Source: Actinomycetales bacterium (GTDB taxonomy: Bacteria > Actinomycetota > Actinomycetes > Actinomycetales > Microbacteriaceae). From it: a DNA stretch of 64,000 nt. Made by a program: the position numbers and the translations under genes. Positions within the stretch are counted from its first letter, which is position 1, and every line of letters starts with the position of its first letter. Below the pieces are notes generated by a model. That model ran no database searches, was not told the DNA's origin, and saw nothing but the letters and a program-made list of their open reading frames with translations. Location of the stretch: NCBI GenBank assembly GCA_015655415.1, contig JAATFB010000067.1:1-64000 (forward strand), given 5' to 3'. Below are positions 1 to 64,000 of the stretch, piece after piece.

Positions 1-2
1 AC

Positions 3-116
3 TGGCACAACACCGAGCGCCTCCACGGCTACCTCGGCGACGTTCCGCCGGCCGAGTTCGAAGAGACGTTCTATGCCGGCCAAACCACGGCAGCACCGCT
101 ATTGGGAATCAAATAA
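3..116 (+). mobile_element. 3' end of IS3-family transposase (OrfB), partial
   Basis: The first 37 codons read WHNTERLHGYLGDVPPAEFE and onward to a TAA stop. This is the conserved tail of the IS3-family rve integrase domain, where W-x-N-x-x-R-x-H-x-x-L-G and PPxEFE are hallmarks. The gene enters from the left edge, so the catalytic DDE residues are outside the window. It directly abuts a truncated serine recombinase reading frame, which suggests that the IS inserted in, or deleted into, that gene. I see no clear terminal inverted repeat after the stop. The family call is firm; whether the element is intact cannot be judged. Confidence 0.8.
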
Positions 117-709
117 CGCCAGTCTCCACCAAACCCAGAGCAGTTCTGGCCACCACCTACGCCTCCGCGCGCAAAGGCTTAGATCAGATCACCGACATCC
201 TCACCGGCCTCGGAGACCTCTACGCCAAGTGCAACCCCAGCGAGCGACGCATCCTCAACCGAGCACTGTTCACCCAGATCATCGTCGACGACAACGAGAA
301 CCTCACCTACGTCCCCGTCCTCGCTGTCGCGGGCATCCACGCCCACCTCGGCGCCAGCGTCCCCGACCACATAACCCCGGAAACAAAACTGCCCCGCATG
401 GAAGCGGGGCAAGTTTCGAATTTCTTAACTTTAGTGGACCGAGGCGGACTCCAGTCACATGAGTGGAAGCGCGTCGAGCGGCTGGAAGCCTTATGGGAAC
501 GGGCGAGACGGGACTCCGACCAGTCTGGCGTCGGGGGCACTTCGGAGCTTCTTGAGGCGGTGACGGAACCAACGAGACGGAGTCGAACTCCTCTGACACC
601 TCACCAGATAGACGCTATCCACACGGCCCGCGACACCGGCGAGAGTGTCACGTCCATCGCCGGGCGACTCGGCCTACACCGGGCGACGGTATGGGAGAAG
701 ACGAGATAA
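117..709 (+). pseudogene. 3' remnant of a large serine recombinase
   Basis: A frame with no stop runs from the IS3 boundary to a TAG at 707-709. Its translation (LDQITDILTGLGDLYAKCNP, then SERRILNRALFTQIIVDD) matches the coiled-coil and C-terminal part of large serine recombinases. The last 40 residues form a helix-turn-helix (LTPHQIDAIHTARDTGESVT, then SIAGRLGLHRATVW), like the C-terminal HTH of the intact recombinase at 9035-11257. The catalytic N-terminal resolvase domain, the recombinase domain and the zinc ribbon are missing. The IS3 tail lies immediately upstream, so this is an interrupted gene. An ATG at 398 could still give a 103-residue HTH fragment. Confidence 0.7.
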
Positions 710-728
710 GCCCGCTCCTGCTCCCCGG

Positions 729-968
729 CTAGGGGAGTAGATCGAGCGTCTGAGGCCTGGCCTTCATCGCGTGGATCACCAGCTCGTTCCCGCTGTCGAA
801 GACCAGTACGACCGTCTCAAGAAGACGACCATGAGTATCGAACCCGAGCCGAAGCTGTCGGGCCGGACTGTCATCGTCAAGGTCCTCGACCCAGGTCGCC
901 CACGTTGCAGCCTGGATCGCATCCCCAGGGTCGATCCCGTGCTTCAACGCCGACGGGTGAACTCTCAC
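729..968 (-). CDS. Probable BrnT-like toxin of a toxin-antitoxin pair
   Basis: This 79-residue protein has the pattern of small RelE-fold/BrnT-like toxins: an N-terminal H-x-x-HGI segment, a central R-x-L-R-L-G-F-D-x-x-G-R-L-L-E strand pair, and a C-terminal HAMKAR. Its ATG overlaps the stop of the upstream ribbon-helix-helix antitoxin by four bases, so the two are translationally coupled. Such toxins are ribosome- or mRNA-directed RNases, and the role here is inferred from family and context. The antitoxin-first order differs from canonical brnTA, where the toxin gene leads. It could instead be an uncharacterised toxin family of the same fold. Confidence 0.6.
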   Translation of the reverse strand: MRVHPSALKHGIDPGDAIQAATWATWVEDLDDDSPARQLRLGFDTHGRLLETVVLVFDSGNELVIHAMKARPQTLDLLP

Positions 969-1222
969 GCGGAGGCCAAGGCCTCGCGGATCACCTCGGA
1001 GCGAGACTTGCCCTCCCGTTCCGCACGCGCGTCGAGAGCACTGATTTCGTCTGCCGTGAGGCGCAGCGCGATGACCTGGGATGGCTCGGCCCCGCGCCCT
1101 GGCCGTCCGCGACCTCGCCTCTTCAGTGCCGCGATGTCGTATCCGACCTCGGCTTCATCCGCCCAGGCTGCGATCTGCTCCTCGGTGACAGGAGCACCGT
1201 TGATCATCTCACGCTCACTCAT
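965..1222 (-). CDS. Ribbon-helix-helix (CopG-type) antitoxin
   Basis: This is an 85-residue protein. Its C-terminal half (SQVIALRLTADEISALDARA, then EREGKSRSEVIREAL) is a classic RHH DNA-binding fold: a short strand (VIALRL) followed by two helices with the GKSRSEVIREAL motif. The N-terminal 40 residues would be the toxin-binding arm. I chose the ATG at 1222. A TATAAC-like -10 box lies just upstream and overlaps a TAACGTTA palindrome at 1228-1235, which suggests an autoregulated, nearly leaderless promoter. It probably neutralises the toxin encoded immediately downstream and represses the operon. Confidence 0.75.
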   Translation of the reverse strand: MSEREMINGAPVTEEQIAAWADEAEVGYDIAALKRRGRGRPGRGAEPSQVIALRLTADEISALDARAEREGKSRSEVIREALASA

Positions 1223-1227
1223 ACCAT

Positions 1228-1235
1228 TAACGTTA
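1228..1235. promoter_or_regulatory. Palindrome TAACGTTA, candidate antitoxin operator
   Basis: A perfect 8-bp palindrome lies 5 bases upstream of the antitoxin start. It overlaps a TATAAC-like -10 element on the minus strand. RHH antitoxins usually bind short palindromes at their own promoters, so autoregulation is likely. The assignment is inferential. Confidence 0.4.
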
Positions 1236-1562
1236 TACGAAAACATGGCAGTCGACCAGCCCACGTCGCAATCCGTGACCATGAGGCTCGCGACGCCGAA
1301 CGATGCCACGGCTTGCCCAATCACGCAGGATGCGCACCCGACCACCGCGACCGCTACTGGACCTGGGAGCTTGACTACGGGATGTAAGCCAGTCCCTGAA
1401 AGCCGAAGATGTCCGTTCGACGCTGTCGGCCATCTTTAGCCAGCCGTTACAGCGGCGAAGATCTCGTCGCGGCCTCTCTAACCCTTGCCGGGATTGAGCA
1501 GTTGGCGCTGAGGTTCAGCGCATTCCAAAGCACGCCGCATGTCTAATGTCAACACGCGCATG

Positions 1563-1664
1563 TTAGCTGACGCGGTCCTTCATCGCCTTCACATACCGAA
1601 ACCTCGGAAACACAGGCATCTTGGCCAATCTGACCCACTTGATGCTTTCCAGTTCGATGAACAT
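1563..1664 (-). CDS. Possible very small protein (33 aa), unknown
   Basis: A minus-strand frame starts with ATG at 1664 and ends in TAA at 1563. It reads MFIELESIKWVRLAKMPVFP and then RFRYVKAMKDRVS, which is a protein-like, basic and aromatic composition. I recognise no family and see no strong ribosome binding site. It could be the remnant C-terminus of a decayed gene. Confidence 0.2.
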   Translation of the reverse strand: MFIELESIKWVRLAKMPVFPRFRYVKAMKDRVS

Positions 1665-1854
1665 GCGTAAGCTACTAGTTCAATCGCTCGTGCTGCGGCA
1701 CTCGCAGGATCGTTGTATTTACTGAGTTCTAGGGGGACATGCGCCTGCAGGCCGCGTTAGAACTAGTGAGCACCTAAAAAAACTTTTGGGATACCGGACA
1801 TCATCGTCGATGTCATATGGTATCGTTCTCTCAACCGAGACCCGGGAGGGAACC

Positions 1855-2382
1855 ATGAGCACCGACAACGCCGATCTGGAGATCACTGCGATGAGCGCGA
1901 TTACATCAGCACTCTTGCCGCTGGAACCTGACCAGCAGGCCCGCGTGCTGCGCTGGGCTGCCGACCGATTCTCGGTTCGTGATATCAAGATCGGAGCCGC
2001 TTCGAATCCTGTCTTCGACGATACTGCGGTCGAGACTCCGCCGGACGCGACTCGCCGGGCATACAACTCCATCGACGAACTGTTCGAGTCTGGTGTGGCG
2101 AAGACCAACTCGCAGAAGGCTCTGCTCGCCGCGTACTGGTTCCAAGTCGTACAGGGTGGCGGCACTTTCCAGTCGTTCACCCTCAACGCCGCGCTCAAGA
2201 ACATGGGCCAAGGCATCCCGAATATCACCGACGCTCTAGGGTCCGCCGAGGCACAGAAGCCAGCTCTTGTGATGCAGACCGGCAAGACCGGCAAGGCTCG
2301 GCAGGCACGCAAGACCTACAAGCTCACGACCGCCGGCGTGAAGGCGGTCGAGGCGATGCTGGCCGACGCCAATGTCGATTGA
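1855..2382 (+). CDS. Unknown protein, first gene of HEPN cassette
   Basis: This 175-residue protein matches no family I know. The ATG at 1855 is preceded by a GGGAGGG ribosome binding site. Residues 16-39 form a helix (ITSALLPLEPDQQARVLRWA); residues 85-120 contain A-A-Y-W-F-Q-V-V; the C-terminus (158-170, TTAGVKAVEAM) looks like the last helix of a winged helix. The same plan, with a Y-W pair and a C-terminal S/T-S/T-x-G-V motif, recurs in the third gene (3168-3752), so the two are distant paralogues flanking a HEPN protein. The gene overlaps the next start by 11 bp, indicating an operon and coupled translation. Function is unknown; a regulatory, DNA-binding or antitoxin-like role is inferred. 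Confidence 0.75.
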   Translation: MSTDNADLEITAMSAITSALLPLEPDQQARVLRWAADRFSVRDIKIGAASNPVFDDTAVETPPDATRRAYNSIDELFESGVAKTNSQKALLAAYWFQVVQGGGTFQSFTLNAALKNMGQGIPNITDALGSAEAQKPALVMQTGKTGKARQARKTYKLTTAGVKAVEAMLADANVD

Positions 2383-3133
2383 CCCGAAGACTGCGTTCGC
2401 GGCTCTCCCGTCGACGCTGGCGCAAGACTTGCTCGACGCCTACGCGGAGATCTTGACGAACTACGCCGAGCATCGATGGGAGCCCTCCGAGCTCAACGGG
2501 GGCAAGCTTTGCGAGGGGGTCTACACGATCGTCGAGGGCTACCTCTCGGGCAACTACCCCACCCGCGCCAACAAGCCCAAGAACCTGCCTGCCGCGTGCC
2601 TGACGATCGAGAACAAGTACACCGCTGCGGCGCGGTCACCTCGTATCCAGATCCCTCGGATGATCGTCGCGCTATATGAGATCCGCAACAACCGCGGAGT
2701 CGGGCACGCTGGCGGCGACGTCAACCCGAACCAGATGGATGCCACTGCGGTTCTGTACATGAGTAAGTGGCTCATGGCTGAGCTGGTCCGCCTCCTCCAC
2801 GGACTGACCACCGAGCAGGCCAGCGAGGTCGTCGAAGCGCTCGTGGAGCGTGAGATCAGTCTGGTGTGGAAGTGGGGCGACAAGCGTCGCGTCATTCGCA
2901 CGGGCCTGACACTCAAGCAGCAGGTGCTGCTCCTGCTCGCGAGCGTCACCGATACGACGGAAGCAGAACTCATCACTTGGCTCGAACATAAGCGTCCCAA
3001 CGACCTGCGGAAGGCGGTGCTCCGCCCGATGCACAAGGATCGGCTGATCGATTTTGACGAGACGGCCAAGGTCATCCAGCTCCTCCCGCCTGGAGTTGAG
3101 GCGGCAGAAAAGCTCATTCACTCGCTCTCATAG
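2372..3133 (+). CDS. HEPN-like / winged-helix protein, putative effector
   Basis: This 253-residue protein has two parts. The N-terminal helical half contains RNNRGVGH at residues 105-112, preceded by MIVALYEI. That fits the R-x6-H active-site signature of HEPN ribonucleases (R followed by N, H six residues later) and resembles the Abi_C-type pattern RNxxGxGHxG. From about residue 175 the segment LTLKQQVLLLLASVTDTTEA and what follows looks like a winged helix ending near residue 250. The start overlaps gene 1. HEPN proteins are commonly RNA-cleaving effectors in abortive infection and toxin systems; that this one cleaves RNA is inference. A full-length family is not recognised. Confidence 0.7.
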   Translation: MSIDPKTAFAALPSTLAQDLLDAYAEILTNYAEHRWEPSELNGGKLCEGVYTIVEGYLSGNYPTRANKPKNLPAACLTIENKYTAAARSPRIQIPRMIVALYEIRNNRGVGHAGGDVNPNQMDATAVLYMSKWLMAELVRLLHGLTTEQASEVVEALVEREISLVWKWGDKRRVIRTGLTLKQQVLLLLASVTDTTEAELITWLEHKRPNDLRKAVLRPMHKDRLIDFDETAKVIQLLPPGVEAAEKLIHSLS

Positions 3134-3167
3134 CCATAACCCAAGTCAGCAAATGGAGGATCCGAAG

Positions 3168-3752
3168 ATGGACGACACGGAGTTCGACACGCGCCTCGAC
3201 CGCGTAAAACGTACTTCTGACGTGGTCAATGCGCTGCCCAAGCAGCTGCAGGCGGATGCGTTCGCCTACCTACTCGGCAGTGCGGTAACCACGGAGACCA
3301 TCCCCGGACCGGAAGTCACCCTCGATGTCGCAAGTACCACGACGCCGGCCGTCGATGCCAATTCGAACCCTGCCCGCAAGGCGCGACGGCGGAACGGTTC
3401 GAAGGCTCCTAAGAGCGTTGCTCACGACACCCAGATCGAACTCTTCCCCGCGGGCAAGCAGTCATTCAAGGACTTCGCCATCGAGAAGGCTCCGGCGAGC
3501 ATGAACGAACGCTATGCGGTCGCGGTGTACTGGATCCTGCGCGTGGCCGAGCTTCCCACGGCATCCGTTGCCCAGGTAATGAGTTGCTTCATGACGGCGG
3601 ACTGGCGTCTGCCGAGCGATCCGGTGAACGCGGGATCCCAGTCGCGCAAGGCTGGTTACCTCAGTAGCGCCAAGTCTGAGGATCTCCAGGTGAGTTCTAT
3701 CGGCGTGAACCTCGTGAGGTCTGATCTGCCCCGCGCGAAGACCAAGAGCTGA
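3168..3752 (+). CDS. Unknown protein, paralogue of the cassette's first gene
   Basis: This protein has 194 residues. The ATG at 3168 follows GGAGG by nine bases, which favours it over the in-frame ATG at 3153. Residues 17-40 mirror the N-terminal helix of gene 1 in the cassette. Residues 60-85 are a low-complexity basic linker (KARRRNGSKA). Residues 112-190 mirror the C-terminal domain of gene 1, with VAVYWILRV and SSIGVNLV against AAYWFQVV and TTAGVKAV. The 34-bp gap after gene 2 keeps it in the same operon. No function is known. The duplicated family bracketing a HEPN protein suggests that the two paralogues control or sense for it. Confidence 0.7.
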   Translation: MDDTEFDTRLDRVKRTSDVVNALPKQLQADAFAYLLGSAVTTETIPGPEVTLDVASTTTPAVDANSNPARKARRRNGSKAPKSVAHDTQIELFPAGKQSFKDFAIEKAPASMNERYAVAVYWILRVAELPTASVAQVMSCFMTADWRLPSDPVNAGSQSRKAGYLSSAKSEDLQVSSIGVNLVRSDLPRAKTKS

Positions 3753-4122
3753 AGGGTCTCGTCACACTGTTAGCGAAGCACTTCGGCAACTTCAAGGACG
3801 CGCTGACCTCATGTGGGGCACATCGCAGGCGAGCCACTCACCCCGGAGGACCGTCTCATCGAGCGGATCCGGCCGGTCACGCTGGGAAGCGTCACCCCGA
3901 TGAGTGGTAGACGAGAACACTCGAGGTTGGCGCAAACTCGGGCTCAAGACGCGCCACGCGTCTTGCAGATCGAGGTCGCGCCGCCCGCCAGACGTGCCTT
4001 CGGTTCCGCGGGTGCCGGTAGCCTGGGTGCAGCGTCGCGTGCTGGTGGCAGGCAGTGTCAGGCATGGAGGCGCGGGATCTGAAGGAGTACGACGATGATC
4101 GCGTCGTTCCCTTCGCCCTCTC
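3753..4122. other. Intergenic stretch with a perfect hairpin; no clear gene
   Basis: I see no convincing gene. Two short protein-like patches lie in different frames (LVTLLAKHFGNFKDALTS near 3760-3810 and HIAGEPLTPEDRLIERI near 3818-3870), as expected of a decayed coding sequence. A perfect 9-bp inverted repeat CAAGACGCG/CGCGTCTTG with a 3-bp loop spans 3945-3965 and could terminate the cassette, although no T-tract follows. Confidence 0.4.
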
Positions 4123-4593
4123 GTGACTGAGGGCGAGAAGACCAGGCTGATCGCCTGGAGCACCGAACTGCGTGCCGTCCACCGGCGACTGCGCGACGCA
4201 CTCAGCGTCACCCGGGAGAACGCCGCAGGCGAACTGCCGGCCGGTCCGTTGCCGCGGGAGCTGCTGTTGTTCTGTCACGGCTTCTGCACCGCACTGACCG
4301 GCCACCATCAGGGCGAGGACCGGGAACTGTTCCCCGCCATCGCCGCCGCCCACCCCGAACTGGCCCCGACCCTGCGGAGACTGGAACAGGACCACGTGCT
4401 GATCGCCGAGCTCGTCGACGGTCTGCAGGCCGCGATCCAGGGACGCATGTCGGCCGAGGCGGTCGAGACTCACCTGGCCAGGATCGCCGCGATCATGGAG
4501 TCCCACTTCCAGTACGAGGAGCGGCAGCTCCTCACCGTCCTCGACACCCTCGCCCTGGACGCCGACCCGCACGACGTCCTCGGACCGCTCTGA
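4123..4593 (+). CDS. Hemerythrin HHE domain protein
   Basis: This 156-residue all-alpha protein carries the histidine and acidic ligand pattern of HHE hemerythrins. A first H lies in the LRAVHRRL helix, H-H-x-x-E-D in TGHHQGEDRELFP, H in LEQDHVLI, and H-F-x-x-E-E in MESHFQYEERQL. These would bind a di-iron centre that takes O2 or NO, or senses redox or iron. The start is a GTG without a strong Shine-Dalgarno, so the N-terminus is uncertain. It is monocistronic, and its relation to the neighbours is unclear. Confidence 0.85.
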   Translation: MTEGEKTRLIAWSTELRAVHRRLRDALSVTRENAAGELPAGPLPRELLLFCHGFCTALTGHHQGEDRELFPAIAAAHPELAPTLRRLEQDHVLIAELVDGLQAAIQGRMSAEAVETHLARIAAIMESHFQYEERQLLTVLDTLALDADPHDVLGPL

Positions 4594-4698
4594 CGCAGGC
4601 CTGCCTTCCCCGGCTCGCCGTCGCGGCAGACGCGACGACGGCCCCAGAACGCTTCCGCTCCTCGATCTGCAAGAGGCGTGGCAGCTAATACTTGTGCT

Positions 4699-5460
4699 TC
4701 AGATGCTTGTGGGTGGGGGCGCACTTTCCGTCATGGATGCTCTCTCGCTGACGTAGCTCGCTAGCAGTCCGGCGGCTTTCAGTAAGGCTCTACCTTGCTC
4801 GTTCAGTCGTGAGTGCCACTGGGCGGTAGCTTCTCGCAGGGCCGTGGTGCTGCCTGCGTTTCGAATCTCGCGGATGATCATCGCGATGCTGCTGAGCCGT
4901 TGTCCTCCCCGCCGGAGCAGGTGGGCGAGTTCGGCGTCTCTTGCGTCCTCGTTGGAGTAGTGACGGTGCCCGGTGCTTGCCTGGCGGTTTGGGGAGAGGA
5001 TGCCTGCTTGTTCCCAACCCCGCAGCGTGGTTGAGGTGACCCCCAAACGATGGGCGAGATCTCCGATAGTGAAAGTCGAGATCCTTGATCGATCCAGGGG
5101 TACCTCGGAGTCGATTTCGACGAGCGCTGACTGGATCGTGCGAACCGTCTGGCGGTCTTTGAGCAGTTGACCATGCACTGTGTCGATAACTTCAAGCGCG
5201 TCGTCGAGCCGGTCGCTGTTGATTGCCCTCATGACACTGCGGGCTGAAGAGTGTGAGGCTGCCCTTGCGAGAGCGAGGAAGGCTTCGAGCGCAGACAGAT
5301 GGAAGTAGGTGTACCGGCGGTAGCCGTTCCTGCCACGGATAGCTGATGGCAGGATTCCGTCGTCTTCGTAGTTGCGCACGGCCTGGGTGGATAGTCCGAC
5401 TGACCGAGCGAGATCGATGGGTCGAAGAGACCCTGATTTGAAGGTTGCTGCTGTAGTCAC
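4699..5460 (-). CDS. MerR-family regulator with two MerR DNA-binding domains
   Basis: The protein has 253 residues. An N-terminal MerR HTH (about 13-80: RPIDLARSVGLSTQAVRNYE, then YRRYTYFHLSALEAF) is followed by a helical linker and a second MerR HTH (about 127-200: FTIGDLAHRLGVTSTTLRGW, then GHRHYSNEDARDAELAHLLR). Tandem MerR domains in one chain resemble TioE-like actinobacterial regulators, where one polypeptide can mimic the usual dimer. There is no obvious metal-binding cysteine cluster, so the ligand is unknown. The gene is divergent from the two Imm-5-like genes across 54 bp, so it probably controls them and itself. Confidence 0.85.
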   Translation of the reverse strand: MTTAATFKSGSLRPIDLARSVGLSTQAVRNYEDDGILPSAIRGRNGYRRYTYFHLSALEAFLALARAASHSSARSVMRAINSDRLDDALEVIDTVHGQLLKDRQTVRTIQSALVEIDSEVPLDRSRISTFTIGDLAHRLGVTSTTLRGWEQAGILSPNRQASTGHRHYSNEDARDAELAHLLRRGGQRLSSIAMIIREIRNAGSTTALREATAQWHSRLNEQGRALLKAAGLLASYVSERASMTESAPPPTSI

Positions 5461-5477
5461 GGTTGCGCTTCCTCCAA

Positions 5478-5506
5478 ACCTTCAACCGATTCTTCAGGGT
5501 TACCAT
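5478..5506 (+). promoter_or_regulatory. MerR-type promoter with imperfect dyad; short leader
   Basis: The arms ACCTTCAA (5478-5485) and TTCAGGGT (5493-5500) form an imperfect inverted repeat directly before a TACCAT -10-like box (5501-5506). The ATG of the downstream gene lies only 9 bases after that box, so the transcript may be almost leaderless. MerR regulators typically bind a dyad in the spacer of a divergent promoter, which fits this position. Confidence 0.45.
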
Positions 5507-5514
5507 TAGATCAC

Positions 5515-6126
5515 ATGACGGCACCCTCCTCGCTCCCCGAAACCGGGGCACTTACCGGTCATCGAACAGCGCACGGCGACTTCATCTTGTCTGCCGAAGA
5601 GCTGCGTGAGATCACGGCCTTCACCGTCGCAGCGGCACGGGAGGCTCTGTCGATCTTCGAGGACGCCTGCCCTACTGACCCGAGGCCTCGGCAAGCGATC
5701 GAAGCTGCTCAACTTGTGGTCGACGGTGCTACACGGTCCCGCATTCAGCGTCTGGCGGCGCCTGCCGCACACCGGGCAGCGAAGCTCGCCCCTTCCGCTG
5801 CGGCGTACCACGCAGCCATGGCAGCCGGTGATGCCGGAGCGTCGATGTACCTTCACCCCTTGGCGCGCGCCAGCCAGGTCGCTCACATTCTTCGCGCGCC
5901 CGCCCACGCCGCATGCGCGTGGGAACACGCAGCATCCCATGGGTCTTCACAAGCTGCCCTGGAACGGGCTGTCGAGCGTGCGACTCCCATGCTTATGGCG
6001 GTGCTGATGAGATACCCGCGTGCCGCCAATTCCACGAGCCGTGTCAGCGACTACATGGCTCATCTCGACGCAGCTCTGCGCGACGCGGCCGTTGGCGGGA
6101 ATCTTGGGTCAGGAGCGCGCGCATGA
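5515..6126 (+). CDS. Imm-5-like putative immunity protein, copy 1
   Basis: This is a 203-residue, alanine-rich helical protein. The segment ITAFTVAAAREALSIFEDAC followed by PTDPRPRQAIEAAQLVVDG matches the signature of the Imm-5-like putative immunity family: (A)ExxLxLFE, P-x-D-x-R-P-R-x-A-I-(E/D)-A-A-x-x-W. The tryptophan of the signature is replaced here. Copy 2 follows immediately with a four-base ATGA overlap. The family name comes from polymorphic-toxin contexts, but no toxin is visible here. In this setting the pair is controlled by a MerR regulator, so a stress or drug-response role is equally possible. Confidence 0.6.
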   Translation: MTAPSSLPETGALTGHRTAHGDFILSAEELREITAFTVAAAREALSIFEDACPTDPRPRQAIEAAQLVVDGATRSRIQRLAAPAAHRAAKLAPSAAAYHAAMAAGDAGASMYLHPLARASQVAHILRAPAHAACAWEHAASHGSSQAALERAVERATPMLMAVLMRYPRAANSTSRVSDYMAHLDAALRDAAVGGNLGSGARA

Positions 6127-6740
6127 TCCTGTCCCGCGTTCGTGATCCCCGGCTCATCACCGTTCGTCGCGGGGGATCACTCACCGACGCTCACTACCAG
6201 TTGCTGACGCTGTGGGCAGCAACCTGCGCTGAGCACGTTCTCGCCCTGTTCGAGAACGTCTGCCCCAGCGACCTACGCCCACGTCTCGCAATCGATGCCG
6301 CGCGAGCCTGGGTACGAGGGGACATGAAGATGATGCAGGCCCGCGCCGCCGGTGGCCATTCCATGGGTGCTGCGCGCCCACTCAGTGGCGCGGCACGGTT
6401 CGCCGCCTACGCAGCCGGCCAAGCCGCCTGCGTCCCTCACGTCGCAGAACACGACCTCGGTGCCGCCGCCTACGCGATCAAAGCCGTTCAATCGGCCACA
6501 ACTTCCGAGAAGGCAAGACTCGCGGGGATACGCGAACGCGACTGGCAACGCGACCAACTACCGCCCGAGATCCGGGACCTCGTACTCGAAGACCAACAGC
6601 GTCGTAACGACATCTGCTGGCAGGTCTTCTCCCCAGAACAATCGCTCAGATCAATGCCGCAAGCAGCCGACGAAACACCGGGTAACTGGTTCACATCTCA
6701 GTCCCGCATAACCAACGACGACAGGAGCCGCCGACTATGA
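6123..6740 (+). CDS. Imm-5-like putative immunity protein, copy 2
   Basis: The protein has 205 residues. WAATCAEHVLALFENVCPSD followed by LRPRLAIDAARAWVRGD is a textbook Imm-5-like core. It is followed by the alanine-rich helices (ARFAAYAAGQAACVPHVAEH, then DLGAAAYAIKA). The ATG at 6123 overlaps the stop of copy 1. The C-terminal 50 residues (PPEIRDLVLEDQQRRN) extend beyond the core. Both copies are transcribed from the MerR-type promoter upstream. The mutual identity of the copies is low apart from the core motif, suggesting an old duplication or recruitment. Confidence 0.75.
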   Translation: MILSRVRDPRLITVRRGGSLTDAHYQLLTLWAATCAEHVLALFENVCPSDLRPRLAIDAARAWVRGDMKMMQARAAGGHSMGAARPLSGAARFAAYAAGQAACVPHVAEHDLGAAAYAIKAVQSATTSEKARLAGIRERDWQRDQLPPEIRDLVLEDQQRRNDICWQVFSPEQSLRSMPQAADETPGNWFTSQSRITNDDRSRRL

Positions 6741-6835
6741 ATACCGATACAGAGCCACGGAAAGCTGCGATCGTCTCATCTGTCAGTCGTCGCGAACTCT
6801 CCTCGCTACGCAACGGCGAAAGCGCTCGGCGGTGA
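6737..6835 (+). CDS. Possible 32-aa peptide at end of Imm-5-like operon
   Basis: An ATG overlaps the stop of the preceding gene by four bases (ATGA). It opens a 32-codon frame (MNTDTEPRKAAIVSSVSRRE and on) ending in TGA at 6835. The coupled start is the only support. No family is recognised. Confidence 0.25.
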   Translation: MNTDTEPRKAAIVSSVSRRELSSLRNGESARR

Positions 6836-6921
6836 TCAACCATGTTCAACGCCCAGGCCGGAACCATGCCGCAGAGATCCGTGAGCACGCGCGCACCTAA
6901 GAACCTGGAGGTCGCATAGCC

Positions 6922-7776
6922 ATGACCGCAAGAGATCCCTTCTCCGACCGTACGCAACACGGGTTACGACGTTTCCGTACAGGCGAGGGGCTGCGCTGCC
7001 TGCTCTGCCGACTTCACGACGCCGGAGAGGACGCCTGGACGCACGATCCGGTCGCCGCTGAACTCATGCAGTACACACGCGACAAATACGCCACACTCGC
7101 TCGACGCCACGACCTCGACCCCTGGGAAGCGGTCACGGCGGCGTTCCATGTCATGCGCGCCAAGTCGACCCGGGAAGCGGCTGACCCGTGGGGCGTGATC
7201 ACGCACGCGGTGCGGATCACCTGCATCTACGAAGAACGCGCCCAAGGACTCCTCTGCTCCGTAAACCAAGCACGACGCGCTCACGTTTCGAAGTTCCATG
7301 ATCCGGACCGGTTCACTGCCCGAGCACATCCGATCGTGGACGACCATCCGGTTCTCGCGGCGATCGAGGAACGCTACAGCAACGCCAAATCCGAACCAGA
7401 TAACACCTCGACGCCGGTGCTCGCCGCCGTCGAACGCGCCATCCAACTCCTCGTCCTGCTCGGGTGGCCTGCCGAGGTCGCGCGAGGCGGGGTGGAGCAA
7501 ATTTGCGACGCTCTCATCCGTCACGGTGCGCGCCACACGGCATTGGAAGTGCTGCGACGCGACAAGCAAGTCCGCGCCCTCCTCGACATCCCCAGCACCT
7601 CATGGAACGCGCTGTTGTGGGTGATGCTCGGCAAGCCCGAACCCATGTATGCCGCGACCAACCTGGGTAGAGGGGTCCTTATGCGGCTGCTGATCGGCGA
7701 GACCGTGTCGCTCCTGTTGCGCGATGACGCTCTCGTCGAGGCCCTCGTGCTCGCGTCTCCCGGAGTCGGGCGGTGA
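6922..7776 (+). CDS. Mobile-element helical protein paired with ParB-like gene, copy 1
   Basis: This 284-residue protein is of unknown biochemical function. It resembles the 275-residue product of 54546-55373. They share a D-P-W-(G/A)-(V/I)-I-T-(H/R)-A-V motif, a V-E-R-A/L hydrophobic helix, an (A)LEVLRRDKQVRALL-like block (ALDVLRKDEAIRLRL in the other), S-W-x-x-L-(L/V)-x-V-(M/L)-L-G, and a C-terminal RDDALVEAL/FDDALTAM. In both places it is directly followed by a ParB-like gene, so the pair is a conserved maintenance or regulatory module of this element type. The ATG at 6922 follows a GGAGG. The N-terminus has a C-x-x-C (LRCLLC) that the other copy lacks. Confidence 0.7.
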   Translation: MTARDPFSDRTQHGLRRFRTGEGLRCLLCRLHDAGEDAWTHDPVAAELMQYTRDKYATLARRHDLDPWEAVTAAFHVMRAKSTREAADPWGVITHAVRITCIYEERAQGLLCSVNQARRAHVSKFHDPDRFTARAHPIVDDHPVLAAIEERYSNAKSEPDNTSTPVLAAVERAIQLLVLLGWPAEVARGGVEQICDALIRHGARHTALEVLRRDKQVRALLDIPSTSWNALLWVMLGKPEPMYAATNLGRGVLMRLLIGETVSLLLRDDALVEALVLASPGVGR

Positions 7777-7782
7777 TCGGGC

Positions 7783-8802
7783 ATGTCGGACAACCGGGGC
7801 ACCATCGGCATCGAATGGTCCGTCGCTGCTATTCAGGTCGGGACACGTCATCGCCGTGACCACGGGGAGATGAGGCCCCTCGTCGCGTCGATTGAACGTT
7901 ACGGGTTGCTGCAACCGCTGACGATCACACCGGAAGGGTTCTTGATCTGCGGGGCTCGCAGGCTGGCGGCGATCAAGATTCTCGGGTGGAAGACCGTCCG
8001 CGTCTGGATTCGCTCAGGCCTGTCGGACCGGCTCGGACAGCTGTTGGCGGAGCAGGATGAGAACGTCCTGCACAAGCCCCTCACGCCCCTGGAAGCTACC
8101 GGTCTCTACCGAGAACTTAAGGCCCTGCTGGAAGAAGATGCGAAAAAGCGGCAGGAACTGACGCAGTTCCACGAGGGGCACAAGCCAGGCGAGCATGGTG
8201 GCGGAAATCTTCCTGCCCCAGCGACGAGCGCCTACGGGGAAAGCCGAGCCCAAGCCGCGGCGATGGTCCCCGGCGGGGTCTCCTACCGGACCTTCGACAA
8301 GATCGGCTACCTTGAAAAAGTCGCCGACGACGAAACCATGCCCGACGAACTACGTGGCCGCGCACAGGCTGAGTTGGAGCAGGTCAACGCTGGCGCTCCC
8401 GTGAGTCCGGCATATGAGCGGATTCATGGTGAGGTCGATGAGGAGTTCGCGAACAAGCAGGCCGAACTGCATCAGCTCGCCGAAGAAGCCCTCGCCCGCG
8501 TCAAAGCCGAACACCGGGCGAAACGGAAGAAGCTCCGCAAGCCTCCAATGGTCCGGCGTAGCGATGGGCCGTTCCCGACACGGGCGTTCGTGCTCACCTG
8601 GACGGAACTGACCGATTGGTGGGAAAGCTACGACCTCCACCAACTCGCCGTCGAGCTGACCGCCGAGCAAATCGACGACTTCCACACCGCCCTCACCGGC
8701 AGCAACACCTTCGCCAAGCAGCTCGACACCGAACGCGAGAACGTGCCCATCGAACAGCGCGGCAAGCCACTGAACCGCCGGGCGCACCTGCGCGCGCTCT
8801 GA
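7783..8802 (+). CDS. ParB/Spo0J-like N-terminal domain protein, copy 1
   Basis: The protein has 339 residues. Residues 37-76 (SIERYGLLQPLTITPEGFLI, then CGARRLAAIKILGWKTVRVW) carry the ParB N-terminal signature: G-x-x-x-P-L, G-x-R-R-L-A-A. A second block (LAEQDENVLHKPLTPLEATG) matches the ParB box III region that precedes the DNA-binding HTH. The C-terminal half is charged and coiled-coil-like. It starts 7 bp after the helical protein and is probably cotranscribed with it and with the recombinase downstream. Role inferred: partition, or replication/regulation of the integrated element. Confidence 0.75.
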   Translation: MSDNRGTIGIEWSVAAIQVGTRHRRDHGEMRPLVASIERYGLLQPLTITPEGFLICGARRLAAIKILGWKTVRVWIRSGLSDRLGQLLAEQDENVLHKPLTPLEATGLYRELKALLEEDAKKRQELTQFHEGHKPGEHGGGNLPAPATSAYGESRAQAAAMVPGGVSYRTFDKIGYLEKVADDETMPDELRGRAQAELEQVNAGAPVSPAYERIHGEVDEEFANKQAELHQLAEEALARVKAEHRAKRKKLRKPPMVRRSDGPFPTRAFVLTWTELTDWWESYDLHQLAVELTAEQIDDFHTALTGSNTFAKQLDTERENVPIEQRGKPLNRRAHLRAL

Positions 8803-8853
8803 CCATGCGAGGCGGTGCGGGTTTTCCGGGGATGGGGTGTGCACCTCTCCTCC

Positions 8854-9069
8854 ATGTCCTCCTCCCGCACCACGCACACCGGTCGCCGCTTCACCGCTAC
8901 GCCGCGCCTGCGGGAAGAACCGGACATGGAACGCCTCGTCGCGCTCATCCTGCACATGGCTGATCAGCTCCATGCCGAGCAACAGCATCACGACCGTGCC
9001 GATGAGACCGGCACGAATGAGGAAGGAACCGACGATGACGCTCTTACTGCCCACACCAGCCACGGTTGA
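8854..9069 (+). CDS. Small histidine/acid-rich protein before recombinase
   Basis: A 71-residue frame starts at the ATG at 8854; a GTG at 8815 would extend it. It contains EEPDMERLVALILHMADQLH and then a hydrophilic tail rich in H, D, E and T. Its 3' end overlaps the recombinase start by 35 bp in another frame, which is common for small accessory genes coupled to recombinases. I recognise no domain. The hydrophobic helix could mediate dimerisation. A recombination directionality factor is one possibility, unsupported by motif. Confidence 0.4.
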   Translation: MSSSRTTHTGRRFTATPRLREEPDMERLVALILHMADQLHAEQQHHDRADETGTNEEGTDDDALTAHTSHG

Positions 9070-11257
9070 TGAGGCACCTGCCTTCACTGCGGTGACCTAT
9101 CAGCGGGTCTCGACGAAGGAGCAGGCCGCGAAGGGTGGCCGGGATGAGGGGTTCTCGATCCCCGCGCAACGCGAGGCCAATACCCGCAAAGCGCAAGCGC
9201 TCGTTGCGCGGGTGGTTGCGGAGTTCGTCGACGCCGGTGAATCCGCCCGCTCTGCCGACCGACCGGATTTGAAACGCATGCTCGACTACATCAGCAGTCA
9301 TCAGGTGACGTATTGCATCGTTCACAAGGTCGACCGGCTCGCCCGCAACCGCCTCGACGACGTCGAAATACACCGGGCCCTCATAGAAGCAGGCGTCACC
9401 CTGGTCTCTGCCACAGAGAACATCGACGAGACCCCCTCCGGAATGCTGTTGCACGGGATCATGTCGTCGATTGCCGAGTTCTACTCCAAGAACCTCGCCA
9501 CCGAGGTGACCAAGGGTCTCACGCAGAAGGTCGCCACCGGCGGAACCCCCATGCGCGCACCCATCGGGTATCTCAACGTCCGCAAGCGCGACGAGCAAGG
9601 GCGTGAATACCGCACCGTCGAAGTGGACCCGGAGCGGGCACCGTTCATCCAGTGGGTGTTCGAGCAGTACGCCACGGGCGAGCACACCGTCATCGACCTC
9701 TTCCAAGACGCAACCGCACGAGGCCTAGTCACCGTGCCGACGCCGCAGCGCCCATCCGGACCAGTCGGGCGCTCGACGTTCTTCAAGATCCTGCGCAACC
9801 CCTACTACATCGGGCTCGTGCCCTACAAAGGTGCAACCCACCCCGGCACCCATGAGCCGCTGATCGACGTGGCGACGTGGCAGCGCGTGCAAAGCCTGCT
9901 GGATACCGCGAAGGAGGCTCGCGCGAGGAAGCGCACCTACGACCACTACCTGAAAGGCAGCCTGTTTTGTGGGGCGTGCGGGTCGCGGATGCAGCTCGAT
10001 CTCCCGAAGAACAAGCAGGGCATCCGCTACGCCTACTTCGCCTGCACCGGACGCAGGAAACGCACCTCCGGTTGCACCCGCCGAGCCGTCCCCGTTGCAG
10101 TCGCGGAACGCCTTGTCGCGGACTGCTACTCGCGCATCTCGATCAGCGAGACTCAGTACGCGGATCTCGCGAAGCAGGTTGAGGCCACGTTCGATGAGCG
10201 CTTCGCCGCTCGCTCCGATGAACTCCCAGAATTGACCGCGAACCGGCGTCGGCTCGAAGACGAGTCCGACAAGATCCTGGCCGCGCACTTCGCCGACGCC
10301 ATCGACCTCGACACGTTGAAGCGTCACCAAGACCGCATCCGCGCAGGCCTCGCAGACATCGACCGCCGCCTCGCCGCCGAACACGACCACGATCAAGGAC
10401 CCCGCAAGCAGATCGCCCGCGCTTTACGGCTCCTCGTGGACTGCCAGCAGCTCTACAACAGCACCGACGCCCAAGGGAAGCGGCTCGCGAACCAGACCTT
10501 CACGAACGGCATCAACATCGACGAAGACGAAGAAGCAGCAACGCTCCGCCTATCGGAGCCATTCACCGTCGCAACAAGCCACCACACCCATGTCAGGCAT
10601 GTGACTACGTCTGAAATTGTGGAAGCCACGCGACAACCTTCAAACCCTCGCTCGACAACAGAACGCCTGGTCAGAGCGGTCGGCCGAGTCCGGGCTGGTG
10701 CTGTGCGTGGGGCTGAGACGTCGACCGTCGTTGATGTTCGCGGGCAGACAGCGCACTATCGGACGCGCCGCGTGCTGGCACCGGCTGAGGCCGATGCCGT
10801 CGTTCAGCGGTTCCGTGAGGGTGAGACGATCATCGCGATCGCCCGCGATCTGCAGGTGGATCGTCGTCGGGTTCGTAGGTTGCTGTATGAGTGCGGGGTG
10901 GCCGCGCCTCCGGTGAGGCTCACGGCGGCGCAGATCGAACATGCGGCGGTCATGTACTGCTCTGGGTCTTCCCTTGCCGATGTGGCGGCGCGCTTGGGCG
11001 TGAGCGCGATGACGATCCGACGCCGACTGGTCGAGCACGGTGTTGAGATCCGACCCGGCGTCGGTGGCCGCGATCACTATGTCACTTCCGGACGGTTGTC
11101 GGAGCACGTCGATAGAGTTATGGAGTCCGAGCGAAGAGAGGGACACTATGGCACTGACTACCTCATTGGCGGGTCGGGTTCGCAACACGAGCCTTCCCAA
11201 GAGTCATGCCCTCCTGCCCCTGCTGGAGGCGGTGGTAAATGGGCTCCAAGCGATTGA
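9035..11257 (+). CDS. Large serine recombinase (site-specific integrase)
   Basis: The protein has 740 residues. The resolvase N-terminal domain (about 17-165) has catalytic Ser26 in TYQRVSTKEQ, plus SIPAQRE, KVDRLARN and the E-helix. A recombinase domain (APIGYLNVRK ... RNPYYIGLVPY) follows, then a zinc ribbon with Cys312, Cys315, Cys337 and Cys347, a coiled coil, and an unusual C-terminus with two tandem HTH motifs (VVQRFREGETIIAIARDLQV and SLADVAARLGVSAMTIRRRL). The ATG at 9035 follows GGAAGGA. It would integrate or excise the element. The final roughly 35 codons run into the next gene, a 110-bp overlap, so the natural C-terminus may have been altered by an insertion. Confidence 0.9.
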   Translation: MTLLLPTPATVDEAPAFTAVTYQRVSTKEQAAKGGRDEGFSIPAQREANTRKAQALVARVVAEFVDAGESARSADRPDLKRMLDYISSHQVTYCIVHKVDRLARNRLDDVEIHRALIEAGVTLVSATENIDETPSGMLLHGIMSSIAEFYSKNLATEVTKGLTQKVATGGTPMRAPIGYLNVRKRDEQGREYRTVEVDPERAPFIQWVFEQYATGEHTVIDLFQDATARGLVTVPTPQRPSGPVGRSTFFKILRNPYYIGLVPYKGATHPGTHEPLIDVATWQRVQSLLDTAKEARARKRTYDHYLKGSLFCGACGSRMQLDLPKNKQGIRYAYFACTGRRKRTSGCTRRAVPVAVAERLVADCYSRISISETQYADLAKQVEATFDERFAARSDELPELTANRRRLEDESDKILAAHFADAIDLDTLKRHQDRIRAGLADIDRRLAAEHDHDQGPRKQIARALRLLVDCQQLYNSTDAQGKRLANQTFTNGINIDEDEEAATLRLSEPFTVATSHHTHVRHVTTSEIVEATRQPSNPRSTTERLVRAVGRVRAGAVRGAETSTVVDVRGQTAHYRTRRVLAPAEADAVVQRFREGETIIAIARDLQVDRRRVRRLLYECGVAAPPVRLTAAQIEHAAVMYCSGSSLADVAARLGVSAMTIRRRLVEHGVEIRPGVGGRDHYVTSGRLSEHVDRVMESERREGHYGTDYLIGGSGSQHEPSQESCPPAPAGGGGKWAPSD

Positions 11258-13187
11258 TGCGCGCTTCGGTTCGGACGTGGGGCAGGGGCACTTGCGAGTC
11301 ACGGTCGAGCGTAGCGGGCAGGACGAGTTTGACTTCGGTCCTGCTGGTCCCGGGCGTGCAGCTCTGAAGCCGATAGTCGGGTTCAGCGTCGAGGACAACG
11401 GTGTGGGCTTTACCTCAAGCAATATGAATTCGTTTGAGACGCTGGATAGTGACTACAAGGCGTCGATGGGCTGCCGGGGGGTTGGACGTCTGCTTTGGCT
11501 CAAGGCGTTCGACAAGATTTCGATTTGCAGCGCGTACAAGGATGATTCCAGCGCTCTTCATGCACGTCAGTTCAGGTTTTCCATCGACCGCGAAGTTGAG
11601 CACGATGAAGAACCAGAAGGCTTCACCGACACCGGTGCGGTAGTGCGCCTCGACGGGTTCAAAGAATCCTACCAGCGGAGCGCTCCGAAGACCGTCGAGG
11701 CTATCGCCCGCGAAATATTCGAGCACTGCATCTGGTACTTCTTACGACCGGGCGGAGCTCCCGAGGTATCCGTGGTTGATGAGGAGACCGTCTCCCTGAA
11801 CAAGCTGATGGAGGAGTTCATCTTCTCCGAGCTCCCAAGGACGTCGATCGACGTCAGGGGCAAGAAGTTCGACATGGTCAACCTGTGCCTCCGGTCCTCG
11901 ACACGCAACTTCACGCCTCGGCTTTATTGGTGCGCGGCGAGCCGAGTCGTCACGGATGAAAACCTCACTGGCAAGGTCCCCGGCCTATACGGAAGGTTGA
12001 AAGACAAGTCAGCGGTCGAGTTCACGTACGTCTGCTATCTGTCGTCCGACTATCTCGATATGCACGTTCGCGCTGACCGAACTGATTTCGATATCAGCGA
12101 ACGTGTCGCAGGCACGACGTTAGGAGAGGACATATCCCTGGAAGATATACGTTCCGGTGTGCTGGAAGAGGTCGAACGAATCCTCTCTGACTCCCTCGCA
12201 GCGGCCCGTGACGAGGGTAAGGCGCGAGTTAACGACTTCGTGAGCAACCATGCGCCGCGATACCGCCCAGTCCTCTCTCGGCTTGAGTCACTTGGTGTGA
12301 CCGTGGACCCCTCCATCAAGAACCCAGATCTTGAACTTCTGCTGCACAGCAACTTGCAGAAGCTTGAGGCCGAAGCCATCGCCGAGGGTCAGGCTGTCTT
12401 CGCCGAGGCCGGTTCCGCTCCCCTGGAGGACTATCAGGAACGGCTGGCCCGCTACCTGGATACCGTCAATGACATCAACCAGTCAGACCTTGCAGCCTAC
12501 GTCTCCCGTCGTCGAGTCATCCTTGACATCTTGTCCAAACTCATCCGATCTAGCGAGCACGGCAAGTACAGCCGAGAGGACGCGATTCACTCTCTGCTTA
12601 TTCCCATGCGAACCGACTCGAACGACCTCGGCACAGATGCATCGAATCTGTGGATCATCGACGAACGGCTCGCATTCCACGATTACCTCGCTTCCGACAA
12701 GACACTCAAGAGTATGCCGATCACCGGTTCTGAATCGACGAAGGAGCCGGATATACTTTCAACGAAATTGATCGACACGCCGGTGTTGACCGCCGAGGGT
12801 GAGACGTTGCCGTTGCCATCCATCGTCGTGGTTGAGATCAAGAGACCGATGCGTAACGACGCAACCGAAGACAAGGACCCGATCCTCCAGTCACTCGACT
12901 ATGTGAAGCGGGTCCGGGCAGGCGGTGTCCTAACAGCTTCGGGACGTCCGATCCCAGCTTCTCAGGAGTCGCCCGCGTTCTGCTACATCGTGGCCGACCT
13001 CACCCCTACGCTCGTGAGCAGATGCGAGTACGCGAACCTCCGTCGAACCCATGATGGCCTCGGCTACTTCGGCTTCAACGAATCTGCCAAGGCATACATA
13101 GAGGTGATGTCCTTCGACAGGCTCGTCAATGCTGCCACAGAGCGCAACAGGGCATTTTTCGACAAGCTAGGGCTACCATCCAGCTAG
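11148..13187 (+). CDS. GHKL-type ATPase with PD-(D/E)xK-like C-terminus, putative defence protein
   Basis: The protein has 679 residues. The N-terminal Hsp90/MutL-like ATPase fold shows an N-box (LLEAVVNGLQAI), a G1 box (VEDNGVGF, D-x-G-x-G) and a G2 loop (MGCRGVGRLLWLKAF). A middle region with long helices (EEVERILSDSLAAARDEGKA) leads to a C-terminal strand SIVVVEIKRP near residue 560, resembling the E-x-K half of a PD-(D/E)xK nuclease core, with LQSLDYVKRV as the following helix. The ATG at 11148 has a good GAAGAGAGGG site. The N-box position requires this start even though it overlaps the recombinase. Such stand-alone ATPase-nuclease proteins occur in defence islands; anti-phage action is inferred. 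Confidence 0.75.
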   Translation: MALTTSLAGRVRNTSLPKSHALLPLLEAVVNGLQAIDARFGSDVGQGHLRVTVERSGQDEFDFGPAGPGRAALKPIVGFSVEDNGVGFTSSNMNSFETLDSDYKASMGCRGVGRLLWLKAFDKISICSAYKDDSSALHARQFRFSIDREVEHDEEPEGFTDTGAVVRLDGFKESYQRSAPKTVEAIAREIFEHCIWYFLRPGGAPEVSVVDEETVSLNKLMEEFIFSELPRTSIDVRGKKFDMVNLCLRSSTRNFTPRLYWCAASRVVTDENLTGKVPGLYGRLKDKSAVEFTYVCYLSSDYLDMHVRADRTDFDISERVAGTTLGEDISLEDIRSGVLEEVERILSDSLAAARDEGKARVNDFVSNHAPRYRPVLSRLESLGVTVDPSIKNPDLELLLHSNLQKLEAEAIAEGQAVFAEAGSAPLEDYQERLARYLDTVNDINQSDLAAYVSRRRVILDILSKLIRSSEHGKYSREDAIHSLLIPMRTDSNDLGTDASNLWIIDERLAFHDYLASDKTLKSMPITGSESTKEPDILSTKLIDTPVLTAEGETLPLPSIVVVEIKRPMRNDATEDKDPILQSLDYVKRVRAGGVLTASGRPIPASQESPAFCYIVADLTPTLVSRCEYANLRRTHDGLGYFGFNESAKAYIEVMSFDRLVNAATERNRAFFDKLGLPSS

Positions 13188-13216
13188 AAACACAAAGCGC
13201 GCGGAATAGATCCGCT

Positions 13217-13939
13217 TCATGTTGACGTGTCGTCGGATATTCGCGCGACGAACGCCGCGAACTCCTCAGGCTGCGCGTATGGCATTACCGCCCAGTGCAG
13301 GTCCTCCACCGAGTCGACCAATGACGAGTCAGAAGCATCTTGCTGCCGCGTGTGGTCCTCGATCAGGTGCATCTGGATCACCTGGGCGGCGCGTTTGATG
13401 TCAGCTTCGACCTCACCAGCGGGAACGTGAAGCGGTGACGTCAACGAACCACCCGAGCGATCGACGTAGAACCCCGCCTGCTTGTCGAGGTTGCGTTGCC
13501 TAGCGGTCACCTCGAACGTCTCCAGGTCGGCAAGGCTGTAATACTCGTTCCGCCGGGAGGCGTCCCAGAACCCACCCAACCCGGATGCGAACTGCTCGGC
13601 AACCTGGAGTTTCTCGGCATGGGGCCGGCGTGTGGTCTGGAGCCCTTCGGGCACCATGATGGATTCCGCCGGGCGCGGTGTCATCCCGTACAGGCCGAGC
13701 GGCGCGGTCCACTCCCACTCCGCCGCCGTGTACAGCCAACGCGCCTTTGCTAGTTCTTCCATCGCGAGAACCACAAGAGCCTGCGCACGTCCAGGACTCT
13801 GGTGCTGGGCCAGCACAGCAGCGTCCTCGACTAGCGCTACAGCGTTGGCCATCAGTGTCTTCCACCACTGGCGTGCGAACTCCGCGCTGATCTCCTCAAG
13901 CTGCTCCTGTGCCACGAGACCATTATGTCTTGCACGCAT
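13217..13939 (-). CDS. AbiV family abortive infection protein
   Basis: This is a 240-residue all-helical protein. The segment LMANAVALVEDAAVLAQHQS followed by ALVVLAMEELAKARWL is the AbiV/HEPN_AbiV signature, with A-L-x-L-A-x-E-E-(L/I)-(G/A)-K as its core. AbiV of Lactococcus blocks phage development by binding the phage protein SaV; the target here is unknown. I chose the ATG at 13939, but a GTG at 13915 is also possible. It converges on the GHKL ATPase gene, with 29 bp between stops, so the two are not one operon but form a compact cargo block between two recombinase tails. Confidence 0.75.
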   Translation of the reverse strand: MRARHNGLVAQEQLEEISAEFARQWWKTLMANAVALVEDAAVLAQHQSPGRAQALVVLAMEELAKARWLYTAAEWEWTAPLGLYGMTPRPAESIMVPEGLQTTRRPHAEKLQVAEQFASGLGGFWDASRRNEYYSLADLETFEVTARQRNLDKQAGFYVDRSGGSLTSPLHVPAGEVEADIKRAAQVIQMHLIEDHTRQQDASDSSLVDSVEDLHWAVMPYAQPEEFAAFVARISDDTST

Positions 13940-13987
13940 TGCAGGCTTCAGGCTCCTCAGCGCAAGCGTTGCCCACCGAGATCTCAT

Positions 13988-14158
13988 GTGCTGACGGAGT
14001 ACCAGATCGAGCGCGCCGCCGACCTCTACCGGGGAGGGCCGTCTCTCGCCAACGTCGGAACCGAGTCCGGGGTGACCGGCATGACGATTCGCCAGCACCT
14101 TTTGCCGATCCGGCCTCGGCAGGGCTGGGAGAGGCGTTTGGACGCTGAGGAGGCGTGA
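13988..14158 (+). pseudogene. HTH tail of another serine recombinase
   Basis: LTEYQIERAADLYRGGPSLA, then NVGTESGVTGMTIRQHLLPI and RPRQGWERRLDAEEA, aligns with the extreme C-terminal HTH of the recombinase at 9035-11257 (LTAAQIEHAAVMYCSGSSLA, then DVAARLGVSAMTIRRRL). Only this HTH and tail remain, and the frame upstream has no recombinase features. It is probably the 3' end of a second, older recombinase gene displaced by the ATPase/AbiV block or by a nested insertion. The first codon given is a GTG that may not be used. Confidence 0.55.
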
Positions 14159-14207
14159 TCGGCAGGCATCACGCACCTGACGGTCACATCCGTCGGGAGG
14201 TTCGATC

Positions 14208-14996
14208 ATGCCGTTCTTTGGTCCGCGTGTCGCGCATGGCGAGGCTGGCTCGCTGGGGCTGTCGGTGAGCTATGTCGGTCAGGCCGCCGATGAGAGCGGC
14301 GGGTGGCGGTCCCGGTTCCTGTACAGGGTCGACGGCCCGCCGGGTGCGTCTGCGTCGACGTTCGTCGGCAGCGACCTGTACTCAGGGGTCTCGGCGGAGA
14401 CGACGGCTCGGGAGATGTTGCAGTCGCTCGCGTCGTTCCTCGCTGCGGCAGGCGAGCGGTACGCGACGGGTATGTCGGCGCCGGACGCCGACTTCCCGGA
14501 ATGGGTCTACGAAGCCGGCTATCTGAACAGCGACGAGCTGTCGCTGCTCGCCGAGGGGGCGGACGAGCCGGGTGAGACGCCTGCGATGCGGGTCGACTAT
14601 GTGTCGATCGTCTTCCAGGAGGGCACCGAGGCGGATCAGGCGCTGGCGATCCTGGACGAGGACGGCCCGAGCGCTGCGGTCGCGCATCTGGCGCAGTGGG
14701 ACTACGGCGAGGAGACCGAGATGGCTGCGCGCGAGTACGGGCACGCCTATCCCGAACCGCCCACCGGTCGGGACGACCGCAGCCATGTTGAAGGCGACTA
14801 CGTGCTGGCATGGAATCTGCCGCTGGGTCATGTGAGCCTCGTGCGCCGGGTCGAGGTTCCCGTCCCGGCGGAAGAAGCACCACGCCCCGCCAACGTCGTG
14901 TCGCAACCGCCCGTGAATCGGAGTCGCGCGGTGGGGTCGGCCACTCCGCTTGCAGCCAAGCCGTCGAGCGGGGAACGGGGCGCGCCGAGCCGGTGA
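14208..14996 (+). CDS. Conserved mobile-element protein, unknown
   Basis: This is a 262-residue acidic protein with a good GGGAGG site before the ATG. Central segments such as STFVGSDLYSGVSAETTARE, EWVYEAGYLNSDELSLLAEG and VSIVFQEGTEADQALAILDE look globular. The last 60 residues are a proline/alanine-rich disordered tail. There is no membrane segment or catalytic motif. Its stop lies 9 bp from the stop of the convergent relaxase gene, which fits the accessory genes next to MobF relaxases in actinobacterial elements. A role in mobilisation or fertility regulation is only contextual. Confidence 0.65.
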   Translation: MPFFGPRVAHGEAGSLGLSVSYVGQAADESGGWRSRFLYRVDGPPGASASTFVGSDLYSGVSAETTAREMLQSLASFLAAAGERYATGMSAPDADFPEWVYEAGYLNSDELSLLAEGADEPGETPAMRVDYVSIVFQEGTEADQALAILDEDGPSAAVAHLAQWDYGEETEMAAREYGHAYPEPPTGRDDRSHVEGDYVLAWNLPLGHVSLVRRVEVPVPAEEAPRPANVVSQPPVNRSRAVGSATPLAAKPSSGERGAPSR

Positions 14997-15005
14997 GGTG
15001 AGGCG

Positions 15006-18000
15006 TCAACGGCCGAGCGGGTCGCGTCCCTGCGACCGCTCGGCCGTTTCCGTCGGTCGTGCCGTCTTCGTCGTGGCGAGTTGCTGCGCACGGCGAAGCG
15101 CGGCGTCGGCCCGCTGGTGGTCGATCTGCTGGAGGATGCTCGCAGGCTTCGGACCCAGTGGGTCGGTGCCTGTGATGCCGTACCGGTCGCGGTAGGCGGC
15201 GATCGTGGTCGTGGCTCGCCACCACCGTGCGGTCTCTCGGGCGTCGGCCGGGAGCGGGCCAAGACGGCGAGTCCACGCCACGCCGGTTGCGACGTCGGTG
15301 TGCGCGAGGGCGTTGGCTCGTTGCTCGATCGCCTGCCGCAGTTCGGTGAGGGCCTGGCGCATGTCGGCGGGCATCGGCCCGGTGGCCTCGGGGATGAGCC
15401 CGGCGATGTAGCGGGCGGGCGAGGCAGCGCGGCTGCCCACGGAGCGTGCGTGGGTGAGCCGTGTGATGCGGCTGCGGATCAGTCCGGCGATGTCGTCGGC
15501 GTGGTCGAGTCCTCCGGCACGGATGACGGCGGTGAGCACGGCCTGCGGGCGGTGCCCGTTCGCCTGGACACGGCGGACCTCGGCGACGAGCGACCCGTAG
15601 GAGTCGCTGGCGAGCGTGTCGTCGAGCAGCGCCTCGGGCAGGCCTGCGCCGGTGAGCAGGGCCGCGACATGTTCGGCTTGCGCGGCCTGCGCGATGGTCT
15701 CGTACTGGTCGCCCAGGTGTGGGATCGAGGACCAGACATCCTGTTCGGCGGTGATGGTCTCGTGCGCCGACTTCTCGGCGCCCTCGTGGCCGATCACGCC
15801 GTTGAGGATCGAGTGGACGGTCGTCTCCTCGTCGTCCTGCTGGTGGCGTTCGAGGTGCGCCTGGTCGGTGGCGACGTAGGCGATGTTGCTTCGTCTGCCG
15901 CGGGTCATCGCGACGTAGAAGCTCTCCCGAGTCATCGAGGAGGAGTGCACGATCGCGTGCGTCGTGTCCACGGTCGATCCCTGCGCCCTGTGCACCGTGA
16001 GCGCGTAGCCCAGGTCGACGCTGTCGGCCACGTAGGCGGCAGGCAGGACGATGCTGCCGGCGAACCGGGAATCCGCGCGCCGCACCGTCACCGACCCGTC
16101 CTCGTGGGTGGCGGTCACCCGCCAGCGGTCGCCGTTCTTCACCCAGCCCCGCCCGGTGCTGAACCGGCGGTCGTTCTCCCGGGTGATGACCAGATCCCCC
16201 TCACCCGCCTGGTTCCCGTCGCGCAGCAGCACCCCGCCCGGGGCGACCTCGCCCGCGAGGATCAGGTCGCTGCGGGCCCGCGCGTTGAGGCTGGTGACGA
16301 TGTCGAGGGTCTCGGCGACCAGGATGCTCGTGCGCCCGGCGGCACGATCAGAGCGCCACGCCTGGTAGGCGGCATCCAGCATGTCCTCGAGGTCCCCGCC
16401 CACCAGGCGCTCGTGCTCGTCGTAGGCGGCCAAGACGTCGGTGTGCCCAAGCCGAAGCCCCAGGGACGCGGACTTCTCCCAACCGGCGGTGAAGCGGCGG
16501 ACATCGGTCAGCTCTGGGGCGTCGCCGCGTTCGCGTGCCAGGAGCCCGAACGCGCCGCCCGCGTCGACGCTCGCCAGTTGCGCCCAGTCGCCGACCAGCA
16601 GCAGCTTTGCCCCGCTCTCGGCGGCGTGCGCGGCAAGCTGGTCGAGTGCGAGCGTCCCAGCCAGGGACGCCTCATCCACGATGAGCAGCTGCCCCGCAGC
16701 GAGGTTCCAGACGCCCCGGTGGTGCTCGTACAGCCACTTGCTGGTGTTCTCCGTCGGGATTCCGAGGTCCGCGGCCAGCACCTCGGCTGCCGCCGCCGAC
16801 GGTGCCAGGCCAGTCACGCTACCGGGTCCGTGCGCGGCCTCCCAGGCCCGGCGCAGCGCACCGAGCGTCGTCGTCTTGCCCGTGCCGGCCGGACCGACGA
16901 GCAGGTCCACGACCCGGCCGGAGACGGCGATCTGCTCCACGACGCGGCGCTGATCGGACGAGAGCACGACACCGCCCGGGCCGCGCATGCGGACAGCCCG
17001 TCCAACCGTGGTCAGGTCGACCGACGGCGCCGTCGTGTCGGCAGCAAGCCTGAGGAGGCGATCCTCGGCGTCCAGCAGCGCCGTCGAGGAGAACACCGTG
17101 TGGTGGCGGGGACGAAACGCGCTGCTGCCGTCGGCGCGGGTGAACGCCGCCGGTGTGTTGACCAGTTCCGGCGGGGTCAGCCGCAGCGAGGCAGCCTCGG
17201 CGGCGTCGACGATGAGGCCGACGACCGCTTCCCTGTCCTCGGCTGAAGCGAACCGCAGCCCCATCGTCTGCCGGGACGCCTCGGCGTGCAGGTTCCAGCG
17301 CCGCCACGTCGACCGCTTCACGCCGACCTGCGCCACGACGACCTTACCGATCCCCCGCAGGTCGTCCAACGGCAGATCGTCCGCACGCAGCAGCGGCGGC
17401 CGGGGGTTGTGCGCGGTCAGGTACTGCGCCCAGGTCGGCGCGTCCTCGCCGAGCACGGCCGTGGCCCGCTCCCGCCACTGGACAGTGAGCTCGGCCAGCG
17501 AGTGCAGCGTCTTGTCCGGCCGAGTCGACAGCGTCGCCTGCTGCCGCAGGCGGATCACCGTCTGCGCCGACGGCTGCCGGCCATGCTCTGCCGCGTACCG
17601 CTCGATCAGCCGGTCCTTCTCCGCATCGATGTCGACCGACCGCGACGAGAACTCTCGGATCAAAGCCTCCGGCACTCCGGTGATCTCCCACGCCGGATTT
17701 CGATCGCGACCCCGGTCCCTCTGCTCCCATCCAACCCCGAGCATTCGTGCGAGACCGTCGGCCAGCACGGCGTTGTAATGCTCCGAGATGGCCACAACCG
17801 CGGCGTGCAGTGGTCGACCGTCTAGTGTGCGCCACTTCCCATCCGTGGCCTGCACCCGGTTGGCGATCACCACATGCGTGTGCAGCTGCGGGTCCGAGGC
17901 CCGCGAGTCCCAATGGTCGAACGCCGTCGCCACCACACCGAGCACGTCGATCTGCGCGACACCGTTCGCCCCGACCCGGGTCGCAGCCACCTCACGCTCG

Positions 18001-18542
18001 ACGAAGTCCAGCACCTCCTCGATCGCCGCGTGATGCGCCTGAGCGATCAACGCCTGCGTGCCGCCGTCTGCCACCGCCCACACAGCCGAGACCGACTTCG
18101 GCACACTGAACGTGAAGTCGAAGCCCGCCACAGTGCGCCTGTGATCCCTGCCGAGTTCGTCGGACTCGATCTGCGCGATTTGCTCCGCCCGCTCGGACGC
18201 GCCCAATCCAGTGGAGAGTTCGCGCACGCGCGCCGCGATCCGCTCGCTCGTGGTCTTGTAGCGGTAGCTCGCTCGCCCGAGCGGCTCGCCCGTCTCCGGG
18301 TCCTGCATCTGGCCCAGCAGTCTGCGCAGCTGCCGCTCGGTCACGGGATCGCCAGCGTGGAGCGTGCCGCTCGCGAGACCTGGCAGGCCCGAACCAAGCC
18401 AGCGGCCGGGCGGTGTGCCTTTCTCCGCGTAGTAGCGCGTCAAGGGCGAACTCATCGAGCGGTCGCCGTCGCCGACTACGACCGACTGAAGCAGGTACCG
18501 GAACCCAGCACCCGCACTCATCACCCGCATGGAGACTGTCAT
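15006..18542 (-). CDS. MobF relaxase / helicase (TrwC-TraI type)
   Basis: The protein has 1178 residues. MTVSMRVMSAGAGFRYLLQS is the canonical start, so the ATG at 18542 is preferred to the GTG at 18566. The relaxase domain has a tyrosine pair at 37-38 (TRYYAEKG) and the metal-binding histidines FDHWD (H210) and QLHTHVVIANR (H221, H223). The helicase domain has Walker A GPAGTGKTT (about 550-558), Walker B IVDEASLAG (about 631) and a UvrD-C2-like motif (LGYALTVHRAQGSTVDTTHA). It would nick oriT, pilot the strand and unwind DNA. It is intact, and probably works with the transfer genes at 57-64 kb although 29 kb of cargo separates them. Confidence 0.95.
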   Translation of the reverse strand: MTVSMRVMSAGAGFRYLLQSVVVGDGDRSMSSPLTRYYAEKGTPPGRWLGSGLPGLASGTLHAGDPVTERQLRRLLGQMQDPETGEPLGRASYRYKTTSERIAARVRELSTGLGASERAEQIAQIESDELGRDHRRTVAGFDFTFSVPKSVSAVWAVADGGTQALIAQAHHAAIEEVLDFVEREVAATRVGANGVAQIDVLGVVATAFDHWDSRASDPQLHTHVVIANRVQATDGKWRTLDGRPLHAAVVAISEHYNAVLADGLARMLGVGWEQRDRGRDRNPAWEITGVPEALIREFSSRSVDIDAEKDRLIERYAAEHGRQPSAQTVIRLRQQATLSTRPDKTLHSLAELTVQWRERATAVLGEDAPTWAQYLTAHNPRPPLLRADDLPLDDLRGIGKVVVAQVGVKRSTWRRWNLHAEASRQTMGLRFASAEDREAVVGLIVDAAEAASLRLTPPELVNTPAAFTRADGSSAFRPRHHTVFSSTALLDAEDRLLRLAADTTAPSVDLTTVGRAVRMRGPGGVVLSSDQRRVVEQIAVSGRVVDLLVGPAGTGKTTTLGALRRAWEAAHGPGSVTGLAPSAAAAEVLAADLGIPTENTSKWLYEHHRGVWNLAAGQLLIVDEASLAGTLALDQLAAHAAESGAKLLLVGDWAQLASVDAGGAFGLLARERGDAPELTDVRRFTAGWEKSASLGLRLGHTDVLAAYDEHERLVGGDLEDMLDAAYQAWRSDRAAGRTSILVAETLDIVTSLNARARSDLILAGEVAPGGVLLRDGNQAGEGDLVITRENDRRFSTGRGWVKNGDRWRVTATHEDGSVTVRRADSRFAGSIVLPAAYVADSVDLGYALTVHRAQGSTVDTTHAIVHSSSMTRESFYVAMTRGRRSNIAYVATDQAHLERHQQDDEETTVHSILNGVIGHEGAEKSAHETITAEQDVWSSIPHLGDQYETIAQAAQAEHVAALLTGAGLPEALLDDTLASDSYGSLVAEVRRVQANGHRPQAVLTAVIRAGGLDHADDIAGLIRSRITRLTHARSVGSRAASPARYIAGLIPEATGPMPADMRQALTELRQAIEQRANALAHTDVATGVAWTRRLGPLPADARETARWWRATTTIAAYRDRYGITGTDPLGPKPASILQQIDHQRADAALRRAQQLATTKTARPTETAERSQGRDPLGR
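15008..15048. terminator. Bidirectional hairpin between convergent genes
   Basis: Arms 15008-15025 and 15032-15048 pair over 17 bases with one bulged G and a 6-base loop. The right arm ends in TTTCC on the plus strand, so it can terminate the 14208-14996 gene. It sits inside the last codons of the relaxase gene, whose tail RDPLGR is encoded by the stem. Confidence 0.6.
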
Positions 18543-18707
18543 ACTCTGAAGGTGGGTCGGGTCCACGTCTCCAGAGCATTATGAACGGCAGAATGTCCGC
18601 GGGGCATGGTTGGTCGTTTGCAGCCGTCGAGCGGCATCGGCTGAGATAATCATGATGGACGCGGCTCGACACGACGATGAGAGGCCATTACCAATGGAGA
18701 TTGGACA

Positions 18708-21700
18708 TTGAATTCACCGGCTCAACTGGCCACGCAGATTCGCTTCCACCTTGACACCCTTGGAGAGACGAACTCGCATCATCCTTTTGAGCAACTCTGT
18801 CTAGGGCTGACCCGGCGCCGAATCGTCAGCAACGTCATTCCTGCGACCGGCCCTGTCTCCGCAGGCGGTGACGGAGGACGGGATGCCGAGAGCTTCTGGA
18901 GCGTGCTAGCGAAAGAACTGCCGGAAACGTCGTTTTTCACCGCGCTTGCGACGGAGGACGCGGTGGTGCTCGCGGTCACTGCGCAACGAGATAACGTGCC
19001 GTCGAAGATCCGTTCAGATCTCTCGAAGATGTGCGGCAAGGGCGAGCCTGTCGACAGGGTTATCTACTTCACGATCACGCCCGTAGACACTGCCAAGCGG
19101 CACGACCTTCAGGCTCATGCTCGCGAGGAATACTCGGTCGGTCTGGAGATCTGGGACGCGCAGGCGATTGCGAACGAGATCGCGTGCCCGGACCTTTTCT
19201 ATCTCGCGGTCGAATACCTGCATGTACCGTCCTCCCTTGCCCCCGAACGCGAGGAAGCTGACAGTGACCTGCCCGATTGGTATGTTGACACCCGTGATCG
19301 GTGGCGCACCCGCTCGGCGCACGCAGGGTCGATGGGCGAATTCGTCGATCTGCGCGAGGCCATCCGGTTTTCTAGCCTGAATCTGGAGGCGCGCGCCGAC
19401 CTACCGGACTGGCTCGAGTCCGCTCGTGTCCTGCGCAACGCTGCTCAGGATGATTCGAACATGGTGGACCGCATCGACTACGAGATGATCATCGCAACCG
19501 GTCTCGGGCTCAACACGCTAAGGCCTGTCGATGGAACGCTTCGTGCCTACTTCGATCGGACTGCGTCAAAGCCGACGGACCTCGGTGCACTCGTCGACGC
19601 CATCACCCTGCTCCGTCTCACTCAGGCGACCCAGCCTAGAGGAGCGACTACGATCACAGTCAATGAGGTCGCAGCATGGGCCGACGACCTTGAGAACGTG
19701 CTTGATCGAGAACTCGAAGCGGTGCCTGGCGAGAACGCTCGTGTGAGCCTGCTGTCGACGGCCGCAATCCTCGCCCTCGGTCCCCGCGAGTTCACACCAG
19801 GCGAACTCAGTACGGTCCCGATTGCCGGCCCGAAGATGTCCGACGTCTATCAAGAGGTAAGCGCGGCCAAACGCGAAGGGCGTCCGCTACCGTCCGCGCC
19901 GCAAGATGCCCAGCTGCGAGATCTCAACGCCGGCATGGCCCACCTGGTCAACCTAGTAGCGGCGCTGCCTTCCGCGCCGATGGCACCGCTCGACCAACTG
20001 ATGACGATGTTCGACCTCACCGCACCCGCCCTCATCGATCACCCCGACTACTTTGACATAAGGAACGCGCTCGATAGGGCGACAATCGAGCGCGCGGGAA
20101 GGACTGCCGCGGGTGAACGCGCCCAGAGCCGAGCCATCGCTCTGCTCCAGGCATACAGGCCACTAGACGCGCTCCACGAAATCCACGCCGCAAAACTCAA
20201 CTGGCTCAACGGAGATGCCGCCGAAGGTGCTGCGATCATGATGCTCCTCGCCTCCGACGTGTACAGCGATCTCGGACTCCCTCTGGCCGCGAAACAGTAT
20301 GCAATGAGCGCGGCATCGATCGCCAAGGCAACCGGCGACCCACGCCTGGCGGTCCTCATGGCGCGCGGCATTATCCTCACAGCTACCTACGAGCACCAGG
20401 CTGGTCAGTGGTTGGCCGCGACCCGCACGTTCCAGGTCGGGATCTGGGCGCAATCGCAACTCGCTGATGATCCGTGGAACTTCGAACGCTACCCGTACTT
20501 TGAGAACATGTTGGTCGACCAGTGCCTCATCATCCGAACCGCGACGGCGCTTCGCCCCGCGCTGCTGCCGACACTCGAGTCCGTTGTCCAGTCCACGTAT
20601 CTCGATGAGCTCGTCAAACCGATGCTTGCGGCGGCCGCCGACGTTGAGCTGTTGGATGAGTCAGCTACGATCGATTCCGCAGACCGTTCCGGCCTTGGAC
20701 GACCATTCTCCGATACGGGTCCCGTCCGCGAGTACAGCTGGTCGGCGTTCGGAAACGTGTGGGTCGTCACCACCCCAAACGATCGGGTCCACGTGCTCGC
20801 GGCCGAGCGGTTCGTCGCTGCAGCGCAGATCACTCTGGGGGACCTCGCCGCGGAAGACCTACTCCTGCTGCCAGGCGAGATTTGCATCGAGATCGAAGTC
20901 TCCGACAAGCCGGTTGAACCCCATTCGGTGTTCCTTCCAGCATCAGAGCGCGATCGAGGCGAGAACAGACACCGGGTGCTGCTCACTCGCGCCGGACGAC
21001 TGACGCCAGATGCTGACCAGCTTGAAGTCGCCTCCGCAACGTTTCAGGTGATCGTCACCCAGTCCCTCCTCGGTACACCAGCGCTCAAGGCCGTGATGGA
21101 ACGAACATTCGAACGAGGCCTCCCTCACATGCTCACCTGCGTGCGCCCGTACGACGAGCTCGTCGACATCCATAAAGATGAGTTCTACGAGGAGATCCGC
21201 GGACTCTCGCCTGGCGTCCTCGATCCTGACCGCCCACGGTTACCACAACCTGGGCCAGGACTGACGCAGAGGCTTCCCGAACACGCCACCGCCTACGATC
21301 ACGCCGCCTCTCTCGACGCGATCGAAGGACGATACGAGATGCTGCACCCGCCCGTGCGGCTAACCCTACCGAGGCTCGCGTCACAGCCCGGCTTCAGGGA
21401 GCTTGTGACCAAGCTCCGCACTGACGGATGGAAGGACTGGCACCTCCTCACTGCAGTGGCAAACATCGTGGTCAACAAGCGTGCCGCGCACCGCGGACTA
21501 AACATGACAACGTCGATCACCCAGGCCGATATGAACAGGTTCCGGTCACTCATGGAGGAGGAAGAACGACCCGACGACCCCGAAACGCCAGCAGAAGCGT
21601 TCACCGAGGACGAGATGTGGTTCCACCTCGCCAACGCTGCGAGGGCAACTGCTGGGCACTGGGGCCTGGAGCTCCGCCTCGACCGCTTCGAGCCTCACAT

Positions 21701-21776
21701 CTTCCTCAACGTCCTCGGCGACCGATTCAACTACTGGAACGACGACGTCGAACATGCACCGATCCTTCCGGCGTGA
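18708..21776 (+). CDS. Large protein with N-terminal restriction-endonuclease-like domain, putative defence
   Basis: The protein has 1022 residues. Residues about 24-110 look like a PD-(D/E)xK nuclease: FEQLCLGLTRRRI, then GGDGGRDAE (catalytic D in GGRD), then VVLAVTAQRDNVPSKIR, where the usual E-x-K is V-T-A-Q, a variant seen in related uncharacterised nucleases. The middle (about 450-560) is repeat-like helices (AIALLQAYRPLDALHEIHAA and on) suggesting TPR. The C-terminus has no known motif, and no P-loop is visible. The start is a TTG; upstream ATGs are out of frame or stop at once. It stands alone next to the relaxase, divergent from it. A role in defence or plasmid exclusion is inference. 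Confidence 0.7.
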   Translation: MNSPAQLATQIRFHLDTLGETNSHHPFEQLCLGLTRRRIVSNVIPATGPVSAGGDGGRDAESFWSVLAKELPETSFFTALATEDAVVLAVTAQRDNVPSKIRSDLSKMCGKGEPVDRVIYFTITPVDTAKRHDLQAHAREEYSVGLEIWDAQAIANEIACPDLFYLAVEYLHVPSSLAPEREEADSDLPDWYVDTRDRWRTRSAHAGSMGEFVDLREAIRFSSLNLEARADLPDWLESARVLRNAAQDDSNMVDRIDYEMIIATGLGLNTLRPVDGTLRAYFDRTASKPTDLGALVDAITLLRLTQATQPRGATTITVNEVAAWADDLENVLDRELEAVPGENARVSLLSTAAILALGPREFTPGELSTVPIAGPKMSDVYQEVSAAKREGRPLPSAPQDAQLRDLNAGMAHLVNLVAALPSAPMAPLDQLMTMFDLTAPALIDHPDYFDIRNALDRATIERAGRTAAGERAQSRAIALLQAYRPLDALHEIHAAKLNWLNGDAAEGAAIMMLLASDVYSDLGLPLAAKQYAMSAASIAKATGDPRLAVLMARGIILTATYEHQAGQWLAATRTFQVGIWAQSQLADDPWNFERYPYFENMLVDQCLIIRTATALRPALLPTLESVVQSTYLDELVKPMLAAAADVELLDESATIDSADRSGLGRPFSDTGPVREYSWSAFGNVWVVTTPNDRVHVLAAERFVAAAQITLGDLAAEDLLLLPGEICIEIEVSDKPVEPHSVFLPASERDRGENRHRVLLTRAGRLTPDADQLEVASATFQVIVTQSLLGTPALKAVMERTFERGLPHMLTCVRPYDELVDIHKDEFYEEIRGLSPGVLDPDRPRLPQPGPGLTQRLPEHATAYDHAASLDAIEGRYEMLHPPVRLTLPRLASQPGFRELVTKLRTDGWKDWHLLTAVANIVVNKRAAHRGLNMTTSITQADMNRFRSLMEEEERPDDPETPAEAFTEDEMWFHLANAARATAGHWGLELRLDRFEPHIFLNVLGDRFNYWNDDVEHAPILPA

Positions 21777-21994
21777 TTCAGCCGTGCGTCAGGGGCGGCC
21801 ATGTCGGGCATCGCACGTATTCTGAGCCGTTCTAGTTCAGACGGCTCCCCATACGGTGTGTACTATCGGAGGGCGGCACGCCGGTTGGGTTGACGACCGA
21901 CGGCGACCCGCGGACCAGCAGCCTGGGGCGTGGTCGCGTGGGGGTGAACGTCAGTATCTCCCAGGGCCGAACAGCACGGTCTACGGTCGATGTC

Positions 21995-22855
21995 ATGGTT
22001 GACGCCTGTGATGATGTGCAGCAGTTCCTCACACAGGCGCGTGCACGCATCACGCCGGAACAGGCGGGGTTGACGGTGTTCGGTGGGGAGCGTCGCGTTC
22101 CGGGTCTGCGCCGGGAAGAGGTCGCCCAGCTCGCGGGTGTCAGCACGGCGTACTACACGCGGATGGAGCGTGGTGACCTCAGCGGCGTCTCCGAGAGCGT
22201 CTTGTTCGCACTGGTGCGCGCGCTGGAGCTGGACGAGGCCGAGTCGCTGCACCTGTTCGACCTCGCCCGGGCGACGGCCCGGCCCCATCGTGTTCCGAGG
22301 GCCAAGCCGCAGCCGCGAGTGACCGCTCGACTCGCGCAGCTGATCGACGCGATGCGGGACGTGCCGGTGATCGCACTGTCGCGGCTTGGCGACCCGGTCG
22401 CCTCCAACCGGCTCGGCCGGGCCTTGTTCCCGGACCTGTTCCCTGCCGAGAGCGCCCCCCTCAACCACACGCGCTATCTGTTCCTGGATGCCCGCGCACG
22501 CGACTTCTACCCCGACTGGGAGACCAGCGCGCGGGACGCGGTCTCGGCACTGCGGCTGATCGCCGGGCAGAACCCCAGCGACCGGGCGCTGGCCGCCCTG
22601 GTCGGCGAGCTGGCGACCCGCAGCACCGAGTTCCGCACCTGGTGGGGACACCACACCGTGCGGTTGCACCGAGGCGGCACCAAACGGCTCATCCATCCGG
22701 TCGTCGGCGAACTGACAGTGGGCTACGAGACACTCGACGTCTCCTCGACGCCAGGGCTGACCGTCGTGGCGTACCTGGCCGAGCCCGGGTCGACCTCCGC
22801 TGACGCCCTAGACCTGCTCCGCAGCTGGGCGGCAGAGGCCGCAACGACGAAGTGA
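21995..22855 (+). CDS. XRE regulator with MmyB-like ligand domain, copy 1
   Basis: The protein has 286 residues. The N-terminal XRE HTH (about 25-80: RRVPGLRREEVAQLAGVSTA, then YYTRMERGDLSGVSESVL) is followed by the MmyB-like ligand-binding domain (RLGDPVASNRLGRALFPDLF ... FRTWWGHHTVRLHRGGTKRL). In actinobacteria this family generally controls neighbouring reductase genes in response to small lipophilic or drug-like ligands; the ligand here is unknown. The ATG at 21995 was chosen because the preceding codons are not conserved-like. It lies 103 bp upstream of an aldo/keto reductase on the same strand. A second copy of this pairing, in divergent arrangement, is at 33.6-35.6 kb. Confidence 0.9.
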   Translation: MVDACDDVQQFLTQARARITPEQAGLTVFGGERRVPGLRREEVAQLAGVSTAYYTRMERGDLSGVSESVLFALVRALELDEAESLHLFDLARATARPHRVPRAKPQPRVTARLAQLIDAMRDVPVIALSRLGDPVASNRLGRALFPDLFPAESAPLNHTRYLFLDARARDFYPDWETSARDAVSALRLIAGQNPSDRALAALVGELATRSTEFRTWWGHHTVRLHRGGTKRLIHPVVGELTVGYETLDVSSTPGLTVVAYLAEPGSTSADALDLLRSWAAEAATTK

Positions 22856-22958
22856 CGACGCACGGTCACGACCATCGGACGGCGGTCGCGCAACGACCGC
22901 CGCGGGAGATAACACCAGGGACTCTCACCCGGCCGCGCCGGGTCCCTAGCGTGGAGAC

Positions 22959-23846
22959 ATGACAAACGAGATCACCACCATCACCCTGAACAACGGCGTC
23001 GTGCTCCCGCCGGTCGGCCTCGGCGTCTTCCAGACCCCACCCGAGGAGACGACCGCCGCGGTCGAGAGCGCGCTGCACGCCGGCTATCGGCACATCGACA
23101 CCGCCGCCGCCTACCTCAACGAGCGGGAGGTCGGCGAGGGCATCCGACGCTCCGGCATCGCCCGCGACGAGGTCTTCATCGAGACCAAGCTGTGGATCAG
23201 CGACTACGGCTACGACGCCGCCCTGCACGGGTTCGACAAGAGCGCAGCGAAGCTCGGCGTCGACCAGATCGATCTCCTGCTGCTCCACCAGCCGCTCACC
23301 AGCCGCTTCGACCTCACCCTGGACGCCTACCGTGCCCTGGAGAAGCTCCTGGCCGACGGCAAGGTGCGCGCGATCGGCGTCAGCAACTTCATGCCCGAGC
23401 ACCTGGAGCGCCTACTCGGCGTGGCCTCGGTCGTCCCGGCCGTCAACCAGGTCGAGCTGCACCCCTACTTCCAGCAGAAGAACCTGCAGGCCCTCAACAC
23501 GAAGCACGGCATCCTCACCCAGGCGTGGTCACCCATCGGCGGCATCACCTCCTACGGCGGCGGTGCGAAGAAGTCCTTCGAAGACCCAACCCTGCTCGAG
23601 ATCGCCGCATCCCACGGCAAGTCGGCGGCGCAGGTGATGCTGCGCTGGCACCTGCAGCAGGGGCGCTCGGCGATCCCCAAGTCGGTCCGGCCCGCGCGGA
23701 TCGCGGAGAACCTTGCCGTGTTCGACTTCGACCTCACCCCCGAACAGCTCGCCGCCGTGGACGCCCTGGACACCGGCGTGCGGGGCGGTCCGAACCCCGA
23801 CGACATCACCCTGGAGAACGCCGGGATGCCCATCCCCGAGGCGTGA
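22959..23846 (+). CDS. Aldo/keto reductase (AKR5-like), copy 1
   Basis: The protein has 295 residues, a (beta/alpha)8 NADPH enzyme. The catalytic tetrad is visible: Asp in HIDTAAAY, Tyr in AAAY, Lys in IETKLW and His in LLLLHQP. The cofactor-binding motif IPKSVRPARIAENL follows near residue 240. It is most like 2,5-diketo-D-gluconate and methylglyoxal reductases, so it probably reduces aldehydes or ketones. An imperfect inverted repeat (CACCCGG/CCGGGTCCC) lies in the 103-bp gap after the XRE gene and may be the regulator's operator. Confidence 0.92.
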   Translation: MTNEITTITLNNGVVLPPVGLGVFQTPPEETTAAVESALHAGYRHIDTAAAYLNEREVGEGIRRSGIARDEVFIETKLWISDYGYDAALHGFDKSAAKLGVDQIDLLLLHQPLTSRFDLTLDAYRALEKLLADGKVRAIGVSNFMPEHLERLLGVASVVPAVNQVELHPYFQQKNLQALNTKHGILTQAWSPIGGITSYGGGAKKSFEDPTLLEIAASHGKSAAQVMLRWHLQQGRSAIPKSVRPARIAENLAVFDFDLTPEQLAAVDALDTGVRGGPNPDDITLENAGMPIPEA

Positions 23847-23970
23847 ACGAGCAAGCGGGGGCTCACACGAGTCGCCGCAGCTGAACGTGGATCTGCGCGA
23901 GGACTGCCTGGTGTCGATAGTCCATGTGAATGAAGCCGCAGCCGTCGTCCTCCGCAGAGCGGGGCGGCGG

Positions 23971-24738
23971 TCAGCGGTGTCCCCGTGCGCGGTCCAGGGC
24001 GTCTCGAACGGCGCCAGGCTCATCAGCGAGGGACATGTTGTCGGTATCCCGGACTCCGTCGAGGACGCCGACCTGATCCGATTCCAGGGAGGCGAACAAC
24101 GGTTCGAGGTCGGTCTGTCCCAGCCCCTTGTCAGCTACGAGCTCCAGCGTCTTGTGATTGGCGGCCGCTGAGGTCAGGCTCGCGACGAGTACCTGGGCGA
24201 TCTGGGCGCGGGAGACGACACCGTCGGAGGGATCGCTTGCCCAACGGCGGTCGCCCTGCAACATGACGAGACGGTGCTGATCAGGGGCGTTGTAGTCGAA
24301 CCATCCGGGACGCACGATGGTGTACGAGAGTCCGCTGGCGCGGACGAGACGTTCACCACGCCGCTTCCAGTCGTGACCGGTCATCCGCTTGGTCACTCCG
24401 ATGGCGGTCATCAGGGCGATGCGGGCGGGCCTGCCGGCGAGTGCTTCCAGGGTGTTGCGGACGGCTCCGTAGTCGACATTCTCGGCGTCGGCCGCTCCGC
24501 CGTGTGAACCATGGGTGAACACGATGCCATCGACATCCTTCACGGCATCGCCGAGCGTGGCAGCGTCGGTGAGGTCGCCGACGACGATCTCGGCGCCGTC
24601 GGGCACGTCGCTGGCTCGGTGGGCGTCTCGGACGAGGGCGCGGGTCGCGTATCCGTTGCGCAGGGCCTCAGCGACGGCGTGGCGGCCGATGCTGCCGGTC
24701 GCTCCCACGACCAGCACTGTGGACAGGTTCTCGGGCAT
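23971..24738 (-). CDS. NAD(P)H-binding atypical SDR (NmrA/HSCARG-like)
   Basis: This is a 255-residue Rossmann protein with GATGSIGRHAVAEAL at the N-terminus, VVGDLTDAATL after the third strand, and YTIVRPGWFDY in place of a classical Y-x-x-x-K active site. The family includes NAD(P)H sensors and epimerase-like reductases; the substrate is unknown. The ATG at 24738 follows AAGGAGCT. It is followed (transcription leftwards) by no further gene, and preceded by the FMN-binding lipoprotein and ApbE genes on the same strand with a 29-bp gap, so these three probably form an operon. Confidence 0.85.
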   Translation of the reverse strand: MPENLSTVLVVGATGSIGRHAVAEALRNGYATRALVRDAHRASDVPDGAEIVVGDLTDAATLGDAVKDVDGIVFTHGSHGGAADAENVDYGAVRNTLEALAGRPARIALMTAIGVTKRMTGHDWKRRGERLVRASGLSYTIVRPGWFDYNAPDQHRLVMLQGDRRWASDPSDGVVSRAQIAQVLVASLTSAAANHKTLELVADKGLGQTDLEPLFASLESDQVGVLDGVRDTDNMSLADEPGAVRDALDRARGHR

Positions 24739-24767
24739 GGTTAGCTCCTTCTGCTCTCGTTCGTGCG

Positions 24768-25241
24768 CTACTGGTTTGCGTTGGCTTGTTCGCGGATCTT
24801 GGTGAGGGCGTCGTTGAAGCCGTCTGCGCATCCGCTGGCTCCGGCGATGATTCCGACTTCGAGGTCGGCGATGCTCTTGCCGATCACCTCGTCGGGTACG
24901 GCGGCTGCGAATCGTTCCTGGTAGCCGCGGGAGGTGTCGTTGTTCACCGGCATCGGCTCGACCGCGACATCGGTGATGGTGTCGTCCGTGAGGGCGAGTG
25001 TGACGGTCATGTAGGAGGGGGCGCCGCCGTATACCCCACGGACGGTGTAGGTGCCGTCGTTGTATTCAGCGGTGCTGGAGCCTGATCCGGTGGTGGGTGA
25101 TCCCGAGTTGGCATTGGGCGTCGTCGATGGGGACGACGCCGAGGATGTAGAGGGGTCGCTCACGCATCCGGCCAAGGGGGCGATGACGGTCAGGGATGCG
25201 GCGGCCGCGATGGCCGCACGGGTGGTGATTCGGGGGCCCAT
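24768..25241 (-). CDS. FMN-binding domain lipoprotein
   Basis: The protein has 157 residues. A signal peptide with a lipobox (VIAPLAGC, lipid-anchored at Cys26) leads into a Ser/Thr/Gly-rich linker. A C-terminal FMN-binding domain follows (YTVRGVYGGAPSYMTVTLAL; AGASGCADGFNDAL). The residue after GA in the flavinylation motif is Ser (GAS), a plausible acceptor for covalent FMN. The next gene upstream encodes ApbE, the transferase that attaches FMN to such domains, so this is an extracytoplasmic flavoprotein. It would carry electrons across the membrane surface; donor and acceptor are not seen. The more usual Thr-Ser after the motif is missing. Confidence 0.85.
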   Translation of the reverse strand: MGPRITTRAAIAAAASLTVIAPLAGCVSDPSTSSASSPSTTPNANSGSPTTGSGSSTAEYNDGTYTVRGVYGGAPSYMTVTLALTDDTITDVAVEPMPVNNDTSRGYQERFAAAVPDEVIGKSIADLEVGIIAGASGCADGFNDALTKIREQANANQ

Positions 25242-25286
25242 GTTCTTGTCTTTCTTTCGCAGGCGGGGGGGTTGTCGGGTGGCTGG

Positions 25287-26279
25287 CTAGAGGAACAGCT
25301 CCCCGTCAAAGTCGTTGGACCACTGGACACGGCCGTCGGCGAGCATCCGTACCCAGGAGAACGCGAACGTATCCAGACGAGCGGGGTCGGTGACGAACAG
25401 TGCGGTGGCCAGCCCGTCGGCGGTGGCGGCGTCCTGGGCGATGGCCCAGGTGGCGATCACATCGGAGACGGGTTGTCGGGTGTGACCATCCAGGATGTGG
25501 TGCAGCCGGTCACCCCATGCGCGGCGGGTGCTTGCCGACGCGCACAGTGCTCGATCCCGCAAGGGAACGGTGCCGATGACCCGGCCCGGCCGGGTGGGGT
25601 GCTCCAGCCCCACGATCACTGGGTCGGGGCCGTGGTGGCGTAGGTCGCCGCTGCCGTCTACGACGAACCGGCCGACTCCAGTGCGGCACAGAACCGCGGT
25701 GATGAGGTCGACCAGGTAGCCCTTTCCGGCTGCGCCCACGTCGATCACCAATGGGTGGTCCGTCACGAGCGTGACCTCTTCGCGGCGGACGTCGCCGAGC
25801 CATGAGTCCGGGCGGCGGCCGGCAAGGGTGGCGTAGTCGGGGGTAAGGGTGTAGCCGCAGTCGTAGCCGAGCAGCTCCAGGTCTCGACCGACGAGCGGGT
25901 CGACCGCGCCACCGGTTTCGGTAACGAGCGTGTCGTAGAGGTCGAGCAGTGCGGTGTCGCGGGCAGGGAATGTGAACCGTCCCCCGGCGGGCGCGTGCGC
26001 GATCTGGTTGACGAGCGAGTCAGCGCGGAACCGTGACCAGACCCGATCGAAGTCCTCGGTCAGGGCGATGATCTCTTCTTGAAGCTGATCGGGTAGCGGA
26101 TTCTCGGTGTCGATCTTCCAACCAGTGCCGATCGCGGTGAACCGGAACACGGCGCCGGTTGCTGGCGCGTCCGTTGCCGGCGCGACGGTCTGCTCAGCCG
26201 AGGTCGGGAACACATCGAGGCCCGGAGCAGGCATTCCGACGTCGCTGCTCAAAGTCGCGTTCTTGCTCACGCACTCCAC
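25287..26279 (-). CDS. apbE: FAD:protein FMN transferase (ApbE)
   Basis: The protein has 330 residues. ApbE hallmarks are present: WSRFRADSLVNQI, AVDPLVGRDLELLGYD, the central VIDVGAAGKGYLVD, FVVDGSGDLRHHGPD and the C-terminal Mg-binding block ATADGLATALFV. It would move FMN from FAD onto Ser/Thr of a target, and the obvious target is the FMN-binding lipoprotein 45 bp downstream. There is no clear signal peptide, unlike many ApbE proteins; a 40-residue Ala/Thr/Pro-rich N-terminus precedes the domain. The GTG at 26279 is given; a GTG at 26270 is equally plausible. The motif GCTGGTAGTACAC lies 30 bp upstream. Confidence 0.92.
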   Translation of the reverse strand: MECVSKNATLSSDVGMPAPGLDVFPTSAEQTVAPATDAPATGAVFRFTAIGTGWKIDTENPLPDQLQEEIIALTEDFDRVWSRFRADSLVNQIAHAPAGGRFTFPARDTALLDLYDTLVTETGGAVDPLVGRDLELLGYDCGYTLTPDYATLAGRRPDSWLGDVRREEVTLVTDHPLVIDVGAAGKGYLVDLITAVLCRTGVGRFVVDGSGDLRHHGPDPVIVGLEHPTRPGRVIGTVPLRDRALCASASTRRAWGDRLHHILDGHTRQPVSDVIATWAIAQDAATADGLATALFVTDPARLDTFAFSWVRMLADGRVQWSNDFDGELFL

Positions 26280-26309
26280 GTTAGGTGGACCGTCACCATT
26301 CAGGGAGTA

Positions 26310-26322
26310 GCTGGTAGTACAC
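26310..26322. promoter_or_regulatory. GCTGGTAGTACAC motif upstream of apbE operon
   Basis: This 13-mer is identical to one at 28608-28620 and similar to sites at 45436 and 46801. It sits about 30 bp upstream of the apbE start. Recurrence in front of redox genes suggests a binding site for a shared regulator, perhaps one of the XRE-MmyB proteins. Confidence 0.4.
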
Positions 26323-26533
26323 CCTTGTTGCCGTCATTCGGCGCCCCGGTGGATACGGTTGGCGTCGAGTGGCCGCGATGATCGCTCGCAGTAACGGCGC
26401 TACGGCCGATCGACCGGCGGCTGGCAGTGCATCCACTCAACCTCACCAGTTCGGCGAACAGTATGGCCCCTTCCTTTCCCGATCCTTTTCACGCCGTAGA
26501 TGTTCCAGTCCAACGAATGCGGCTCCCCGTGTT

Positions 26534-27559
26534 TCACGCGCCCCAGAACCAGCGCAGCCCGTTGTAGGTGTACTCCATCGCGGCAACCCCATCATGGGAA
26601 TAGCCATCCCTGACGCGGTAAGCGAAGTTCCCGTCCTGTTCGCTGTCGGCCTCAGTGAAATATGGGGAGTTCCGCATGAGTTCCACCCTGTTCTCGTCAT
26701 ACTGATGGGCGAAGTCCTCGGTCCCCGTGATGACCCATACGAAGTAGTCGGCCTGATCGCGAGTCTGAGCGGCAGCAACGATGTTGTCCATGTCCAGTGA
26801 GGTCCCGCAGCTCATCGGCAGGAAGTACCGGAAGTAATCCAGGGCGTACTGGAAGGTCCGCCACGTCGCCACCGCGCCCATGGAGAAGCCGCCGAAACCG
26901 CGGTGGTCACGAGAGGCCACAAGATCTTCCGGCGAAACACTTTCAGCGTAGGTCGAGTACGTGCCTTCTACTGCCGGGACGAGGTCGTTCAGGAGCTCAT
27001 GATGGTAGTTCTGGTTCAACGTGAGCGCCAGGCCGAAGCTTCCGCTGTCCTCCGGGCTGGTGTTGTTGTAGGTAGGGGCGACGACTATCAGCGGCTGGAT
27101 CTCACCCGCAGAAATCGCATTGTCGAGCACATTCGTGAAAGCGGAAGGGTCGCCCGGCGTTCCGAGCGTCGTCGTCTCATTACCCCACCCGCCGTGCATC
27201 AGGTAGAACACGTTGTACTGCTCATCCGCGTTGTAGCCATACGGGAGATAGACGATCGCGCGCTTGGTCAGCTCCTGCGTCTCTTGCTCATATGTCATCG
27301 ACTCGTAAGTGTCATAACTCAGCTCGACAAGCGTTCCTTGCTGCTGGGCGGGCGAAGAATAGCCCTGCGGAACGGCCTCCAGCACCTGAGAGAGCGGATT
27401 CGTGCTCACAGCCATCCCGGAAGGAGACTGACTCACAGCCGTCGCGGAGGGCGTCTGACTCCCGCTGTCGTTGTCCATCGGCGGGCCGCCGCTGGTGCAA
27501 CCGCTCAGCGTCACGAGCGCGACGAGCAGTACAACCGACGCTTCTCGGATTCCGCTCAT
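26534..27559 (-). CDS. Esterase-family lipoprotein (feruloyl/acetylxylan esterase-like)
   Basis: The protein has 341 residues. The signal peptide has lipobox LVTLSGC (Cys21), followed by a Ser/Thr/Pro linker. The esterase D/alpha-beta hydrolase domain has the strand VFYLMHGGWGNE, nucleophile elbow GGFSMGA (Ser at the centre), and ITGTEDFAHQYDEN and GYSHDGVAAMEY near the Asp and His positions. This arrangement resembles feruloyl and acetylxylan esterases tethered outside the cell. It is transcribed alone, with 189 bp of non-coding DNA before it. It may hydrolyse exogenous esters that feed into the reductases of the island; this is speculative. Confidence 0.85.
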   Translation of the reverse strand: MSGIREASVVLLVALVTLSGCTSGGPPMDNDSGSQTPSATAVSQSPSGMAVSTNPLSQVLEAVPQGYSSPAQQQGTLVELSYDTYESMTYEQETQELTKRAIVYLPYGYNADEQYNVFYLMHGGWGNETTTLGTPGDPSAFTNVLDNAISAGEIQPLIVVAPTYNNTSPEDSGSFGLALTLNQNYHHELLNDLVPAVEGTYSTYAESVSPEDLVASRDHRGFGGFSMGAVATWRTFQYALDYFRYFLPMSCGTSLDMDNIVAAAQTRDQADYFVWVITGTEDFAHQYDENRVELMRNSPYFTEADSEQDGNFAYRVRDGYSHDGVAAMEYTYNGLRWFWGA

Positions 27560-27748
27560 GGCATGGCCGCCGTGTTGTAGAAGCCGTCAAGGAAGCCCCT
27601 CTGGTGGGGACCCAGAACCGCAAACAGCGGTTGACGGTCGGCCATCTGATTCTCCTAGATCATGGGACGAGTTGTTCTCGTAGACGTGCCTCGCGGGGGG
27701 GACGAGGGAACGCCGCTCGGCGGTGGCGTGCTGGCCGCTGAAGATGTG

Positions 27749-28201
27749 TCAGGCGCTCTCGTCGGTTGAATCCGGGGTCAGCTCCTGACCGAGATGGATG
27801 AGTGCTCCTTCGTACTCGTCGTCTGTGACGCGGTCGCCCCACTCGACGTCGAGCGCGTTCGGGTCACCCGTGCTCTCACCAGCGGCCAGGTGGGTCATGA
27901 GCCGGTCTGGGAGGGCACCGTGCCAGTGCCACTGTCCGGGTGGGGTGTGCACGGTCTCGCCCGGGCGGAGCAGGAGGGTCTGGCCGTCGCGGCTCTGTAC
28001 GACACCGACCCCATCGGTGCCGTACAGGGTCTGCCCAAGGGCGTGACAGTGCCAGACGGTGTGCGCCCCGGGCGCGAAATGCACCAGAGCAAGACGGAGC
28101 CGAGACGGCAGCTCGCCCTCGGCGATCGGATCGACCCACACCTGCCCAGTGAACCGGTCGGGATTCACTGCCGCGGTCGGCGATGAGGGCAGGCGTCTCA
28201 T
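27749..28201 (-). CDS. Cupin-domain protein
   Basis: The protein has 150 residues. It is a single conserved cupin: motif 1 at FAPGAHTVWHCHALGQTLYG (H-x-H and downstream residues for metal) and motif 2 at PGETVHTPPGQWHWHGA. Such small cupins often accompany carboxymuconolactone-decarboxylase-like genes, as here, where its ATG overlaps the stop of that gene by four bases. A metal-dependent isomerase, oxygenase or peroxide-related role is possible; the substrate is unknown. Confidence 0.88.
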   Translation of the reverse strand: MRRLPSSPTAAVNPDRFTGQVWVDPIAEGELPSRLRLALVHFAPGAHTVWHCHALGQTLYGTDGVGVVQSRDGQTLLLRPGETVHTPPGQWHWHGALPDRLMTHLAAGESTGDPNALDVEWGDRVTDDEYEGALIHLGQELTPDSTDESA

Positions 28202-28536
28202 CGGTCCTCACCTGGTTCGTCGCCGCGGGTGACGTCGCGGAGCACGCCGACGGCGGCCACGCCACAGGGCCATCCGGCGTAGAACGCGAGTTGGGTGATC
28301 GCCTCGACGAGTTCTTGTTCGGTCAGGCCGTTTTGCAGGCCCAGGCGCAGGTGTGAACGCAGCTGCTCGGTCCGGTTCAACGCGACCAGGGCGGCAACGG
28401 TGACCAGGCTGCGGTCGCGGGGCGACAAGCCGGGGCGGGCCCACACGTCCCCGAACAGTACCTCGTCGGTCAGTTCCGCCAGTTTCGGGGCGATGTCGCC
28501 CATCAGCTGTTGGGCGCGGCTCTTCTCCTCGGTCAT
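28198..28536 (-). CDS. Carboxymuconolactone decarboxylase-family protein
   Basis: This is a 112-residue helical protein of the CMD/AhpD fold: FGDVWARPGLSPRDRSLVTV, then LNRTEQLRSHLRLGLQNGLT and EALVEAITQLAFYAGWP-like motifs. The AhpD C-x-x-C is absent, so a peroxidase role is unlikely. The match is to the gamma-carboxymuconolactone decarboxylase branch commonly paired with cupins. It is the first gene of a two-gene operon with the cupin, divergent from an SDR across 232 bp that carries a strong operator-like inverted repeat. Confidence 0.88.
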   Translation of the reverse strand: MTEEKSRAQQLMGDIAPKLAELTDEVLFGDVWARPGLSPRDRSLVTVAALVALNRTEQLRSHLRLGLQNGLTEQELVEAITQLAFYAGWPCGVAAVGVLRDVTRGDEPGEDR

Positions 28537-28603
28537 GGCTTCCTCTCTGCCCCAGCTTGCATAGCCATGCCCCCACGCTATGACCGCGCCCCCGCGGCTG
28601 GCA

Positions 28604-28635
28604 GTGGCTGGTAGTACACGGATAACCAGCCACTC
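28604..28635. promoter_or_regulatory. Perfect 10-bp inverted repeat operator between CMD/cupin operon and SDR
   Basis: AGTGGCTGGT (28604-28613) and ACCAGCCACT (28626-28635) form a perfect inverted repeat with a 12-bp spacer. The left arm overlaps a copy of GCTGGTAGTACAC. It lies between two divergent transcription units and is likely a dimer binding site. The regulator is not encoded next to it; the XRE-MmyB proteins of the island are candidates. Confidence 0.55.
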
Positions 28636-28768
28636 CCACCGGAGCCGTCAGTGTGCTGCCCTGGATAGGTGTTGAGGCGAGTCCGCCGACGCCGGGCCCT
28701 CCGGTCCCAGAACGCGCAGCCGCCCCGAGACACCTATATCCAGGCCAGAGGTAAGGAAACCCATTCAC

Positions 28769-29503
28769 ATGACCGACTCCCAGAATCCCGGCCGCGTCGC
28801 GGTCATCACCGGCGCCTCGTCGGGTATCGGCGCTGCCACCGCACGCGCTCTCGCGGCCGACGGCTACCGCGTCGCTCTCCTCGCACGCCGGCTGGACCGC
28901 ATCGAGGCCCTCGCCACCGACATCGGCGGCGGCGCCATCGCCATCCAAGCCGACGTCACCGACCGCAGCCAGCTGATCGCCGCTGCCAAGCGCGTGAAGG
29001 ACGAGCTCGGAGGTACTGACGTCCTGGTCAACAACGCCGGCGCCATGCTGCTCGGCCCCTTCAGCTCGGCGCTGTACCAGGACTACCGCACCATGATCGA
29101 GGCGAACCTGCTGGGCGCGATCACCACCACCGAAGTGTTCCTCGACCAACTCAAGGATGGTGGCGGTGACATCGTCAACCTCTCCTCCGTCGCCGGCCGC
29201 ACCGCCAGCCAGGGCAACGGGGTGTACGCCGCCACCAAGTGGGGCATCAACGGCTGGTCCGAATCCCTGCGCCAGGAGCTACTGCCCGGCATCCGTGTGA
29301 CCGTCATCGAGCCGGGCGTGGTGGACACCGAGCTCCCCACCCACATCACCGACGACGCCACCCGCGAAGTCATCCAAGGGTTGTACGACGTCGCCACCGT
29401 CAAGGCCGAGGACGTCGCCGAGGTCATCGCTTTCGCGCTCTCCCGCCCCCGCCATCTCGTCCTCAACGAGATCCTCCTGCGCCCCTCCGACCAACTGCTC
29501 TAG
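28769..29503 (+). CDS. Short-chain dehydrogenase/reductase (classical)
   Basis: The protein has 244 residues. It has TGASSGIG (cofactor loop), an LARRLDR loop that favours NADP(H) through Arg, LVNNAGA, the catalytic Ser in VNLSSVAG, and YAATKWG (Y-x-x-x-K). It is intact. The substrate cannot be told from sequence; the island context suggests carbonyl reduction of an exogenous compound. The promoter region contains the perfect inverted repeat described at 28604-28635, shared with the divergent CMD/cupin operon. Confidence 0.93.
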   Translation: MTDSQNPGRVAVITGASSGIGAATARALAADGYRVALLARRLDRIEALATDIGGGAIAIQADVTDRSQLIAAAKRVKDELGGTDVLVNNAGAMLLGPFSSALYQDYRTMIEANLLGAITTTEVFLDQLKDGGGDIVNLSSVAGRTASQGNGVYAATKWGINGWSESLRQELLPGIRVTVIEPGVVDTELPTHITDDATREVIQGLYDVATVKAEDVAEVIAFALSRPRHLVLNEILLRPSDQLL

Positions 29504-29700
29504 CACAATCGCACGTGGCAGTGCCGAGCCCGAAGGCAACACCCTGGAGAGCGGCCGGATGCGCGTCCCCGAGGCATGCCCCTCCGGGCGATGCTGACCA
29601 GTGCGGGTGACTCGCCTTGTCGGCAAAGATCCTTCGGCGGGGGGGAACTGAAGCCATGGTGATGGATCTCAAGGTGGACACCAGTGGGTCGCCGCGACGG

Positions 29701-30099
29701 CTAGCGCCGACGAGCACCGTCCGGCGGCACTCCCGGACGGGAGGGTTCACTCTCGTGACGCGCATCGATCACCGCGCCCATATGGGTCGTCGCCCAGTCC
29801 TCCAATGCCTTCAACGGCTCACGAAGCGTCTCGCCCAGCTCCGTGAGCTCGTACTGGACACGAGGCGGGACTTCGGCGAAGACCGTGCGAGTCACGAGGC
29901 CATCGTGCTCCAAGGCGCGCAGCGTCTGGGTGAGCATCTTCTGCGATACCCCATCGACACGACGGGCGATCTCCGAGAAGCGGCGGGGGCCGCCCTCCAG
30001 CGCGCCGATCACGAGAACGGTCCATCGGTCCCCGATGCGGTCCAGAAGCTGGCGCGTCGGGCAATCCCGAACGTACGGATCCCACTGCTGCCGTGCCAT
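29701..30099 (-). CDS. HxlR-family transcriptional regulator
   Basis: This 132-residue winged-helix protein has the HxlR order: CPTRQLLDRIGDRWTVLVIG, RRFSEIARRVDGVSQKMLTQ, LRALEHDGLVTRTVFAEVPP and VQYELTELG. The N-terminal Cys (VRDCPTR) is the conserved redox- or electrophile-sensing position of HxlR, HypR and QorR proteins. It is divergent from the NAD(P)H-binding gene at 30242 and probably represses it until an electrophile or disulfide stress modifies that cysteine. Confidence 0.92.
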   Translation of the reverse strand: MARQQWDPYVRDCPTRQLLDRIGDRWTVLVIGALEGGPRRFSEIARRVDGVSQKMLTQTLRALEHDGLVTRTVFAEVPPRVQYELTELGETLREPLKALEDWATTHMGAVIDARHESEPSRPGVPPDGARRR

Positions 30100-30164
30100 T
30101 CATGCTCCTCTCCGGTGGACAGACGATGGCATGGTTACCGCGAGGTGCCTACTTCACACAGGTA

Positions 30165-30185
30165 AGTAACTCTCCTACAGTAACT
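30165..30185. promoter_or_regulatory. AGTAACT direct repeats, candidate HxlR operator
   Basis: AGTAACT occurs at 30165-30171 and 30179-30185, two helical-turn-like spaced copies between the divergent HxlR gene and the oxidoreductase gene. This matches the AGTTAC/GTAACT-type sites bound by HxlR/QorR-class regulators. The location is ideal for controlling both genes. Confidence 0.5.
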
Positions 30186-30241
30186 AGAACAGGGGCGGAG
30201 GGGAATCCCTTGCCCTCGTCAATTCAGCAAGGAGCACACGT

Positions 30242-30892
30242 ATGGCACACATCACCGTCTTGGGCGGCACCGGATACGCCGGCGGAAACATCGTCGCGGC
30301 CGGCGTGCAGAAGGGGCACACCGTTGTCTCGTACAGCAGGAAGATTCCCGAGACCCAGATCGAGGGCGTGGAGTACCGCACCGGAGACGTCGCGGATGAC
30401 ACCGTCCTGGCTACCGCGATGGAGGGCGCCGATGTCGTGATCTCGGCCCTCTCCCCGCGCGGCGAGCTCGAGGGCGCTGGCAGACTCCGCGGGATCGAGA
30501 AGAAGGTTGCCGATCTCGCCCAGGCCAACGGCACCAGGTTCGGGGTGGTCGGCGGCGCCGGCTCGCTGCTGGTCGCTGCGGGCGGCCCGCAGTTGGTCGA
30601 GACCGACGGTTTCCCCGATGCGTTCAAATCCGAGGCTGCCGAGCTTGCGGGGGTTCTCGATGATCTGCGCGCTAGCGAGGACGCACTCGACTGGTTCTTC
30701 GTCAGCCCTGCCAGCAGTTTCGGCGCCTGGGCGCCCGGTGAGGCGACCGGCGTCTACCGCATCGGCGGCGACGTGCTCCTGGTGGACGAGAACGGGCAGT
30801 CGAACATCTCCGGCGCTGACCTCGCCCTCGCCATCGTTGAAGAGATCGAGAAGCCGACGCACCATCGTGCCCGGTTCACCGTCGCGTACTGA
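30242..30892 (+). CDS. NAD(P)H-binding epimerase-like oxidoreductase
   Basis: This 216-residue Rossmann protein has ITVLGGTGYAGGNIVAAGVQ at its start, EYRTGDVADDTVLATAMEGA after the third strand, and LDWFFVSPASSFGAW in place of the SDR active site. It belongs to the NAD(P)-dependent epimerase/BVR-B-like group. Divergent HxlR regulator genes commonly control quinone- or NAD(P)H-linked reductases of this kind under electrophile stress, which is the likely role. The ribosome binding site AAGGAG precedes the ATG at 30242. Confidence 0.88.
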   Translation: MAHITVLGGTGYAGGNIVAAGVQKGHTVVSYSRKIPETQIEGVEYRTGDVADDTVLATAMEGADVVISALSPRGELEGAGRLRGIEKKVADLAQANGTRFGVVGGAGSLLVAAGGPQLVETDGFPDAFKSEAAELAGVLDDLRASEDALDWFFVSPASSFGAWAPGEATGVYRIGGDVLLVDENGQSNISGADLALAIVEEIEKPTHHRARFTVAY

Positions 30893-31009
30893 ACGACGAC
30901 AGGGCTGCGGATGACCGCAGAGCGGCCATCACCGATCATGGCGAAGCGGAGACGCTTGCCGCTGAGCCAGATCCTGCATCCGCAGCTACCCGTCGTGGGG
31001 GTTCCCGGA

Positions 31010-32143
31010 TTAGGGCAGTAGCCTGTTCGCGGCTGCGGCGGGCAGCCGCGTCAGGGTGGTCGAACCGACGATCGCATCGACGACGTGGTGTAGCGCGACC
31101 GCGTCGTCGAACGTGGGTGCGTTCGACGTACCGGCGCGGAGGTCGCCAGCCATCCGCGCGTACAGACGCGCCACGTTCCCGGCGATGGCGTCGTCGGGGA
31201 TGGCCCCGGGTTCCTCGGGCACCGCGACGTCGCGGAAGCGTTCTTCCCGACCCGTGCGCAGCTGGATGTGCAGGGGCACCATCTGAACGTGCCCGGACGG
31301 CTCCGCCGTGACGCGGACGTCCGCCTCCGTCCCTTGGATGTCCCAGCTCAGTCCCGGCTCGTCGCGGGGGACGCCGCCCCGATAGTGCACCGAGAACGGG
31401 ACGCCGCTGGCGAAGTGCCCGATGAAGGCAACTTCGTCCGGCGCGGACATGGGCACGGCCTCCCCGGTCGCGGAGTCCCGGACCACGCCACGACGCGAGT
31501 CGACGAGGGAGGACAGGTCGGCGATATCGCCGAAGATGTCGCGGACGGCGGACATGGTGTGCCCGATCGGGATGGTCACCAACGTCGCGCCGTTGTCCGG
31601 GTCGAGCAGATAACCCTCAGACGCAGCACTCTCGATGGCGGCTCCCCAGCCGCGCCCCCAGCCCCGGATCGTCGTCGACAGCACCGTGCCGAGCTGTCCG
31701 GAGGAAACCAGGTTCCGCAGGTACACGACAGCTGGGGTAACCCGGGCCTGCGTCCCGATGACGCCGAGGACGCCGCGATCGCGGGCGAGACCGGCGAGTT
31801 CCTCCGCTTCGGCACGGCTGCGACCCAGCGGCCACTCGCAGTACACGTTCTTTCCCGCCTCCAGCGCCCGCTTGACGAGCGAGAAGTGCCCGGGCACGCG
31901 CACGGTCACCGTCACGATGTCGACATCCGAGGATGCGACTAGGTCGTCGACGTCTCCGACGGTGCCCTCAATGTCGTAGTAGCTGGCGGCTCGACGCGCA
32001 CTCTCGGCGCTGCGGTTGGCGACTCCGACGATCTGGAAATCGTTGGAGAGAGCTCGCAGTGCCGGTACGTGGGCACGGGCTGCCCAACCATGTTCCGGTT
32101 GCAGCCCAATGATCCCGACACCAAGCTTCTTCTGCACTGTCAC
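31010..32143 (-). CDS. Gfo/Idh/MocA-family oxidoreductase
   Basis: The protein has 377 residues. The N-terminal Rossmann domain is VGIIGLQPEHGWAARAHVPA, with VTVTVRVPGHFSLVKRALEA and NVYCEWPLGRSRAEAEELA (E-x-P in place of the usual E-K-P). The C-terminal alpha/beta dimerisation domain follows. The catalytic Lys of the EKP motif is replaced (EWP), as in galactose-1-dehydrogenase/Gal80-like members, so activity may differ or the protein may be a sensor. The start is GTG at 32143. It is followed by the hydrolase gene 41 bp away on the same strand, probably one operon. Confidence 0.88.
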   Translation of the reverse strand: MTVQKKLGVGIIGLQPEHGWAARAHVPALRALSNDFQIVGVANRSAESARRAASYYDIEGTVGDVDDLVASSDVDIVTVTVRVPGHFSLVKRALEAGKNVYCEWPLGRSRAEAEELAGLARDRGVLGVIGTQARVTPAVVYLRNLVSSGQLGTVLSTTIRGWGRGWGAAIESAASEGYLLDPDNGATLVTIPIGHTMSAVRDIFGDIADLSSLVDSRRGVVRDSATGEAVPMSAPDEVAFIGHFASGVPFSVHYRGGVPRDEPGLSWDIQGTEADVRVTAEPSGHVQMVPLHIQLRTGREERFRDVAVPEEPGAIPDDAIAGNVARLYARMAGDLRAGTSNAPTFDDAVALHHVVDAIVGSTTLTRLPAAAANRLLP

Positions 32144-32184
32144 AGATATCCCTTCACTCGCTGCGCCGACGTGGGAATGCCCGC

Positions 32185-33210
32185 TCAGGCGAGCGTGCGG
32201 GCGTAAAACCCGGTGAGCTTGCCGATGGCGGCGTCCACGTACTCATCGACCCAGTAGGTCTCGATGTGCCGGGCGCCCTCGATGAGGAACAACTCCTTGT
32301 CCTCGGTTCCCGTGGCCAGGGGGAAGGCGTCGTCGGTCATGTAGCGGGTGTCGGCGGCGCTGCCCGCGATCATCAGCAGCGGCACATCAATCAGCTCGAT
32401 CTGATCGGTGACATCGAACCTCATCAGGTCCAGCAGGCTGCTCATCGTGTACTTGAACGTCGACCCCGGGTGCGCGTGGGTCTTCCAGTAGTACTCGTAC
32501 CCCTGCCGGTACAGGTCGAACGGCTGGGCCGCGATCTGCTCATCGGTCAGGTCCGCGTCACCGGCATAGAGAACCTCGCCACCAGCAGCTTCCTGCGCGC
32601 GGGCTGCGGCGGCCTGCCGCAGCCGCTCCTGGATGGTGTCCACGGCGGAGTCCTGCAGGCCGTTGCGCCGCACGCGACCGGAGTTGAACATGCTCACCGT
32701 CGCCACGGACCGGAAGCGCTTGTCTGACTGGACCGCCTTCAGCGTGTAGCCGCCCCCACCACAGATACCCAGGGCGCCGAGACGGTCGGTGTCCACGCCG
32801 GGGAAACCGGCGATGAAGTCCGCCATGCCGTGCACGTCGTCGGTGCGGTAGAACGGCTTGTCCATGCTGCGGGGCTCGCCGCTGCTGCCGCCTTGGTAGG
32901 CCGCGTCCGCGGCGATGGTGATGTAGCCCTGCTCGGCGAGGCGCTGCGCATAGCGGCCGGCTACCTGCTCCTTGACCCCGCCATTCGGGTGCGCCACCGT
33001 GACCGCCGGGTACGAACCGGCCGGGTCGTAGCCCGCAGGGGTGTAGACGTTCGCGGCGATGTCGATGTCGTGTAGCCGGTAGGTCACGGGGTGGATGTTG
33101 ACCTTGCCCGGCTCGTTCTGGGTGATCGCGTCCTCGTAGACCAGCGTGAACGGATTTCGCCGATAGTCCAACACCGGTCCCGTACGTGCCGTGTGCTCCT
33201 TGTCCGCCAT
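32185..33210 (-). CDS. Alpha/beta hydrolase (dienelactone-hydrolase-like)
   Basis: The protein has 341 residues. The chosen ATG at 33210 follows GAAGGGAAC. AVTVAHPNGGVKEQVAGRYA is the oxyanion region, GALGICGGGGYTLKA is the nucleophile elbow with Cys as nucleophile (dienelactone-hydrolase-like), and FLIEGARHIETYWV carries the catalytic His. MTDDAFPLATGTED lies near the expected acid. It may open lactones or hydrolyse esters. Its upstream region (33211-33556) holds a GCTGGTATTCCAGG near-palindrome at 33291, similar to the motif shared by other island promoters. Confidence 0.87.
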   Translation of the reverse strand: MADKEHTARTGPVLDYRRNPFTLVYEDAITQNEPGKVNIHPVTYRLHDIDIAANVYTPAGYDPAGSYPAVTVAHPNGGVKEQVAGRYAQRLAEQGYITIAADAAYQGGSSGEPRSMDKPFYRTDDVHGMADFIAGFPGVDTDRLGALGICGGGGYTLKAVQSDKRFRSVATVSMFNSGRVRRNGLQDSAVDTIQERLRQAAAARAQEAAGGEVLYAGDADLTDEQIAAQPFDLYRQGYEYYWKTHAHPGSTFKYTMSSLLDLMRFDVTDQIELIDVPLLMIAGSAADTRYMTDDAFPLATGTEDKELFLIEGARHIETYWVDEYVDAAIGKLTGFYARTLA

Positions 33211-33556
33211 GTCAGTGTTCCCTTCAAGTTTGGTGCTTCCTGTGTGGCTTCCCCACTGATTGCACGTCATTGATCGCCAAGCAGGAAGGTGCTGGTATTC
33301 CAGGTACTGGAAGCCCGTCCCTTTTCGTCGCCGAGAGATGCTCTCGGTTGATCCTGTTCCAATGGGCTGGTGTACCTCTTGAGCGACCGAGGGACGGTTC
33401 GGTTCCAGACGATGCTCGAAAGCAGAACTCCGAGCAGAACAGATCCTGGAACGGTCGTTCTCACTGACCGTCTTGAACGTCCGCGAGTCGAGATTGCGAA
33501 CAGAAGTTGAGCCGTCAGTGTTCAAGAATCGTCGGGCATCGCCCTTCGTGCGCCCC
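33211..33556. other. Promoter region of the hydrolase operon; no gene
   Basis: There is no coding signal on either strand. The stretch contains the CTGGTATTCCAG near-palindrome at about 33292-33303, followed by GTACTGG, resembling the GCTGGTAGTACAC sites elsewhere in the island. The XRE gene at 33557 ends into this stretch. Confidence 0.4.
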
Positions 33557-34459
33557 TCACGGGTCCGGCGTGCTGGAGCGCGCGGGGTCGTTTGCCTCGT
33601 CGTTCTGTTCGAGGGTCGCGGCCCAGCTGGCGAGCAGGCGGAGTCGTTCGTCAGAGGGGCTGCCGGGCGCGGCGGTGAGGGTGTAGAGGTGCCAGCCGGG
33701 ATCACCGGGCAGGTCGAGGCCCTCGTAGGCAAGTTCGAGGTCGCCGACGATGGGGTGGCGCAGACGCTTGATGCCGGTGCGGTGGTATTTCACGTTGTGC
33801 GCTGCCCAGCTGGTGCGGAATGCGTCAGAGCGGGTGACAAGCTCGCCGACCAGATCGGTCAACTGTTTGTCGTGGGGGTGCTTGCCGGCGTAGCTGCGGA
33901 GCGTGGCGACGATGTCGTTGGCGACCTTGTTCCAGTCGAGGTAGAACTGCCGGGAGGCTTCCTCGTTCAGGAAAACGAAGCGGGCGTTGTTGACGGGGCG
34001 CCTCGGGTCTGCGAACAGCGGTGCGTTCAGCGCCCGGCCGAGCTGGTTGGTGGCGACGAAGTTCATGCGCTCGTCACGCACCCACGCGGGAGCGTCCGTG
34101 ATCGCGTCGAGAAATCGCTGAAGGCTGGGGCGTACTTGGTTCGCCGAGTCCCGGGGTCGGGTGCGGCGCAGCGGTCGGGGAACGGCCGCCCGGGCGAGGT
34201 CGAACAGATGGGAGGTCTCGGCTTCGTCGAGCTGGAGGGCTCGAGCGAGCGCATCGAGCACTTGATCAGAGGTACCACCGAGGTCGCCGCGTTCCAGCTG
34301 GGCGTAGTAGTCGACGCTCACCCCGGCCAGCAGCGCAACCTCTTCGCGGCGCAGTCCCGGCACGCGCCGGTTGCCGCCACCGATGAGGTTGGCTTGCTCG
34401 GGGCTGATCCTGGCCCGACGGGTGCGCAGGAACTCCCGTACCTCGTTCCTGTGATCCAT
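33557..34459 (-). CDS. XRE regulator with MmyB-like ligand domain, copy 2
   Basis: The protein has 300 residues. The XRE HTH is RRVPGLRREEVALLAGVSVD, then YYAQLERGDLGGTSDQVLDA, and the MmyB-like domain contains NFVATNQLGRALNAPLFADP and FRTSWAAHNVKYHRTGIKRL. It aligns along its length with the regulator at 21995-22855 (shared RRVPGLRREEVA-LAGVS-YY and WAAHNV-H). It is divergent from an aldo/keto reductase, the usual arrangement for this family, so it probably controls that gene and the SDR/ADH/MFS run behind it. Confidence 0.92.
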   Translation of the reverse strand: MDHRNEVREFLRTRRARISPEQANLIGGGNRRVPGLRREEVALLAGVSVDYYAQLERGDLGGTSDQVLDALARALQLDEAETSHLFDLARAAVPRPLRRTRPRDSANQVRPSLQRFLDAITDAPAWVRDERMNFVATNQLGRALNAPLFADPRRPVNNARFVFLNEEASRQFYLDWNKVANDIVATLRSYAGKHPHDKQLTDLVGELVTRSDAFRTSWAAHNVKYHRTGIKRLRHPIVGDLELAYEGLDLPGDPGWHLYTLTAAPGSPSDERLRLLASWAATLEQNDEANDPARSSTPDP

Positions 34460-34658
34460 ACGTACAGCCTAAGTCGGTCCGCCCTCTAGTGGGGTGGGCT
34501 ACGGGTACGTGGGTCGACAGGAACTGTCAGGTCAGACTGAAAGAGCGAAGAGTGGAAGGCATCGACCAAAGCTGGCCACCGCTCGCATTGTCCTGATCGG
34601 AAAGGGCAAGGCAACCGCGATAGCAATGGCCTCCCAATTCGACGAAAGGCACATGATC

Positions 34659-35561
34659 ATGGCCACCACCGGGCAGACCCGAGTGACGCTCAATAACGGG
34701 CTGGCGATCCCCGCCCTGGGCTTTGGCGTGTTCCAGACCACGCCAGAGGACACCGTTGCGGCCGTGACGGTCGCGATCGGTGACGGTTACCGGCTGATCG
34801 ACACCGCCGCGTCCTATGGCAATGAGCGCGAGGTCGGCGAGGGCATCCGGAGCTCAGGCGTCGATCGGGACCAGATCTTCGTGGAGTCCAAGCTGTGGAT
34901 CAGCGACTACGCCGACGGCAAGGCCGAGGTCGGTTTCGATGCGAGCCTGCGCCGCCTTGGCGTGGACTACGTCGACGTGTACCTGCTGCACCAGCCCACC
35001 CCGGCGGACTTCGACGACACCATCGCCGCCTATCGGCTGCTTGAGCGCAAGCTCGCCGACGGCGAGGTGCGCGCCATCGGCGTGTCCAACTTCAGTCCCG
35101 ACCACCTCACCCGCCTGCTGGACAAGGTCGACGTGGTGCCGGCGGTCAACCAGGTCGAGCTGCACCCGTACTTCACGAACGCGACCGTGCAGCACGCCGA
35201 TGCGACGCTTGGCATCCTCACCCAGGCGTGGTCCCCGATCGGGGGCATCCACCGCTACCGCCCCACCGACGCCCCCGGAGGCGGGAACGTGCTGGAGAAC
35301 CCGGTGATCACCGGGTTGGCTGCCAAGTACGGCAAGACACCCGCCCAGGTGGTGTTGCGCTGGCACCTCGACCAGGGCCGTTCGGCGCTGCCGAAGTCGG
35401 TCACTCCGTCCCGCATCACGGAGAACGTCGACGTGTTCGACTTCACCTTGCTGCCGGAGGAACTGGCCGCGATCGACGCCCTCGACACCGGGCTGCGCGG
35501 CGGCCCCGACCCGGAGCTGCTCAACACCCGCTCGTTCCCGAAGGCCGTCGACAACTCGTGA
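34659..35561 (+). CDS. Aldo/keto reductase (AKR5-like), copy 2
   Basis: The protein has 300 residues. It has the same tetrad as copy 1: Asp in LIDTAASY, Tyr in AASY, Lys in VESKLW and His in YLLHQP, with LPKSVTPSRITENV for NADPH. It is clearly paralogous to 22959-23846 (shared TLNNG, GVFQT, NEREVGEGIR, LWISDY and ILTQAWSPIGGI). The ATG at 34659 is best placed after GAAAGG; one at 34653 is also in frame. It is the first gene of a same-strand run through SDRs, an alcohol dehydrogenase and two MFS exporters, all likely under the divergent XRE-MmyB regulator. Confidence 0.93.
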   Translation: MATTGQTRVTLNNGLAIPALGFGVFQTTPEDTVAAVTVAIGDGYRLIDTAASYGNEREVGEGIRSSGVDRDQIFVESKLWISDYADGKAEVGFDASLRRLGVDYVDVYLLHQPTPADFDDTIAAYRLLERKLADGEVRAIGVSNFSPDHLTRLLDKVDVVPAVNQVELHPYFTNATVQHADATLGILTQAWSPIGGIHRYRPTDAPGGGNVLENPVITGLAAKYGKTPAQVVLRWHLDQGRSALPKSVTPSRITENVDVFDFTLLPEELAAIDALDTGLRGGPDPELLNTRSFPKAVDNS

Positions 35562-35623
35562 CCCGAAACAACGTGAACTCGCGACACGACGGCCACCAGG
35601 TGTCAGCAGAGGGCACGGGCATC

Positions 35624-36445
35624 ATGGCGACGTGGCTGATCACCGGCACCTCCAGCGGACTCGGTCGCGCCCTCGCCGAACAGGCTCTAGCCGCAGGTGG
35701 CCAGGTGGTCGCCACCGCCCGCGACCCGCAGACGATCCGAGACCTCGAGGACGCACATCCTGATACCGCGGCCGCGGTGCGGCTGGACGTGACCGACCGG
35801 ACGTCGATCGCCGCCGCCGTTGACACGGCCCAGGCCCGCTTCGGCGACATCGACGTGCTGGTCAACAACGCCGGCTACGGGTACACCGCAGCGATCGAGG
35901 AGGGCGAGGACGACGCGGTGGCCGAGCTGTTTGCCACGAACTTCACCGGCCCGGTCGCGCTGATCAACGCCGTGTTGCCCGGCATGCGCTCGCGCGGGTC
36001 CGGGCTGATCGTGAACGTCTCCTCGGTCGGGGTAAAGCTCACTCTGCCCGGCGGCGGCTACTACTCCGCGGCGAAGGCCGCCCTGGAAGCCGCCTCCGGT
36101 GCCCTGCGCAAAGAAGTCGCGGCACTCGGGATTCACGTCATGGTCGTCGAGCCCGGCTCTATGCGCACCGACTTCCGAGGCCGCTCCGCCCGCCGGTCCG
36201 AGATCCGCATCGGCGACTACGACGAGATCCTCGGACGCACCGGCGAGGGCCGGCTCGGCCCACAACGCGGCGACCCCGTCAAGGCAGCCCGCGCCATCCT
36301 CACCGCAACCACCGAACCGGTCCCGCCCGCCCTGCTGCTGCTCGGCAGCGACGCCCTGACCGACTACCGCACCCTCACGCAGGCCGAACAGGCCGACGTC
36401 GACCGCCACGAACCCCTCACCCTCAGCACCGACGCCACCACCTGA
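35624..36445 (+). CDS. Classical SDR, tandem copy 1
   Basis: The protein has 273 residues. TGTSSGLGRAL (cofactor loop), LVNNAGYGY, VNVSSVGVKL and YYSAAKA (Y-x-x-x-K) show an intact SDR. Helix-C residues and the tail ERR-like extension match retinol dehydrogenase/oxidoreductase-like SDRs of actinobacteria. The next gene starts 59 bp downstream and is a close paralogue, so this is a tandem duplication within the operon. Confidence 0.92.
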   Translation: MATWLITGTSSGLGRALAEQALAAGGQVVATARDPQTIRDLEDAHPDTAAAVRLDVTDRTSIAAAVDTAQARFGDIDVLVNNAGYGYTAAIEEGEDDAVAELFATNFTGPVALINAVLPGMRSRGSGLIVNVSSVGVKLTLPGGGYYSAAKAALEAASGALRKEVAALGIHVMVVEPGSMRTDFRGRSARRSEIRIGDYDEILGRTGEGRLGPQRGDPVKAARAILTATTEPVPPALLLLGSDALTDYRTLTQAEQADVDRHEPLTLSTDATT

Positions 36446-36504
36446 CCCGGTAGACGCCCCCGACCATCGCACAGCGAACACACAAGAGAAGAGAAGAAGC
36501 GCAT

Positions 36505-37350
36505 ATGTCTACGTGGCTGATCACCGGATGCTCCAGCGGCCTTGGCCGCGCCATCGCGACGGCGGTGTTGGATGCCGGCCACAACGCCGTCATCACCGCC
36601 CGTGACCCGGCCAAGCTCGCCGCCCTCGCCGAAGCCCACCCCGACACGGCCCTCGCACTCCCGCTGGACGTGCGCGACCACGGGCAGGTCGCCCTGGTGG
36701 CGCGGCAGGCGACGGAGCGCTTCGGCGGCATCGACGTCCTGGTCAACAACGCCGGACATGGCTACCGCTCGGCGGTGGAGGAGGCCGACGCCGCCGAGGT
36801 GCAGGAGCTGTTCGAGACGAACTTCTTCGGCCCCGTCGACCTCATCAAGCAGATCCTGCCCGGAATGCGGGCGCGTCGCGCGGGCACGATCATCAACATC
36901 TCCTCGATCGCCGGACGTCTCTCGAACCCGGGCTCGGGCTACTACTCCGCTACCAAGTTCGCCCTGGAGGGCCTGTCCTACGGGCTGCGGATGGAAGTCG
37001 CCCCGCTAGGCATCCGCGTCGTGATCGTCGAGCCGGGCGCGTTCCGCACCGACTTCGCCGGCCGCTCCCTGCAGCAGTCCGCCACCGCGATCGAGGACTA
37101 CGCGACCACCGCGGGGCTGCGCCGCAAGGAGAACGACCACACCGACGGCAAGCAGCTGGGCGACCCGGCCCGCGCCGCCCAGGCGATCCTCACCCTCGCC
37201 CAGTCCGAGACCCTCCCCCTACGGGTGGTGCTCGGAACCGACGCAATCACGGTCATCGAGACCGAGCTGGAACGCCAGCACGCCGAACTCGACGCCATGC
37301 GCGAGCTCAGCGCCAGCACCGACTTCCCCGAAGGCGGAATCGGAGGGTGA
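36505..37350 (+). CDS. Classical SDR, tandem copy 2
   Basis: The protein has 281 residues. MSTWLITGCSSGLGRA, VLVNNAGHGYRSAVEEAD, INISSIAGRL and YYSATKFALEG define the fold. It shares the LITG-SSGLGRA, EAHPDTA, DVLVNNAG-GY and EPG-RTDF blocks with the SDR just upstream. The ATG has a good GAGAAG site. In this operon it probably oxidises or reduces a related carbonyl substrate. Confidence 0.92.
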   Translation: MSTWLITGCSSGLGRAIATAVLDAGHNAVITARDPAKLAALAEAHPDTALALPLDVRDHGQVALVARQATERFGGIDVLVNNAGHGYRSAVEEADAAEVQELFETNFFGPVDLIKQILPGMRARRAGTIINISSIAGRLSNPGSGYYSATKFALEGLSYGLRMEVAPLGIRVVIVEPGAFRTDFAGRSLQQSATAIEDYATTAGLRRKENDHTDGKQLGDPARAAQAILTLAQSETLPLRVVLGTDAITVIETELERQHAELDAMRELSASTDFPEGGIGG

Positions 37351-37532
37351 ACGCCCACCATCCCAGCACGGCACGGAACCGATCAGGGCCCGACCCGCAC
37401 TGCCGGACACCGGAGACAGGACGATCCCGGTCGACAAGCAGCTAGACACACCACACCTCGATCCCGCCGCCCTCCGGTGCCCGCGCCCCCTGACACCTTC
37501 AACTACTGACATCCACGAAAGGCACCCCGATC

Positions 37533-38621
37533 ATGACCACCACCCAGTTACCAGGCGCGACGATGCAAGGCTTCGTCATCGCAGAGAAGGACAAGGCCGA
37601 GTGGCGCACCTTACCGGTTCCCGCGGTCAACCCGTACGGGGCGCTGGTGCGCACCGTCGTCGTCTCCCCGTGCACGACCGACGTGCACCTGCTCCAGACC
37701 GGGTCGGCGAGTATCCCGTGGCTGGTGGGCAAGCCGATCGGTCACGAGATGGTCGGCATCGTCGAGCAGGTCGGTGAGCTGGTCCGCGAGTTCAAGCCCG
37801 GTGACCGGGTCGTCGTCTCGGCGTGCCAGCCCGACTTCCGCAGCCTCGAGGCGCAGGCCGGCCAGCCGAAGCTGCACAACACCTCGCAGTACTGGGTCGA
37901 CGACCCCGACCGTGGCGGCTCCGTCGTCGACTACTACTACCTGCTGGACGCGGACATGAACCTCGCCCACATCCCCGACAGCGTGACGGACGAGCAGGCA
38001 CTGATGATCCCCGACATGGCCGCCACCGCCTTCGAGGGCGTCCGCGAACTGGGTATCGGCTACGGCGACACCGTCGCCGTGCTCGGTGTCGGCCCAGTCG
38101 GGCTGATGGGAGTACGCGCCGCCGTCCTGCACGGCGCCGGGCGCGTGTTCGCCATCGGTTCCCGCCCGGTCAGCTTCCAGGTCGCCACCGCCTACGGGGC
38201 CACCGATACCATCGACTACCACGAGGGCGACTTCGTCGCCGAGATCCTGGAACGCAATGGTGGCCCGGTCGACGCGGTGCTGGTAGCAGGGGGCACCACC
38301 GCGTCCATCACCGACGCGCTACGTCTGGTCCGCCGCGGCGGTACGGTCGCGAACGTCGCCGCGTTCTTCGCCGACGAGACCACAGTGCTGGACAACGTCG
38401 CCTGGGGCTACGGGTATGGGGAGAAGACCATCAAGGCGGTCGAATGCTCCGGAGGCCGCTGGTTCCTGGAGAAGCTCCTCGCCCTCGTCGAGCACGGCCG
38501 GCTGGACCCGGCACCGCTGATCACCCACCGCTTCCACGGCAAGGACCACACCGCCGAGGCGCTCCAGCTCTTCCTCGACCATGACCGCACCCTGCTCAAG
38601 CCCGCCGTCTACTTCGACTGA
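37533..38621 (+). CDS. Zinc-binding alcohol dehydrogenase (isopropanol-dehydrogenase-like)
   Basis: This is a 362-residue MDR enzyme. The catalytic zinc ligands Cys (SPCTTDVH) and His-Glu (IGHEMVG) are present, with an Asp in MIPDMAATA. The four-cysteine structural zinc lobe is absent, as in the secondary-alcohol (TbADH-like) branch. The Rossmann motif VLGVGPVGLMGVRAA gives NAD(P) binding. The stop overlaps the start of the following MFS gene (TGATG), so the two are coupled, which suggests that the product or substrate is transported. Confidence 0.9.
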   Translation: MTTTQLPGATMQGFVIAEKDKAEWRTLPVPAVNPYGALVRTVVVSPCTTDVHLLQTGSASIPWLVGKPIGHEMVGIVEQVGELVREFKPGDRVVVSACQPDFRSLEAQAGQPKLHNTSQYWVDDPDRGGSVVDYYYLLDADMNLAHIPDSVTDEQALMIPDMAATAFEGVRELGIGYGDTVAVLGVGPVGLMGVRAAVLHGAGRVFAIGSRPVSFQVATAYGATDTIDYHEGDFVAEILERNGGPVDAVLVAGGTTASITDALRLVRRGGTVANVAAFFADETTVLDNVAWGYGYGEKTIKAVECSGGRWFLEKLLALVEHGRLDPAPLITHRFHGKDHTAEALQLFLDHDRTLLKPAVYFD

Positions 38622-39883
38622 TGGCGGCCGCCTCTGACCCCCGTCGAGAGCCGTTGTGGACGTGGCAGTTCATACTGCTGCTGGCCAGCGCGGTGTTCAT
38701 GTACGTCACGACGTTCATGCTCACCCCCACCCTGCCGCTGTTCGCCCAGAGCTCCGGTGCTGGCACGGTCGCGGTCGGTGGCCTGATCATCGCGGTCTAC
38801 ACCCTCGGCTCTCTGCTGCCCAGGGTGCTGTGGGGCGGCCTCACCGACCGCTGGGGACGCCGACCGGTCTACCTGATCGGCGCGCTGACCATGACCGTGA
38901 TCTCCCCGCTGTTCATCGTGTTCGCGGCGCTGCCGGCGATCGTGGGCCTGCGGTTCGTGCAGGGCACCGGCTTCTCCGCCTCCTCGACCGCGGCCTCGAC
39001 CATGGCCGCCGACCTGGCACCCGCCTCCCGCCGCGCAGAGGGCATCGGCTACTACACGCTGGCCAACACCGTCGGCATGGCCATCGGACCCGACCTGGGC
39101 CTGCGCGTACTCCAAGCCCGCGGCTCAAACTGGCTGTTCGCCACCAGCACCCTGGCCGGACTGGCGGCCCTGAGCATCGGGCTCTTCATCAGCTACGAGA
39201 AGACACGGCGCAGTCACCATCCCATTGTCGTGTCCGGTGATACCCCGTCAGCAGAGCTGACCGCGGCGCCGCAGGGACACGGTCGACTCCTCGAAAGGAG
39301 CGTGCTGCCCACCTGCCTTGTGTTCCTGTTCGTGGTCGCACCCTACGGCGCGATCATGGCCTACATCGCCAGCTATGGACTTAACCGGGGCGTCGGCGAC
39401 ATCGGCCTGTACTTCACCGTCTTCGCCCTCGCACTGTTCGTGGTGCGGCTGGGCGTCGGGCGAGTGTCCGACCGACACGGCCACACCGTGGTGCTCATCC
39501 CCGGTATGGCGGCGATGATCGCCGGGCTCGTCGTGCTGTGGTGGGCCGACAGCCTGCCGGTCTTCCTGATCTCCGCGGTCCTGTTCGGCCTCGGGTACGG
39601 CGTGGTCCTGCCGGTGTTGCAGGCGATCGCCTACATTGTCTGCCCCGCAGACCGCCGCGGCGCAGCCAGCGCCACCCTGTTCGCAACCGCCGACATCGCC
39701 TACGGCCTGGGGGCCGTGGTCCTCGGCCTGGCCATCACCTACCTCGGGTACCCCGCAGCCTTCGCCGGCCTGTGCCTGCTCGTCGTCCTCGCTCTCGTGC
39801 TGTTCCTCGTCGTGCTCCGCCCACGACTGCTCGCACGGCACACAACAACCGCCTCCCCGAACCAGGAAGCCCTCACCACGTGA
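38621..39883 (+). CDS. MFS transporter, first of a coupled pair
   Basis: This 420-residue membrane protein has about 12 hydrophobic segments and the MFS motif A between TM2 and TM3 (GGLTDRWGRRPVYLIG), repeated in degenerate form (GRVSDRHGHTVVL) between TM8 and TM9. The N-terminal segment (FILLLASAVFMYVTTFMLTP) fits drug/sugar exporters of the YfcJ/DHA1 type. It overlaps the alcohol dehydrogenase upstream and, by GTGA, the next MFS gene downstream, so the three are translated as a coupled set. Substrate unknown. Confidence 0.9.
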   Translation: MAAASDPRREPLWTWQFILLLASAVFMYVTTFMLTPTLPLFAQSSGAGTVAVGGLIIAVYTLGSLLPRVLWGGLTDRWGRRPVYLIGALTMTVISPLFIVFAALPAIVGLRFVQGTGFSASSTAASTMAADLAPASRRAEGIGYYTLANTVGMAIGPDLGLRVLQARGSNWLFATSTLAGLAALSIGLFISYEKTRRSHHPIVVSGDTPSAELTAAPQGHGRLLERSVLPTCLVFLFVVAPYGAIMAYIASYGLNRGVGDIGLYFTVFALALFVVRLGVGRVSDRHGHTVVLIPGMAAMIAGLVVLWWADSLPVFLISAVLFGLGYGVVLPVLQAIAYIVCPADRRGAASATLFATADIAYGLGAVVLGLAITYLGYPAAFAGLCLLVVLALVLFLVVLRPRLLARHTTTASPNQEALTT

Positions 39884-41262
39884 CCACACAACCCTCCAAC
39901 GAAACCAGCTGCCCAGTACTCGACCCCGCCGAGAACCCGTCCCGCGACCGGGACGAACCAGCGAACCCTGCCACCGGGGCCACACCACTGCCCGGCCCGG
40001 AGACGCCCTCGAACCGGGCACCGTCGGCGGAACTGCCGTTCGAAGCAACACATCGCGGGCCACGGCGGCTACCGTCCATGGCCACGTTCGCGGTCGTCTC
40101 GACCAGCCTGATTCTGATCTTCATGGCCTCAGGCACGCCAGTCCCCCTATACAACACCTACCGGGTCACCAACGGCATCACCGACGCCGGACTCGCGATC
40201 ACGACCGTGACCTACCTGACCACCACCGCGCTGTCGTTGCTGCTGCTCGGCCGCCTGTCGGACCACATCGGACGCCGACCGATGGCGATCGGCGCCGTCA
40301 TCGCCGCGATCGCCGGCTGCCTGGTCCTCACCCAGGTCGAAACCCTGCCCGTCCTGATGACCGGACGTGTCTTGCAGGGGCTGGCCTGCGGGGTCGCGTC
40401 GGCAGCGTTGGGCTCCTACGTCATCGACACCGCCCCGGCCCGGCCCACCTGGCTGGCCGCGGTGCTGACCAGCGTCGGCCCCTCCACGGCCATCCCGGTC
40501 GGCGCCCTGATCTCCGGCATCCTTGCGGAGCACGGCCCGGCCCCCCGCACCCTGGTCTACCTCCTGCTAGCCGCCGCCCTGACGGTGTGCGGCGTCCTGC
40601 TAGTGGTGTGCGCAGAGACGATGCCACGCACCCCGGGCGCTATGGCATCGCTTCGCCCGCGAGTGCACATCCCGGCAGGACAGGCCCGGCTCGTGCTGGC
40701 CGCGGGAGCCGGGCTGGTCGCGACCTGGTCGCTGGCGGGCTTCTACCAGGCATTCGCGCCCGCGCTGACAGCCGACCGGCTCGGCACCGACAACGCCATC
40801 GCCATCGCAGCCGTGTTCTCCTCGGTCGTCGTCCTCGGACCCGTCGGCGGATCATTGACCGGCCGCCTCCGCGCCACCACCGCCCTGCGGATCGGGCTGA
40901 TCGGATTCGTGATTGCCACCGCCGTGATCCTGGCCACCCTGCACGCCAGAGTGATCGTCCCCTTCCTCATCGTCAGCGTCCTGGCCAGCCTCTGCCAGGG
41001 CACGGTCAACACCGGCGGCATGAGGGCCGTCCTCGACCACGCGACGCCCATCGACCGGGCCGGGCTGCTATCCACCCTGTACCTGATCTCCTACGGCGGC
41101 GCAGCCCTTCCCGGCCTGATCGCCGGGAGCGTCACCTCGGTCTTCGACATCGACCAGATCGCCACCGGCTACGGCATCCTCGTCCTGACCGCCTCGCTCG
41201 TCGCCATCCTCGCGCTCCGCCGCCCCCCAACTCCCGGAATGCACCCGAGGCAGCGGGATTGA
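39880..41262 (+). CDS. MFS transporter, second of a coupled pair
   Basis: The protein has 460 residues. The GTG at 39880 overlaps the preceding stop by four bases. A 60-residue hydrophilic, proline-rich N-terminus precedes TM1 (FAVVSTSLILIFMASGTPVP). Motif A is GRLSDHIGRRPMAIG. About 12 membrane segments are present. The DHA1-like pattern suggests export of hydrophobic compounds. Two consecutive MFS genes could act on different substrates or as a pair. Confidence 0.88.
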   Translation: MTTQPSNETSCPVLDPAENPSRDRDEPANPATGATPLPGPETPSNRAPSAELPFEATHRGPRRLPSMATFAVVSTSLILIFMASGTPVPLYNTYRVTNGITDAGLAITTVTYLTTTALSLLLLGRLSDHIGRRPMAIGAVIAAIAGCLVLTQVETLPVLMTGRVLQGLACGVASAALGSYVIDTAPARPTWLAAVLTSVGPSTAIPVGALISGILAEHGPAPRTLVYLLLAAALTVCGVLLVVCAETMPRTPGAMASLRPRVHIPAGQARLVLAAGAGLVATWSLAGFYQAFAPALTADRLGTDNAIAIAAVFSSVVVLGPVGGSLTGRLRATTALRIGLIGFVIATAVILATLHARVIVPFLIVSVLASLCQGTVNTGGMRAVLDHATPIDRAGLLSTLYLISYGGAALPGLIAGSVTSVFDIDQIATGYGILVLTASLVAILALRRPPTPGMHPRQRD

Positions 41263-41336
41263 GTGTCGCCAAGCGAGGCAACTCCTCCGCCTCGGTTCGG
41301 CGCAGGGCGACCTTGTTCGCACCGCCCCGCGAGATA

Positions 41337-41350
41337 GTATGAATTCATAC
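41337..41350. promoter_or_regulatory. GTATGAATTCATAC palindrome, candidate MarR operator
   Basis: A perfect 14-bp palindrome lies 25 bp upstream of the marR GTG in an otherwise GC-rich region. MarR proteins bind palindromes of about this length at their own promoters, so it is likely the autoregulatory site for the MarR/MFS pair. Confidence 0.6.
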
Positions 41351-41374
41351 ATAGATTAGACGGATGGTGAGTGT

Positions 41375-41860
41375 GTGGCGCGTGACCTTGAGGCGGCGGC
41401 CAGCGGCGAGGATGAGGCGACTTGGCGGGATCTTGCCGTGGTCGTGCACGACCTCGCACGACGGTTGAAACCGCAGTCGATCGCGTTGGCCCGGGTTGGG
41501 GCGCTGTCGCCGACGACCGCCGAGGTGTTGCGGATTGTCGCGAGCCGTCCGGGTGTGAGGGTCCATGAGATCGCAGCCGAGGCGATGCTGCAGCGGACGA
41601 ACACCAGCACGGCCGTCGCCGAATTGTGCCGACGTGGGCTGGCGCGGAAGGCAAACGATCCCGCCGACGGGCGCCAGGTTCGCATCTACCCGACCGAACG
41701 TGCCGTGGCCGAGGGGCGACGCGTCGAAGCCGCCTGGGGACAGTTGTATCACCAGGCCATCTCCACGCTCGACGACGATCAGGTCGCGGCTCTCCATGCG
41801 GCGACCAGCGCCCTGCGTGCGTTGGACGCGCGGTTGAGCGGTTCGGGCACCGAACCCTGA
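41375..41860 (+). CDS. MarR-family transcriptional regulator
   Basis: This 161-residue winged-helix protein has SPTTAEVLRIVASRPGVRVH, EIAAEAMLQRTNTSTAVAEL and the wing DPADGRQVRIYPTERAVAEG. It lies 120 bp upstream of an MFS gene on the same strand, the usual place for a MarR repressor of drug export. The start is a GTG following the 14-bp palindrome at 41337-41350. The ligand is unknown. Confidence 0.92.
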   Translation: MARDLEAAASGEDEATWRDLAVVVHDLARRLKPQSIALARVGALSPTTAEVLRIVASRPGVRVHEIAAEAMLQRTNTSTAVAELCRRGLARKANDPADGRQVRIYPTERAVAEGRRVEAAWGQLYHQAISTLDDDQVAALHAATSALRALDARLSGSGTEP

Positions 41861-41980
41861 CTTCCGAGCGCTCAGCCATTCCGCATGTGGTTGCGCTGCC
41901 GCGCCCATGCTGCCAAACGGCGGCACGGAGCCTGCCCCAGCGCGCCGTATCGATCCTCAATCCTCTGAAGGGAACACAGA

Positions 41981-43315
41981 ATGGCACGACCAAGATCGCC
42001 GGGTCGTCGGCCCGCTCAGGGCGATAGCGAACTGGCCCTGACGTGGGTCGTACTGGCGACGATTGCCCTACTGAGCGCGGTCGCGCCACTGGCGACCGAC
42101 ATGTACCTTCCGGTCTTCCCCCAGGTCGCCGCAGAGTTCGCCACCTCGGCCTCGACCGTGCAGCTGACCCTGACGCTGTTCATGGTGGGCATGGGCATCG
42201 GCCAACTGCTCTGGGGACCCATTTCCGACCGGTGGGGGCGGCGCGCCCCACTGCTGTGTGCCGGCATCCTGTTCATCGCGGCGAGCGTGGTCGCACCCTT
42301 GTCGCCGTCGATCGGCGTGCTGGTCGCGACGCGTTTCGTCCAAGGTTTCACCGGATCGGCCGGGATGGTGATCGGGCGCGCCGTGACGCGAGATCTTGCC
42401 CACGGGGTGGCTCTGGCTCGGGCGATGAGCCTGCTGGGGATCATCGGAGCCTTGGCGCCGATCGTTGCCCCCATCGCCGGTGGTCTGCTCGCAGCGCCGA
42501 TCGGGTGGCGCGGGATCTTGTGGGTGATTGCTGGTATCTCGGTGCTGATGCTCGCCTGCTCGACGTTCCTGCTGAGAGAGTCCCTGCCGCCGGCAGGTCG
42601 ACGTGCCGGCGGGGTACGCGACACCGCACGCAGCGTGGCCGCCGTGCTGAGCGATCGCCGGTTCGTCGGCTATTCCCTGACCCAGGCGTTCGGCGGCGGG
42701 GTGCTGTTCGCCTTCATCTCCGGCTCGTCGTTCGTCCTGCAGAACGAGTACGGCTTATCAGCCACGCACTACTCATGGCTGTTCGCACTCAACGCCCTCA
42801 CCATGATCGTCGGGGGCGTCCTGAACGCCCGACTGGTCGCCCGGCACTCCCCTGCCCAGGTGTTGTCGGTGGCGCTGGTGATCAGCGTGGTGGCCACCCT
42901 GGCCGCAGCCGCCGTCACGACAGCGCTGTCGCGTCCCTCGCTCTGGCTGCTGCTGCCCCTGGTGGCGGCCGCGTCCTTGTGCATCGCCCCGAACATGGCC
43001 AACACCACCACACTCGGCCTGGACCGGCACGGGGCCAACGCCGGCATGGCGGCCGCCGTGATGGGTGCGCTGCAGGCAGCGCTGTCCGGCGTGGTCTCCC
43101 AGATGGTCAGCATCACCGGCCAGGCCAGCGCGGTGTCGATGACCCTGGTCATGGCCGGCAGTGCAGTGCTGGCCGTCTTGTCGTACCTGGCGCTCTGCAG
43201 ACCCCGGCCCCGCCTACAAGCGCCGGTCGACGATGACGATCACCACAACTCCGGAAGTCCAGAGGACGACAGCGAGCAGAACGACGCAAGCCGCGACGAG
43301 CCGGTCAGCCCCTAG
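41981..43315 (+). CDS. MFS transporter, Bcr/CflA type
   Basis: The protein has 444 residues. The start (LATIALLSAVAPLATDMYLP) with D-M-Y-L-P in TM1, motif A GPISDRWGRRAPLL and motif C in TM5 (LGIIGALAPIVAPIAGG) place it in the Bcr/CflA (DHA1) multidrug group. About 12 TM segments are followed by an acidic hydrophilic tail of some 40 residues. It is probably repressed by the MarR protein upstream and exports drugs or metabolites. Confidence 0.92.
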   Translation: MARPRSPGRRPAQGDSELALTWVVLATIALLSAVAPLATDMYLPVFPQVAAEFATSASTVQLTLTLFMVGMGIGQLLWGPISDRWGRRAPLLCAGILFIAASVVAPLSPSIGVLVATRFVQGFTGSAGMVIGRAVTRDLAHGVALARAMSLLGIIGALAPIVAPIAGGLLAAPIGWRGILWVIAGISVLMLACSTFLLRESLPPAGRRAGGVRDTARSVAAVLSDRRFVGYSLTQAFGGGVLFAFISGSSFVLQNEYGLSATHYSWLFALNALTMIVGGVLNARLVARHSPAQVLSVALVISVVATLAAAAVTTALSRPSLWLLLPLVAAASLCIAPNMANTTTLGLDRHGANAGMAAAVMGALQAALSGVVSQMVSITGQASAVSMTLVMAGSAVLAVLSYLALCRPRPRLQAPVDDDDHHNSGSPEDDSEQNDASRDEPVSP

Positions 43316-43465
43316 CGCGGCGGCGACGTCCAGCGGCACGAACCGGCACAGAGACCTTGGTCGTGGCAACGGTCCCGGTGCCGGGAGAGAACACGCGACA
43401 TTGAGTGTTCGTGTGACGTGCAGCTCGGGCGAGATCGCCACAGGAAGGGCTCTTGGTCGTGGTGG

Positions 43466-44065
43466 CTACAACAGGCCGATTCGTCCCAGCCACGCCTCGA
43501 CCTGCGGGCGCGCTCTGGTTGCCTCTTCTCCCCGGATGGCGAGTGGCTCGCCGATCGTGGCTTCAGGGCATAGCCGGGTGTAGTTCCGTTCAACGCGGCC
43601 GATGCCGCTGACGGCGTAGGTGACGAAGGGGTGGATGGTCGCGGCGGTAACGTCGATGCTCTCAAGGAATGTGCGCATGATCATCGGCTCTTGCACGTTC
43701 CAGATCGGACTGCCCAGCAGGATCGTGTCGTGGCCGGCGAGGGACGGCAGCGGGTTCGCTATCGCAGGTCGGGCATCGCTTGCCTCTTCACGCACGTTTC
43801 GAGCGACGGCGCCCTCGTAGTTCTCCGGGTAGGGGTCGGCGGCCTCGATCCGGTATACGTCGACATCGGCGATCGCGGCGATCATCTCTGCCACCACCTG
43901 GGTGTTGCCGACCTTGAGATCGATGCGGCCCCCGTCGTGGTAGTTCTCTCCTGGCCGGGAGAAGTAGGCGAGCAGTACGCGGCCTGCCTCCGTCAAGCGT
44001 TCGCACGCAGATGGTGTGTCGGTCCCTGTGCGGGTCGGCGTTCCGGTCTTGCTTGGCTGCGGCAT
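43466..44065 (-). CDS. Flavodoxin
   Basis: The protein has 199 residues. The FMN-phosphate loop is LLAYFSRPGENYHDGG, with ILLGSPIWNVQEPMIMRTFL around the second FMN contact and HPFVTYAVSGIGR at the third. This matches the longer flavodoxin (flavodoxin_4) group of stress-linked flavodoxins. It would carry low-potential electrons to one of the island's flavoenzymes, or reduce quinones. A 20-residue polar N-terminus precedes the domain. It lies 69 bp downstream (minus strand) of the hydrolase lipoprotein. Confidence 0.88.
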   Translation of the reverse strand: MPQPSKTGTPTRTGTDTPSACERLTEAGRVLLAYFSRPGENYHDGGRIDLKVGNTQVVAEMIAAIADVDVYRIEAADPYPENYEGAVARNVREEASDARPAIANPLPSLAGHDTILLGSPIWNVQEPMIMRTFLESIDVTAATIHPFVTYAVSGIGRVERNYTRLCPEATIGEPLAIRGEEATRARPQVEAWLGRIGLL

Positions 44066-44134
44066 GGTGTCCTCTGAATCGGTTCGCGTGCCGGTGGTGA
44101 ATGCCCCGGCGGGCGGTGGTTCTCGCTGGCCGTC

Positions 44135-45181
44135 TCACGGTTCTTGGTGCTGTTCCCAGAAGGCCACCGCGTCGTCGACCCAACCCTCGGCGGACGTCCC
44201 CAACCCCAGGCCGAAGCCATGGCCAAGGTCCGGGTAGACGTGGAACTGCGTGTCGACGCCGGCCGCGTCCAGCGCGTCGATCCGGGCCCGCATGGTCCGC
44301 GGGCTGGCGATGCCGTCGTCCTCGCCGACGACCGCGTAGGTCGGCGGGTCCTGTTCGGTGTAGTCGGTGTGCCCGGTGTACTGCATGACGACTGTCCCGG
44401 GGCGGGGCAGGTCATCACCGCCGTAGGCGGACGGCCCATATGAGCCGAGGTAGGCGGCCATGCGCGCACCGGCCGAGCCACCCCACAGCGAGTAGTGATC
44501 GGTGCTGACTCCCAACTCGTCGGCGTTGCGGAACACGAACGATATGGCCGCGGCCAGGTCCTCGCTGGCCACCTGCGCGCCGCCCGTGCGGTATTGCAGT
44601 GCAAAGGCGTTGTAGCCCCGGCGGCTCAGCTCGAGGGCGTGTGGGAGGCTCTCGTGGATCGAGCCCACGTAGGAGAAGCCGCCGCCCGCGCTGACGATCG
44701 CGAACGGCGCGTCTTCCTCGCCGGCGAGGAAGAACAGGCCGGTGTCCTCCTTGCTCGGGTCAGCTGCCTTCTGCTCGTCGGTGTAGATGTCGTAGAACAC
44801 GGTCTCACCCCGCTCGACGGACCCCATCAGCGAGTTGATGACGTCCACGGTCGTATCGACCCTGATATCGCTGTGGTACGGCAAGAGATATCCGACGTCG
44901 CGCAGGGTCAGGTCGGCGGCCGGCGGCCCCCCGCCGGTGGGGAAGAGGAACCGGCCGAAGCCCTCGAAGGCGGGGTGACTGATGACGCCGACCATGGTGG
45001 TGTCGGCGTTCACGCGCTCGTAGACGCCGGCGCTGGGCTGGCCCGCGTCCTCTGGCGCGACCGACGAGGTCACAGGAGCGTCCGATGGCGTTAGCTCCTC
45101 GCGCGGAGCGATCGTGGTACATGCGGTCAAGCCAAGCGCGAGCGACGCCGAGAAAGTCGCAGCGGCGAACGCCCTCACCAT
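44135..45181 (-). CDS. Alpha/beta hydrolase lipoprotein (BD-FAE-like)
   Basis: The protein has 348 residues from the ATG at 45181. A signal peptide with lipobox LGLTAC (Cys18) is followed by a linker. The hydrolase domain shows AIVSAGGGFSYVGS (oxyanion), LWGGSAGARMAAYLG (nucleophile Ser), VVGEDDGIASP (acid) and DLGHGFGLG (His). It is similar to acetylesterase and BD-FAE enzymes. It shares a long upstream element with the Old Yellow Enzyme gene at 46690 (see 45436-45451), so the two are probably coregulated. Confidence 0.87.
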   Translation of the reverse strand: MVRAFAAATFSASLALGLTACTTIAPREELTPSDAPVTSSVAPEDAGQPSAGVYERVNADTTMVGVISHPAFEGFGRFLFPTGGGPPAADLTLRDVGYLLPYHSDIRVDTTVDVINSLMGSVERGETVFYDIYTDEQKAADPSKEDTGLFFLAGEEDAPFAIVSAGGGFSYVGSIHESLPHALELSRRGYNAFALQYRTGGAQVASEDLAAAISFVFRNADELGVSTDHYSLWGGSAGARMAAYLGSYGPSAYGGDDLPRPGTVVMQYTGHTDYTEQDPPTYAVVGEDDGIASPRTMRARIDALDAAGVDTQFHVYPDLGHGFGLGLGTSAEGWVDDAVAFWEQHQEP

Positions 45182-45435
45182 GTCCCTGCTGTCGTGTTCT
45201 CGACCAGCTCGACGCGGGTGGACGAGGCACGGAGCTGCCCCGGCCACGCTGACCCTCTGGCGAAAGTGTTCCATCATCCCTCCTGCTCGGCGCCTGCTCC
45301 GGTTGCGTACGGGCTTCCAGATCACGCATGTCTCACGGTGCACGACGGGTCTGCTTTTCGGACGGATTTCGGGGTCAGCGCAGCCGCAACGACACACTTC
45401 ACGCTAGATGCGGCACCACAGCACAGGAAGGGGCC

Positions 45436-45451
45436 GCTGGCACACCCCTCG
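45436..45451. promoter_or_regulatory. GCTGGCACACCCCTCG element upstream of hydrolase/flavodoxin
   Basis: This site and its left flank (45398-45435: CTTCACG, then AGCACA, GAAGGGGCC) closely match 46763-46816 upstream of the Old Yellow Enzyme gene, over more than 50 bp with a few mismatches. It lies about 255 bp upstream of the ATG on the minus strand. It probably contains the promoter and operator of this unit. Confidence 0.45.
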
Positions 45452-45547
45452 CTTCCGTCCGGTCAGGGGTGTCTCCGCCTGTTGGCAACAGAGAGCTCAG
45501 GGTGTTCACCGGCTTGTCTGCCGCCACGCCTACTCCTGTGGGTTTCG

Positions 45548-46690
45548 CTACAGGTACGCCTCGATGCCGGGCATCGGCTGCAGGATGTGGCGCCACGGAT
45601 CGGTGGTGTACGACGTGCGCACGCCGTCGGGCAGGCACAGCTCGGTGAAGCGGCCGCCGGCGACGGTGGTGATGATCTGGTCGGCATGGCCCTCGCGGAG
45701 CTTGGTGGCGAAGTCCGGGTCGATGTGCGCCTCGCGGCCGATCGCGACGATGTCGCCGTGGTCGAGCGCCGTCACGGCGTCATCGGCCGTGAAGACGTTC
45801 GAGACGATGACCACTGGGCAACGGCCGGCGACAGCCTTGCGCGCGAGTCGTCCGTAGGAAGCGTCGTGACCGGCTGGCACCGCGTCGTACCCGGTGAAGA
45901 TCGACAGGTGGACGTAGTCGGCCCCGTGGGCGGCCACGTTCTCGGCCAAGACCATCGCCTCGGTGACGTCGTAGCCGACGTTCTCCCCGTGGATCTCGTC
46001 AGGGCACATCCGGTAGCCGACGATGAAGTCCTTCTTGCCGGTCTGCGCGACGGCACGCTTGACCTCGTCGAGCACGGCCAGCGGGAAGGCCATGCGCCGT
46101 TCAAGGTCGCCACCCCAGGCGTCGGTGCGACGGTTGGAGTAGGCGGAGAAGAACTGCTGGAGGAGGTAGTGGTTGGCGCCGTGGATCTCCACGCCGTCGA
46201 AGCCGGCCTCGACGGCGCGCACCGCGGCCCGCCCGAAGTCGGCGACAGTGGAAGCGATCTGCTCCTCGGTCATCTCGCGGGGAACGTACGGCAGGAAGGG
46301 GAGGTCGATCGCGGACGGCGCCAGCACGTATCCCAGTTCGTCGTAGGCGCACTTGGCCTCGCGCCCGCCGTGGTGCAGCTGCACGAGAGCCAGGTTGCCT
46401 TTGGACTTGATCGCCGCCGCGAGCCGCCTCAGACCGGCCATGTCCGTCGCGTCGTCGATGCCCAGTCCGCCCAGGAATGCCCGGCCCTCACGGTTGACGA
46501 AAGACGCGCCGGTGATGATCATGCCGGCGACGTCCGCCCGCCGCGCGAAGTACTCCACATCTGCGTCGGTCACGTGACCGGAAAGCGGCTCGGACGCCCA
46601 CACGACCATCGGCGCCTGCGCGATGCGGTTCGGTGCCACGGCACCACACGGGAAGGTCAAGGGAGCCAGGAGGTCGTCAGCTGTCGTCAT
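45548..46690 (-). CDS. NADH:flavin oxidoreductase (Old Yellow Enzyme family)
   Basis: The protein has 380 residues. The TIM barrel with bound FMN is recognised from NRIAQAPMVVWASE, VQLHHGGREA, VDFGRAAVRAVEAGFDGVEI-like motifs, HGANHYLLQQFFSAYSNRRT, DAWGGDLERR and the FMN-phosphate loop VFTADDAVTALDHGDIVAIG. It would reduce activated C=C bonds, nitro groups or quinones. The ATG at 46690 follows GAAAGGGTGAC. It shares upstream sequence with the hydrolase gene at 45181. Confidence 0.92.
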   Translation of the reverse strand: MTTADDLLAPLTFPCGAVAPNRIAQAPMVVWASEPLSGHVTDADVEYFARRADVAGMIITGASFVNREGRAFLGGLGIDDATDMAGLRRLAAAIKSKGNLALVQLHHGGREAKCAYDELGYVLAPSAIDLPFLPYVPREMTEEQIASTVADFGRAAVRAVEAGFDGVEIHGANHYLLQQFFSAYSNRRTDAWGGDLERRMAFPLAVLDEVKRAVAQTGKKDFIVGYRMCPDEIHGENVGYDVTEAMVLAENVAAHGADYVHLSIFTGYDAVPAGHDASYGRLARKAVAGRCPVVIVSNVFTADDAVTALDHGDIVAIGREAHIDPDFATKLREGHADQIITTVAGGRFTELCLPDGVRTSYTTDPWRHILQPMPGIEAYL

Positions 46691-46800
46691 CGTTGATGTC
46701 ACCCTTTCTTCAGTACGCACGGGCCGGGGCGCGACGAGATTGTGGCCCCGACGGCACAAACTTCACGGTAGGTGAGGTCCAGCAGCACAAAGAAGGGGCC

Positions 46801-46816
46801 GCTGGTACACCCCTCG
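46801..46816. promoter_or_regulatory. GCTGGTACACCCCTCG element upstream of Old Yellow Enzyme gene
   Basis: This is nearly identical to the element at 45436-45451 (one mismatch, C for T) and is preceded by matching flank including GAAGGGGCC. It lies about 110 bp upstream of the ATG on the minus strand. Two copies in front of two redox transcription units support coregulation. Confidence 0.45.
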
Positions 46817-47017
46817 TCCTGGCCCGCCCGTGGGCGACGGCGACTCGCCATCCTCACTTCGCAACGGGATACCGCGGCATGTACCTGACCATGGCCGCAG
46901 TCGCAGCGGTCAGCCTCGGGCTGTAACTCCTGCTGCACGGGCGCACCGCAACCCTCAACCGGACGTCCTGAGTAACCGCAAGCCCGGATCAGGACCGGGC
47001 ACCAGTTGCATGGCGCT

Positions 47018-47083
47018 CGTCCTCATGCCCATTGCCTACTCGCACTCTTGCGTCCTCATGCCCATTGCCTACTCGCACTCTTG
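47018..47083. repeat. Perfect 33-bp tandem duplication
   Basis: The 33-base unit starting CGTCCTCATGCCCATTGCCT at 47018-47050 is repeated without change at 47051-47083. It is outside any recognised gene, 7 bp from the stop of the small membrane-protein gene. It is likely a recent slippage or duplication event. Confidence 0.9.
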
Positions 47084-47089
47084 CGTTTG

Positions 47090-47434
47090 TCAATGCACCG
47101 CGGTTGCGTGCCGTCGCTGTCCGGACTCGCGCACGCGAACGACCAGCAAACCTGCTGTGGCGTAGAGCCCGTTGCCGACCAGCTTGAGGGCATTCCAGAG
47201 TCCGAGGAGGAATCCGAGGTTCCACCAGCCACTGGCGCCGTGTTGCGCGAGCGTTGCGCACACCACAGCTCCGACGGCGTAGAGCAGGCCGAGGAGCGCG
47301 AGGGGGATGCCCCAACGCAACCCGTGGCGGGTGCGCACGCGGCGGACGAGGATGTTGGTGGGCATCCAGCGCTGGCTGAGCCAGTAGAGGCTCGCTGCGG
47401 CGCGGAAGGCGGAAGGCGGAATGAAGAAGATCAT
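47090..47434 (-). CDS. Small integral membrane protein, unknown
   Basis: This is a 114-residue protein with three or four hydrophobic segments (FRAAASLYWL, WGIPLALLGLLYAVGAVVCA, WNLGFLLGLWNALKLVGNGL). The ATG at 47434 is preferred because the preceding 10 codons are not protein-like. Similar small proteins in actinobacteria are annotated only as membrane proteins. No function can be given. Its stop lies next to the 33-bp tandem repeat. Confidence 0.6.
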   Translation of the reverse strand: MIFFIPPSAFRAAASLYWLSQRWMPTNILVRRVRTRHGLRWGIPLALLGLLYAVGAVVCATLAQHGASGWWNLGFLLGLWNALKLVGNGLYATAGLLVVRVRESGQRRHATAVH

Positions 47435-47831
47435 GGCGGGGTCTCCGGTCTCAACAGCAGACACCTAGGCGGCTGCATTCTGATGTTCGGTTGGCGGACC
47501 CCACCGCCCGTGATTCGGGCGTCCTACAACGAAGAAATTGTCCACCGGGACACTTCCAGTTTACGCCTGGTCGCGCTCGGGTTCCAGCCTGGATTCCGCC
47601 TGCCCTGCAGAGGTCGGGTGTGGCAGATGCAAGACGTGTGTCGGCGCTGAGGGAGGGGGCTGAGAGGATCTGCGCGGGCCCGGGGTTCGGGGCTGCGGCA
47701 CGGGCTCGCGGCAGCTCGGTGCTCGTGGTGCGGCCTGGGAAGGTGAGGGCGGCGGGCGGGACTGCCGGACGACGAGGAGCCCGGCCGCGCGGATGCGGCC
47801 GGGCTCCTCGTCGTGGGTGGCGGGTGTGGTC
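47435..47831. other. Non-coding boundary between redox island and conjugation module
   Basis: No gene is convincing here. The right part carries the strong hairpin terminator at 47769-47814. The left part may hold the upstream region of the small membrane protein gene. This is the boundary where cargo gives way to conjugation and maintenance genes. Confidence 0.5.
47769..47814. terminator. 20-bp perfect hairpin after DprA-like gene
   Basis: Arms 47769-47788 and 47795-47814 are exact reverse complements of 20 bases with a 6-base loop (GCGGAT). It lies 17 bp beyond the stop of the DprA-like gene on the minus strand. There is no T-tract, as is usual for high-GC actinobacterial hairpin terminators. 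Confidence 0.75.
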
Positions 47832-48587
47832 TTAGGTGATGAGGGCGGTGAGGTCTCCTGCGTGGGTGATGAGGTGGGTCTCGCCGTTCTGGATCAACTG
47901 GTGGCATCCGGCGCTCGCGGCGCTGGTGACCGGGCCGGGCACGGCGGCGACGATGCGCCGTAGGGCCAGGGCGCGGTGGGCGACGGTGAGCGCACCGGAG
48001 CGGTAGGCAGCCTCCACGATCACCGTTGCACCGCACAGGGCGGCAATGATGCGACCGCGTTGCACGAACCGCTGCCTGGTCGGGACTGCGCCGGGTGGCG
48101 CCTCGCTCAGGAGCAACCCGGTTGCGGCCACATCCTGCAACAGGTCGGTGTTGCCGGTGGGGTAGAGCCGGTCGATCCCGGAGGCGAGCACCGCGATCCC
48201 CGGTGCACCGCCGGGGCGCACCGCACGGTGCACGGTCGCGTCGATGCCGTAGGCGCCACCGGTGACGAGCACGTGCCCGGCCCCGGAGAGCGCGGCGGCG
48301 AGGTCGGTGGCGACGTGCTCGCCGTAGGCGGTGCACGCGCGTGCCCCGGTGATGGCAATGCGCTGCGTGAGTGAGCGGGCCAGCAGGCTGGTGTCGCCGT
48401 GTGCCCACAGCATGGCGGGCGCGTCCGCGCCCAGGTCTTCGAGCGCGGTCGGCCAATGCTCGTCTCCGGGCAGGAGCGCGGTGATGTGGTGGCGCTCGGC
48501 GGTGGCGAGGGCGAGCCGGGCGTGGTGGTCCTCGCCGCCGAGCGCGTCGAGGATGCGGCCGGTGCGGCTGGTGGTCTGTGTGGTCAT
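47832..48587 (-). CDS. DprA/Smf-like DNA-processing protein
   Basis: The protein has 251 residues. It has the Rossmann-like DprA core: IAITGARACTAYGEHVATDL, VLVTGGAYGIDATVHRAVRP (the S/T-G-x-A-x-G-I-D signature), AVLASGIDRLYPTGNTDLLQ, LLSEAPPGAVPTRQRFVQRG and RIIAALCGATVIVEAAYRSG. It is shorter than chromosomal DprA, lacking an N-terminal SAM and a C-terminal winged domain. Known DprA proteins bind ssDNA and load RecA. Its presence in a conjugation module suggests handling of incoming single-stranded DNA. The ATG at 48587 follows AAGGAGG. Confidence 0.88.
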   Translation of the reverse strand: MTTQTTSRTGRILDALGGEDHHARLALATAERHHITALLPGDEHWPTALEDLGADAPAMLWAHGDTSLLARSLTQRIAITGARACTAYGEHVATDLAAALSGAGHVLVTGGAYGIDATVHRAVRPGGAPGIAVLASGIDRLYPTGNTDLLQDVAATGLLLSEAPPGAVPTRQRFVQRGRIIAALCGATVIVEAAYRSGALTVAHRALALRRIVAAVPGPVTSAASAGCHQLIQNGETHLITHAGDLTALIT

Positions 48588-48616
48588 GGCGGGCCTCCTT
48601 CGGGCCTCGGGCACGG

Positions 48617-48654
48617 GGGCCGGGTGCCGACGCGGTCTGCGCGGCACCCGGCCC
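48617..48654. terminator. Hairpin between ParB-like and DprA-like genes
   Basis: GGGCCGGGTGCC (48617-48628) and GGCACCCGGCCC (48643-48654) are exact 12-bp arms separated by 14 bp. It lies just beyond the stop of the ParB-like gene (minus strand) and before the start of the DprA-like gene, so it may attenuate read-through within this unit. Confidence 0.65.
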
Positions 48655-48667
48655 TGTGCGGGGTGGG

Positions 48668-50194
48668 TCAGGCGGCGGTCAGGTGGCCGTCGCGGTCCTC
48701 GGCCTCGTTCTCGGCCGCCTCGGGAGCGGTCGTGTCGGTGGTGACCTCCGTGACCTCCTCCTCGGTCGGCGCGGGGTCGGCCTCGGCGGTGGCCTCGTCG
48801 GGGTCGTCGGGCTCCTCGCCGGTGACGATGCGCTCGACGTCGGAGAGGGTGTAGCCCCATGCGGCCAACTGCGACAGGTAGCGGCGGTCGGACTGGCTGG
48901 GGTTGCGCCAGGTGGACTTGTCCGTGGTGGCTTCCAGCGCGGCCAGCGCGATGGCGAGGACGACGTGTCCGGCCTTGGTCGGGGTGGTGGCGGGCAGGTC
49001 GGCCAGCGGGTTCTTGCCGGAGGCGCGCTCGTAGCCGAGCAGCGTCTCGGCCAGCGAGTGCCCGTCCTGTGCAGCGCTGGCGACCGCGTAGCGCTCGGAG
49101 GCGAGCGTGACGGCCGCGAACGGCAGGGCGTCGGAGGGGAGCCGCTTGCGCCCGAGGAACCGGGTCAGCCATGCGCGGCGGACCTTCTCCGCGCTCACCC
49201 ACGCCTTGTTGTTGGCGATGAGGGTGCGGCGTGTGGCCTTCTCCTCCTCGGTCATCCTGCCGCCCGCGCCGGGGCCGGTGCTGCCGTACTTGCGCAGCCC
49301 GTGCTCCTTCCAGCCGACCACGACGTGACCGACCGAGACGCTGCCCCACCGCTCACCGATCGCGACGGCGTGACCGGGCTTGCCCGCGTAGTTCTCCTCG
49401 GTCAGTCGCTCTCCGTCCGCGTTCTGCAGGTCGCGCAGGGCAAGGGTGCTGGTGTCGTCCCAGGCGGGCCAGTCCACGACCGTGTACCCCTTGGCCTGGT
49501 AGTCGGCGCGCAGGGCGGCGACCCGCTCGCGAGCGGCCTTCTCGTCCACCTTGCGCTGAGCGTGGTGGTCGAAGGAGTCGGGGTTCTTGCGGGCGACCTC
49601 CCGCAGTTCGGCCAGGGTGTCCGGGTCGTCCTCGAACTCGATCAGCACGAGCGCCTGGTCGAGGGTGAGGTCGTACTCGGCCACGGCGGCGGTGGCGACC
49701 TCGTGCTCGGCCACGGCCAGCCCGGTCTTGACCTCCTCCCGCCGGGTTCCGGTCTGCTTGGCGATGGCGGTCACGCTCATGCCTTCCAGCGCCAACTGCC
49801 GCCACGCGGTAGCCCGGTCGACGTTGGTCAAGCCCTCCCGGTGCTCGTTGGCGATGATCTGCTGCACGATGCGCACCGTCGTGGCGTCGTCGGCGTCCAC
49901 GATGTAGGCGGGCACGGTCGCCAGCCCAGCCTCGCGAGCGGCCAGCGTCCGGCGCTGGCCGTCGCGCACGACGACGTTCCCGCCGTTGTCGGGGTGGGCG
50001 AGGATCGGCACGATCACCCCGTGCTGGCGCACGGAGTTGACGAACTTGCGCGGCAGGTTGACCTCGCGGCGGATGTTCTCCTCGACCACGAGCGCGTGCG
50101 GGTCGATCTGCACCACCCGGGCGACCTGCCCGGCCGCCTCCTCGGTGACGACCTGCTCGGCCTGCTCGGCGGTGATGTTGTCGATGATGGACAT
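48668..50194 (-). CDS. Large ParB-like protein
   Basis: The protein has 508 residues. The ParB N-terminal domain (about 28-105) has NIRREVNLPRKFVNSVRQHG, VIVPILAHPDNGGNVVVRDG and QRRTLAAREAG. HTH-like helices follow (GMSVTAIAKQTGTRREEVKT). The long C-terminal part (about 230-450) is unrelated to chromosomal ParB, and the tail is a highly acidic Glu/Thr/Asp stretch. It probably acts in maintenance or regulation of the element. It is divergent from the ArdC operon across 410 bp. A palindrome TTCGGCA/TGCCGAA at 50268-50283 sits in that gap and could be its site. Confidence 0.85.
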   Translation of the reverse strand: MSIIDNITAEQAEQVVTEEAAGQVARVVQIDPHALVVEENIRREVNLPRKFVNSVRQHGVIVPILAHPDNGGNVVVRDGQRRTLAAREAGLATVPAYIVDADDATTVRIVQQIIANEHREGLTNVDRATAWRQLALEGMSVTAIAKQTGTRREEVKTGLAVAEHEVATAAVAEYDLTLDQALVLIEFEDDPDTLAELREVARKNPDSFDHHAQRKVDEKAARERVAALRADYQAKGYTVVDWPAWDDTSTLALRDLQNADGERLTEENYAGKPGHAVAIGERWGSVSVGHVVVGWKEHGLRKYGSTGPGAGGRMTEEEKATRRTLIANNKAWVSAEKVRRAWLTRFLGRKRLPSDALPFAAVTLASERYAVASAAQDGHSLAETLLGYERASGKNPLADLPATTPTKAGHVVLAIALAALEATTDKSTWRNPSQSDRRYLSQLAAWGYTLSDVERIVTGEEPDDPDEATAEADPAPTEEEVTEVTTDTTAPEAAENEAEDRDGHLTAA

Positions 50195-50604
50195 TGCGGT
50201 TTTCCTTTCTTCGGTGGGGTTCGCGAACACGCCGGTTGCCTGTTCTGTCTCGAACCCCCCATTGCCTTTCGGCAGATGCCGAAGAAAGGGGCCAGGGGTG
50301 AATGCGCAAGGCCGAAGAGTCAAAAAGTTCCCTGCCTCACTCGGGCCTGATCGCAGTTCGGGGGAAGTTTTTGCGTGCCTTGCGCAGAGAGGAATGGTCC
50401 CGCACAATCCTTCTGCCGCGAAAGGCAAACCAAGGGTTTGCAGAATGCAGCATCGCGCAGCGGTTCCGCTTCTCATTGAGCACCAGGACGTGCCAGTCAT
50501 CGCCGCCGTGGGTCGCCTGGTGCGATGCATGGCATCCCCGACGCACCTGACCGGGTGACCGTCACCTCTCAACCGGGGAGGTCGGACCCGGGAGGCGCAT
50601 CGCC
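50195..50604. promoter_or_regulatory. Divergent promoter region between ParB-like gene and ardC operon
   Basis: The 410-bp stretch has no gene. It contains TTCGGCA-GA-TGCCGAA (50268-50283), a dyad with 7-bp arms, and A/T-rich patches (TCAAAAAGTT, AAGTTTTTGC) unlike the surrounding GC-rich sequence. It presumably carries two outward promoters and may include operator or parS-like sites. Confidence 0.5.
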
Positions 50605-51717
50605 GTGGCACGAAAGAAGCCGACGCCCGAGGAAGCGGCCGCGACCAGGCAGGCCAACCTCGACAAGCTCAGTTCGCAACTCGAACAGGCCGTCGAGCAG
50701 TTGACCACCGGCGAGGACTGGGTGCGCGCGATCGCCTTCGTCGCACGGTTTCGGTCCCGCTCGTTCAACAACACCCTGCTGATCTGGGTGCAGCACCTGA
50801 CGGCCTACGAGCAGGGCCGGGTGCCCGAGCCGTTCCCCAGCTACGTCGCCGGCTTCGTCGATTGGCAGCAACTCGGCCGCAGTGTGATGAAGGGCCAGCC
50901 CGGCTACATGATCTACCAACCGGTCATCGGCCGCTTCGCCAGCACCAACCCTGCCGACCCGGCGTCGTGGCGGCGCCTGGGCCAGCGGGAGAACCCGAAG
51001 CGCGGCGAGGTTGTGCGGCGCCGCATGGTCGGGGCGAAGCCAGGGTATGTGTGGGACGTTTCCCAGACCGACGGCGAGCCAGTGCCGGAGCGACCCCACC
51101 CGCTGCTGCTGGAGGGTGAGGCGCCAGCCGGGCTGTGGGAAGGGGTTGCCCAGCAGGTCGCCGAGGCAGGCTTCGCGCTGTCGTCGGCCGCGAGCGCGGT
51201 CGAGCTCAGCGGGGCGAACGGCGTCACCGACTATGCGGCCCGCACGGTGCAGGTCCGCGCCGACATGGACGAGGCGGCGCAGGTGAAGACCCTCATCCAC
51301 GAGCTGGCCCATGTGCTGATGCACGAGCCGGGCAGCGGAGACCGACCGGTGCACCGCGGCATCGGCGAGGTCGAGGCCGAGTCGGTCGCGCTCATGGTCG
51401 GGGCCGCCTACGGCATGGACACCGCGCAGTACACGATCCCCTACGTCGCTTCCTGGTCGACGACGGTGCCGGACGCGAACCCGCTGAAAGTTATCCGGGA
51501 GACCGGTGAGCGGGTGCGCAAGACGGCGCTCGCGATCCTCGATCAGCTCCCCGCAGCCGAGGCCGGCGACGGCTACCCGCCCGGCCTGACCCGCACGGAA
51601 CCCAACATGGTGGCCGTCCGGGAACCGGCTGCGCGGACAAAGCCCACAACAACCGTGCGGACGCTGGCGAACACGACCGTGGACGTCCTCCCCCTCGCGG
51701 GCAGGCTCGGTCGGTGA
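50605..51717 (+). CDS. ardC: ArdC-like antirestriction protein with metallopeptidase domain
   Basis: The protein has 370 residues. The N-terminal ArdC ssDNA-binding domain (about 15-130: FRSRSFNNTLLIWVQHLTAY, GFVDWQQLGRSVMKGQPGYM) is followed by an IrrE/ImmA-like zinc metallopeptidase domain with HELAH at about 231-235 and a downstream E (GEVEAESVALMV). ArdC protects incoming single-stranded plasmid DNA from restriction during conjugation. The GTG start follows GGAGG. It heads an operon with the DUF2637 gene (GTGA overlap) and a small gene after it. Confidence 0.9.
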   Translation: MARKKPTPEEAAATRQANLDKLSSQLEQAVEQLTTGEDWVRAIAFVARFRSRSFNNTLLIWVQHLTAYEQGRVPEPFPSYVAGFVDWQQLGRSVMKGQPGYMIYQPVIGRFASTNPADPASWRRLGQRENPKRGEVVRRRMVGAKPGYVWDVSQTDGEPVPERPHPLLLEGEAPAGLWEGVAQQVAEAGFALSSAASAVELSGANGVTDYAARTVQVRADMDEAAQVKTLIHELAHVLMHEPGSGDRPVHRGIGEVEAESVALMVGAAYGMDTAQYTIPYVASWSTTVPDANPLKVIRETGERVRKTALAILDQLPAAEAGDGYPPGLTRTEPNMVAVREPAARTKPTTTVRTLANTTVDVLPLAGRLGR

Positions 51718-52481
51718 ACGGGACCACGCAGACGGAGCCGCCAGCCCAAGTCGGCAGCTGGGTGATCATCGCCGCCACCAGCGGCACCGTCCTGATCGGG
51801 CTCGGCGCATTCCTGCTCAGCTTCACCGCTTTGGCGGATCTCGCTCGCCGCTCCGGGATCACGGCCGGGCTGGCGTGGATCTGGCCACTCATCGTCGACG
51901 GCGTGATCGTCGTCGCCACCATCTCGGTGGTCGCGCTCTCCCGCCACGGCAAGGGCGCGACCCGTTACGCCTGGCTGCTGCTCGCCGGCGGGGCGGCCGT
52001 CTCGGTGAGTGCGAACATCACGCACGCGGCCGTCACCGCCTCCACCCAGGTGCCGAGCGTGCTTGGCGCGATGGTCGCCAGCATCCCGCCGATCGTGTTG
52101 CTGGCGATCACTCACCTGACGGTGTTGCTGACGCGGTACCGAAAAGCGCCGACAGGAAGTCCCCCGATCGGCCAGCCGCGCACGCGTCCGCCCGCACACC
52201 AGGCCGCCGGCGCTGTGCTGCCGGCTCAGACGCCAAGGCCGCTGGAGGCAGCGCCCCTCGGGGTCAAGACACCAGCTGTACATGACCGCGGTGGAGGCAA
52301 GGAGGCGCGCGCGAAAGCGCGCGAGCTACACGCCCAGGGCCGATCCAATCGGAGTATCGCCGCCGAGCTCGGTGTGCATCCTTCGACCGTCGGGCGGTGG
52401 CTCGGTCATGACCGGTCGAAGGACTATGCCAAGGAATCAACCCGAGACAGTGCCGAGGAGGACACCGATGACACCGAGTGA
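51714..52481 (+). CDS. DUF2637 membrane protein with C-terminal HTH (SpdB-like)
   Basis: The protein has 255 residues. Four hydrophobic segments (about 15-130: WVIIAATSGTVLIGLGAFLL, IWPLIVDGVIVVATISVVAL, YAWLLLAGGAAVSVSANITH, IPPIVLLAITHLTVLL) make the DUF2637 unit, related to Streptomyces spread proteins. A proline-rich linker follows, then a helix-turn-helix (KARELHAQGRSNRSIAAELG, then VHPSTVGRWL). A membrane-anchored DNA-binding protein of this kind may tether the element's DNA near the transfer apparatus. The start GTG overlaps the ArdC stop; the end overlaps the next gene by 14 bp. Confidence 0.85.
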   Translation: MNGTTQTEPPAQVGSWVIIAATSGTVLIGLGAFLLSFTALADLARRSGITAGLAWIWPLIVDGVIVVATISVVALSRHGKGATRYAWLLLAGGAAVSVSANITHAAVTASTQVPSVLGAMVASIPPIVLLAITHLTVLLTRYRKAPTGSPPIGQPRTRPPAHQAAGAVLPAQTPRPLEAAPLGVKTPAVHDRGGGKEARAKARELHAQGRSNRSIAAELGVHPSTVGRWLGHDRSKDYAKESTRDSAEEDTDDTE

Positions 52482-52857
52482 GGACAGGGCACAGCCCGTC
52501 GAGTCTGAACACGCGAACCTCTCGCCGGAGGTGACACGCGACGGAGGCGACACCGGTCGCGAGCTCGCGCGCCACCGCGACCCGTCGCTGAAGGAGCGTC
52601 AGCGACGGGAGAACCTCCTTGAGCAGGTGCGAAGCCGCCGAATGGTGCGGTGGGTTCCGGCGTCGGAGGTGCTCCGTGGGGTGGGCAGCCGGGCAGCTGA
52701 GCGGATGCTCGAGACCGTGGATCGGCGCCGGGCCGCCATCGAGCGGACACAGTCTGATCGCGCGGCCGCTGACTGGCGCCGCCGGCTCGGGACGAGCATG
52801 CCTTTGCGTGGCGCAGGGGCGGCACCCAGCAGGACCGCGGTAGGCATCGACCGCTGA
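52468..52857 (+). CDS. Small charged conserved element protein, unknown
   Basis: The protein has 129 residues. The ATG at 52468 overlaps the DUF2637 gene, so it is coupled to it. It is rich in Arg and Glu (RDPSLKERQRRENLLEQVRS) with a central segment RRMVRWVPASEVLRGVGSRA and a coil-like helix. I recognise no family. The position in the ArdC/DUF2637 operon suggests an accessory DNA-transfer or maintenance role. Confidence 0.6.
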   Translation: MTPSEDRAQPVESEHANLSPEVTRDGGDTGRELARHRDPSLKERQRRENLLEQVRSRRMVRWVPASEVLRGVGSRAAERMLETVDRRRAAIERTQSDRAAADWRRRLGTSMPLRGAGAAPSRTAVGIDR

Positions 52858-53049
52858 GCCCTGCTCTAGGGTGTGCTCGCAATCAGTGGTCTAGCAGCAC
52901 CTGGCTCGCTGGTGGGCCGCTCCGTAGTTTCTAGAAGTATGTGTGCATCGGTTGGGAGACGCGCGGGGGCGGTGATTTGATCCGCGTCACCCCCGTCCGA
53001 TGCTCATCGCTGCCTCGCCGTCGCGCACGCTGTCTGTGCGGTGCTGGTG

Positions 53050-54024
53050 ATGGCGCAGCGAGGCGCGCCGCGCGTCGGGTCGGGGATGGGTGAGGTCGAC
53101 GATTCGCTCGCGATTGTCACCAGCTGGGGTGTTCCCGCCGTCGCCATCGAGATGGTCCGAACTCGCCCGACGATGCGCACGATCTTTTCTCACGCGAAGA
53201 TCGTCGGAGTGATGAGCGGGAGCGTCATGATTACCACCTCCATGGGCACCGCCACTTTGGCAGCCGGTGACGTGCTGGTTCTCGGCTCAGGCAGGTGGTG
53301 TTCGCAGAGGCCACTGCGGCCCGTGCGGACGTGGACCATTCACATCGACGAGGACTTCCTGCGGAGCTGCACCTGTTGGGCGTTGCCGGCAGCTAGTCGG
53401 CTGCGTCCCGGCACGCATCCGAGCGAGTGGGATGGCAGCATGCGGGTCCATCATCCCGGCACCACCACCTTGCAGCGCATTGAACCGATCATGCGGCAGA
53501 TGAGCGTGGCAGTCGAAACGGGCAATGCTGATATCGCGAGAAGCATCGTCCTGCGCCACTTCGCCGCCGCGGTGGAACTGATGATCCCGGCGCTGCTGGC
53601 CGGTGACGACGAAACCGACGAGGGCGCGAGCACACGGCAACCTGTCGTGGGGCGGCTGTCTGTTCCCGCTCCTCGCGCTGAGGCAGTCCAGGCAGCGGAA
53701 CTACTGAAACAGCGGCTGCGAGAGCCGTGGACCGTGGCGCGGCTGGCCGCCGAGGTCTCCATGTCCGCCTCCCACCTGCCGCGCCTGTTCCGGCGGGCAT
53801 TCGGAATACCACCGATCCGGTACCTCAACGAGCTACGGCTGACCGCTTTCGTGGGGTTGATCGAGGAGACCGACCTGCCGTTAGCGTTGGCAGCGAGCAA
53901 AGTAGGCTGGCGCGATTCGCGAGTTGCCGCCGCGCGATTCCGCCGCCGATTCGGTCTGTCCCCATCCGACTACCGGAAAAGCCCCCACCGCGCCCAGGAG
54001 ATCGAACCCTGCCTGGAGCTGTGA
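53050..54024 (+). CDS. AraC-family transcriptional regulator
   Basis: The protein has 324 residues. The C-terminal AraC DNA-binding domain has both HTH units: LREPWTVARLAAEVSMSASH, LPRLFRRAFGIPPIRYLNEL, RLTAFVGLIEETDLPLALAA and RFRRRFGLSPSDYRK. The N-terminal part (about 20-150) is cupin-like (TTSMGTATLAAGDVLVLGSG), as in AraC_binding_2 proteins. The ATG at 53050 is preferred to a GTG at 53041, but the start is uncertain. Its position inside the conjugation module suggests that it regulates transfer genes. Confidence 0.85.
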   Translation: MAQRGAPRVGSGMGEVDDSLAIVTSWGVPAVAIEMVRTRPTMRTIFSHAKIVGVMSGSVMITTSMGTATLAAGDVLVLGSGRWCSQRPLRPVRTWTIHIDEDFLRSCTCWALPAASRLRPGTHPSEWDGSMRVHHPGTTTLQRIEPIMRQMSVAVETGNADIARSIVLRHFAAAVELMIPALLAGDDETDEGASTRQPVVGRLSVPAPRAEAVQAAELLKQRLREPWTVARLAAEVSMSASHLPRLFRRAFGIPPIRYLNELRLTAFVGLIEETDLPLALAASKVGWRDSRVAAARFRRRFGLSPSDYRKSPHRAQEIEPCLEL

Positions 54025-54545
54025 CCGGTCAGAGCACCTGCCGGTGCGCCAAGACGACCGGATAATGCGGCGCGCCAGCCTACCTCGGGAACGTTCCTAG
54101 CCTCGACCAGAGCCCTACTGATAGGCAGGTGTGATCGTCGGAGCAGTGCCTGAGTGGCCAGGGCCGTGTGCTGAGCAGGGACACAGGGTCTCGCCTGGCG
54201 GCGAGAGCGAGACCGACGAGGCATATGTGAACACGGCGGCCGTCGAGATCAGGAACCGACACCGGCACCCTCCGCGGCTGTGCGCGTGGCAGGGCGCGGC
54301 GCGCGGCGGTAGATCCCGCGGACGGTGAGGCGAGCCAGTGACCGGAACACCTCGCCGCGCCCCTCGGCCGATGCGGACCACTGTCCGGCTGTCTTCGACT
54401 CTTCCCGTGACTCTCCGTCCGTAGTCGGACGCATGGTCGACCTGTTCGGCGGATCGATCCCTCGTCGGCTCTCCATCGTGCCGGTGTACGAGCTGTAGGG
54501 GCGCGGCGACGTACCTGATCGTCCACAGACGCGAGGGAGTCGCCC
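54025..54545. other. Non-coding stretch with hairpins; possible regulatory or oriT region
   Basis: I find no supported gene in these 520 bp. TCTCGCC-TGGC-GGCGAGA (54189-54206) is a perfect 7-bp hairpin, and GTCCG-TAGT-CGGAC (about 54417-54430) is another. The stretch precedes the second helical protein/ParB-like pair, so a promoter and possibly an origin-like or parS-like region are expected here. Nothing decisive marks an oriT. Confidence 0.4.
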
Positions 54546-55373
54546 ATGACACGAACACCGAACCCAGTTCCACCCGATCGACATACCTCGGAAGACGTCG
54601 ACTACACCACCAGCGACGGACTCCGGCGGGTGCTGAACACGCTCGCTTCCGGCGGCGAGCAGGCGTGGCGGACATCGCCCCTGCTGACGCCGCTGCTGGC
54701 GTTCATCGTCGAGAAGTACACGCCGTTGGCGCACGCCTGGCACCGTGAGCCGGGCGACGTGATGTATGACGCGTACCGGGCGCTGCGGGCCCCGGGGACC
54801 GCCCGCGCCCGTGACCCGTGGGCGATCGTCACCCGCGCTGTCGAACTTGGGCTGGCCGGCGAGGTACACGGCGAGCGGCTGATGACCTCTCCTGACAAGG
54901 CTCGCCGCCCGTCCAAGCGGCCCGACTCCGCACCGATCAGGTCGGGCGAATACGAAGAGTTCTTCTACGGGGTGCTCGCCATCGGCGATGCGGAGAGCGG
55001 CCGTGAACGCGAGGAACGTACCGGGAGCGGGCTGGTGCGCACGACGAGCCTGTTCCTGGTGATGACCGGCTGGTCGCCGCGGATCGTGGAGGCCGCGGTC
55101 ATCTACGTCGTCGAACGCCTGGCGTCGTTGTCGTCTGCCGAATCGGCCCTGGACGTGCTACGCAAGGATGAGGCGATCCGGCTGCGGCTTGGTCTGTCCT
55201 CGCGGTCCTGGGCGGGGCTGGTGCGGGTCCTGCTCGGCAACCCGCGTGCTCGCGACCGCGGCCGGTACGGGGTGCTGGCCCACGTCGTGCTCGGTGCGCA
55301 GGTGCGAGAACTGCTGTTCGATGACGCGCTCACGGCGATGTCCCGCCGGGCATCTGAGCGGAGCCGGCGATGA
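54546..55373 (+). CDS. Mobile-element helical protein paired with ParB-like gene, copy 2
   Basis: The protein has 275 residues. It is homologous to the 284-residue protein at 6922-7776: ARDPWAIVTRAVELGLAGE, VAIYVVERLASLSSAESALD-like helix, ALDVLRKDEAIRLRLGLSSR, SWAGLVRVLLGN, VLAHVVLGAQVRELLFDDAL. Biochemical function is unknown; such proteins are found mainly in actinobacterial conjugative elements just before a ParB-like and a prim-pol gene, as here. The stop overlaps the start of the ParB-like gene by four bases. Confidence 0.75.
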   Translation: MTRTPNPVPPDRHTSEDVDYTTSDGLRRVLNTLASGGEQAWRTSPLLTPLLAFIVEKYTPLAHAWHREPGDVMYDAYRALRAPGTARARDPWAIVTRAVELGLAGEVHGERLMTSPDKARRPSKRPDSAPIRSGEYEEFFYGVLAIGDAESGREREERTGSGLVRTTSLFLVMTGWSPRIVEAAVIYVVERLASLSSAESALDVLRKDEAIRLRLGLSSRSWAGLVRVLLGNPRARDRGRYGVLAHVVLGAQVRELLFDDALTAMSRRASERSRR

Positions 55374-56425
55374 GCAGCCGCGGCCACCTCGTTCTGGAGC
55401 ACCCGATCGACCAGATCGCCGACCCACACCTGTACCGGTCGGAGCTGGGCGACCTGAGCGAGCTGCGGGCATCGATCGAACGGCTCGGACTGCTCACCCC
55501 GATCACGATCAGCATCGACTACGTCCTCATCTCGGGGCGGCGACGCCTCGCGGTGATGCGTGAACTCGGGCGAACGCGGGTGCCCGTGTGGATCGCCGCC
55601 GGAGTCTCGGACGAGCTGCGCACGCTGCTGGCGATCAAGGACGAGAACACGCTGCGCAAGAACCTCACGCCCACCGAGCAAGCCGCGCTCTACGCGGAGC
55701 TCAAGAGCCTCCTGGCCGAGGAGAACGCCCGCAAGCAGCGCGCCACCCGCTTCGGCGCGACCCCGGACGGCGACGCCCGCACCGATCAAGGTGACGGTGG
55801 TGGGGAATCCCAACCACCGCACCGGCGCAAGTCCCGGGTGCAGGCGGCCGAAGCCGTCACGGGGCGCGACTCGTCCCAACAACTCGAAGAGATCCTGGAA
55901 CTCCAGCGGCTGGCGAGCGACGAGGAACAGGACTCGCGAGTGCGTGAGGCCGCCGCCGATGCGGTGATCGGCGTGGACGCCGACAAGAAGGTGCACGGCC
56001 GCTACCTGGACGTGAAGAACCTGGAAGCCCGTCTGTGGCTGGAACGCATCGCGGATGACCCCGAGCGACCGCAGATCATCCGCGAGTCCGCCGCCGCGGA
56101 GGCCCAGACCCTGCGTGGGATCGCGCACCGCGCCGAACGCGCCCGCGAGGCTGCGCGCGGCACGGCTCACATCGCCAAGCTGCTGCAGACTCCAGCCAGC
56201 GCGCTGGCCGATGCCCACACGAGCGTGCGAGTACGAGAGCGGTTCGCCTGCGAGCGCGCGGCGGCCATGGTCTGTCGGCAACCAGGATGGTGGACCGGGC
56301 AGGACCCCGAGGTGATCGGACGCCACGCCACCGATCAGGAGTGGGACCTCATCAGCTCGCACCTGGAGGGCGCGGCGGCATTCCTCGCCGCAGCCCAGGA
56401 AGCACGCCGGGCCACCCACGCATGA
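55370..56425 (+). CDS. ParB/Spo0J-like N-terminal domain protein, copy 2
   Basis: The protein has 351 residues. SIERLGLLTPITISIDYVLI, then SGRRRLAVMRELGRTRVPVW is the ParB signature; LLAIKDENTLRKNLTPTEQA parallels LLAEQDENVLHKPLTPLEAT of copy 1. The C-terminal part has helices with Arg/Glu-rich coils. It overlaps the helical protein upstream and the prim-pol gene downstream by ATGA, so the three form one translationally coupled operon, presumably for replication or maintenance of the element. Confidence 0.85.
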   Translation: MSSRGHLVLEHPIDQIADPHLYRSELGDLSELRASIERLGLLTPITISIDYVLISGRRRLAVMRELGRTRVPVWIAAGVSDELRTLLAIKDENTLRKNLTPTEQAALYAELKSLLAEENARKQRATRFGATPDGDARTDQGDGGGESQPPHRRKSRVQAAEAVTGRDSSQQLEEILELQRLASDEEQDSRVREAAADAVIGVDADKKVHGRYLDVKNLEARLWLERIADDPERPQIIRESAAAEAQTLRGIAHRAERAREAARGTAHIAKLLQTPASALADAHTSVRVRERFACERAAAMVCRQPGWWTGQDPEVIGRHATDQEWDLISSHLEGAAAFLAAAQEARRATHA

Positions 56426-57306
56426 GTACGGCGAAGGCCGATTCCATCGGTGCCCTGATCCTCGCCACGCAGCGCCTGCCGGCACCCGCCGCGGCTGCGG
56501 CATGGGCGCAAGCCGGGCATCCGGTCTTCCCGTGTGTACCCGGTGGCAAGGCGCCGTTGACCGCGCATGGCTTCCGCGACGCGACGACCGAGCTACGCCG
56601 GGTGGCCCAGTGGTGGCGACGCTGGCCCGAGGCGAACATTGGACTGCCGACCGGCGACGCGGTCGACGTGGTTGACGTCGACGAACGCCGCACCGGCTCC
56701 GGGTTCACCGCTTTGACCGAAGCGCGCAGGGCTGGGCTTCTGGGTGGCTGGGTCGCCGCGGTGCGTACCCCGCATCAGGGGCTGCACCTCTACTACCCGG
56801 CGCAAGGAGACGCCGCATCGTGGTCGCTCGCCGCGGCGCACGTCGACTTCCGCGGCGCCGGCGGCTACATCCTCATCCCACCGTCCGTGGTGGCCGACGA
56901 CACCGGTGTTCGCCGCTACCTGCTGGGCGCGTACCGGCGTTCCGGGCATCCCGTCGACAGCGTGCGGCTCCGGGCATTCCTTCACCCGCCAACCCTGTTT
57001 CCGGCTCGACCCGGCCGACCTGTGCCCGGAGCCGGCCACATCGAGCGGATCACCGCCTGGCTGGCCGGGCAATCCGAGGGCAACCGGAACCAGGCCCTGT
57101 TCTGGGCGGGCTGTCGCCTCGCCGAGCACGGGGTCGCACTCAGCGACGCGCTCGGCGCGCTGACGCCGGCGGCGACGGCGGCCGGCCTCAGCGGCCGGGA
57201 AATCAACCGCACCCTGCGCTCGGCCTACCGCACCGCCACGCCGCGCCTGCCAACGATCACCACGCCGCTCGACGCCCCGGGACGAGACGGCGGGACCTCG
57301 CGGTAG
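56422..57306 (+). CDS. Bifunctional primase/polymerase (prim-pol) N-terminal domain protein
   Basis: The protein has 294 residues. The prim-pol fold shows AGHPVFPCVPGGKAPLTAHG, NIGLPTGDAVDVVDVDERRT with catalytic D-x-D, TPHQGLHLYYPA, and VDFRGAGGYILIPPSVV. A C-terminal helical segment (GNRNQALFWAGCRLAEHGVA) matches the primase C-terminal 2-like region. No helicase domain is fused, so it probably works with a host or element helicase. It would prime replication or complementary-strand synthesis of the transferred element. Confidence 0.88.
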   Translation: MSTAKADSIGALILATQRLPAPAAAAAWAQAGHPVFPCVPGGKAPLTAHGFRDATTELRRVAQWWRRWPEANIGLPTGDAVDVVDVDERRTGSGFTALTEARRAGLLGGWVAAVRTPHQGLHLYYPAQGDAASWSLAAAHVDFRGAGGYILIPPSVVADDTGVRRYLLGAYRRSGHPVDSVRLRAFLHPPTLFPARPGRPVPGAGHIERITAWLAGQSEGNRNQALFWAGCRLAEHGVALSDALGALTPAATAAGLSGREINRTLRSAYRTATPRLPTITTPLDAPGRDGGTSR

Positions 57307-57369
57307 CGGCGCGGACCCAGGTCCGCACCTGCCTGATGACGCACCCACCGTATCGAAAGGCCCCTCACC

Positions 57370-58056
57370 GTGACCACCGAGCAGCCCTCCCACCGCAGAC
57401 TCCTCATTCTCCTCTTCGCCGGCGGCCTCGCCCTGCTCCTGCTCGTCGGCATCGGCGTCTACGGCCTGCTGCGCGGACCGGGCAGCGAACCAGCCGACCC
57501 AACACAGCCCACGGCATCCTCTACCTCCGCTGCGCCGGCGCCGTCCGCACCCGCGACGACGGGACCTGAGGCGATACCGGCCATCTCGGACCCGGAGACG
57601 TTCGCCCGACAGGTCGCCTCCGCACTGTTCACCTGGGATACCACGGGGGGCCACGAACCGGCCGACTACGCCCAGGTGCTCTCCGACGTGGCGAGCGACG
57701 CCGAGGCCGATGCCCTGGCCGCCGATGTGCGCTCCTACCTGCCCTCCACAGAGGCGTGGGCCCAGTTGCGCCAGTACCAGACACGCCAGTGGTTGACCAT
57801 CGACGAGGTGGTCGTGCCGCAGGCGTGGACGACCGCACTGGCGCAGGCCGCCCCGGGCCAGCTGCCGGACGGTGCGGGCGCCTACACGATCACCGGCACC
57901 CGGCACCGCGCGGGCATCTGGGGCGCCGAACCCGTCGAGACCTCCCGGCCGGTCACGTTCACGGTGTTCATCGCCTGCACGGCACCGGAACCGGAAGCTG
58001 CCGACGACCTGTGCCGGCTGATTCGGCTGTCCGAACTCGACAACGCCCTGCGCTGA
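57370..58056 (+). CDS. Single-pass conjugation accessory protein
   Basis: The protein has 228 residues. One TM segment near the N-terminus (LLILLFAGGLALLLLVGIGV) is followed by a Pro/Ala/Thr linker and an extracytoplasmic domain (SDPETFARQVASALFTWDTT; YQTRQWLTIDEVVVPQAW). The shape, with a TM helix, linker and NTF2-like C-terminal region, is that of TcpC/VirB8-type proteins in Gram-positive transfer systems. It immediately precedes the M23 protein gene. No finer function can be read. Confidence 0.7.
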   Translation: MTTEQPSHRRLLILLFAGGLALLLLVGIGVYGLLRGPGSEPADPTQPTASSTSAAPAPSAPATTGPEAIPAISDPETFARQVASALFTWDTTGGHEPADYAQVLSDVASDAEADALAADVRSYLPSTEAWAQLRQYQTRQWLTIDEVVVPQAWTTALAQAAPGQLPDGAGAYTITGTRHRAGIWGAEPVETSRPVTFTVFIACTAPEPEAADDLCRLIRLSELDNALR

Positions 58057-58059
58057 CGG

Positions 58060-59703
58060 GTGGTGATCGCGGTGGTGAAGAAGCTGCTCGCCCTGGCCGT
58101 CGCCCTGGTGTTCTTTGGCCCCTCGGCCGGGCTGGTCGGCGTCGGAGTATTGATGAACCCGGCCGCGGCTGCGGCCGCGACCTGCGCGTCTTCGTCGTCG
58201 TTGACGATCGGCGCCATCCCCGACTCGCTGACTGCGACCACGAAGAACGGGGAGACGATCACCCTGAACAAGACTCAGCTCACCCACGCCGCCACCATCG
58301 CCACCATCGGCGGGCAGACCCCCGGCGTCGGCCGGCCCGGCGTGGTCGTCGCCCTGATGGCGGCCCTGACGGAGTCGACGCTGCGGATGCTCGCCAACAC
58401 CAGCGCCTACCCCGAATCCGGCAATCTCCCGAACGACGGCAACGGGTCCGATCACGACTCGCTCGGCCTGTTCCAGATGCGGCCAGCCTCCGGGTGGGGC
58501 ACGGTCGCCGAGCTCATGGACCCGTCCTACCAAGCCAGGGCCTTCTTCGGTGGCCAGAGCGGACCGAACTACCCCTCCCCGCGCGGCCTGCTCGACATTC
58601 CCGGCTGGCAGCAGATGGACCCCGGCGCAGCCGCCCAGGCGGTCGAGGTGTCGGCCTACCCGGACCGATACCAGAACTACCAGAGCGTCGCCGAGGCGAT
58701 CCTGACCGCCCTCACCGCCCGCCCGGCGGGCAGCGGGGACGGTTCGGGTGAGACGCCCGTGGTGCCGGAGACCAGCCGGATTGTGTTCCCGCTGCCCGAG
58801 GGAACCTGGGTGCACACCAGCCCGTTCGGGTGGCGCACCGACCCGTTCACCGGCGAGCGGGCCTTGCACTCGGGCAGCGACTTCGCCGCCGCGGACGGCA
58901 CCGCGATCCTCACCGTCGCAGACGGGCTCGTGGTGTGCGCCGACTACAGCGACTCCGGTGGCGGCACTATCGTCATCGAGCACACCGTCGCCGGCCAGGC
59001 CGTCGCCTCCACCTACCGGCACATGTGGGAGACCGGCATCCACGTTGCCACAGGCGAAACCGTCACCGCCGGGCAACACATCGGCGACGTCGGCAGCTCG
59101 GGCCGGTCCACCGGCCCGCACCTGCACCTGGAGATCCGGCCCGGCGGCCAGGATCAGGAGCCCGTCGACGCGGACGCCTGGCTCACCGACCATCAGGCCA
59201 CGGGCGTCGGCGACAGTCAGGTGCCCCAGTCGGGGTGCGCGGCGGGCCTGGACGCCGCAGTGCCGGCACCGTTCACCGGAGCCGACCCCGACATGCTGGT
59301 GGACGACCCGACCACATCGGGGCGGATCACCGCCCGGATGGCGCACCTGTTCACCCAGTCCAAGGCGGCGTTCCCCGACAGCGGCTGGGCGTGCTGGTCG
59401 CCGCGGCCCGGCACCGCCTCCGAGCATCCGCTCGGGCGGGCGTGCGACGTGACCAACGGCAACCGGATCGGGCAGGCCGCCACCGGCGGCTCACTAGAAA
59501 CCGGATGGGCGATGACGAACTGGCTCCAGGCCAACGCCGACGCCCTCGGCGTGGAGTACCTGATCTGGCAAGGCAAGGTCTGGTCACTAGCCCGTTCCGA
59601 CGCCGGCTGGCGTCCCTACAACGGCGGCGGGATGCACGACCCGGCCAGCATCACCGGCGGCCACTACGACCACGTGCACATCACTGTCCGGGAAGGGGCG
59701 TGA
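58060..59703 (+). CDS. Secreted peptidoglycan hydrolase with M23 peptidase domain
   Basis: The protein has 547 residues. The N-terminal membrane/signal segment (LLALAVALVFFGPSAGLVGV) is followed by a lysozyme-like/resuscitation region (TESTLRMLANTSAYPESGNL, then DSLGLFQMRPASGWGT). An M23 endopeptidase domain follows (LHSGSDFAAADGTAIL and TGPHLHLEIRPGG, zinc ligands H, D, H), and a C-terminal domain (SGWACWSPRPGTASEHPLGR, then ACDVTNGNR ... HYDHVHIT) resembles VldE/ARB_07466-like tails. It would open the cell wall for the conjugation channel. The GTG start is used; the stop overlaps the next GTG. Confidence 0.9.
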   Translation: MVIAVVKKLLALAVALVFFGPSAGLVGVGVLMNPAAAAAATCASSSSLTIGAIPDSLTATTKNGETITLNKTQLTHAATIATIGGQTPGVGRPGVVVALMAALTESTLRMLANTSAYPESGNLPNDGNGSDHDSLGLFQMRPASGWGTVAELMDPSYQARAFFGGQSGPNYPSPRGLLDIPGWQQMDPGAAAQAVEVSAYPDRYQNYQSVAEAILTALTARPAGSGDGSGETPVVPETSRIVFPLPEGTWVHTSPFGWRTDPFTGERALHSGSDFAAADGTAILTVADGLVVCADYSDSGGGTIVIEHTVAGQAVASTYRHMWETGIHVATGETVTAGQHIGDVGSSGRSTGPHLHLEIRPGGQDQEPVDADAWLTDHQATGVGDSQVPQSGCAAGLDAAVPAPFTGADPDMLVDDPTTSGRITARMAHLFTQSKAAFPDSGWACWSPRPGTASEHPLGRACDVTNGNRIGQAATGGSLETGWAMTNWLQANADALGVEYLIWQGKVWSLARSDAGWRPYNGGGMHDPASITGGHYDHVHITVREGA

Positions 59704-59975
59704 CCACGATGGACGTGTTCCCCGACTTCAGCGGCGTCGGCGGCGCCAGCGATCTGCGAGCCATCGTCGGCGCGTTGCTCATGTTCGTGCTCATCATCGC
59801 CGTGCTCATGGTGATCGTCTGCGCCATCGTGTGGGCGATCGCCTCGGCGAACGGCAACTACCACGCCGCGACCCGGGCCCGCTCCGGCCTGTGGGTTGCC
59901 CTCGGCGCAGCTGTCCTGGCCGGGGCCGCAGTCGCGTGGTTGAACTTCCTCCTCGACATCGGCACTCATCTGTAG
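59700..59975 (+). CDS. DUF6112-family small membrane protein, copy 1
   Basis: The protein has 91 residues. MDVFPDFSGVGGASDLRAIV, then a long TM (LLMFVLIIAVLMVIVCAIVW) and a second TM (GLWVALGAAVLAGAAVAWLN) match the DUF6112 family of actinobacterial conjugation modules. The GTG at 59700 overlaps the preceding stop; an ATG at 59709 is an alternative. It is probably a membrane subunit of the transfer channel. Confidence 0.85.
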   Translation: MTTMDVFPDFSGVGGASDLRAIVGALLMFVLIIAVLMVIVCAIVWAIASANGNYHAATRARSGLWVALGAAVLAGAAVAWLNFLLDIGTHL

Positions 59976-60047
59976 CCGACCCCGTCCAGGAGACCGCGAG
60001 CGCACCTGAGAGTCGAGAAGCCATCTCGACCCATCAAGGAGCACATC

Positions 60048-60317
60048 GTGATCGACATCGACCCGAACTCGTCGGGACTTCCCGGCATCGAACAGCTACG
60101 CGTCATCGTCGGCGCCGTCATGACCGTCGGACTGATCCTCAGTGTCCTGGCCCTGATCGTCTCGGCGGTCGTGTGGGGCTTCGGCGCCAACAGCAGCAAC
60201 CCCCATCTGGCGTCGCGGGGCAAGACCGGGGTGCTGGTTTCCTGCGGCGCGGCGATTCTGTGCGGGGCCGCCGTCACGCTGATCAACTTCTTCTGGGGCG
60301 TCGGGCAGGCCGTATGA
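60048..60317 (+). CDS. DUF6112-family small membrane protein, copy 2
   Basis: The protein has 89 residues. It has the same plan as copy 1: a DxxxSGLPGIEQLRVIVGA start, TM1 LILSVLALIVSAVVWGFGAN and TM2 VLVSCGAAILCGAAVTLINF. The N-x-x-N/H-x-A-x-R-x-x-x-G loop between the TMs is conserved in both. The GTG at 60048 follows AGGAG. Two adjacent paralogues may form a heteromeric membrane component. Confidence 0.85.
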   Translation: MIDIDPNSSGLPGIEQLRVIVGAVMTVGLILSVLALIVSAVVWGFGANSSNPHLASRGKTGVLVSCGAAILCGAAVTLINFFWGVGQAV

Positions 60318-60342
60318 ATCCCCAGGCAGCACCGGGCTGGGG

Positions 60343-61798
60343 GTGGACCCGGTGAGCGTGTGCGACGTCCCGGTGATCTCCAGCGTGTGCGACGCCGTCG
60401 GCGAGGGCACGGCCTCCCTGGTGGCGGCCCCGTTCGACTGGCTCGCCCAGGCCATGGGCCAGGCCGCGGGCTGGCTGTTCGAGGCCGTCTGGTCGGTCTT
60501 CGATACCACCACCCTCGTGGACGTCACCGGCGCGGAGTATGTCGGTGTCTACAACATCCTGTTCGGCGTCGCCTGCTTCCTGTTCCTGATCTTCTTCTGC
60601 CTCCAGTTGATCACCGGGCTGATCCACCGCGACCCGACCGCGCTGTCCCGCGCCGGGCTCGGGCTGGCCAAGAGCGTTCTCGGCTCCTTCGTGCTCCTGA
60701 CGCTGGTGGGGCTGCTGCTGGAGATCACCGACCAGCTCGCCATCGGGATCGTGCAGGCCACCGGCAACACCATGGAGTCCATGGGTGGCCGGATCGCCCT
60801 GCTCGCAGCCGGGCTGACAACCATCAACATCGCCGCGCCCGGGGTCGGAGCGGTGGTCACCATCTTCTTGGCCGGCCTGGCCATCTCGGCGGCGGGGATC
60901 GTGTGGTTCTCCCTGCTGATCCGCAAGGCGCTGCTGCTTGTCACGGTGGTCTTCGGACCCGTCGCACTGGCCGGAGCGACGTGGGACGCCACGAAGGGCT
61001 GGTTCTCCAAGTGGGCGAGCTTCGTCATCGCCCTGATCGCCTCCAAGTTGGTGCTGGTCGTGATCTTCCTGGTCGCCGTCGCCCAGGTCTCCGCGCCCAT
61101 CGAGGCCGATCTCGCGTCCATCTCCGACCCCATCGCCGGCGTCGTGCTCATGCTCGTCGCCGCGTTCGCCCCCCTACATTACCTACAAGTTCATCAGCTT
61201 CGTCGGCTTCGACATGTACCACGCCATGTCCAGCGAACAGGAGGCCAAGCAGGCCCTGAACCGTCCTGTCCCGATCCCGGCAGCACCCTCGGCCGACACT
61301 GCCAAGAAGGTGCTCGACGGCGGCACCACAGGTGGCGGGACCAGCGCGGGCGGTGCACCCTCCACCCCCGGCAGCGGAACTGGTCCGGCGCCCACCGACG
61401 GCGGGACACCCGCCACTGGTGGCGCGAGCGCGCCTGGTGCGGGCTCGAGTTCCGCGGCGGGAAGCGGTGCCGCGACCTCCGGGGCGAGCGCAGGAGCTGG
61501 CGCTGGTGCTGGTGCAGCGGCAGGGCCGATCAGCGTGGCAGCCGTCGCCGGCGCTGCGGTCATCAAGGGCGCTGCCACCGCCGGACCGAAGGCCGGGAAA
61601 GCGGTCGGCGGGGCCGCCGAGGGACATGCCGGGGCCGCAGCCGAGCAAGCATCCCCGCCACCGGTCCCACCCACCCTGCCGCCGCGCGCGGACCCTGCCC
61701 CCATCCCGCCGGCCCAGTTCCCGTCGTCGCCTCCGCGTCACGCCGAACCGTCCCCGCCGCCCCCGTCGCCTGCACCGGGCACGCCCGGGAAGGAGTAG
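60343..61798 (+). CDS. TrbL/VirB6-like conjugal membrane protein, split by a frameshift
   Basis: From a GTG at 60343 (or 60352) the frame gives several TM segments (YNILFGVACFLFLIFFCLQL, SVLGSFVLLTLVGLLLEITD, VGAVVTIFLAGLAISAAGIV, LLIRKALLLVTVVFGPVALA, IAGVVLMLVAAFAP), typical of TrbL/VirB6-like proteins. At the run of six C's at 61169-61174 the frame breaks. Removing one C restores FAPYITYKFISFVGFDMYHA, then SSEQEAKQALN and the Ala/Gly/Pro-rich tail ending at 61798, just before SCO6880. A 13-codon frame (MNPQ...) overlaps the DUF6112 stop and ends at 60355. Either it is a real frameshift mutation or a sequencing error. Confidence 0.8.
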
Positions 61799-61801
61799 CC
61801 G

Positions 61802-63271
61802 ATGCCCTCCACCAATCACCACGCCACCGGCGGGTATGGGTTGGCGCCCGTCCAGTTCTCCCGCATGACCCGGCGCGGCGTCCTGCTCGGATTGTCCCTG
61901 CCCCAGCTCGTCGTCCTGGGCGTCGCGCTCCTCACTGTCGTTACCACCTTGTATTCCGGCGGCGGCATAGCGTTCGCCTGGACCGCACCCGTCTGGGTGA
62001 CCGCCGGCCTGCTGGCCGTCGTCCCCATTGGCGGCAGGAAGCTCATCGAATGGGTTCCCGTCGTCGCCCGCTGGGCGGCCCGCACTTATCTCGGGCAGCT
62101 CGTCTACCGCCGCCGCGTCATCAAGCCCCGCCCCGCCGGGACGCTCGCCCTTCCCGGCGACGCCGCGAGTCTGCGCGAGTGGGAGGACCCCGAGACGGGC
62201 GCAGCGATGATCTACGACCCGCACGCTCAAACCCTCACCGCGATCCTCGGCGTCTCCCACCCGGCGTTCGTGCTCCTGGACCCGGGTGAACAGCAGCGCC
62301 GCGTCTCCGGGTGGGGCCGGGTGCTCGCCTCCGCGTGCCGGTCGGGGCGCATCGCCCGTATCCAAATCTCCGAGCGCACCCTGCCGGACTCGGGGACGGG
62401 ACTTGAGGAGTGGTGGCGCACGCACGGCACCGACGACGGCTCCTGGGCGGCGACCACATACGCCGAGCTGATCGAGCGGGCCGGGCCCGCCGGGGAACGA
62501 CACGCGACCACGATCGGCGTGGCCCTGGACATGAAGGCCGCGAGTCGGCAGATCAGAACCTCCGGCGGCGGGATGCGCGGTGCGGCGGCGGTGCTGCGTC
62601 AGGAGATGAGCACGCTGACGACGGCGCTGCGCGCGGCAGAGCTGACCTCGACCGGGTGGCTCACCCCCGGCGAGGTCGCCGTGATCCTGCGGTCGGCCTA
62701 CGACCCGGCCGCCGCCCCGGCGTTGGAACGCCACGGCGACCTGGGTCGCGACCTGGCGATGGCCGGGCCGGTGGCCGTCACCGAGACGTGGGACCGTCTC
62801 CATTCCGACAGCGCGTTCCACGCGGTGCTGTGGATCACCGAGTGGCCCCGCTCGCAGGTCTATCCCGGCTTCCTGGCCCCGCTCGTGCTCTCCAGTGGCA
62901 TCCAGCGGACGATCGCCCTGCATTACACGCCCGTCCGCGCCGACCAGGCCGCCCGGGATCTGCGCAAGAAGAAGACCGAGCTGATCTCCGACGCGGCCCA
63001 GCGCCGCAAGATCGGCCAGGTCGAGGACACCGAGCAGGCCGCCGAACTAGACGACGTGCTCCAGCAGGAAGCCGATCTGACCGCCGGGCACGGCGTCCTG
63101 CGCGTCACCGGGCTGATCAGCGTCTCCGCGCCCACCGTCGACGACCTCGACGCCGCCGTGTCCGCCGTCGAGCAGGCCGCCATCCAAGCCTCCTGCGAAA
63201 CCCGCCGGCTAGTCGGCCAGCAGGCGCAGGCGTTCACCGTCGCAGCGCTGCCACTGTGCCGCACTGTCTGA
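61802..63271 (+). CDS. SCO6880-family conjugation membrane protein
   Basis: The protein has 489 residues. An N-terminal PrgI-like part has two TM segments (PQLVVLGVALLTVVTTLYSG, WTAPVWVTAGLLAVVPIGGR), and the cytoplasmic domain contains LTAILGVSHPAFVLLDPGEQ, TTIGVALDMKAASRQIRTSG, and IQRTIALHYTPVRADQAARD. This is the SCO6880 family that sits just before the VirB4-like ATPase in actinobacterial T4SS operons. It starts 3 bp after the TrbL stop. It probably couples the ATPase to the channel. Confidence 0.92.
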   Translation: MPSTNHHATGGYGLAPVQFSRMTRRGVLLGLSLPQLVVLGVALLTVVTTLYSGGGIAFAWTAPVWVTAGLLAVVPIGGRKLIEWVPVVARWAARTYLGQLVYRRRVIKPRPAGTLALPGDAASLREWEDPETGAAMIYDPHAQTLTAILGVSHPAFVLLDPGEQQRRVSGWGRVLASACRSGRIARIQISERTLPDSGTGLEEWWRTHGTDDGSWAATTYAELIERAGPAGERHATTIGVALDMKAASRQIRTSGGGMRGAAAVLRQEMSTLTTALRAAELTSTGWLTPGEVAVILRSAYDPAAAPALERHGDLGRDLAMAGPVAVTETWDRLHSDSAFHAVLWITEWPRSQVYPGFLAPLVLSSGIQRTIALHYTPVRADQAARDLRKKKTELISDAAQRRKIGQVEDTEQAAELDDVLQQEADLTAGHGVLRVTGLISVSAPTVDDLDAAVSAVEQAAIQASCETRRLVGQQAQAFTVAALPLCRTV

Positions 63272-63332
63272 GCCCGGCCAGGGCGGCGTACCTGCCGGGC
63301 AGCCTCGATTCTCAGATGTGAGGAGACCGATC

Positions 63333-63440
63333 ATGCCAACCCTCGATGACCGTATCCCGGCACGGAGGCCGCAGTTCACGCGAGCGTGCACATGCCTGGG
63401 CAACCGGGCTCCGGCACAGAGCCGGGGGCTGGCGCTGTGA
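63333..63440 (+). CDS. Possible 35-aa peptide between SCO6880 and VirB4-like genes
   Basis: An ATG after GGAG opens a 35-codon frame (MPTLDDRIPARRPQFTRACT and on) whose TGA overlaps the GTG of the VirB4-like gene. The Shine-Dalgarno and coupling support translation; no family is seen. It may be a leader that sets the level of the ATPase. Confidence 0.4.
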   Translation: MPTLDDRIPARRPQFTRACTCLGNRAPAQSRGLAL

Positions 63441-64000
63441 GCGGCGACGAGGAGGGCCGCCTGCACACGAGCATCCTGGTAGGTCCCACGGGTGAGCGGC
63501 GGCGACATCGCAAGGCACGGCAGCGGGCCGCCGCGCAGATCGAGGCGGACGCCCGGCAAAAGCGCAAGGCCGAGGCAAGAACGCGCTGGGAGGCCGAACA
63601 GATAGAGCGGCGCTCGGTGACCTACCTGCCCGCTGCCGGTGAGCCGGGAACCGCGACGTTGCGCACGCCGGGACGGTTCCGGCTCCCACGCCACCAGGAC
63701 ACCTCCGCCACATTGGCGGGGGCGTACCCGTTCCTCGCCGAGGCCGGGCTGGGCAGTCAGGGCGTGTTCGTGGGCCAGGACCTCTACAGCGGAGGGAGCT
63801 TCGTGTACGACCCGTGGGTCCTCTACCAGCGTGGGGTCATCACCGCACCCAACGTGGTCCTCGCCGGGATCGTCGGCGCCGGGAAGTCGGCGCTGGCGAA
63901 ATCGCTGTACGCCCGGTCCGTGCCCTTCGGCCGGCGCGTGTATGTTCCGGGCGATCCGAACGGGGAGCATTCCGCTATCGCCGAGTTGGTCGGCGGAAAA
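63437..64000 (+). CDS. VirB4-like conjugation ATPase (N-terminal part, runs off the window)
   Basis: A GTG at 63437 opens a frame with no stop before the window end (188 codons). The N-terminal 60 residues are charged helices (RRRHRKARQRAAAQIEADAR). VVLAGIVGAGKSALAKSLYA is a Walker A motif, preceded by FVYDPWVLYQRGVITAPN as in SCO6881/TraC-type ATPases that follow SCO6880. YVPGDPNGEHSAIAEL continues the fold. It powers DNA transfer or channel assembly. The Walker B and the C-terminal part lie outside the window. Confidence 0.88.
   Translation, partial: MSGDEEGRLHTSILVGPTGERRRHRKARQRAAAQIEADARQKRKAEARTRWEAEQIERRSVTYLPAAGEPGTATLRTPGRFRLPRHQDTSATLAGAYPFLAEAGLGSQGVFVGQDLYSGGSFVYDPWVLYQRGVITAPNVVLAGIVGAGKSALAKSLYARSVPFGRRVYVPGDPNGEHSAIAELVGGK

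Follow-up and report, generated by a model that had tools for sequence, protein, structure and literature searches.

A PafBC-type promoter upstream of a standalone GHKL ATPase-nuclease gene in an actinobacterium

The gene at positions 11148-13187 of the window (the whole 64,000-nucleotide stretch of DNA analyzed) probably specifies an anti-phage nuclease of the paraMORC3/VcSduA kind that acts as a single protein and is raised by DNA damage via PafBC. This kind of protein is already known; what is new is the promoter, which would link the actinobacterial DNA damage response to phage defense. This promoter, shared with some related actinobacteria, is by its sequence of a type that controls DNA repair genes; the nuclease defense may thus be activated by damaged or foreign DNA. 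The gene, its promoter, and its domains are located as follows:

11097-11118, + strand: TGTCGG-N10-TAGAGT, a PafBC-type DNA damage promoter located 51 nt upstream of the ATG
11148-13187, + strand: paraMORC3/VcSduA-like protein of 679 amino acids, with GHKL ATPase, S5 domain, helical linker, and PD-(D/E)xK nuclease
11148-12077, + strand: GHKL ATPase and S5-like domain, residues 1 to 310 (boundary read from the secondary structure of the model)
12138-12542, + strand: linker of long helices, residues 331 to 465 (DSSP of the model)
12555-13184, + strand: PD-(D/E)xK nuclease domain, residues 470 to 679, with E477, D535, and E563xK565

Domain architecture of the GHKL-nuclease protein

The open reading frame is intact. 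Homologues were found at 49 genome loci, in 58 plasmid records (52 at a coverage of at least 80%), in 1 phage record, and in 43 viral contigs, and the frame is therefore not a chance one. The majority of the homologues align over nearly the full length. The GHKL motif residues (E27/N31, D83/G85/G87, and G108/G111/G113/R114) and the nuclease residues (E477, D535, and E563-x-K565) show no variation in two alignments, one of 34 and one of 56 sequences.

The full-length model (pLDDT 85, pTM 0.71) contains a GHKL and S5 module that resembles those of Hsp90, SMCHD1, and MORC2/3/4, with Z scores of 18 to 21 over about 270 to 310 residues in structure comparison. The S5 domain follows the GHKL domain, with alignments to MORC, Hsp90, and SMCHD1 covering model residues 1 to about 350 to 360. 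These ATPase proteins are not known to have a nuclease domain. Because the structure search with the whole model was filled with GHKL matches, the nuclease domain was folded by itself (pLDDT 82, pTM 0.81). The solved folds ranked highest for this domain by a second aligner, over 994 aligned chains, were those of E. coli SduA at ranks 1 and 2 (Z scores of 9.8, a moderate value, and 9.7) and of B. cereus Shedu at ranks 3 and 5 (Z score of 8.7, tied with nicking and repair endonucleases at 8.2 to 8.7); the SduA and Shedu entries are PDB 8ps4, 8ps5, 8ti8, and 8ti9. The initial annotation had read the protein as an Hsp90/MutL-type ATPase with a nuclease-like tail, and had named DUF4263/Shedu-like proteins among the nearest concepts; the invariant motifs and the SduA-like fold model support both readings. 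The nuclease fold is upheld by SduA ranking first with the second aligner, but Foldseek by itself gave nothing better than a nonsignificant E value of 0.18. Neither SduA of E. coli nor Shedu of B. cereus is known to have a GHKL ATPase.

Sequence-based searches returned little. Profiles built from the family or from the nuclease domain alone had no convincing match in the PDB, and none of the Pfam, NCBIfam, and PADLOC models matched the window protein at an E value of ≤0.1. Among 34 family members, HATPase_c matches 11 and PF14082 (SduA_C, DUF4263) matches 1 (E = 6.4e-4), the window protein having no PF14082 match at an E value of ≤0.1. A relation to the mza/MutL system was considered and rejected: these same model libraries gave no match to the window protein, and across the 34 members PADLOC yielded a single weak match, to TmtA in one member (0.0027).

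Relation to VcSduA and paraMORC3

The protein had been left without a named system, a view that is not supported, as it fits the paraMORC3/VcSduA kind, whose role in defense is published. VcSduA is described in the accessible text of Adams 2025 (PMC12137116) as a Shedu protein with a GHKL N terminus (type I-D), an independent system that defends V. cholerae and E. coli and that needs both of its active sites to block phages. The window protein likewise has an N-terminal GHKL ATPase and a C-terminal PD-(D/E)xK nuclease and probably forms a single-gene system. The two were compared by the residue numbers given in that paper and by way of homologues on Vibrio and Salinivibrio plasmids (48 to 49% identity). 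The ATPase glutamate of the window protein has the number 27, the position changed in the VcSduA E27A mutant, and its nuclease lysine is residue 565, the equivalent positions being 556 to 558 in Salinivibrio, Vibrio, and Acinetobacter homologues and K557 in VcSduA. In contrast to VcSduA, the window protein belongs to an actinobacterial branch with a PafBC-type promoter.

The assignment to paraMORC3 is based on the published domain description (Iyer 2008, PMC2292703), compared feature by feature. Both have a GHKL and an S5 domain and a C-terminal restriction-fold domain with the E-D-ExK residues, and both are sporadic in spread, a subset of paraMORC3 proteins being standalone. Whereas paraMORC3 was reported as prevalent in proteobacteria and bacteroidetes, the set studied here is actinobacterial.

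A PafBC-type promoter upstream of the gene

The sequence at 11097-11118 shares the TGTCRG-N10-TANNNT design of mycobacterial PafBC regulon promoters. It matches both the published PafBC promoter TGTCGG-10N-TA-3N-T (PMC8151990) and a second published form, tTGTCRgtg-8nt-TannnT (PMC5656591), as given in the accessible text of each paper, and is the only exact match to TGTCRGWG-N8-TANNNT in the window. Among 49 loci, window included, 12 carry the exact motif at 49 to 55 nt upstream of the start codon, against a mean of 0.015 (maximum of 1) over 1,000 resamplings and none in the backwards control. Some of these 49 loci have split genes, three are plasmid loci, and three are viral contigs resembling copies of genome loci. 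With at most one mismatch it is found at 21 loci, 20 of them in register, the motif of locus L023 sitting at 129 nt. It precedes 10 of 31 target genes versus 6 of 599 other genes of the same loci (Fisher p = 1e-10), where p values overstate independence because the loci are related and where the upstream regions were those already inspected when the motif was noticed. Three relatives were retrieved after that point: one has the exact motif at 49 nt, one has it with a single mismatch at 50 nt, and the third is without it.

The same nuclease could instead be expressed with no damage switch, the motif being an ordinary promoter that came with the gene rather than a target of PafBC. This would agree with the Streptomyces branch, where the motif occurs in 0 of 10 rows and members retain a TAGGGT-like −10 element without TGTCRG, yet are presumably expressed. 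However, in an alignment of 19 upstream regions, chosen for having the motif, the TGTCRG positions are 58 to 100% conserved and TA...T is 100% conserved, compared with about 40% for most flanking bases. Moreover, the spacing between the two elements is fixed and agrees with the published consensus, and a sigma-70-type scan found no −35/−10 pair at this site. We therefore regard an ordinary inherited promoter as unlikely and favor a PafBC-type switch.

On a tree of 44 rows (partial, split, and duplicate copies and locus L161 being left out), the exact-motif label is weakly clustered, with 8 changes versus a shuffled mean of 9.9 and a value as low in 38 of 500 shufflings. The hosts of the motif carriers range from Actinomycetaceae to Pseudonocardiaceae. 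Regulation by LexA was considered and rejected: three types of LexA box were not enriched in 59 upstream regions from other-phylum members and from eight Streptomyces-branch and Nocardia members; locus L095 has one exact Gram-positive box, against 0.12 expected. ClgR has also been proposed as a binder of the PafBC-type promoter (PMC5656591).

PafC in the host genomes and the proposed mechanism

The source genome contains PafC (HTH_PafC, E = 2e-33), and a tandem open reading frame before pafC was read by eye as a putative PafB. The recA gene of this genome is preceded, at a distance of 71 nt, by a copy of the motif with a single mismatch. The genome has 5 occurrences of the related pattern TGTCRGNG-N8-TAGNNT, versus 2 of the reversed control. 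HTH_PafC scored above the cutoff in 11 of 11 exact-motif genomes and in 3 of 3 Streptomyces-branch genomes, in which the motif is absent; this model is not specific by itself, because 5 of the 14 genomes used as controls, including E. coli, also match it.

In the accessible text of PMC5656591, PMC8151990, and PMC11804915, the known PafBC targets in mycobacteria are mainly DNA repair genes, and, according to that of PMC10693628, from 2023, regulation of phage defense by a WYL regulator had not been described in Actinobacteria. The literature searched held no published link between PafBC and any actinobacterial defense gene. The PafBC-type promoter described here is a direct candidate for WYL-regulated phage defense in this phylum.

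By analogy with VcSduA and other GHKL proteins, binding of ATP would close the GHKL dimer around DNA, and the closed dimer would license the C-terminal nuclease to cut invading DNA, with the host surviving. In part of the actinobacterial branch, single-stranded DNA arising from phage replication or repair would activate PafBC, which would recruit the housekeeping polymerase to the GHKL-nuclease promoter, so that the nuclease would be raised together with recA and the repair genes upon attack on DNA. We lean, with some reserve, toward the broader reading that some Actinobacteria have a standalone Shedu-type nuclease whose gene belongs to the PafBC regulon, that the cellular sensor of single-stranded DNA, which reports damage, doubles as a phage alarm raising a GHKL-gated nuclease, and that this switch travels with the gene between hosts of several families. 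If so, antibiotics that damage DNA would raise the nuclease just as phage infection would. This would matter for the combined use of phages and antibiotics and for how cells limit the cost of a DNA-cutting protein.

Distribution of the gene and its role

The GHKL-nuclease gene could also serve in repair or plasmid maintenance and not in defense. It is present on many plasmids, lies within about 8 kb of partition genes in two stretches, and has a promoter of the repair type. The distribution argues against such a role: the gene is sporadic, with matches in only 7 of 199 relatives' genomes, its own included, 3 of the 7 being fragments only, and its frame is split in several loci. Of the 18 plasmid or phage stretches that were annotated, 9 have named defense genes flanking it, none being counted in the other half, and the tested homologue VcSduA is anti-phage (PMC12137116, accessible text). 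A repair or maintenance function is thus very unlikely, and the defense-cargo reading of the initial annotation gains support.

DNA similarity to relatives spans the GHKL-nuclease gene and the 50 to 65 nt before it, and in blastn the common DNA passes the stop codon by at most one base. The gene thus probably moves alone with its promoter. Its neighbors were scanned from 134 predicted genes at 34 loci; 102 were kept by hand, mainly short ones being dropped, and L032:17612-20677 was added. The resulting 103 rows are not an unselected sample because they were picked by hand.

The neighboring AbiV gene

13217-13939, − strand: AbiV (HEPN) abortive infection gene, convergent with the GHKL gene, start set at the ATG at 13939

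The AbiV neighbor proposed initially is confirmed by PF18728 (HEPN_AbiV, E = 1.5e-30) and TIGR04498 (E = 5e-19). Its pairing with the ATPase in one block is not supported: AbiV is a separate neighbor because the shared DNA is confined to the GHKL gene and its short upstream region. It is hardly credible that the two genes form one defense system exchanged as a unit, for although they are convergent with 29 nt between them, and a relative of AbiV (36%) lies about 1.3 kb downstream of the GHKL gene in L028 and L030, these are the only such cases among the loci examined, the shared sequence ends with the stop codon of the GHKL gene, no defense partner recurs in more than 5 of the 103 hand-selected neighbors (among the 25 of 140 PADLOC and 25 of 82 Pfam families listed), the nearest plasmid AbiV (71%, NZ_CP014942.1) is in none of the four Rhodococcus records with the GHKL gene, and VcSduA is independent (PMC12137116, accessible text). 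AbiV is probably an independent defense gene that shares a variable site with the GHKL gene, next to genes for conjugation.

Recombinase and element context

7783-8802, + strand: ParB-like protein (ParB_N 1.4e-4, parB_part 5e-8, both below curated cutoffs)
8978-11257, + strand: serine recombinase whose frame runs into a double-HTH tail (true start uncertain, open frame from 8837)
13988-14158, + strand: right-hand HTH tail remnant, second HTH only (HTH segment 13925-14158)
15006-18566, − strand: MobF relaxase, conjugative-element context (TrwC 2e-88, MobF 2e-72)

The upstream serine recombinase (PF00239, E = 5e-29) continues after its HTH tail and overlaps the start of the GHKL gene out of frame. 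Recombinase HTH tails had been noted on both sides of the block; HTH segments are indeed present on both, and the right one is 49% identical to the left tail over 49 columns (E = 6e-6). Of the two, however, the left segment alone is attached to a recombinase. An exchange of a cassette between recombinase tails, as first envisaged, is possible but was set aside: no long and well-matched direct repeat marking an insertion was found, and in three chromosomal relatives of the recombinase (575 to 609 amino acids) the alignment ends at residues 529 to 549, without the HTH segment. Other relatives have longer frames. Similarly, the plasmid matches to the recombinase (P0003) end by residue 526 among the 30 matches listed of 331 records, and the right-hand HTH peptide has no plasmid match. 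The HTH segment of the recombinase exists elsewhere as separate open reading frames.

Domain organization of the GHKL protein

The elements of the window considered here are as follows:
8978-11257 (+), serine recombinase
11097-11118 (+), PafBC-type promoter motif, 51 nt upstream of the GHKL ATG; the sole exact TGTCRGWG-N8-TANNNT in the 64 kb
11148-13187 (+), GHKL gene, an uninterrupted open reading frame of 679 residues
13217-13939 (-), AbiV
18708-21776 (+), gene for a 1,022-amino-acid protein

The finding on the GHKL gene is real. The structure model of its product (pLDDT 85, pTM 0.71) is composed of a GHKL and S5-like module, followed by a helical linker and a C-terminal domain. Residues E27/N31, D83/G85/G87, and G108/G111/G113/R114, which we take to be the GHKL motifs, are invariant in all aligned sequences (34/34 and 56/56), as are the PD-(D/E)xK residues E477, D535, and E563-x-K565. 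Structure comparison of the model aligns the GHKL and S5-like module with Hsp90, SMCHD1, and MORC2/3/4, with Z scores of 18 to 21 over approximately 270 to 310 residues, which bears out the Hsp90/MutL-type ATPase of the initial annotation, and the nuclease-like E-x-K tail that it described is likewise upheld by the invariant residues and by the C-terminal fold. Folded alone (pLDDT 82, pTM 0.81), the C-terminal domain has as its top solved matches in a second-look alignment Escherichia coli SduA (8ps4 and 8ps5; Z of 9.8 and 9.7), followed by Bacillus cereus Shedu (8ti8 and 8ti9; Z of 8.7), level with nicking and repair endonucleases at 8.2 to 8.7. Foldseek alone, one of the checks originally proposed for this domain, returned nothing significant (best E value of 0.18), whereas the second-look alignment ranked SduA first; the Shedu assignment therefore rests on that alignment, on a single SduA_C match, and on published work on VcSduA, the GHKL-Shedu protein of Vibrio cholerae. 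No Pfam, NCBIfam, or PADLOC model matched the window protein at an E value of ≤0.1. Among 34 aligned family members, profiles matched HATPase_c in 11, HATPase_c_3 in 6, and SduA_C, the Shedu domain, in 1 (E = 6e-4).

The domain order, the invariant active sites, and the SduA-like fold place the window protein in a known kind, where the initial annotation had seen no clear match to a named system. The paraMORC3 family, as described by Iyer and colleagues (PMC2292703), combines GHKL, S5, and a restriction-fold domain with E-D-ExK, and a subset of it is standalone; GHKL-Shedu proteins of the VcSduA kind were formerly given this name (PMC12137116). According to Adams and colleagues (PMC12137116), VcSduA is a GHKL-Shedu nuclease that protects E. 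coli against Drexlerviridae and V. cholerae against vibriophage X29, its protection is abolished by E27A and by K557A, and its growth curves are consistent with direct restriction of phage. The comparison with VcSduA is by residue number: its ATPase glutamate, E27, has the same position in the window protein, and its nuclease lysine, K557, corresponds to residue 565 of the window protein and to residues 556 to 558 of homologues from Salinivibrio, Vibrio, and Acinetobacter. The window protein probably provides the same defense as VcSduA.

A PafBC-type promoter precedes part of the family

What is new here, and open to testing, is the promoter; the protein itself is of a known kind. Aligned upstream regions revealed an island, TGTCRG...TANNNT, ahead of the ribosome-binding site, which matches the published PafBC promoter. 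The published consensus is TGTCGG-10N-TA-3N-T (PMC8151990) or tTGTCRgtg-8nt-TannnT (PMC5656591). TGTCRG-N10-TANNNT occurs exactly at 49 to 55 nt in 12 of 49 upstream regions and with one mismatch at 50 to 55 nt in 8 more, against means from order-1 resampling of 0.015 exact (maximum of 1) and 0.62 within one mismatch (maximum of 5); the backwards control gave 0 and 1, respectively. In the 31 loci with called genes, the motif precedes 10/31 target genes versus 6/599 other genes (Fisher P = 1e-10, with the loci being related). Because of this relatedness, and because most upstream regions had been inspected before the motif was tested, three later-fetched relatives were also examined: one has the exact motif at 49 nt, a second has a copy at 50 nt that differs at one position, and the third lacks it. 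Exact motifs also lie 29 nt before L026:4375-7968 and 5 nt before L011:3197-5236, two genes that by eye resemble restriction-system genes; this could be chance.

On a 44-row tree of the family, 11 rows carry the exact motif, 8 carry it with one mismatch, and 25 have neither. The exact rows are scattered over Dermabacter, Actinomycetaceae with Micrococcaceae, the clade of the window with an Acidimicrobiaceae member, and a clade of Amycolatopsis, Enemella, Tomitella, and Arthrobacter. Rows lacking the motif cluster on the tree (8 changes versus a shuffled mean of 14.6; 0/500 as low), and exact rows do so only weakly (8 versus 9.9; 38/500 as low). The motif is absent from all 10 Streptomyces-branch rows, and the exact element from 59/59 upstream regions of other-phylum members plus eight Streptomyces-branch and Nocardia members. 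The proposed damage-type switch thus belongs to some members of the family and is not tied to the protein function as such.

PafBC as a candidate activator and a proposed mechanism

The host genome (G000) encodes HTH_PafC (E = 2e-33), preceded by a tandem open reading frame read by eye as PafB; Pup ligase was not found in this 88%-complete genome. The HTH_PafC model also matches 5/14 control genomes, and weak matches therefore mean little. In the other exact-motif genomes it exceeds the cutoff in 11/11 (E of 8e-16 or better), and in the motif-less actinobacterial genomes tested in 6/7; the motif-less gammaproteobacterium L044 has no match. The seventh, L031, is the one motif-less member within a motif-bearing clade, its HTH_PafC match is subthreshold, and the promoter may have disappeared there along with the activator (n = 1).

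A one-mismatch copy of the motif lies 71 nt upstream of recA in G000. Exact TGTCRGTG-type copies number four (reversed control, 0): one lies 29 nt upstream of a frame read by eye as a RarA-type ATPase, one 153 nt upstream of a frame read as DNA polymerase III delta, and two before frames without an evident repair role by eye. The wider pattern TGTCRGNG-N8-TAGNNT gave 5 copies versus 2 for its reversed control, and the genome-wide signal is therefore weak.

Single-stranded DNA activates PafBC, which works via a −26 element (PMC11804915). The domain composition, the invariance of the active sites, the promoter sequence, and the presence of PafC in the genome are established here. In the mechanism that we infer around these findings, PafBC, on single-stranded DNA, would induce the GHKL gene, whose product would close on DNA as an ATP-gated dimer and then cut phage DNA. 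PMC10693628 states that no WYL regulator controlling phage defense in Actinobacteria had been described; no paper joining PafBC and Shedu was found in the literature searched, and among the matches listed, in the text available, none reported a link of PafBC with phage defense.

Distribution and genomic neighborhood

Searches with tblastn retrieved homologues in 58 plasmid records, 52 of them with at least 80% of the window protein covered, and in 1 phage record; a further 49 genome loci and 43 viral contigs came from pattern scans. None of the 43 viral contigs has a stop codon within the matched stretch; frames are split or partial at several genome loci. The split frames (L035, L037, L040, L047, and L048) are expected of a decaying accessory gene, or of sequencing error. 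Only 7/199 genomes of relatives have matches, 4 near full length (the own genome among them) and 3 fragments only. With this spread, the gene is therefore accessory, widespread, and sporadic. The phage-borne member (phage PJN03, ON245412.1) adjoins an integrase, and its annotation as N-acetylmuramoyl-L-alanine amidase looks mistaken.

Named defense genes occur near homologues in 9 of 18 annotated stretches (17 plasmids and 1 phage).

Named defense genes near homologues, by annotation
Type I restriction-modification: Rhodococcus (two), Vibrio, Salinivibrio
CBASS-type genes: Acinetobacter
SIR2 and XamI: Manganitrophus
Abi protein: Thioclava
AbiE genes: Hymenobacter
TIR: Agrobacterium

The remaining nine have toxin-antitoxin genes, a restriction gene farther away, a protein with a HEPN domain, or transposases, or show nothing evident. 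Among the families listed for 103 hand-selected neighbors from 34 genome loci, many of them housekeeping genes, PADLOC matches were type I enzymes (3 members), MADS, PsyrA, UzuA, ShosA, and PDC candidates, and the commonest Pfam families were ResIII (5) and the housekeeping GTPase YchF (4). YchF lies near the GHKL gene at, e.g., L029:8556-9659, and a site next to ychF may be a preferred landing site.

Profile search confirmed the identity of the AbiV neighbor. Among the loci examined, only L028 and L030 have AbiV relatives near the GHKL gene; there, at about 12052-15663 and downstream of the GHKL gene, a minus-strand relative (36% in L028) stands beside a serine recombinase, resembling the window layout. 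The 1,022-amino-acid protein has no Pfam, NCBIfam, or PADLOC match; its relatives, at up to 47%, are in 18 plasmid records, one labeled "dsDNA nuclease domain-containing," and L032 has a 73% DNA relative approximately 5.6 kb from its own GHKL gene. This gene is a candidate second defense gene.

Boundaries of the block

Similarity by blastn between the window and the loci begins at 11085-11097 at the earliest and ends at most 1 base past the stop codon, which indicates that the GHKL gene, as judged from these limits, travels with a 50- to 65-nt leader. The initial annotation had the block bounded by serine recombinase HTH tails as a swapped cargo cassette. The left tail is indeed where the recombinase frame ends; this frame continues out of frame across the GHKL gene start, and the right-hand piece resembles its second HTH (49% over 49 columns). 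However, alignment with three close recombinase relatives (575 to 609 amino acids) ends at residues 529 to 549, and the HTH segment (residues 583 to 705) is found elsewhere as standalone frames. The cassette may have been swapped in, but a search for a long and well-matched direct repeat that would mark an insertion found none. The standalone double-HTH frames akin to the recombinase tail (L154, L155, L156, L157, and L158) are 162 to 216 amino acids long.
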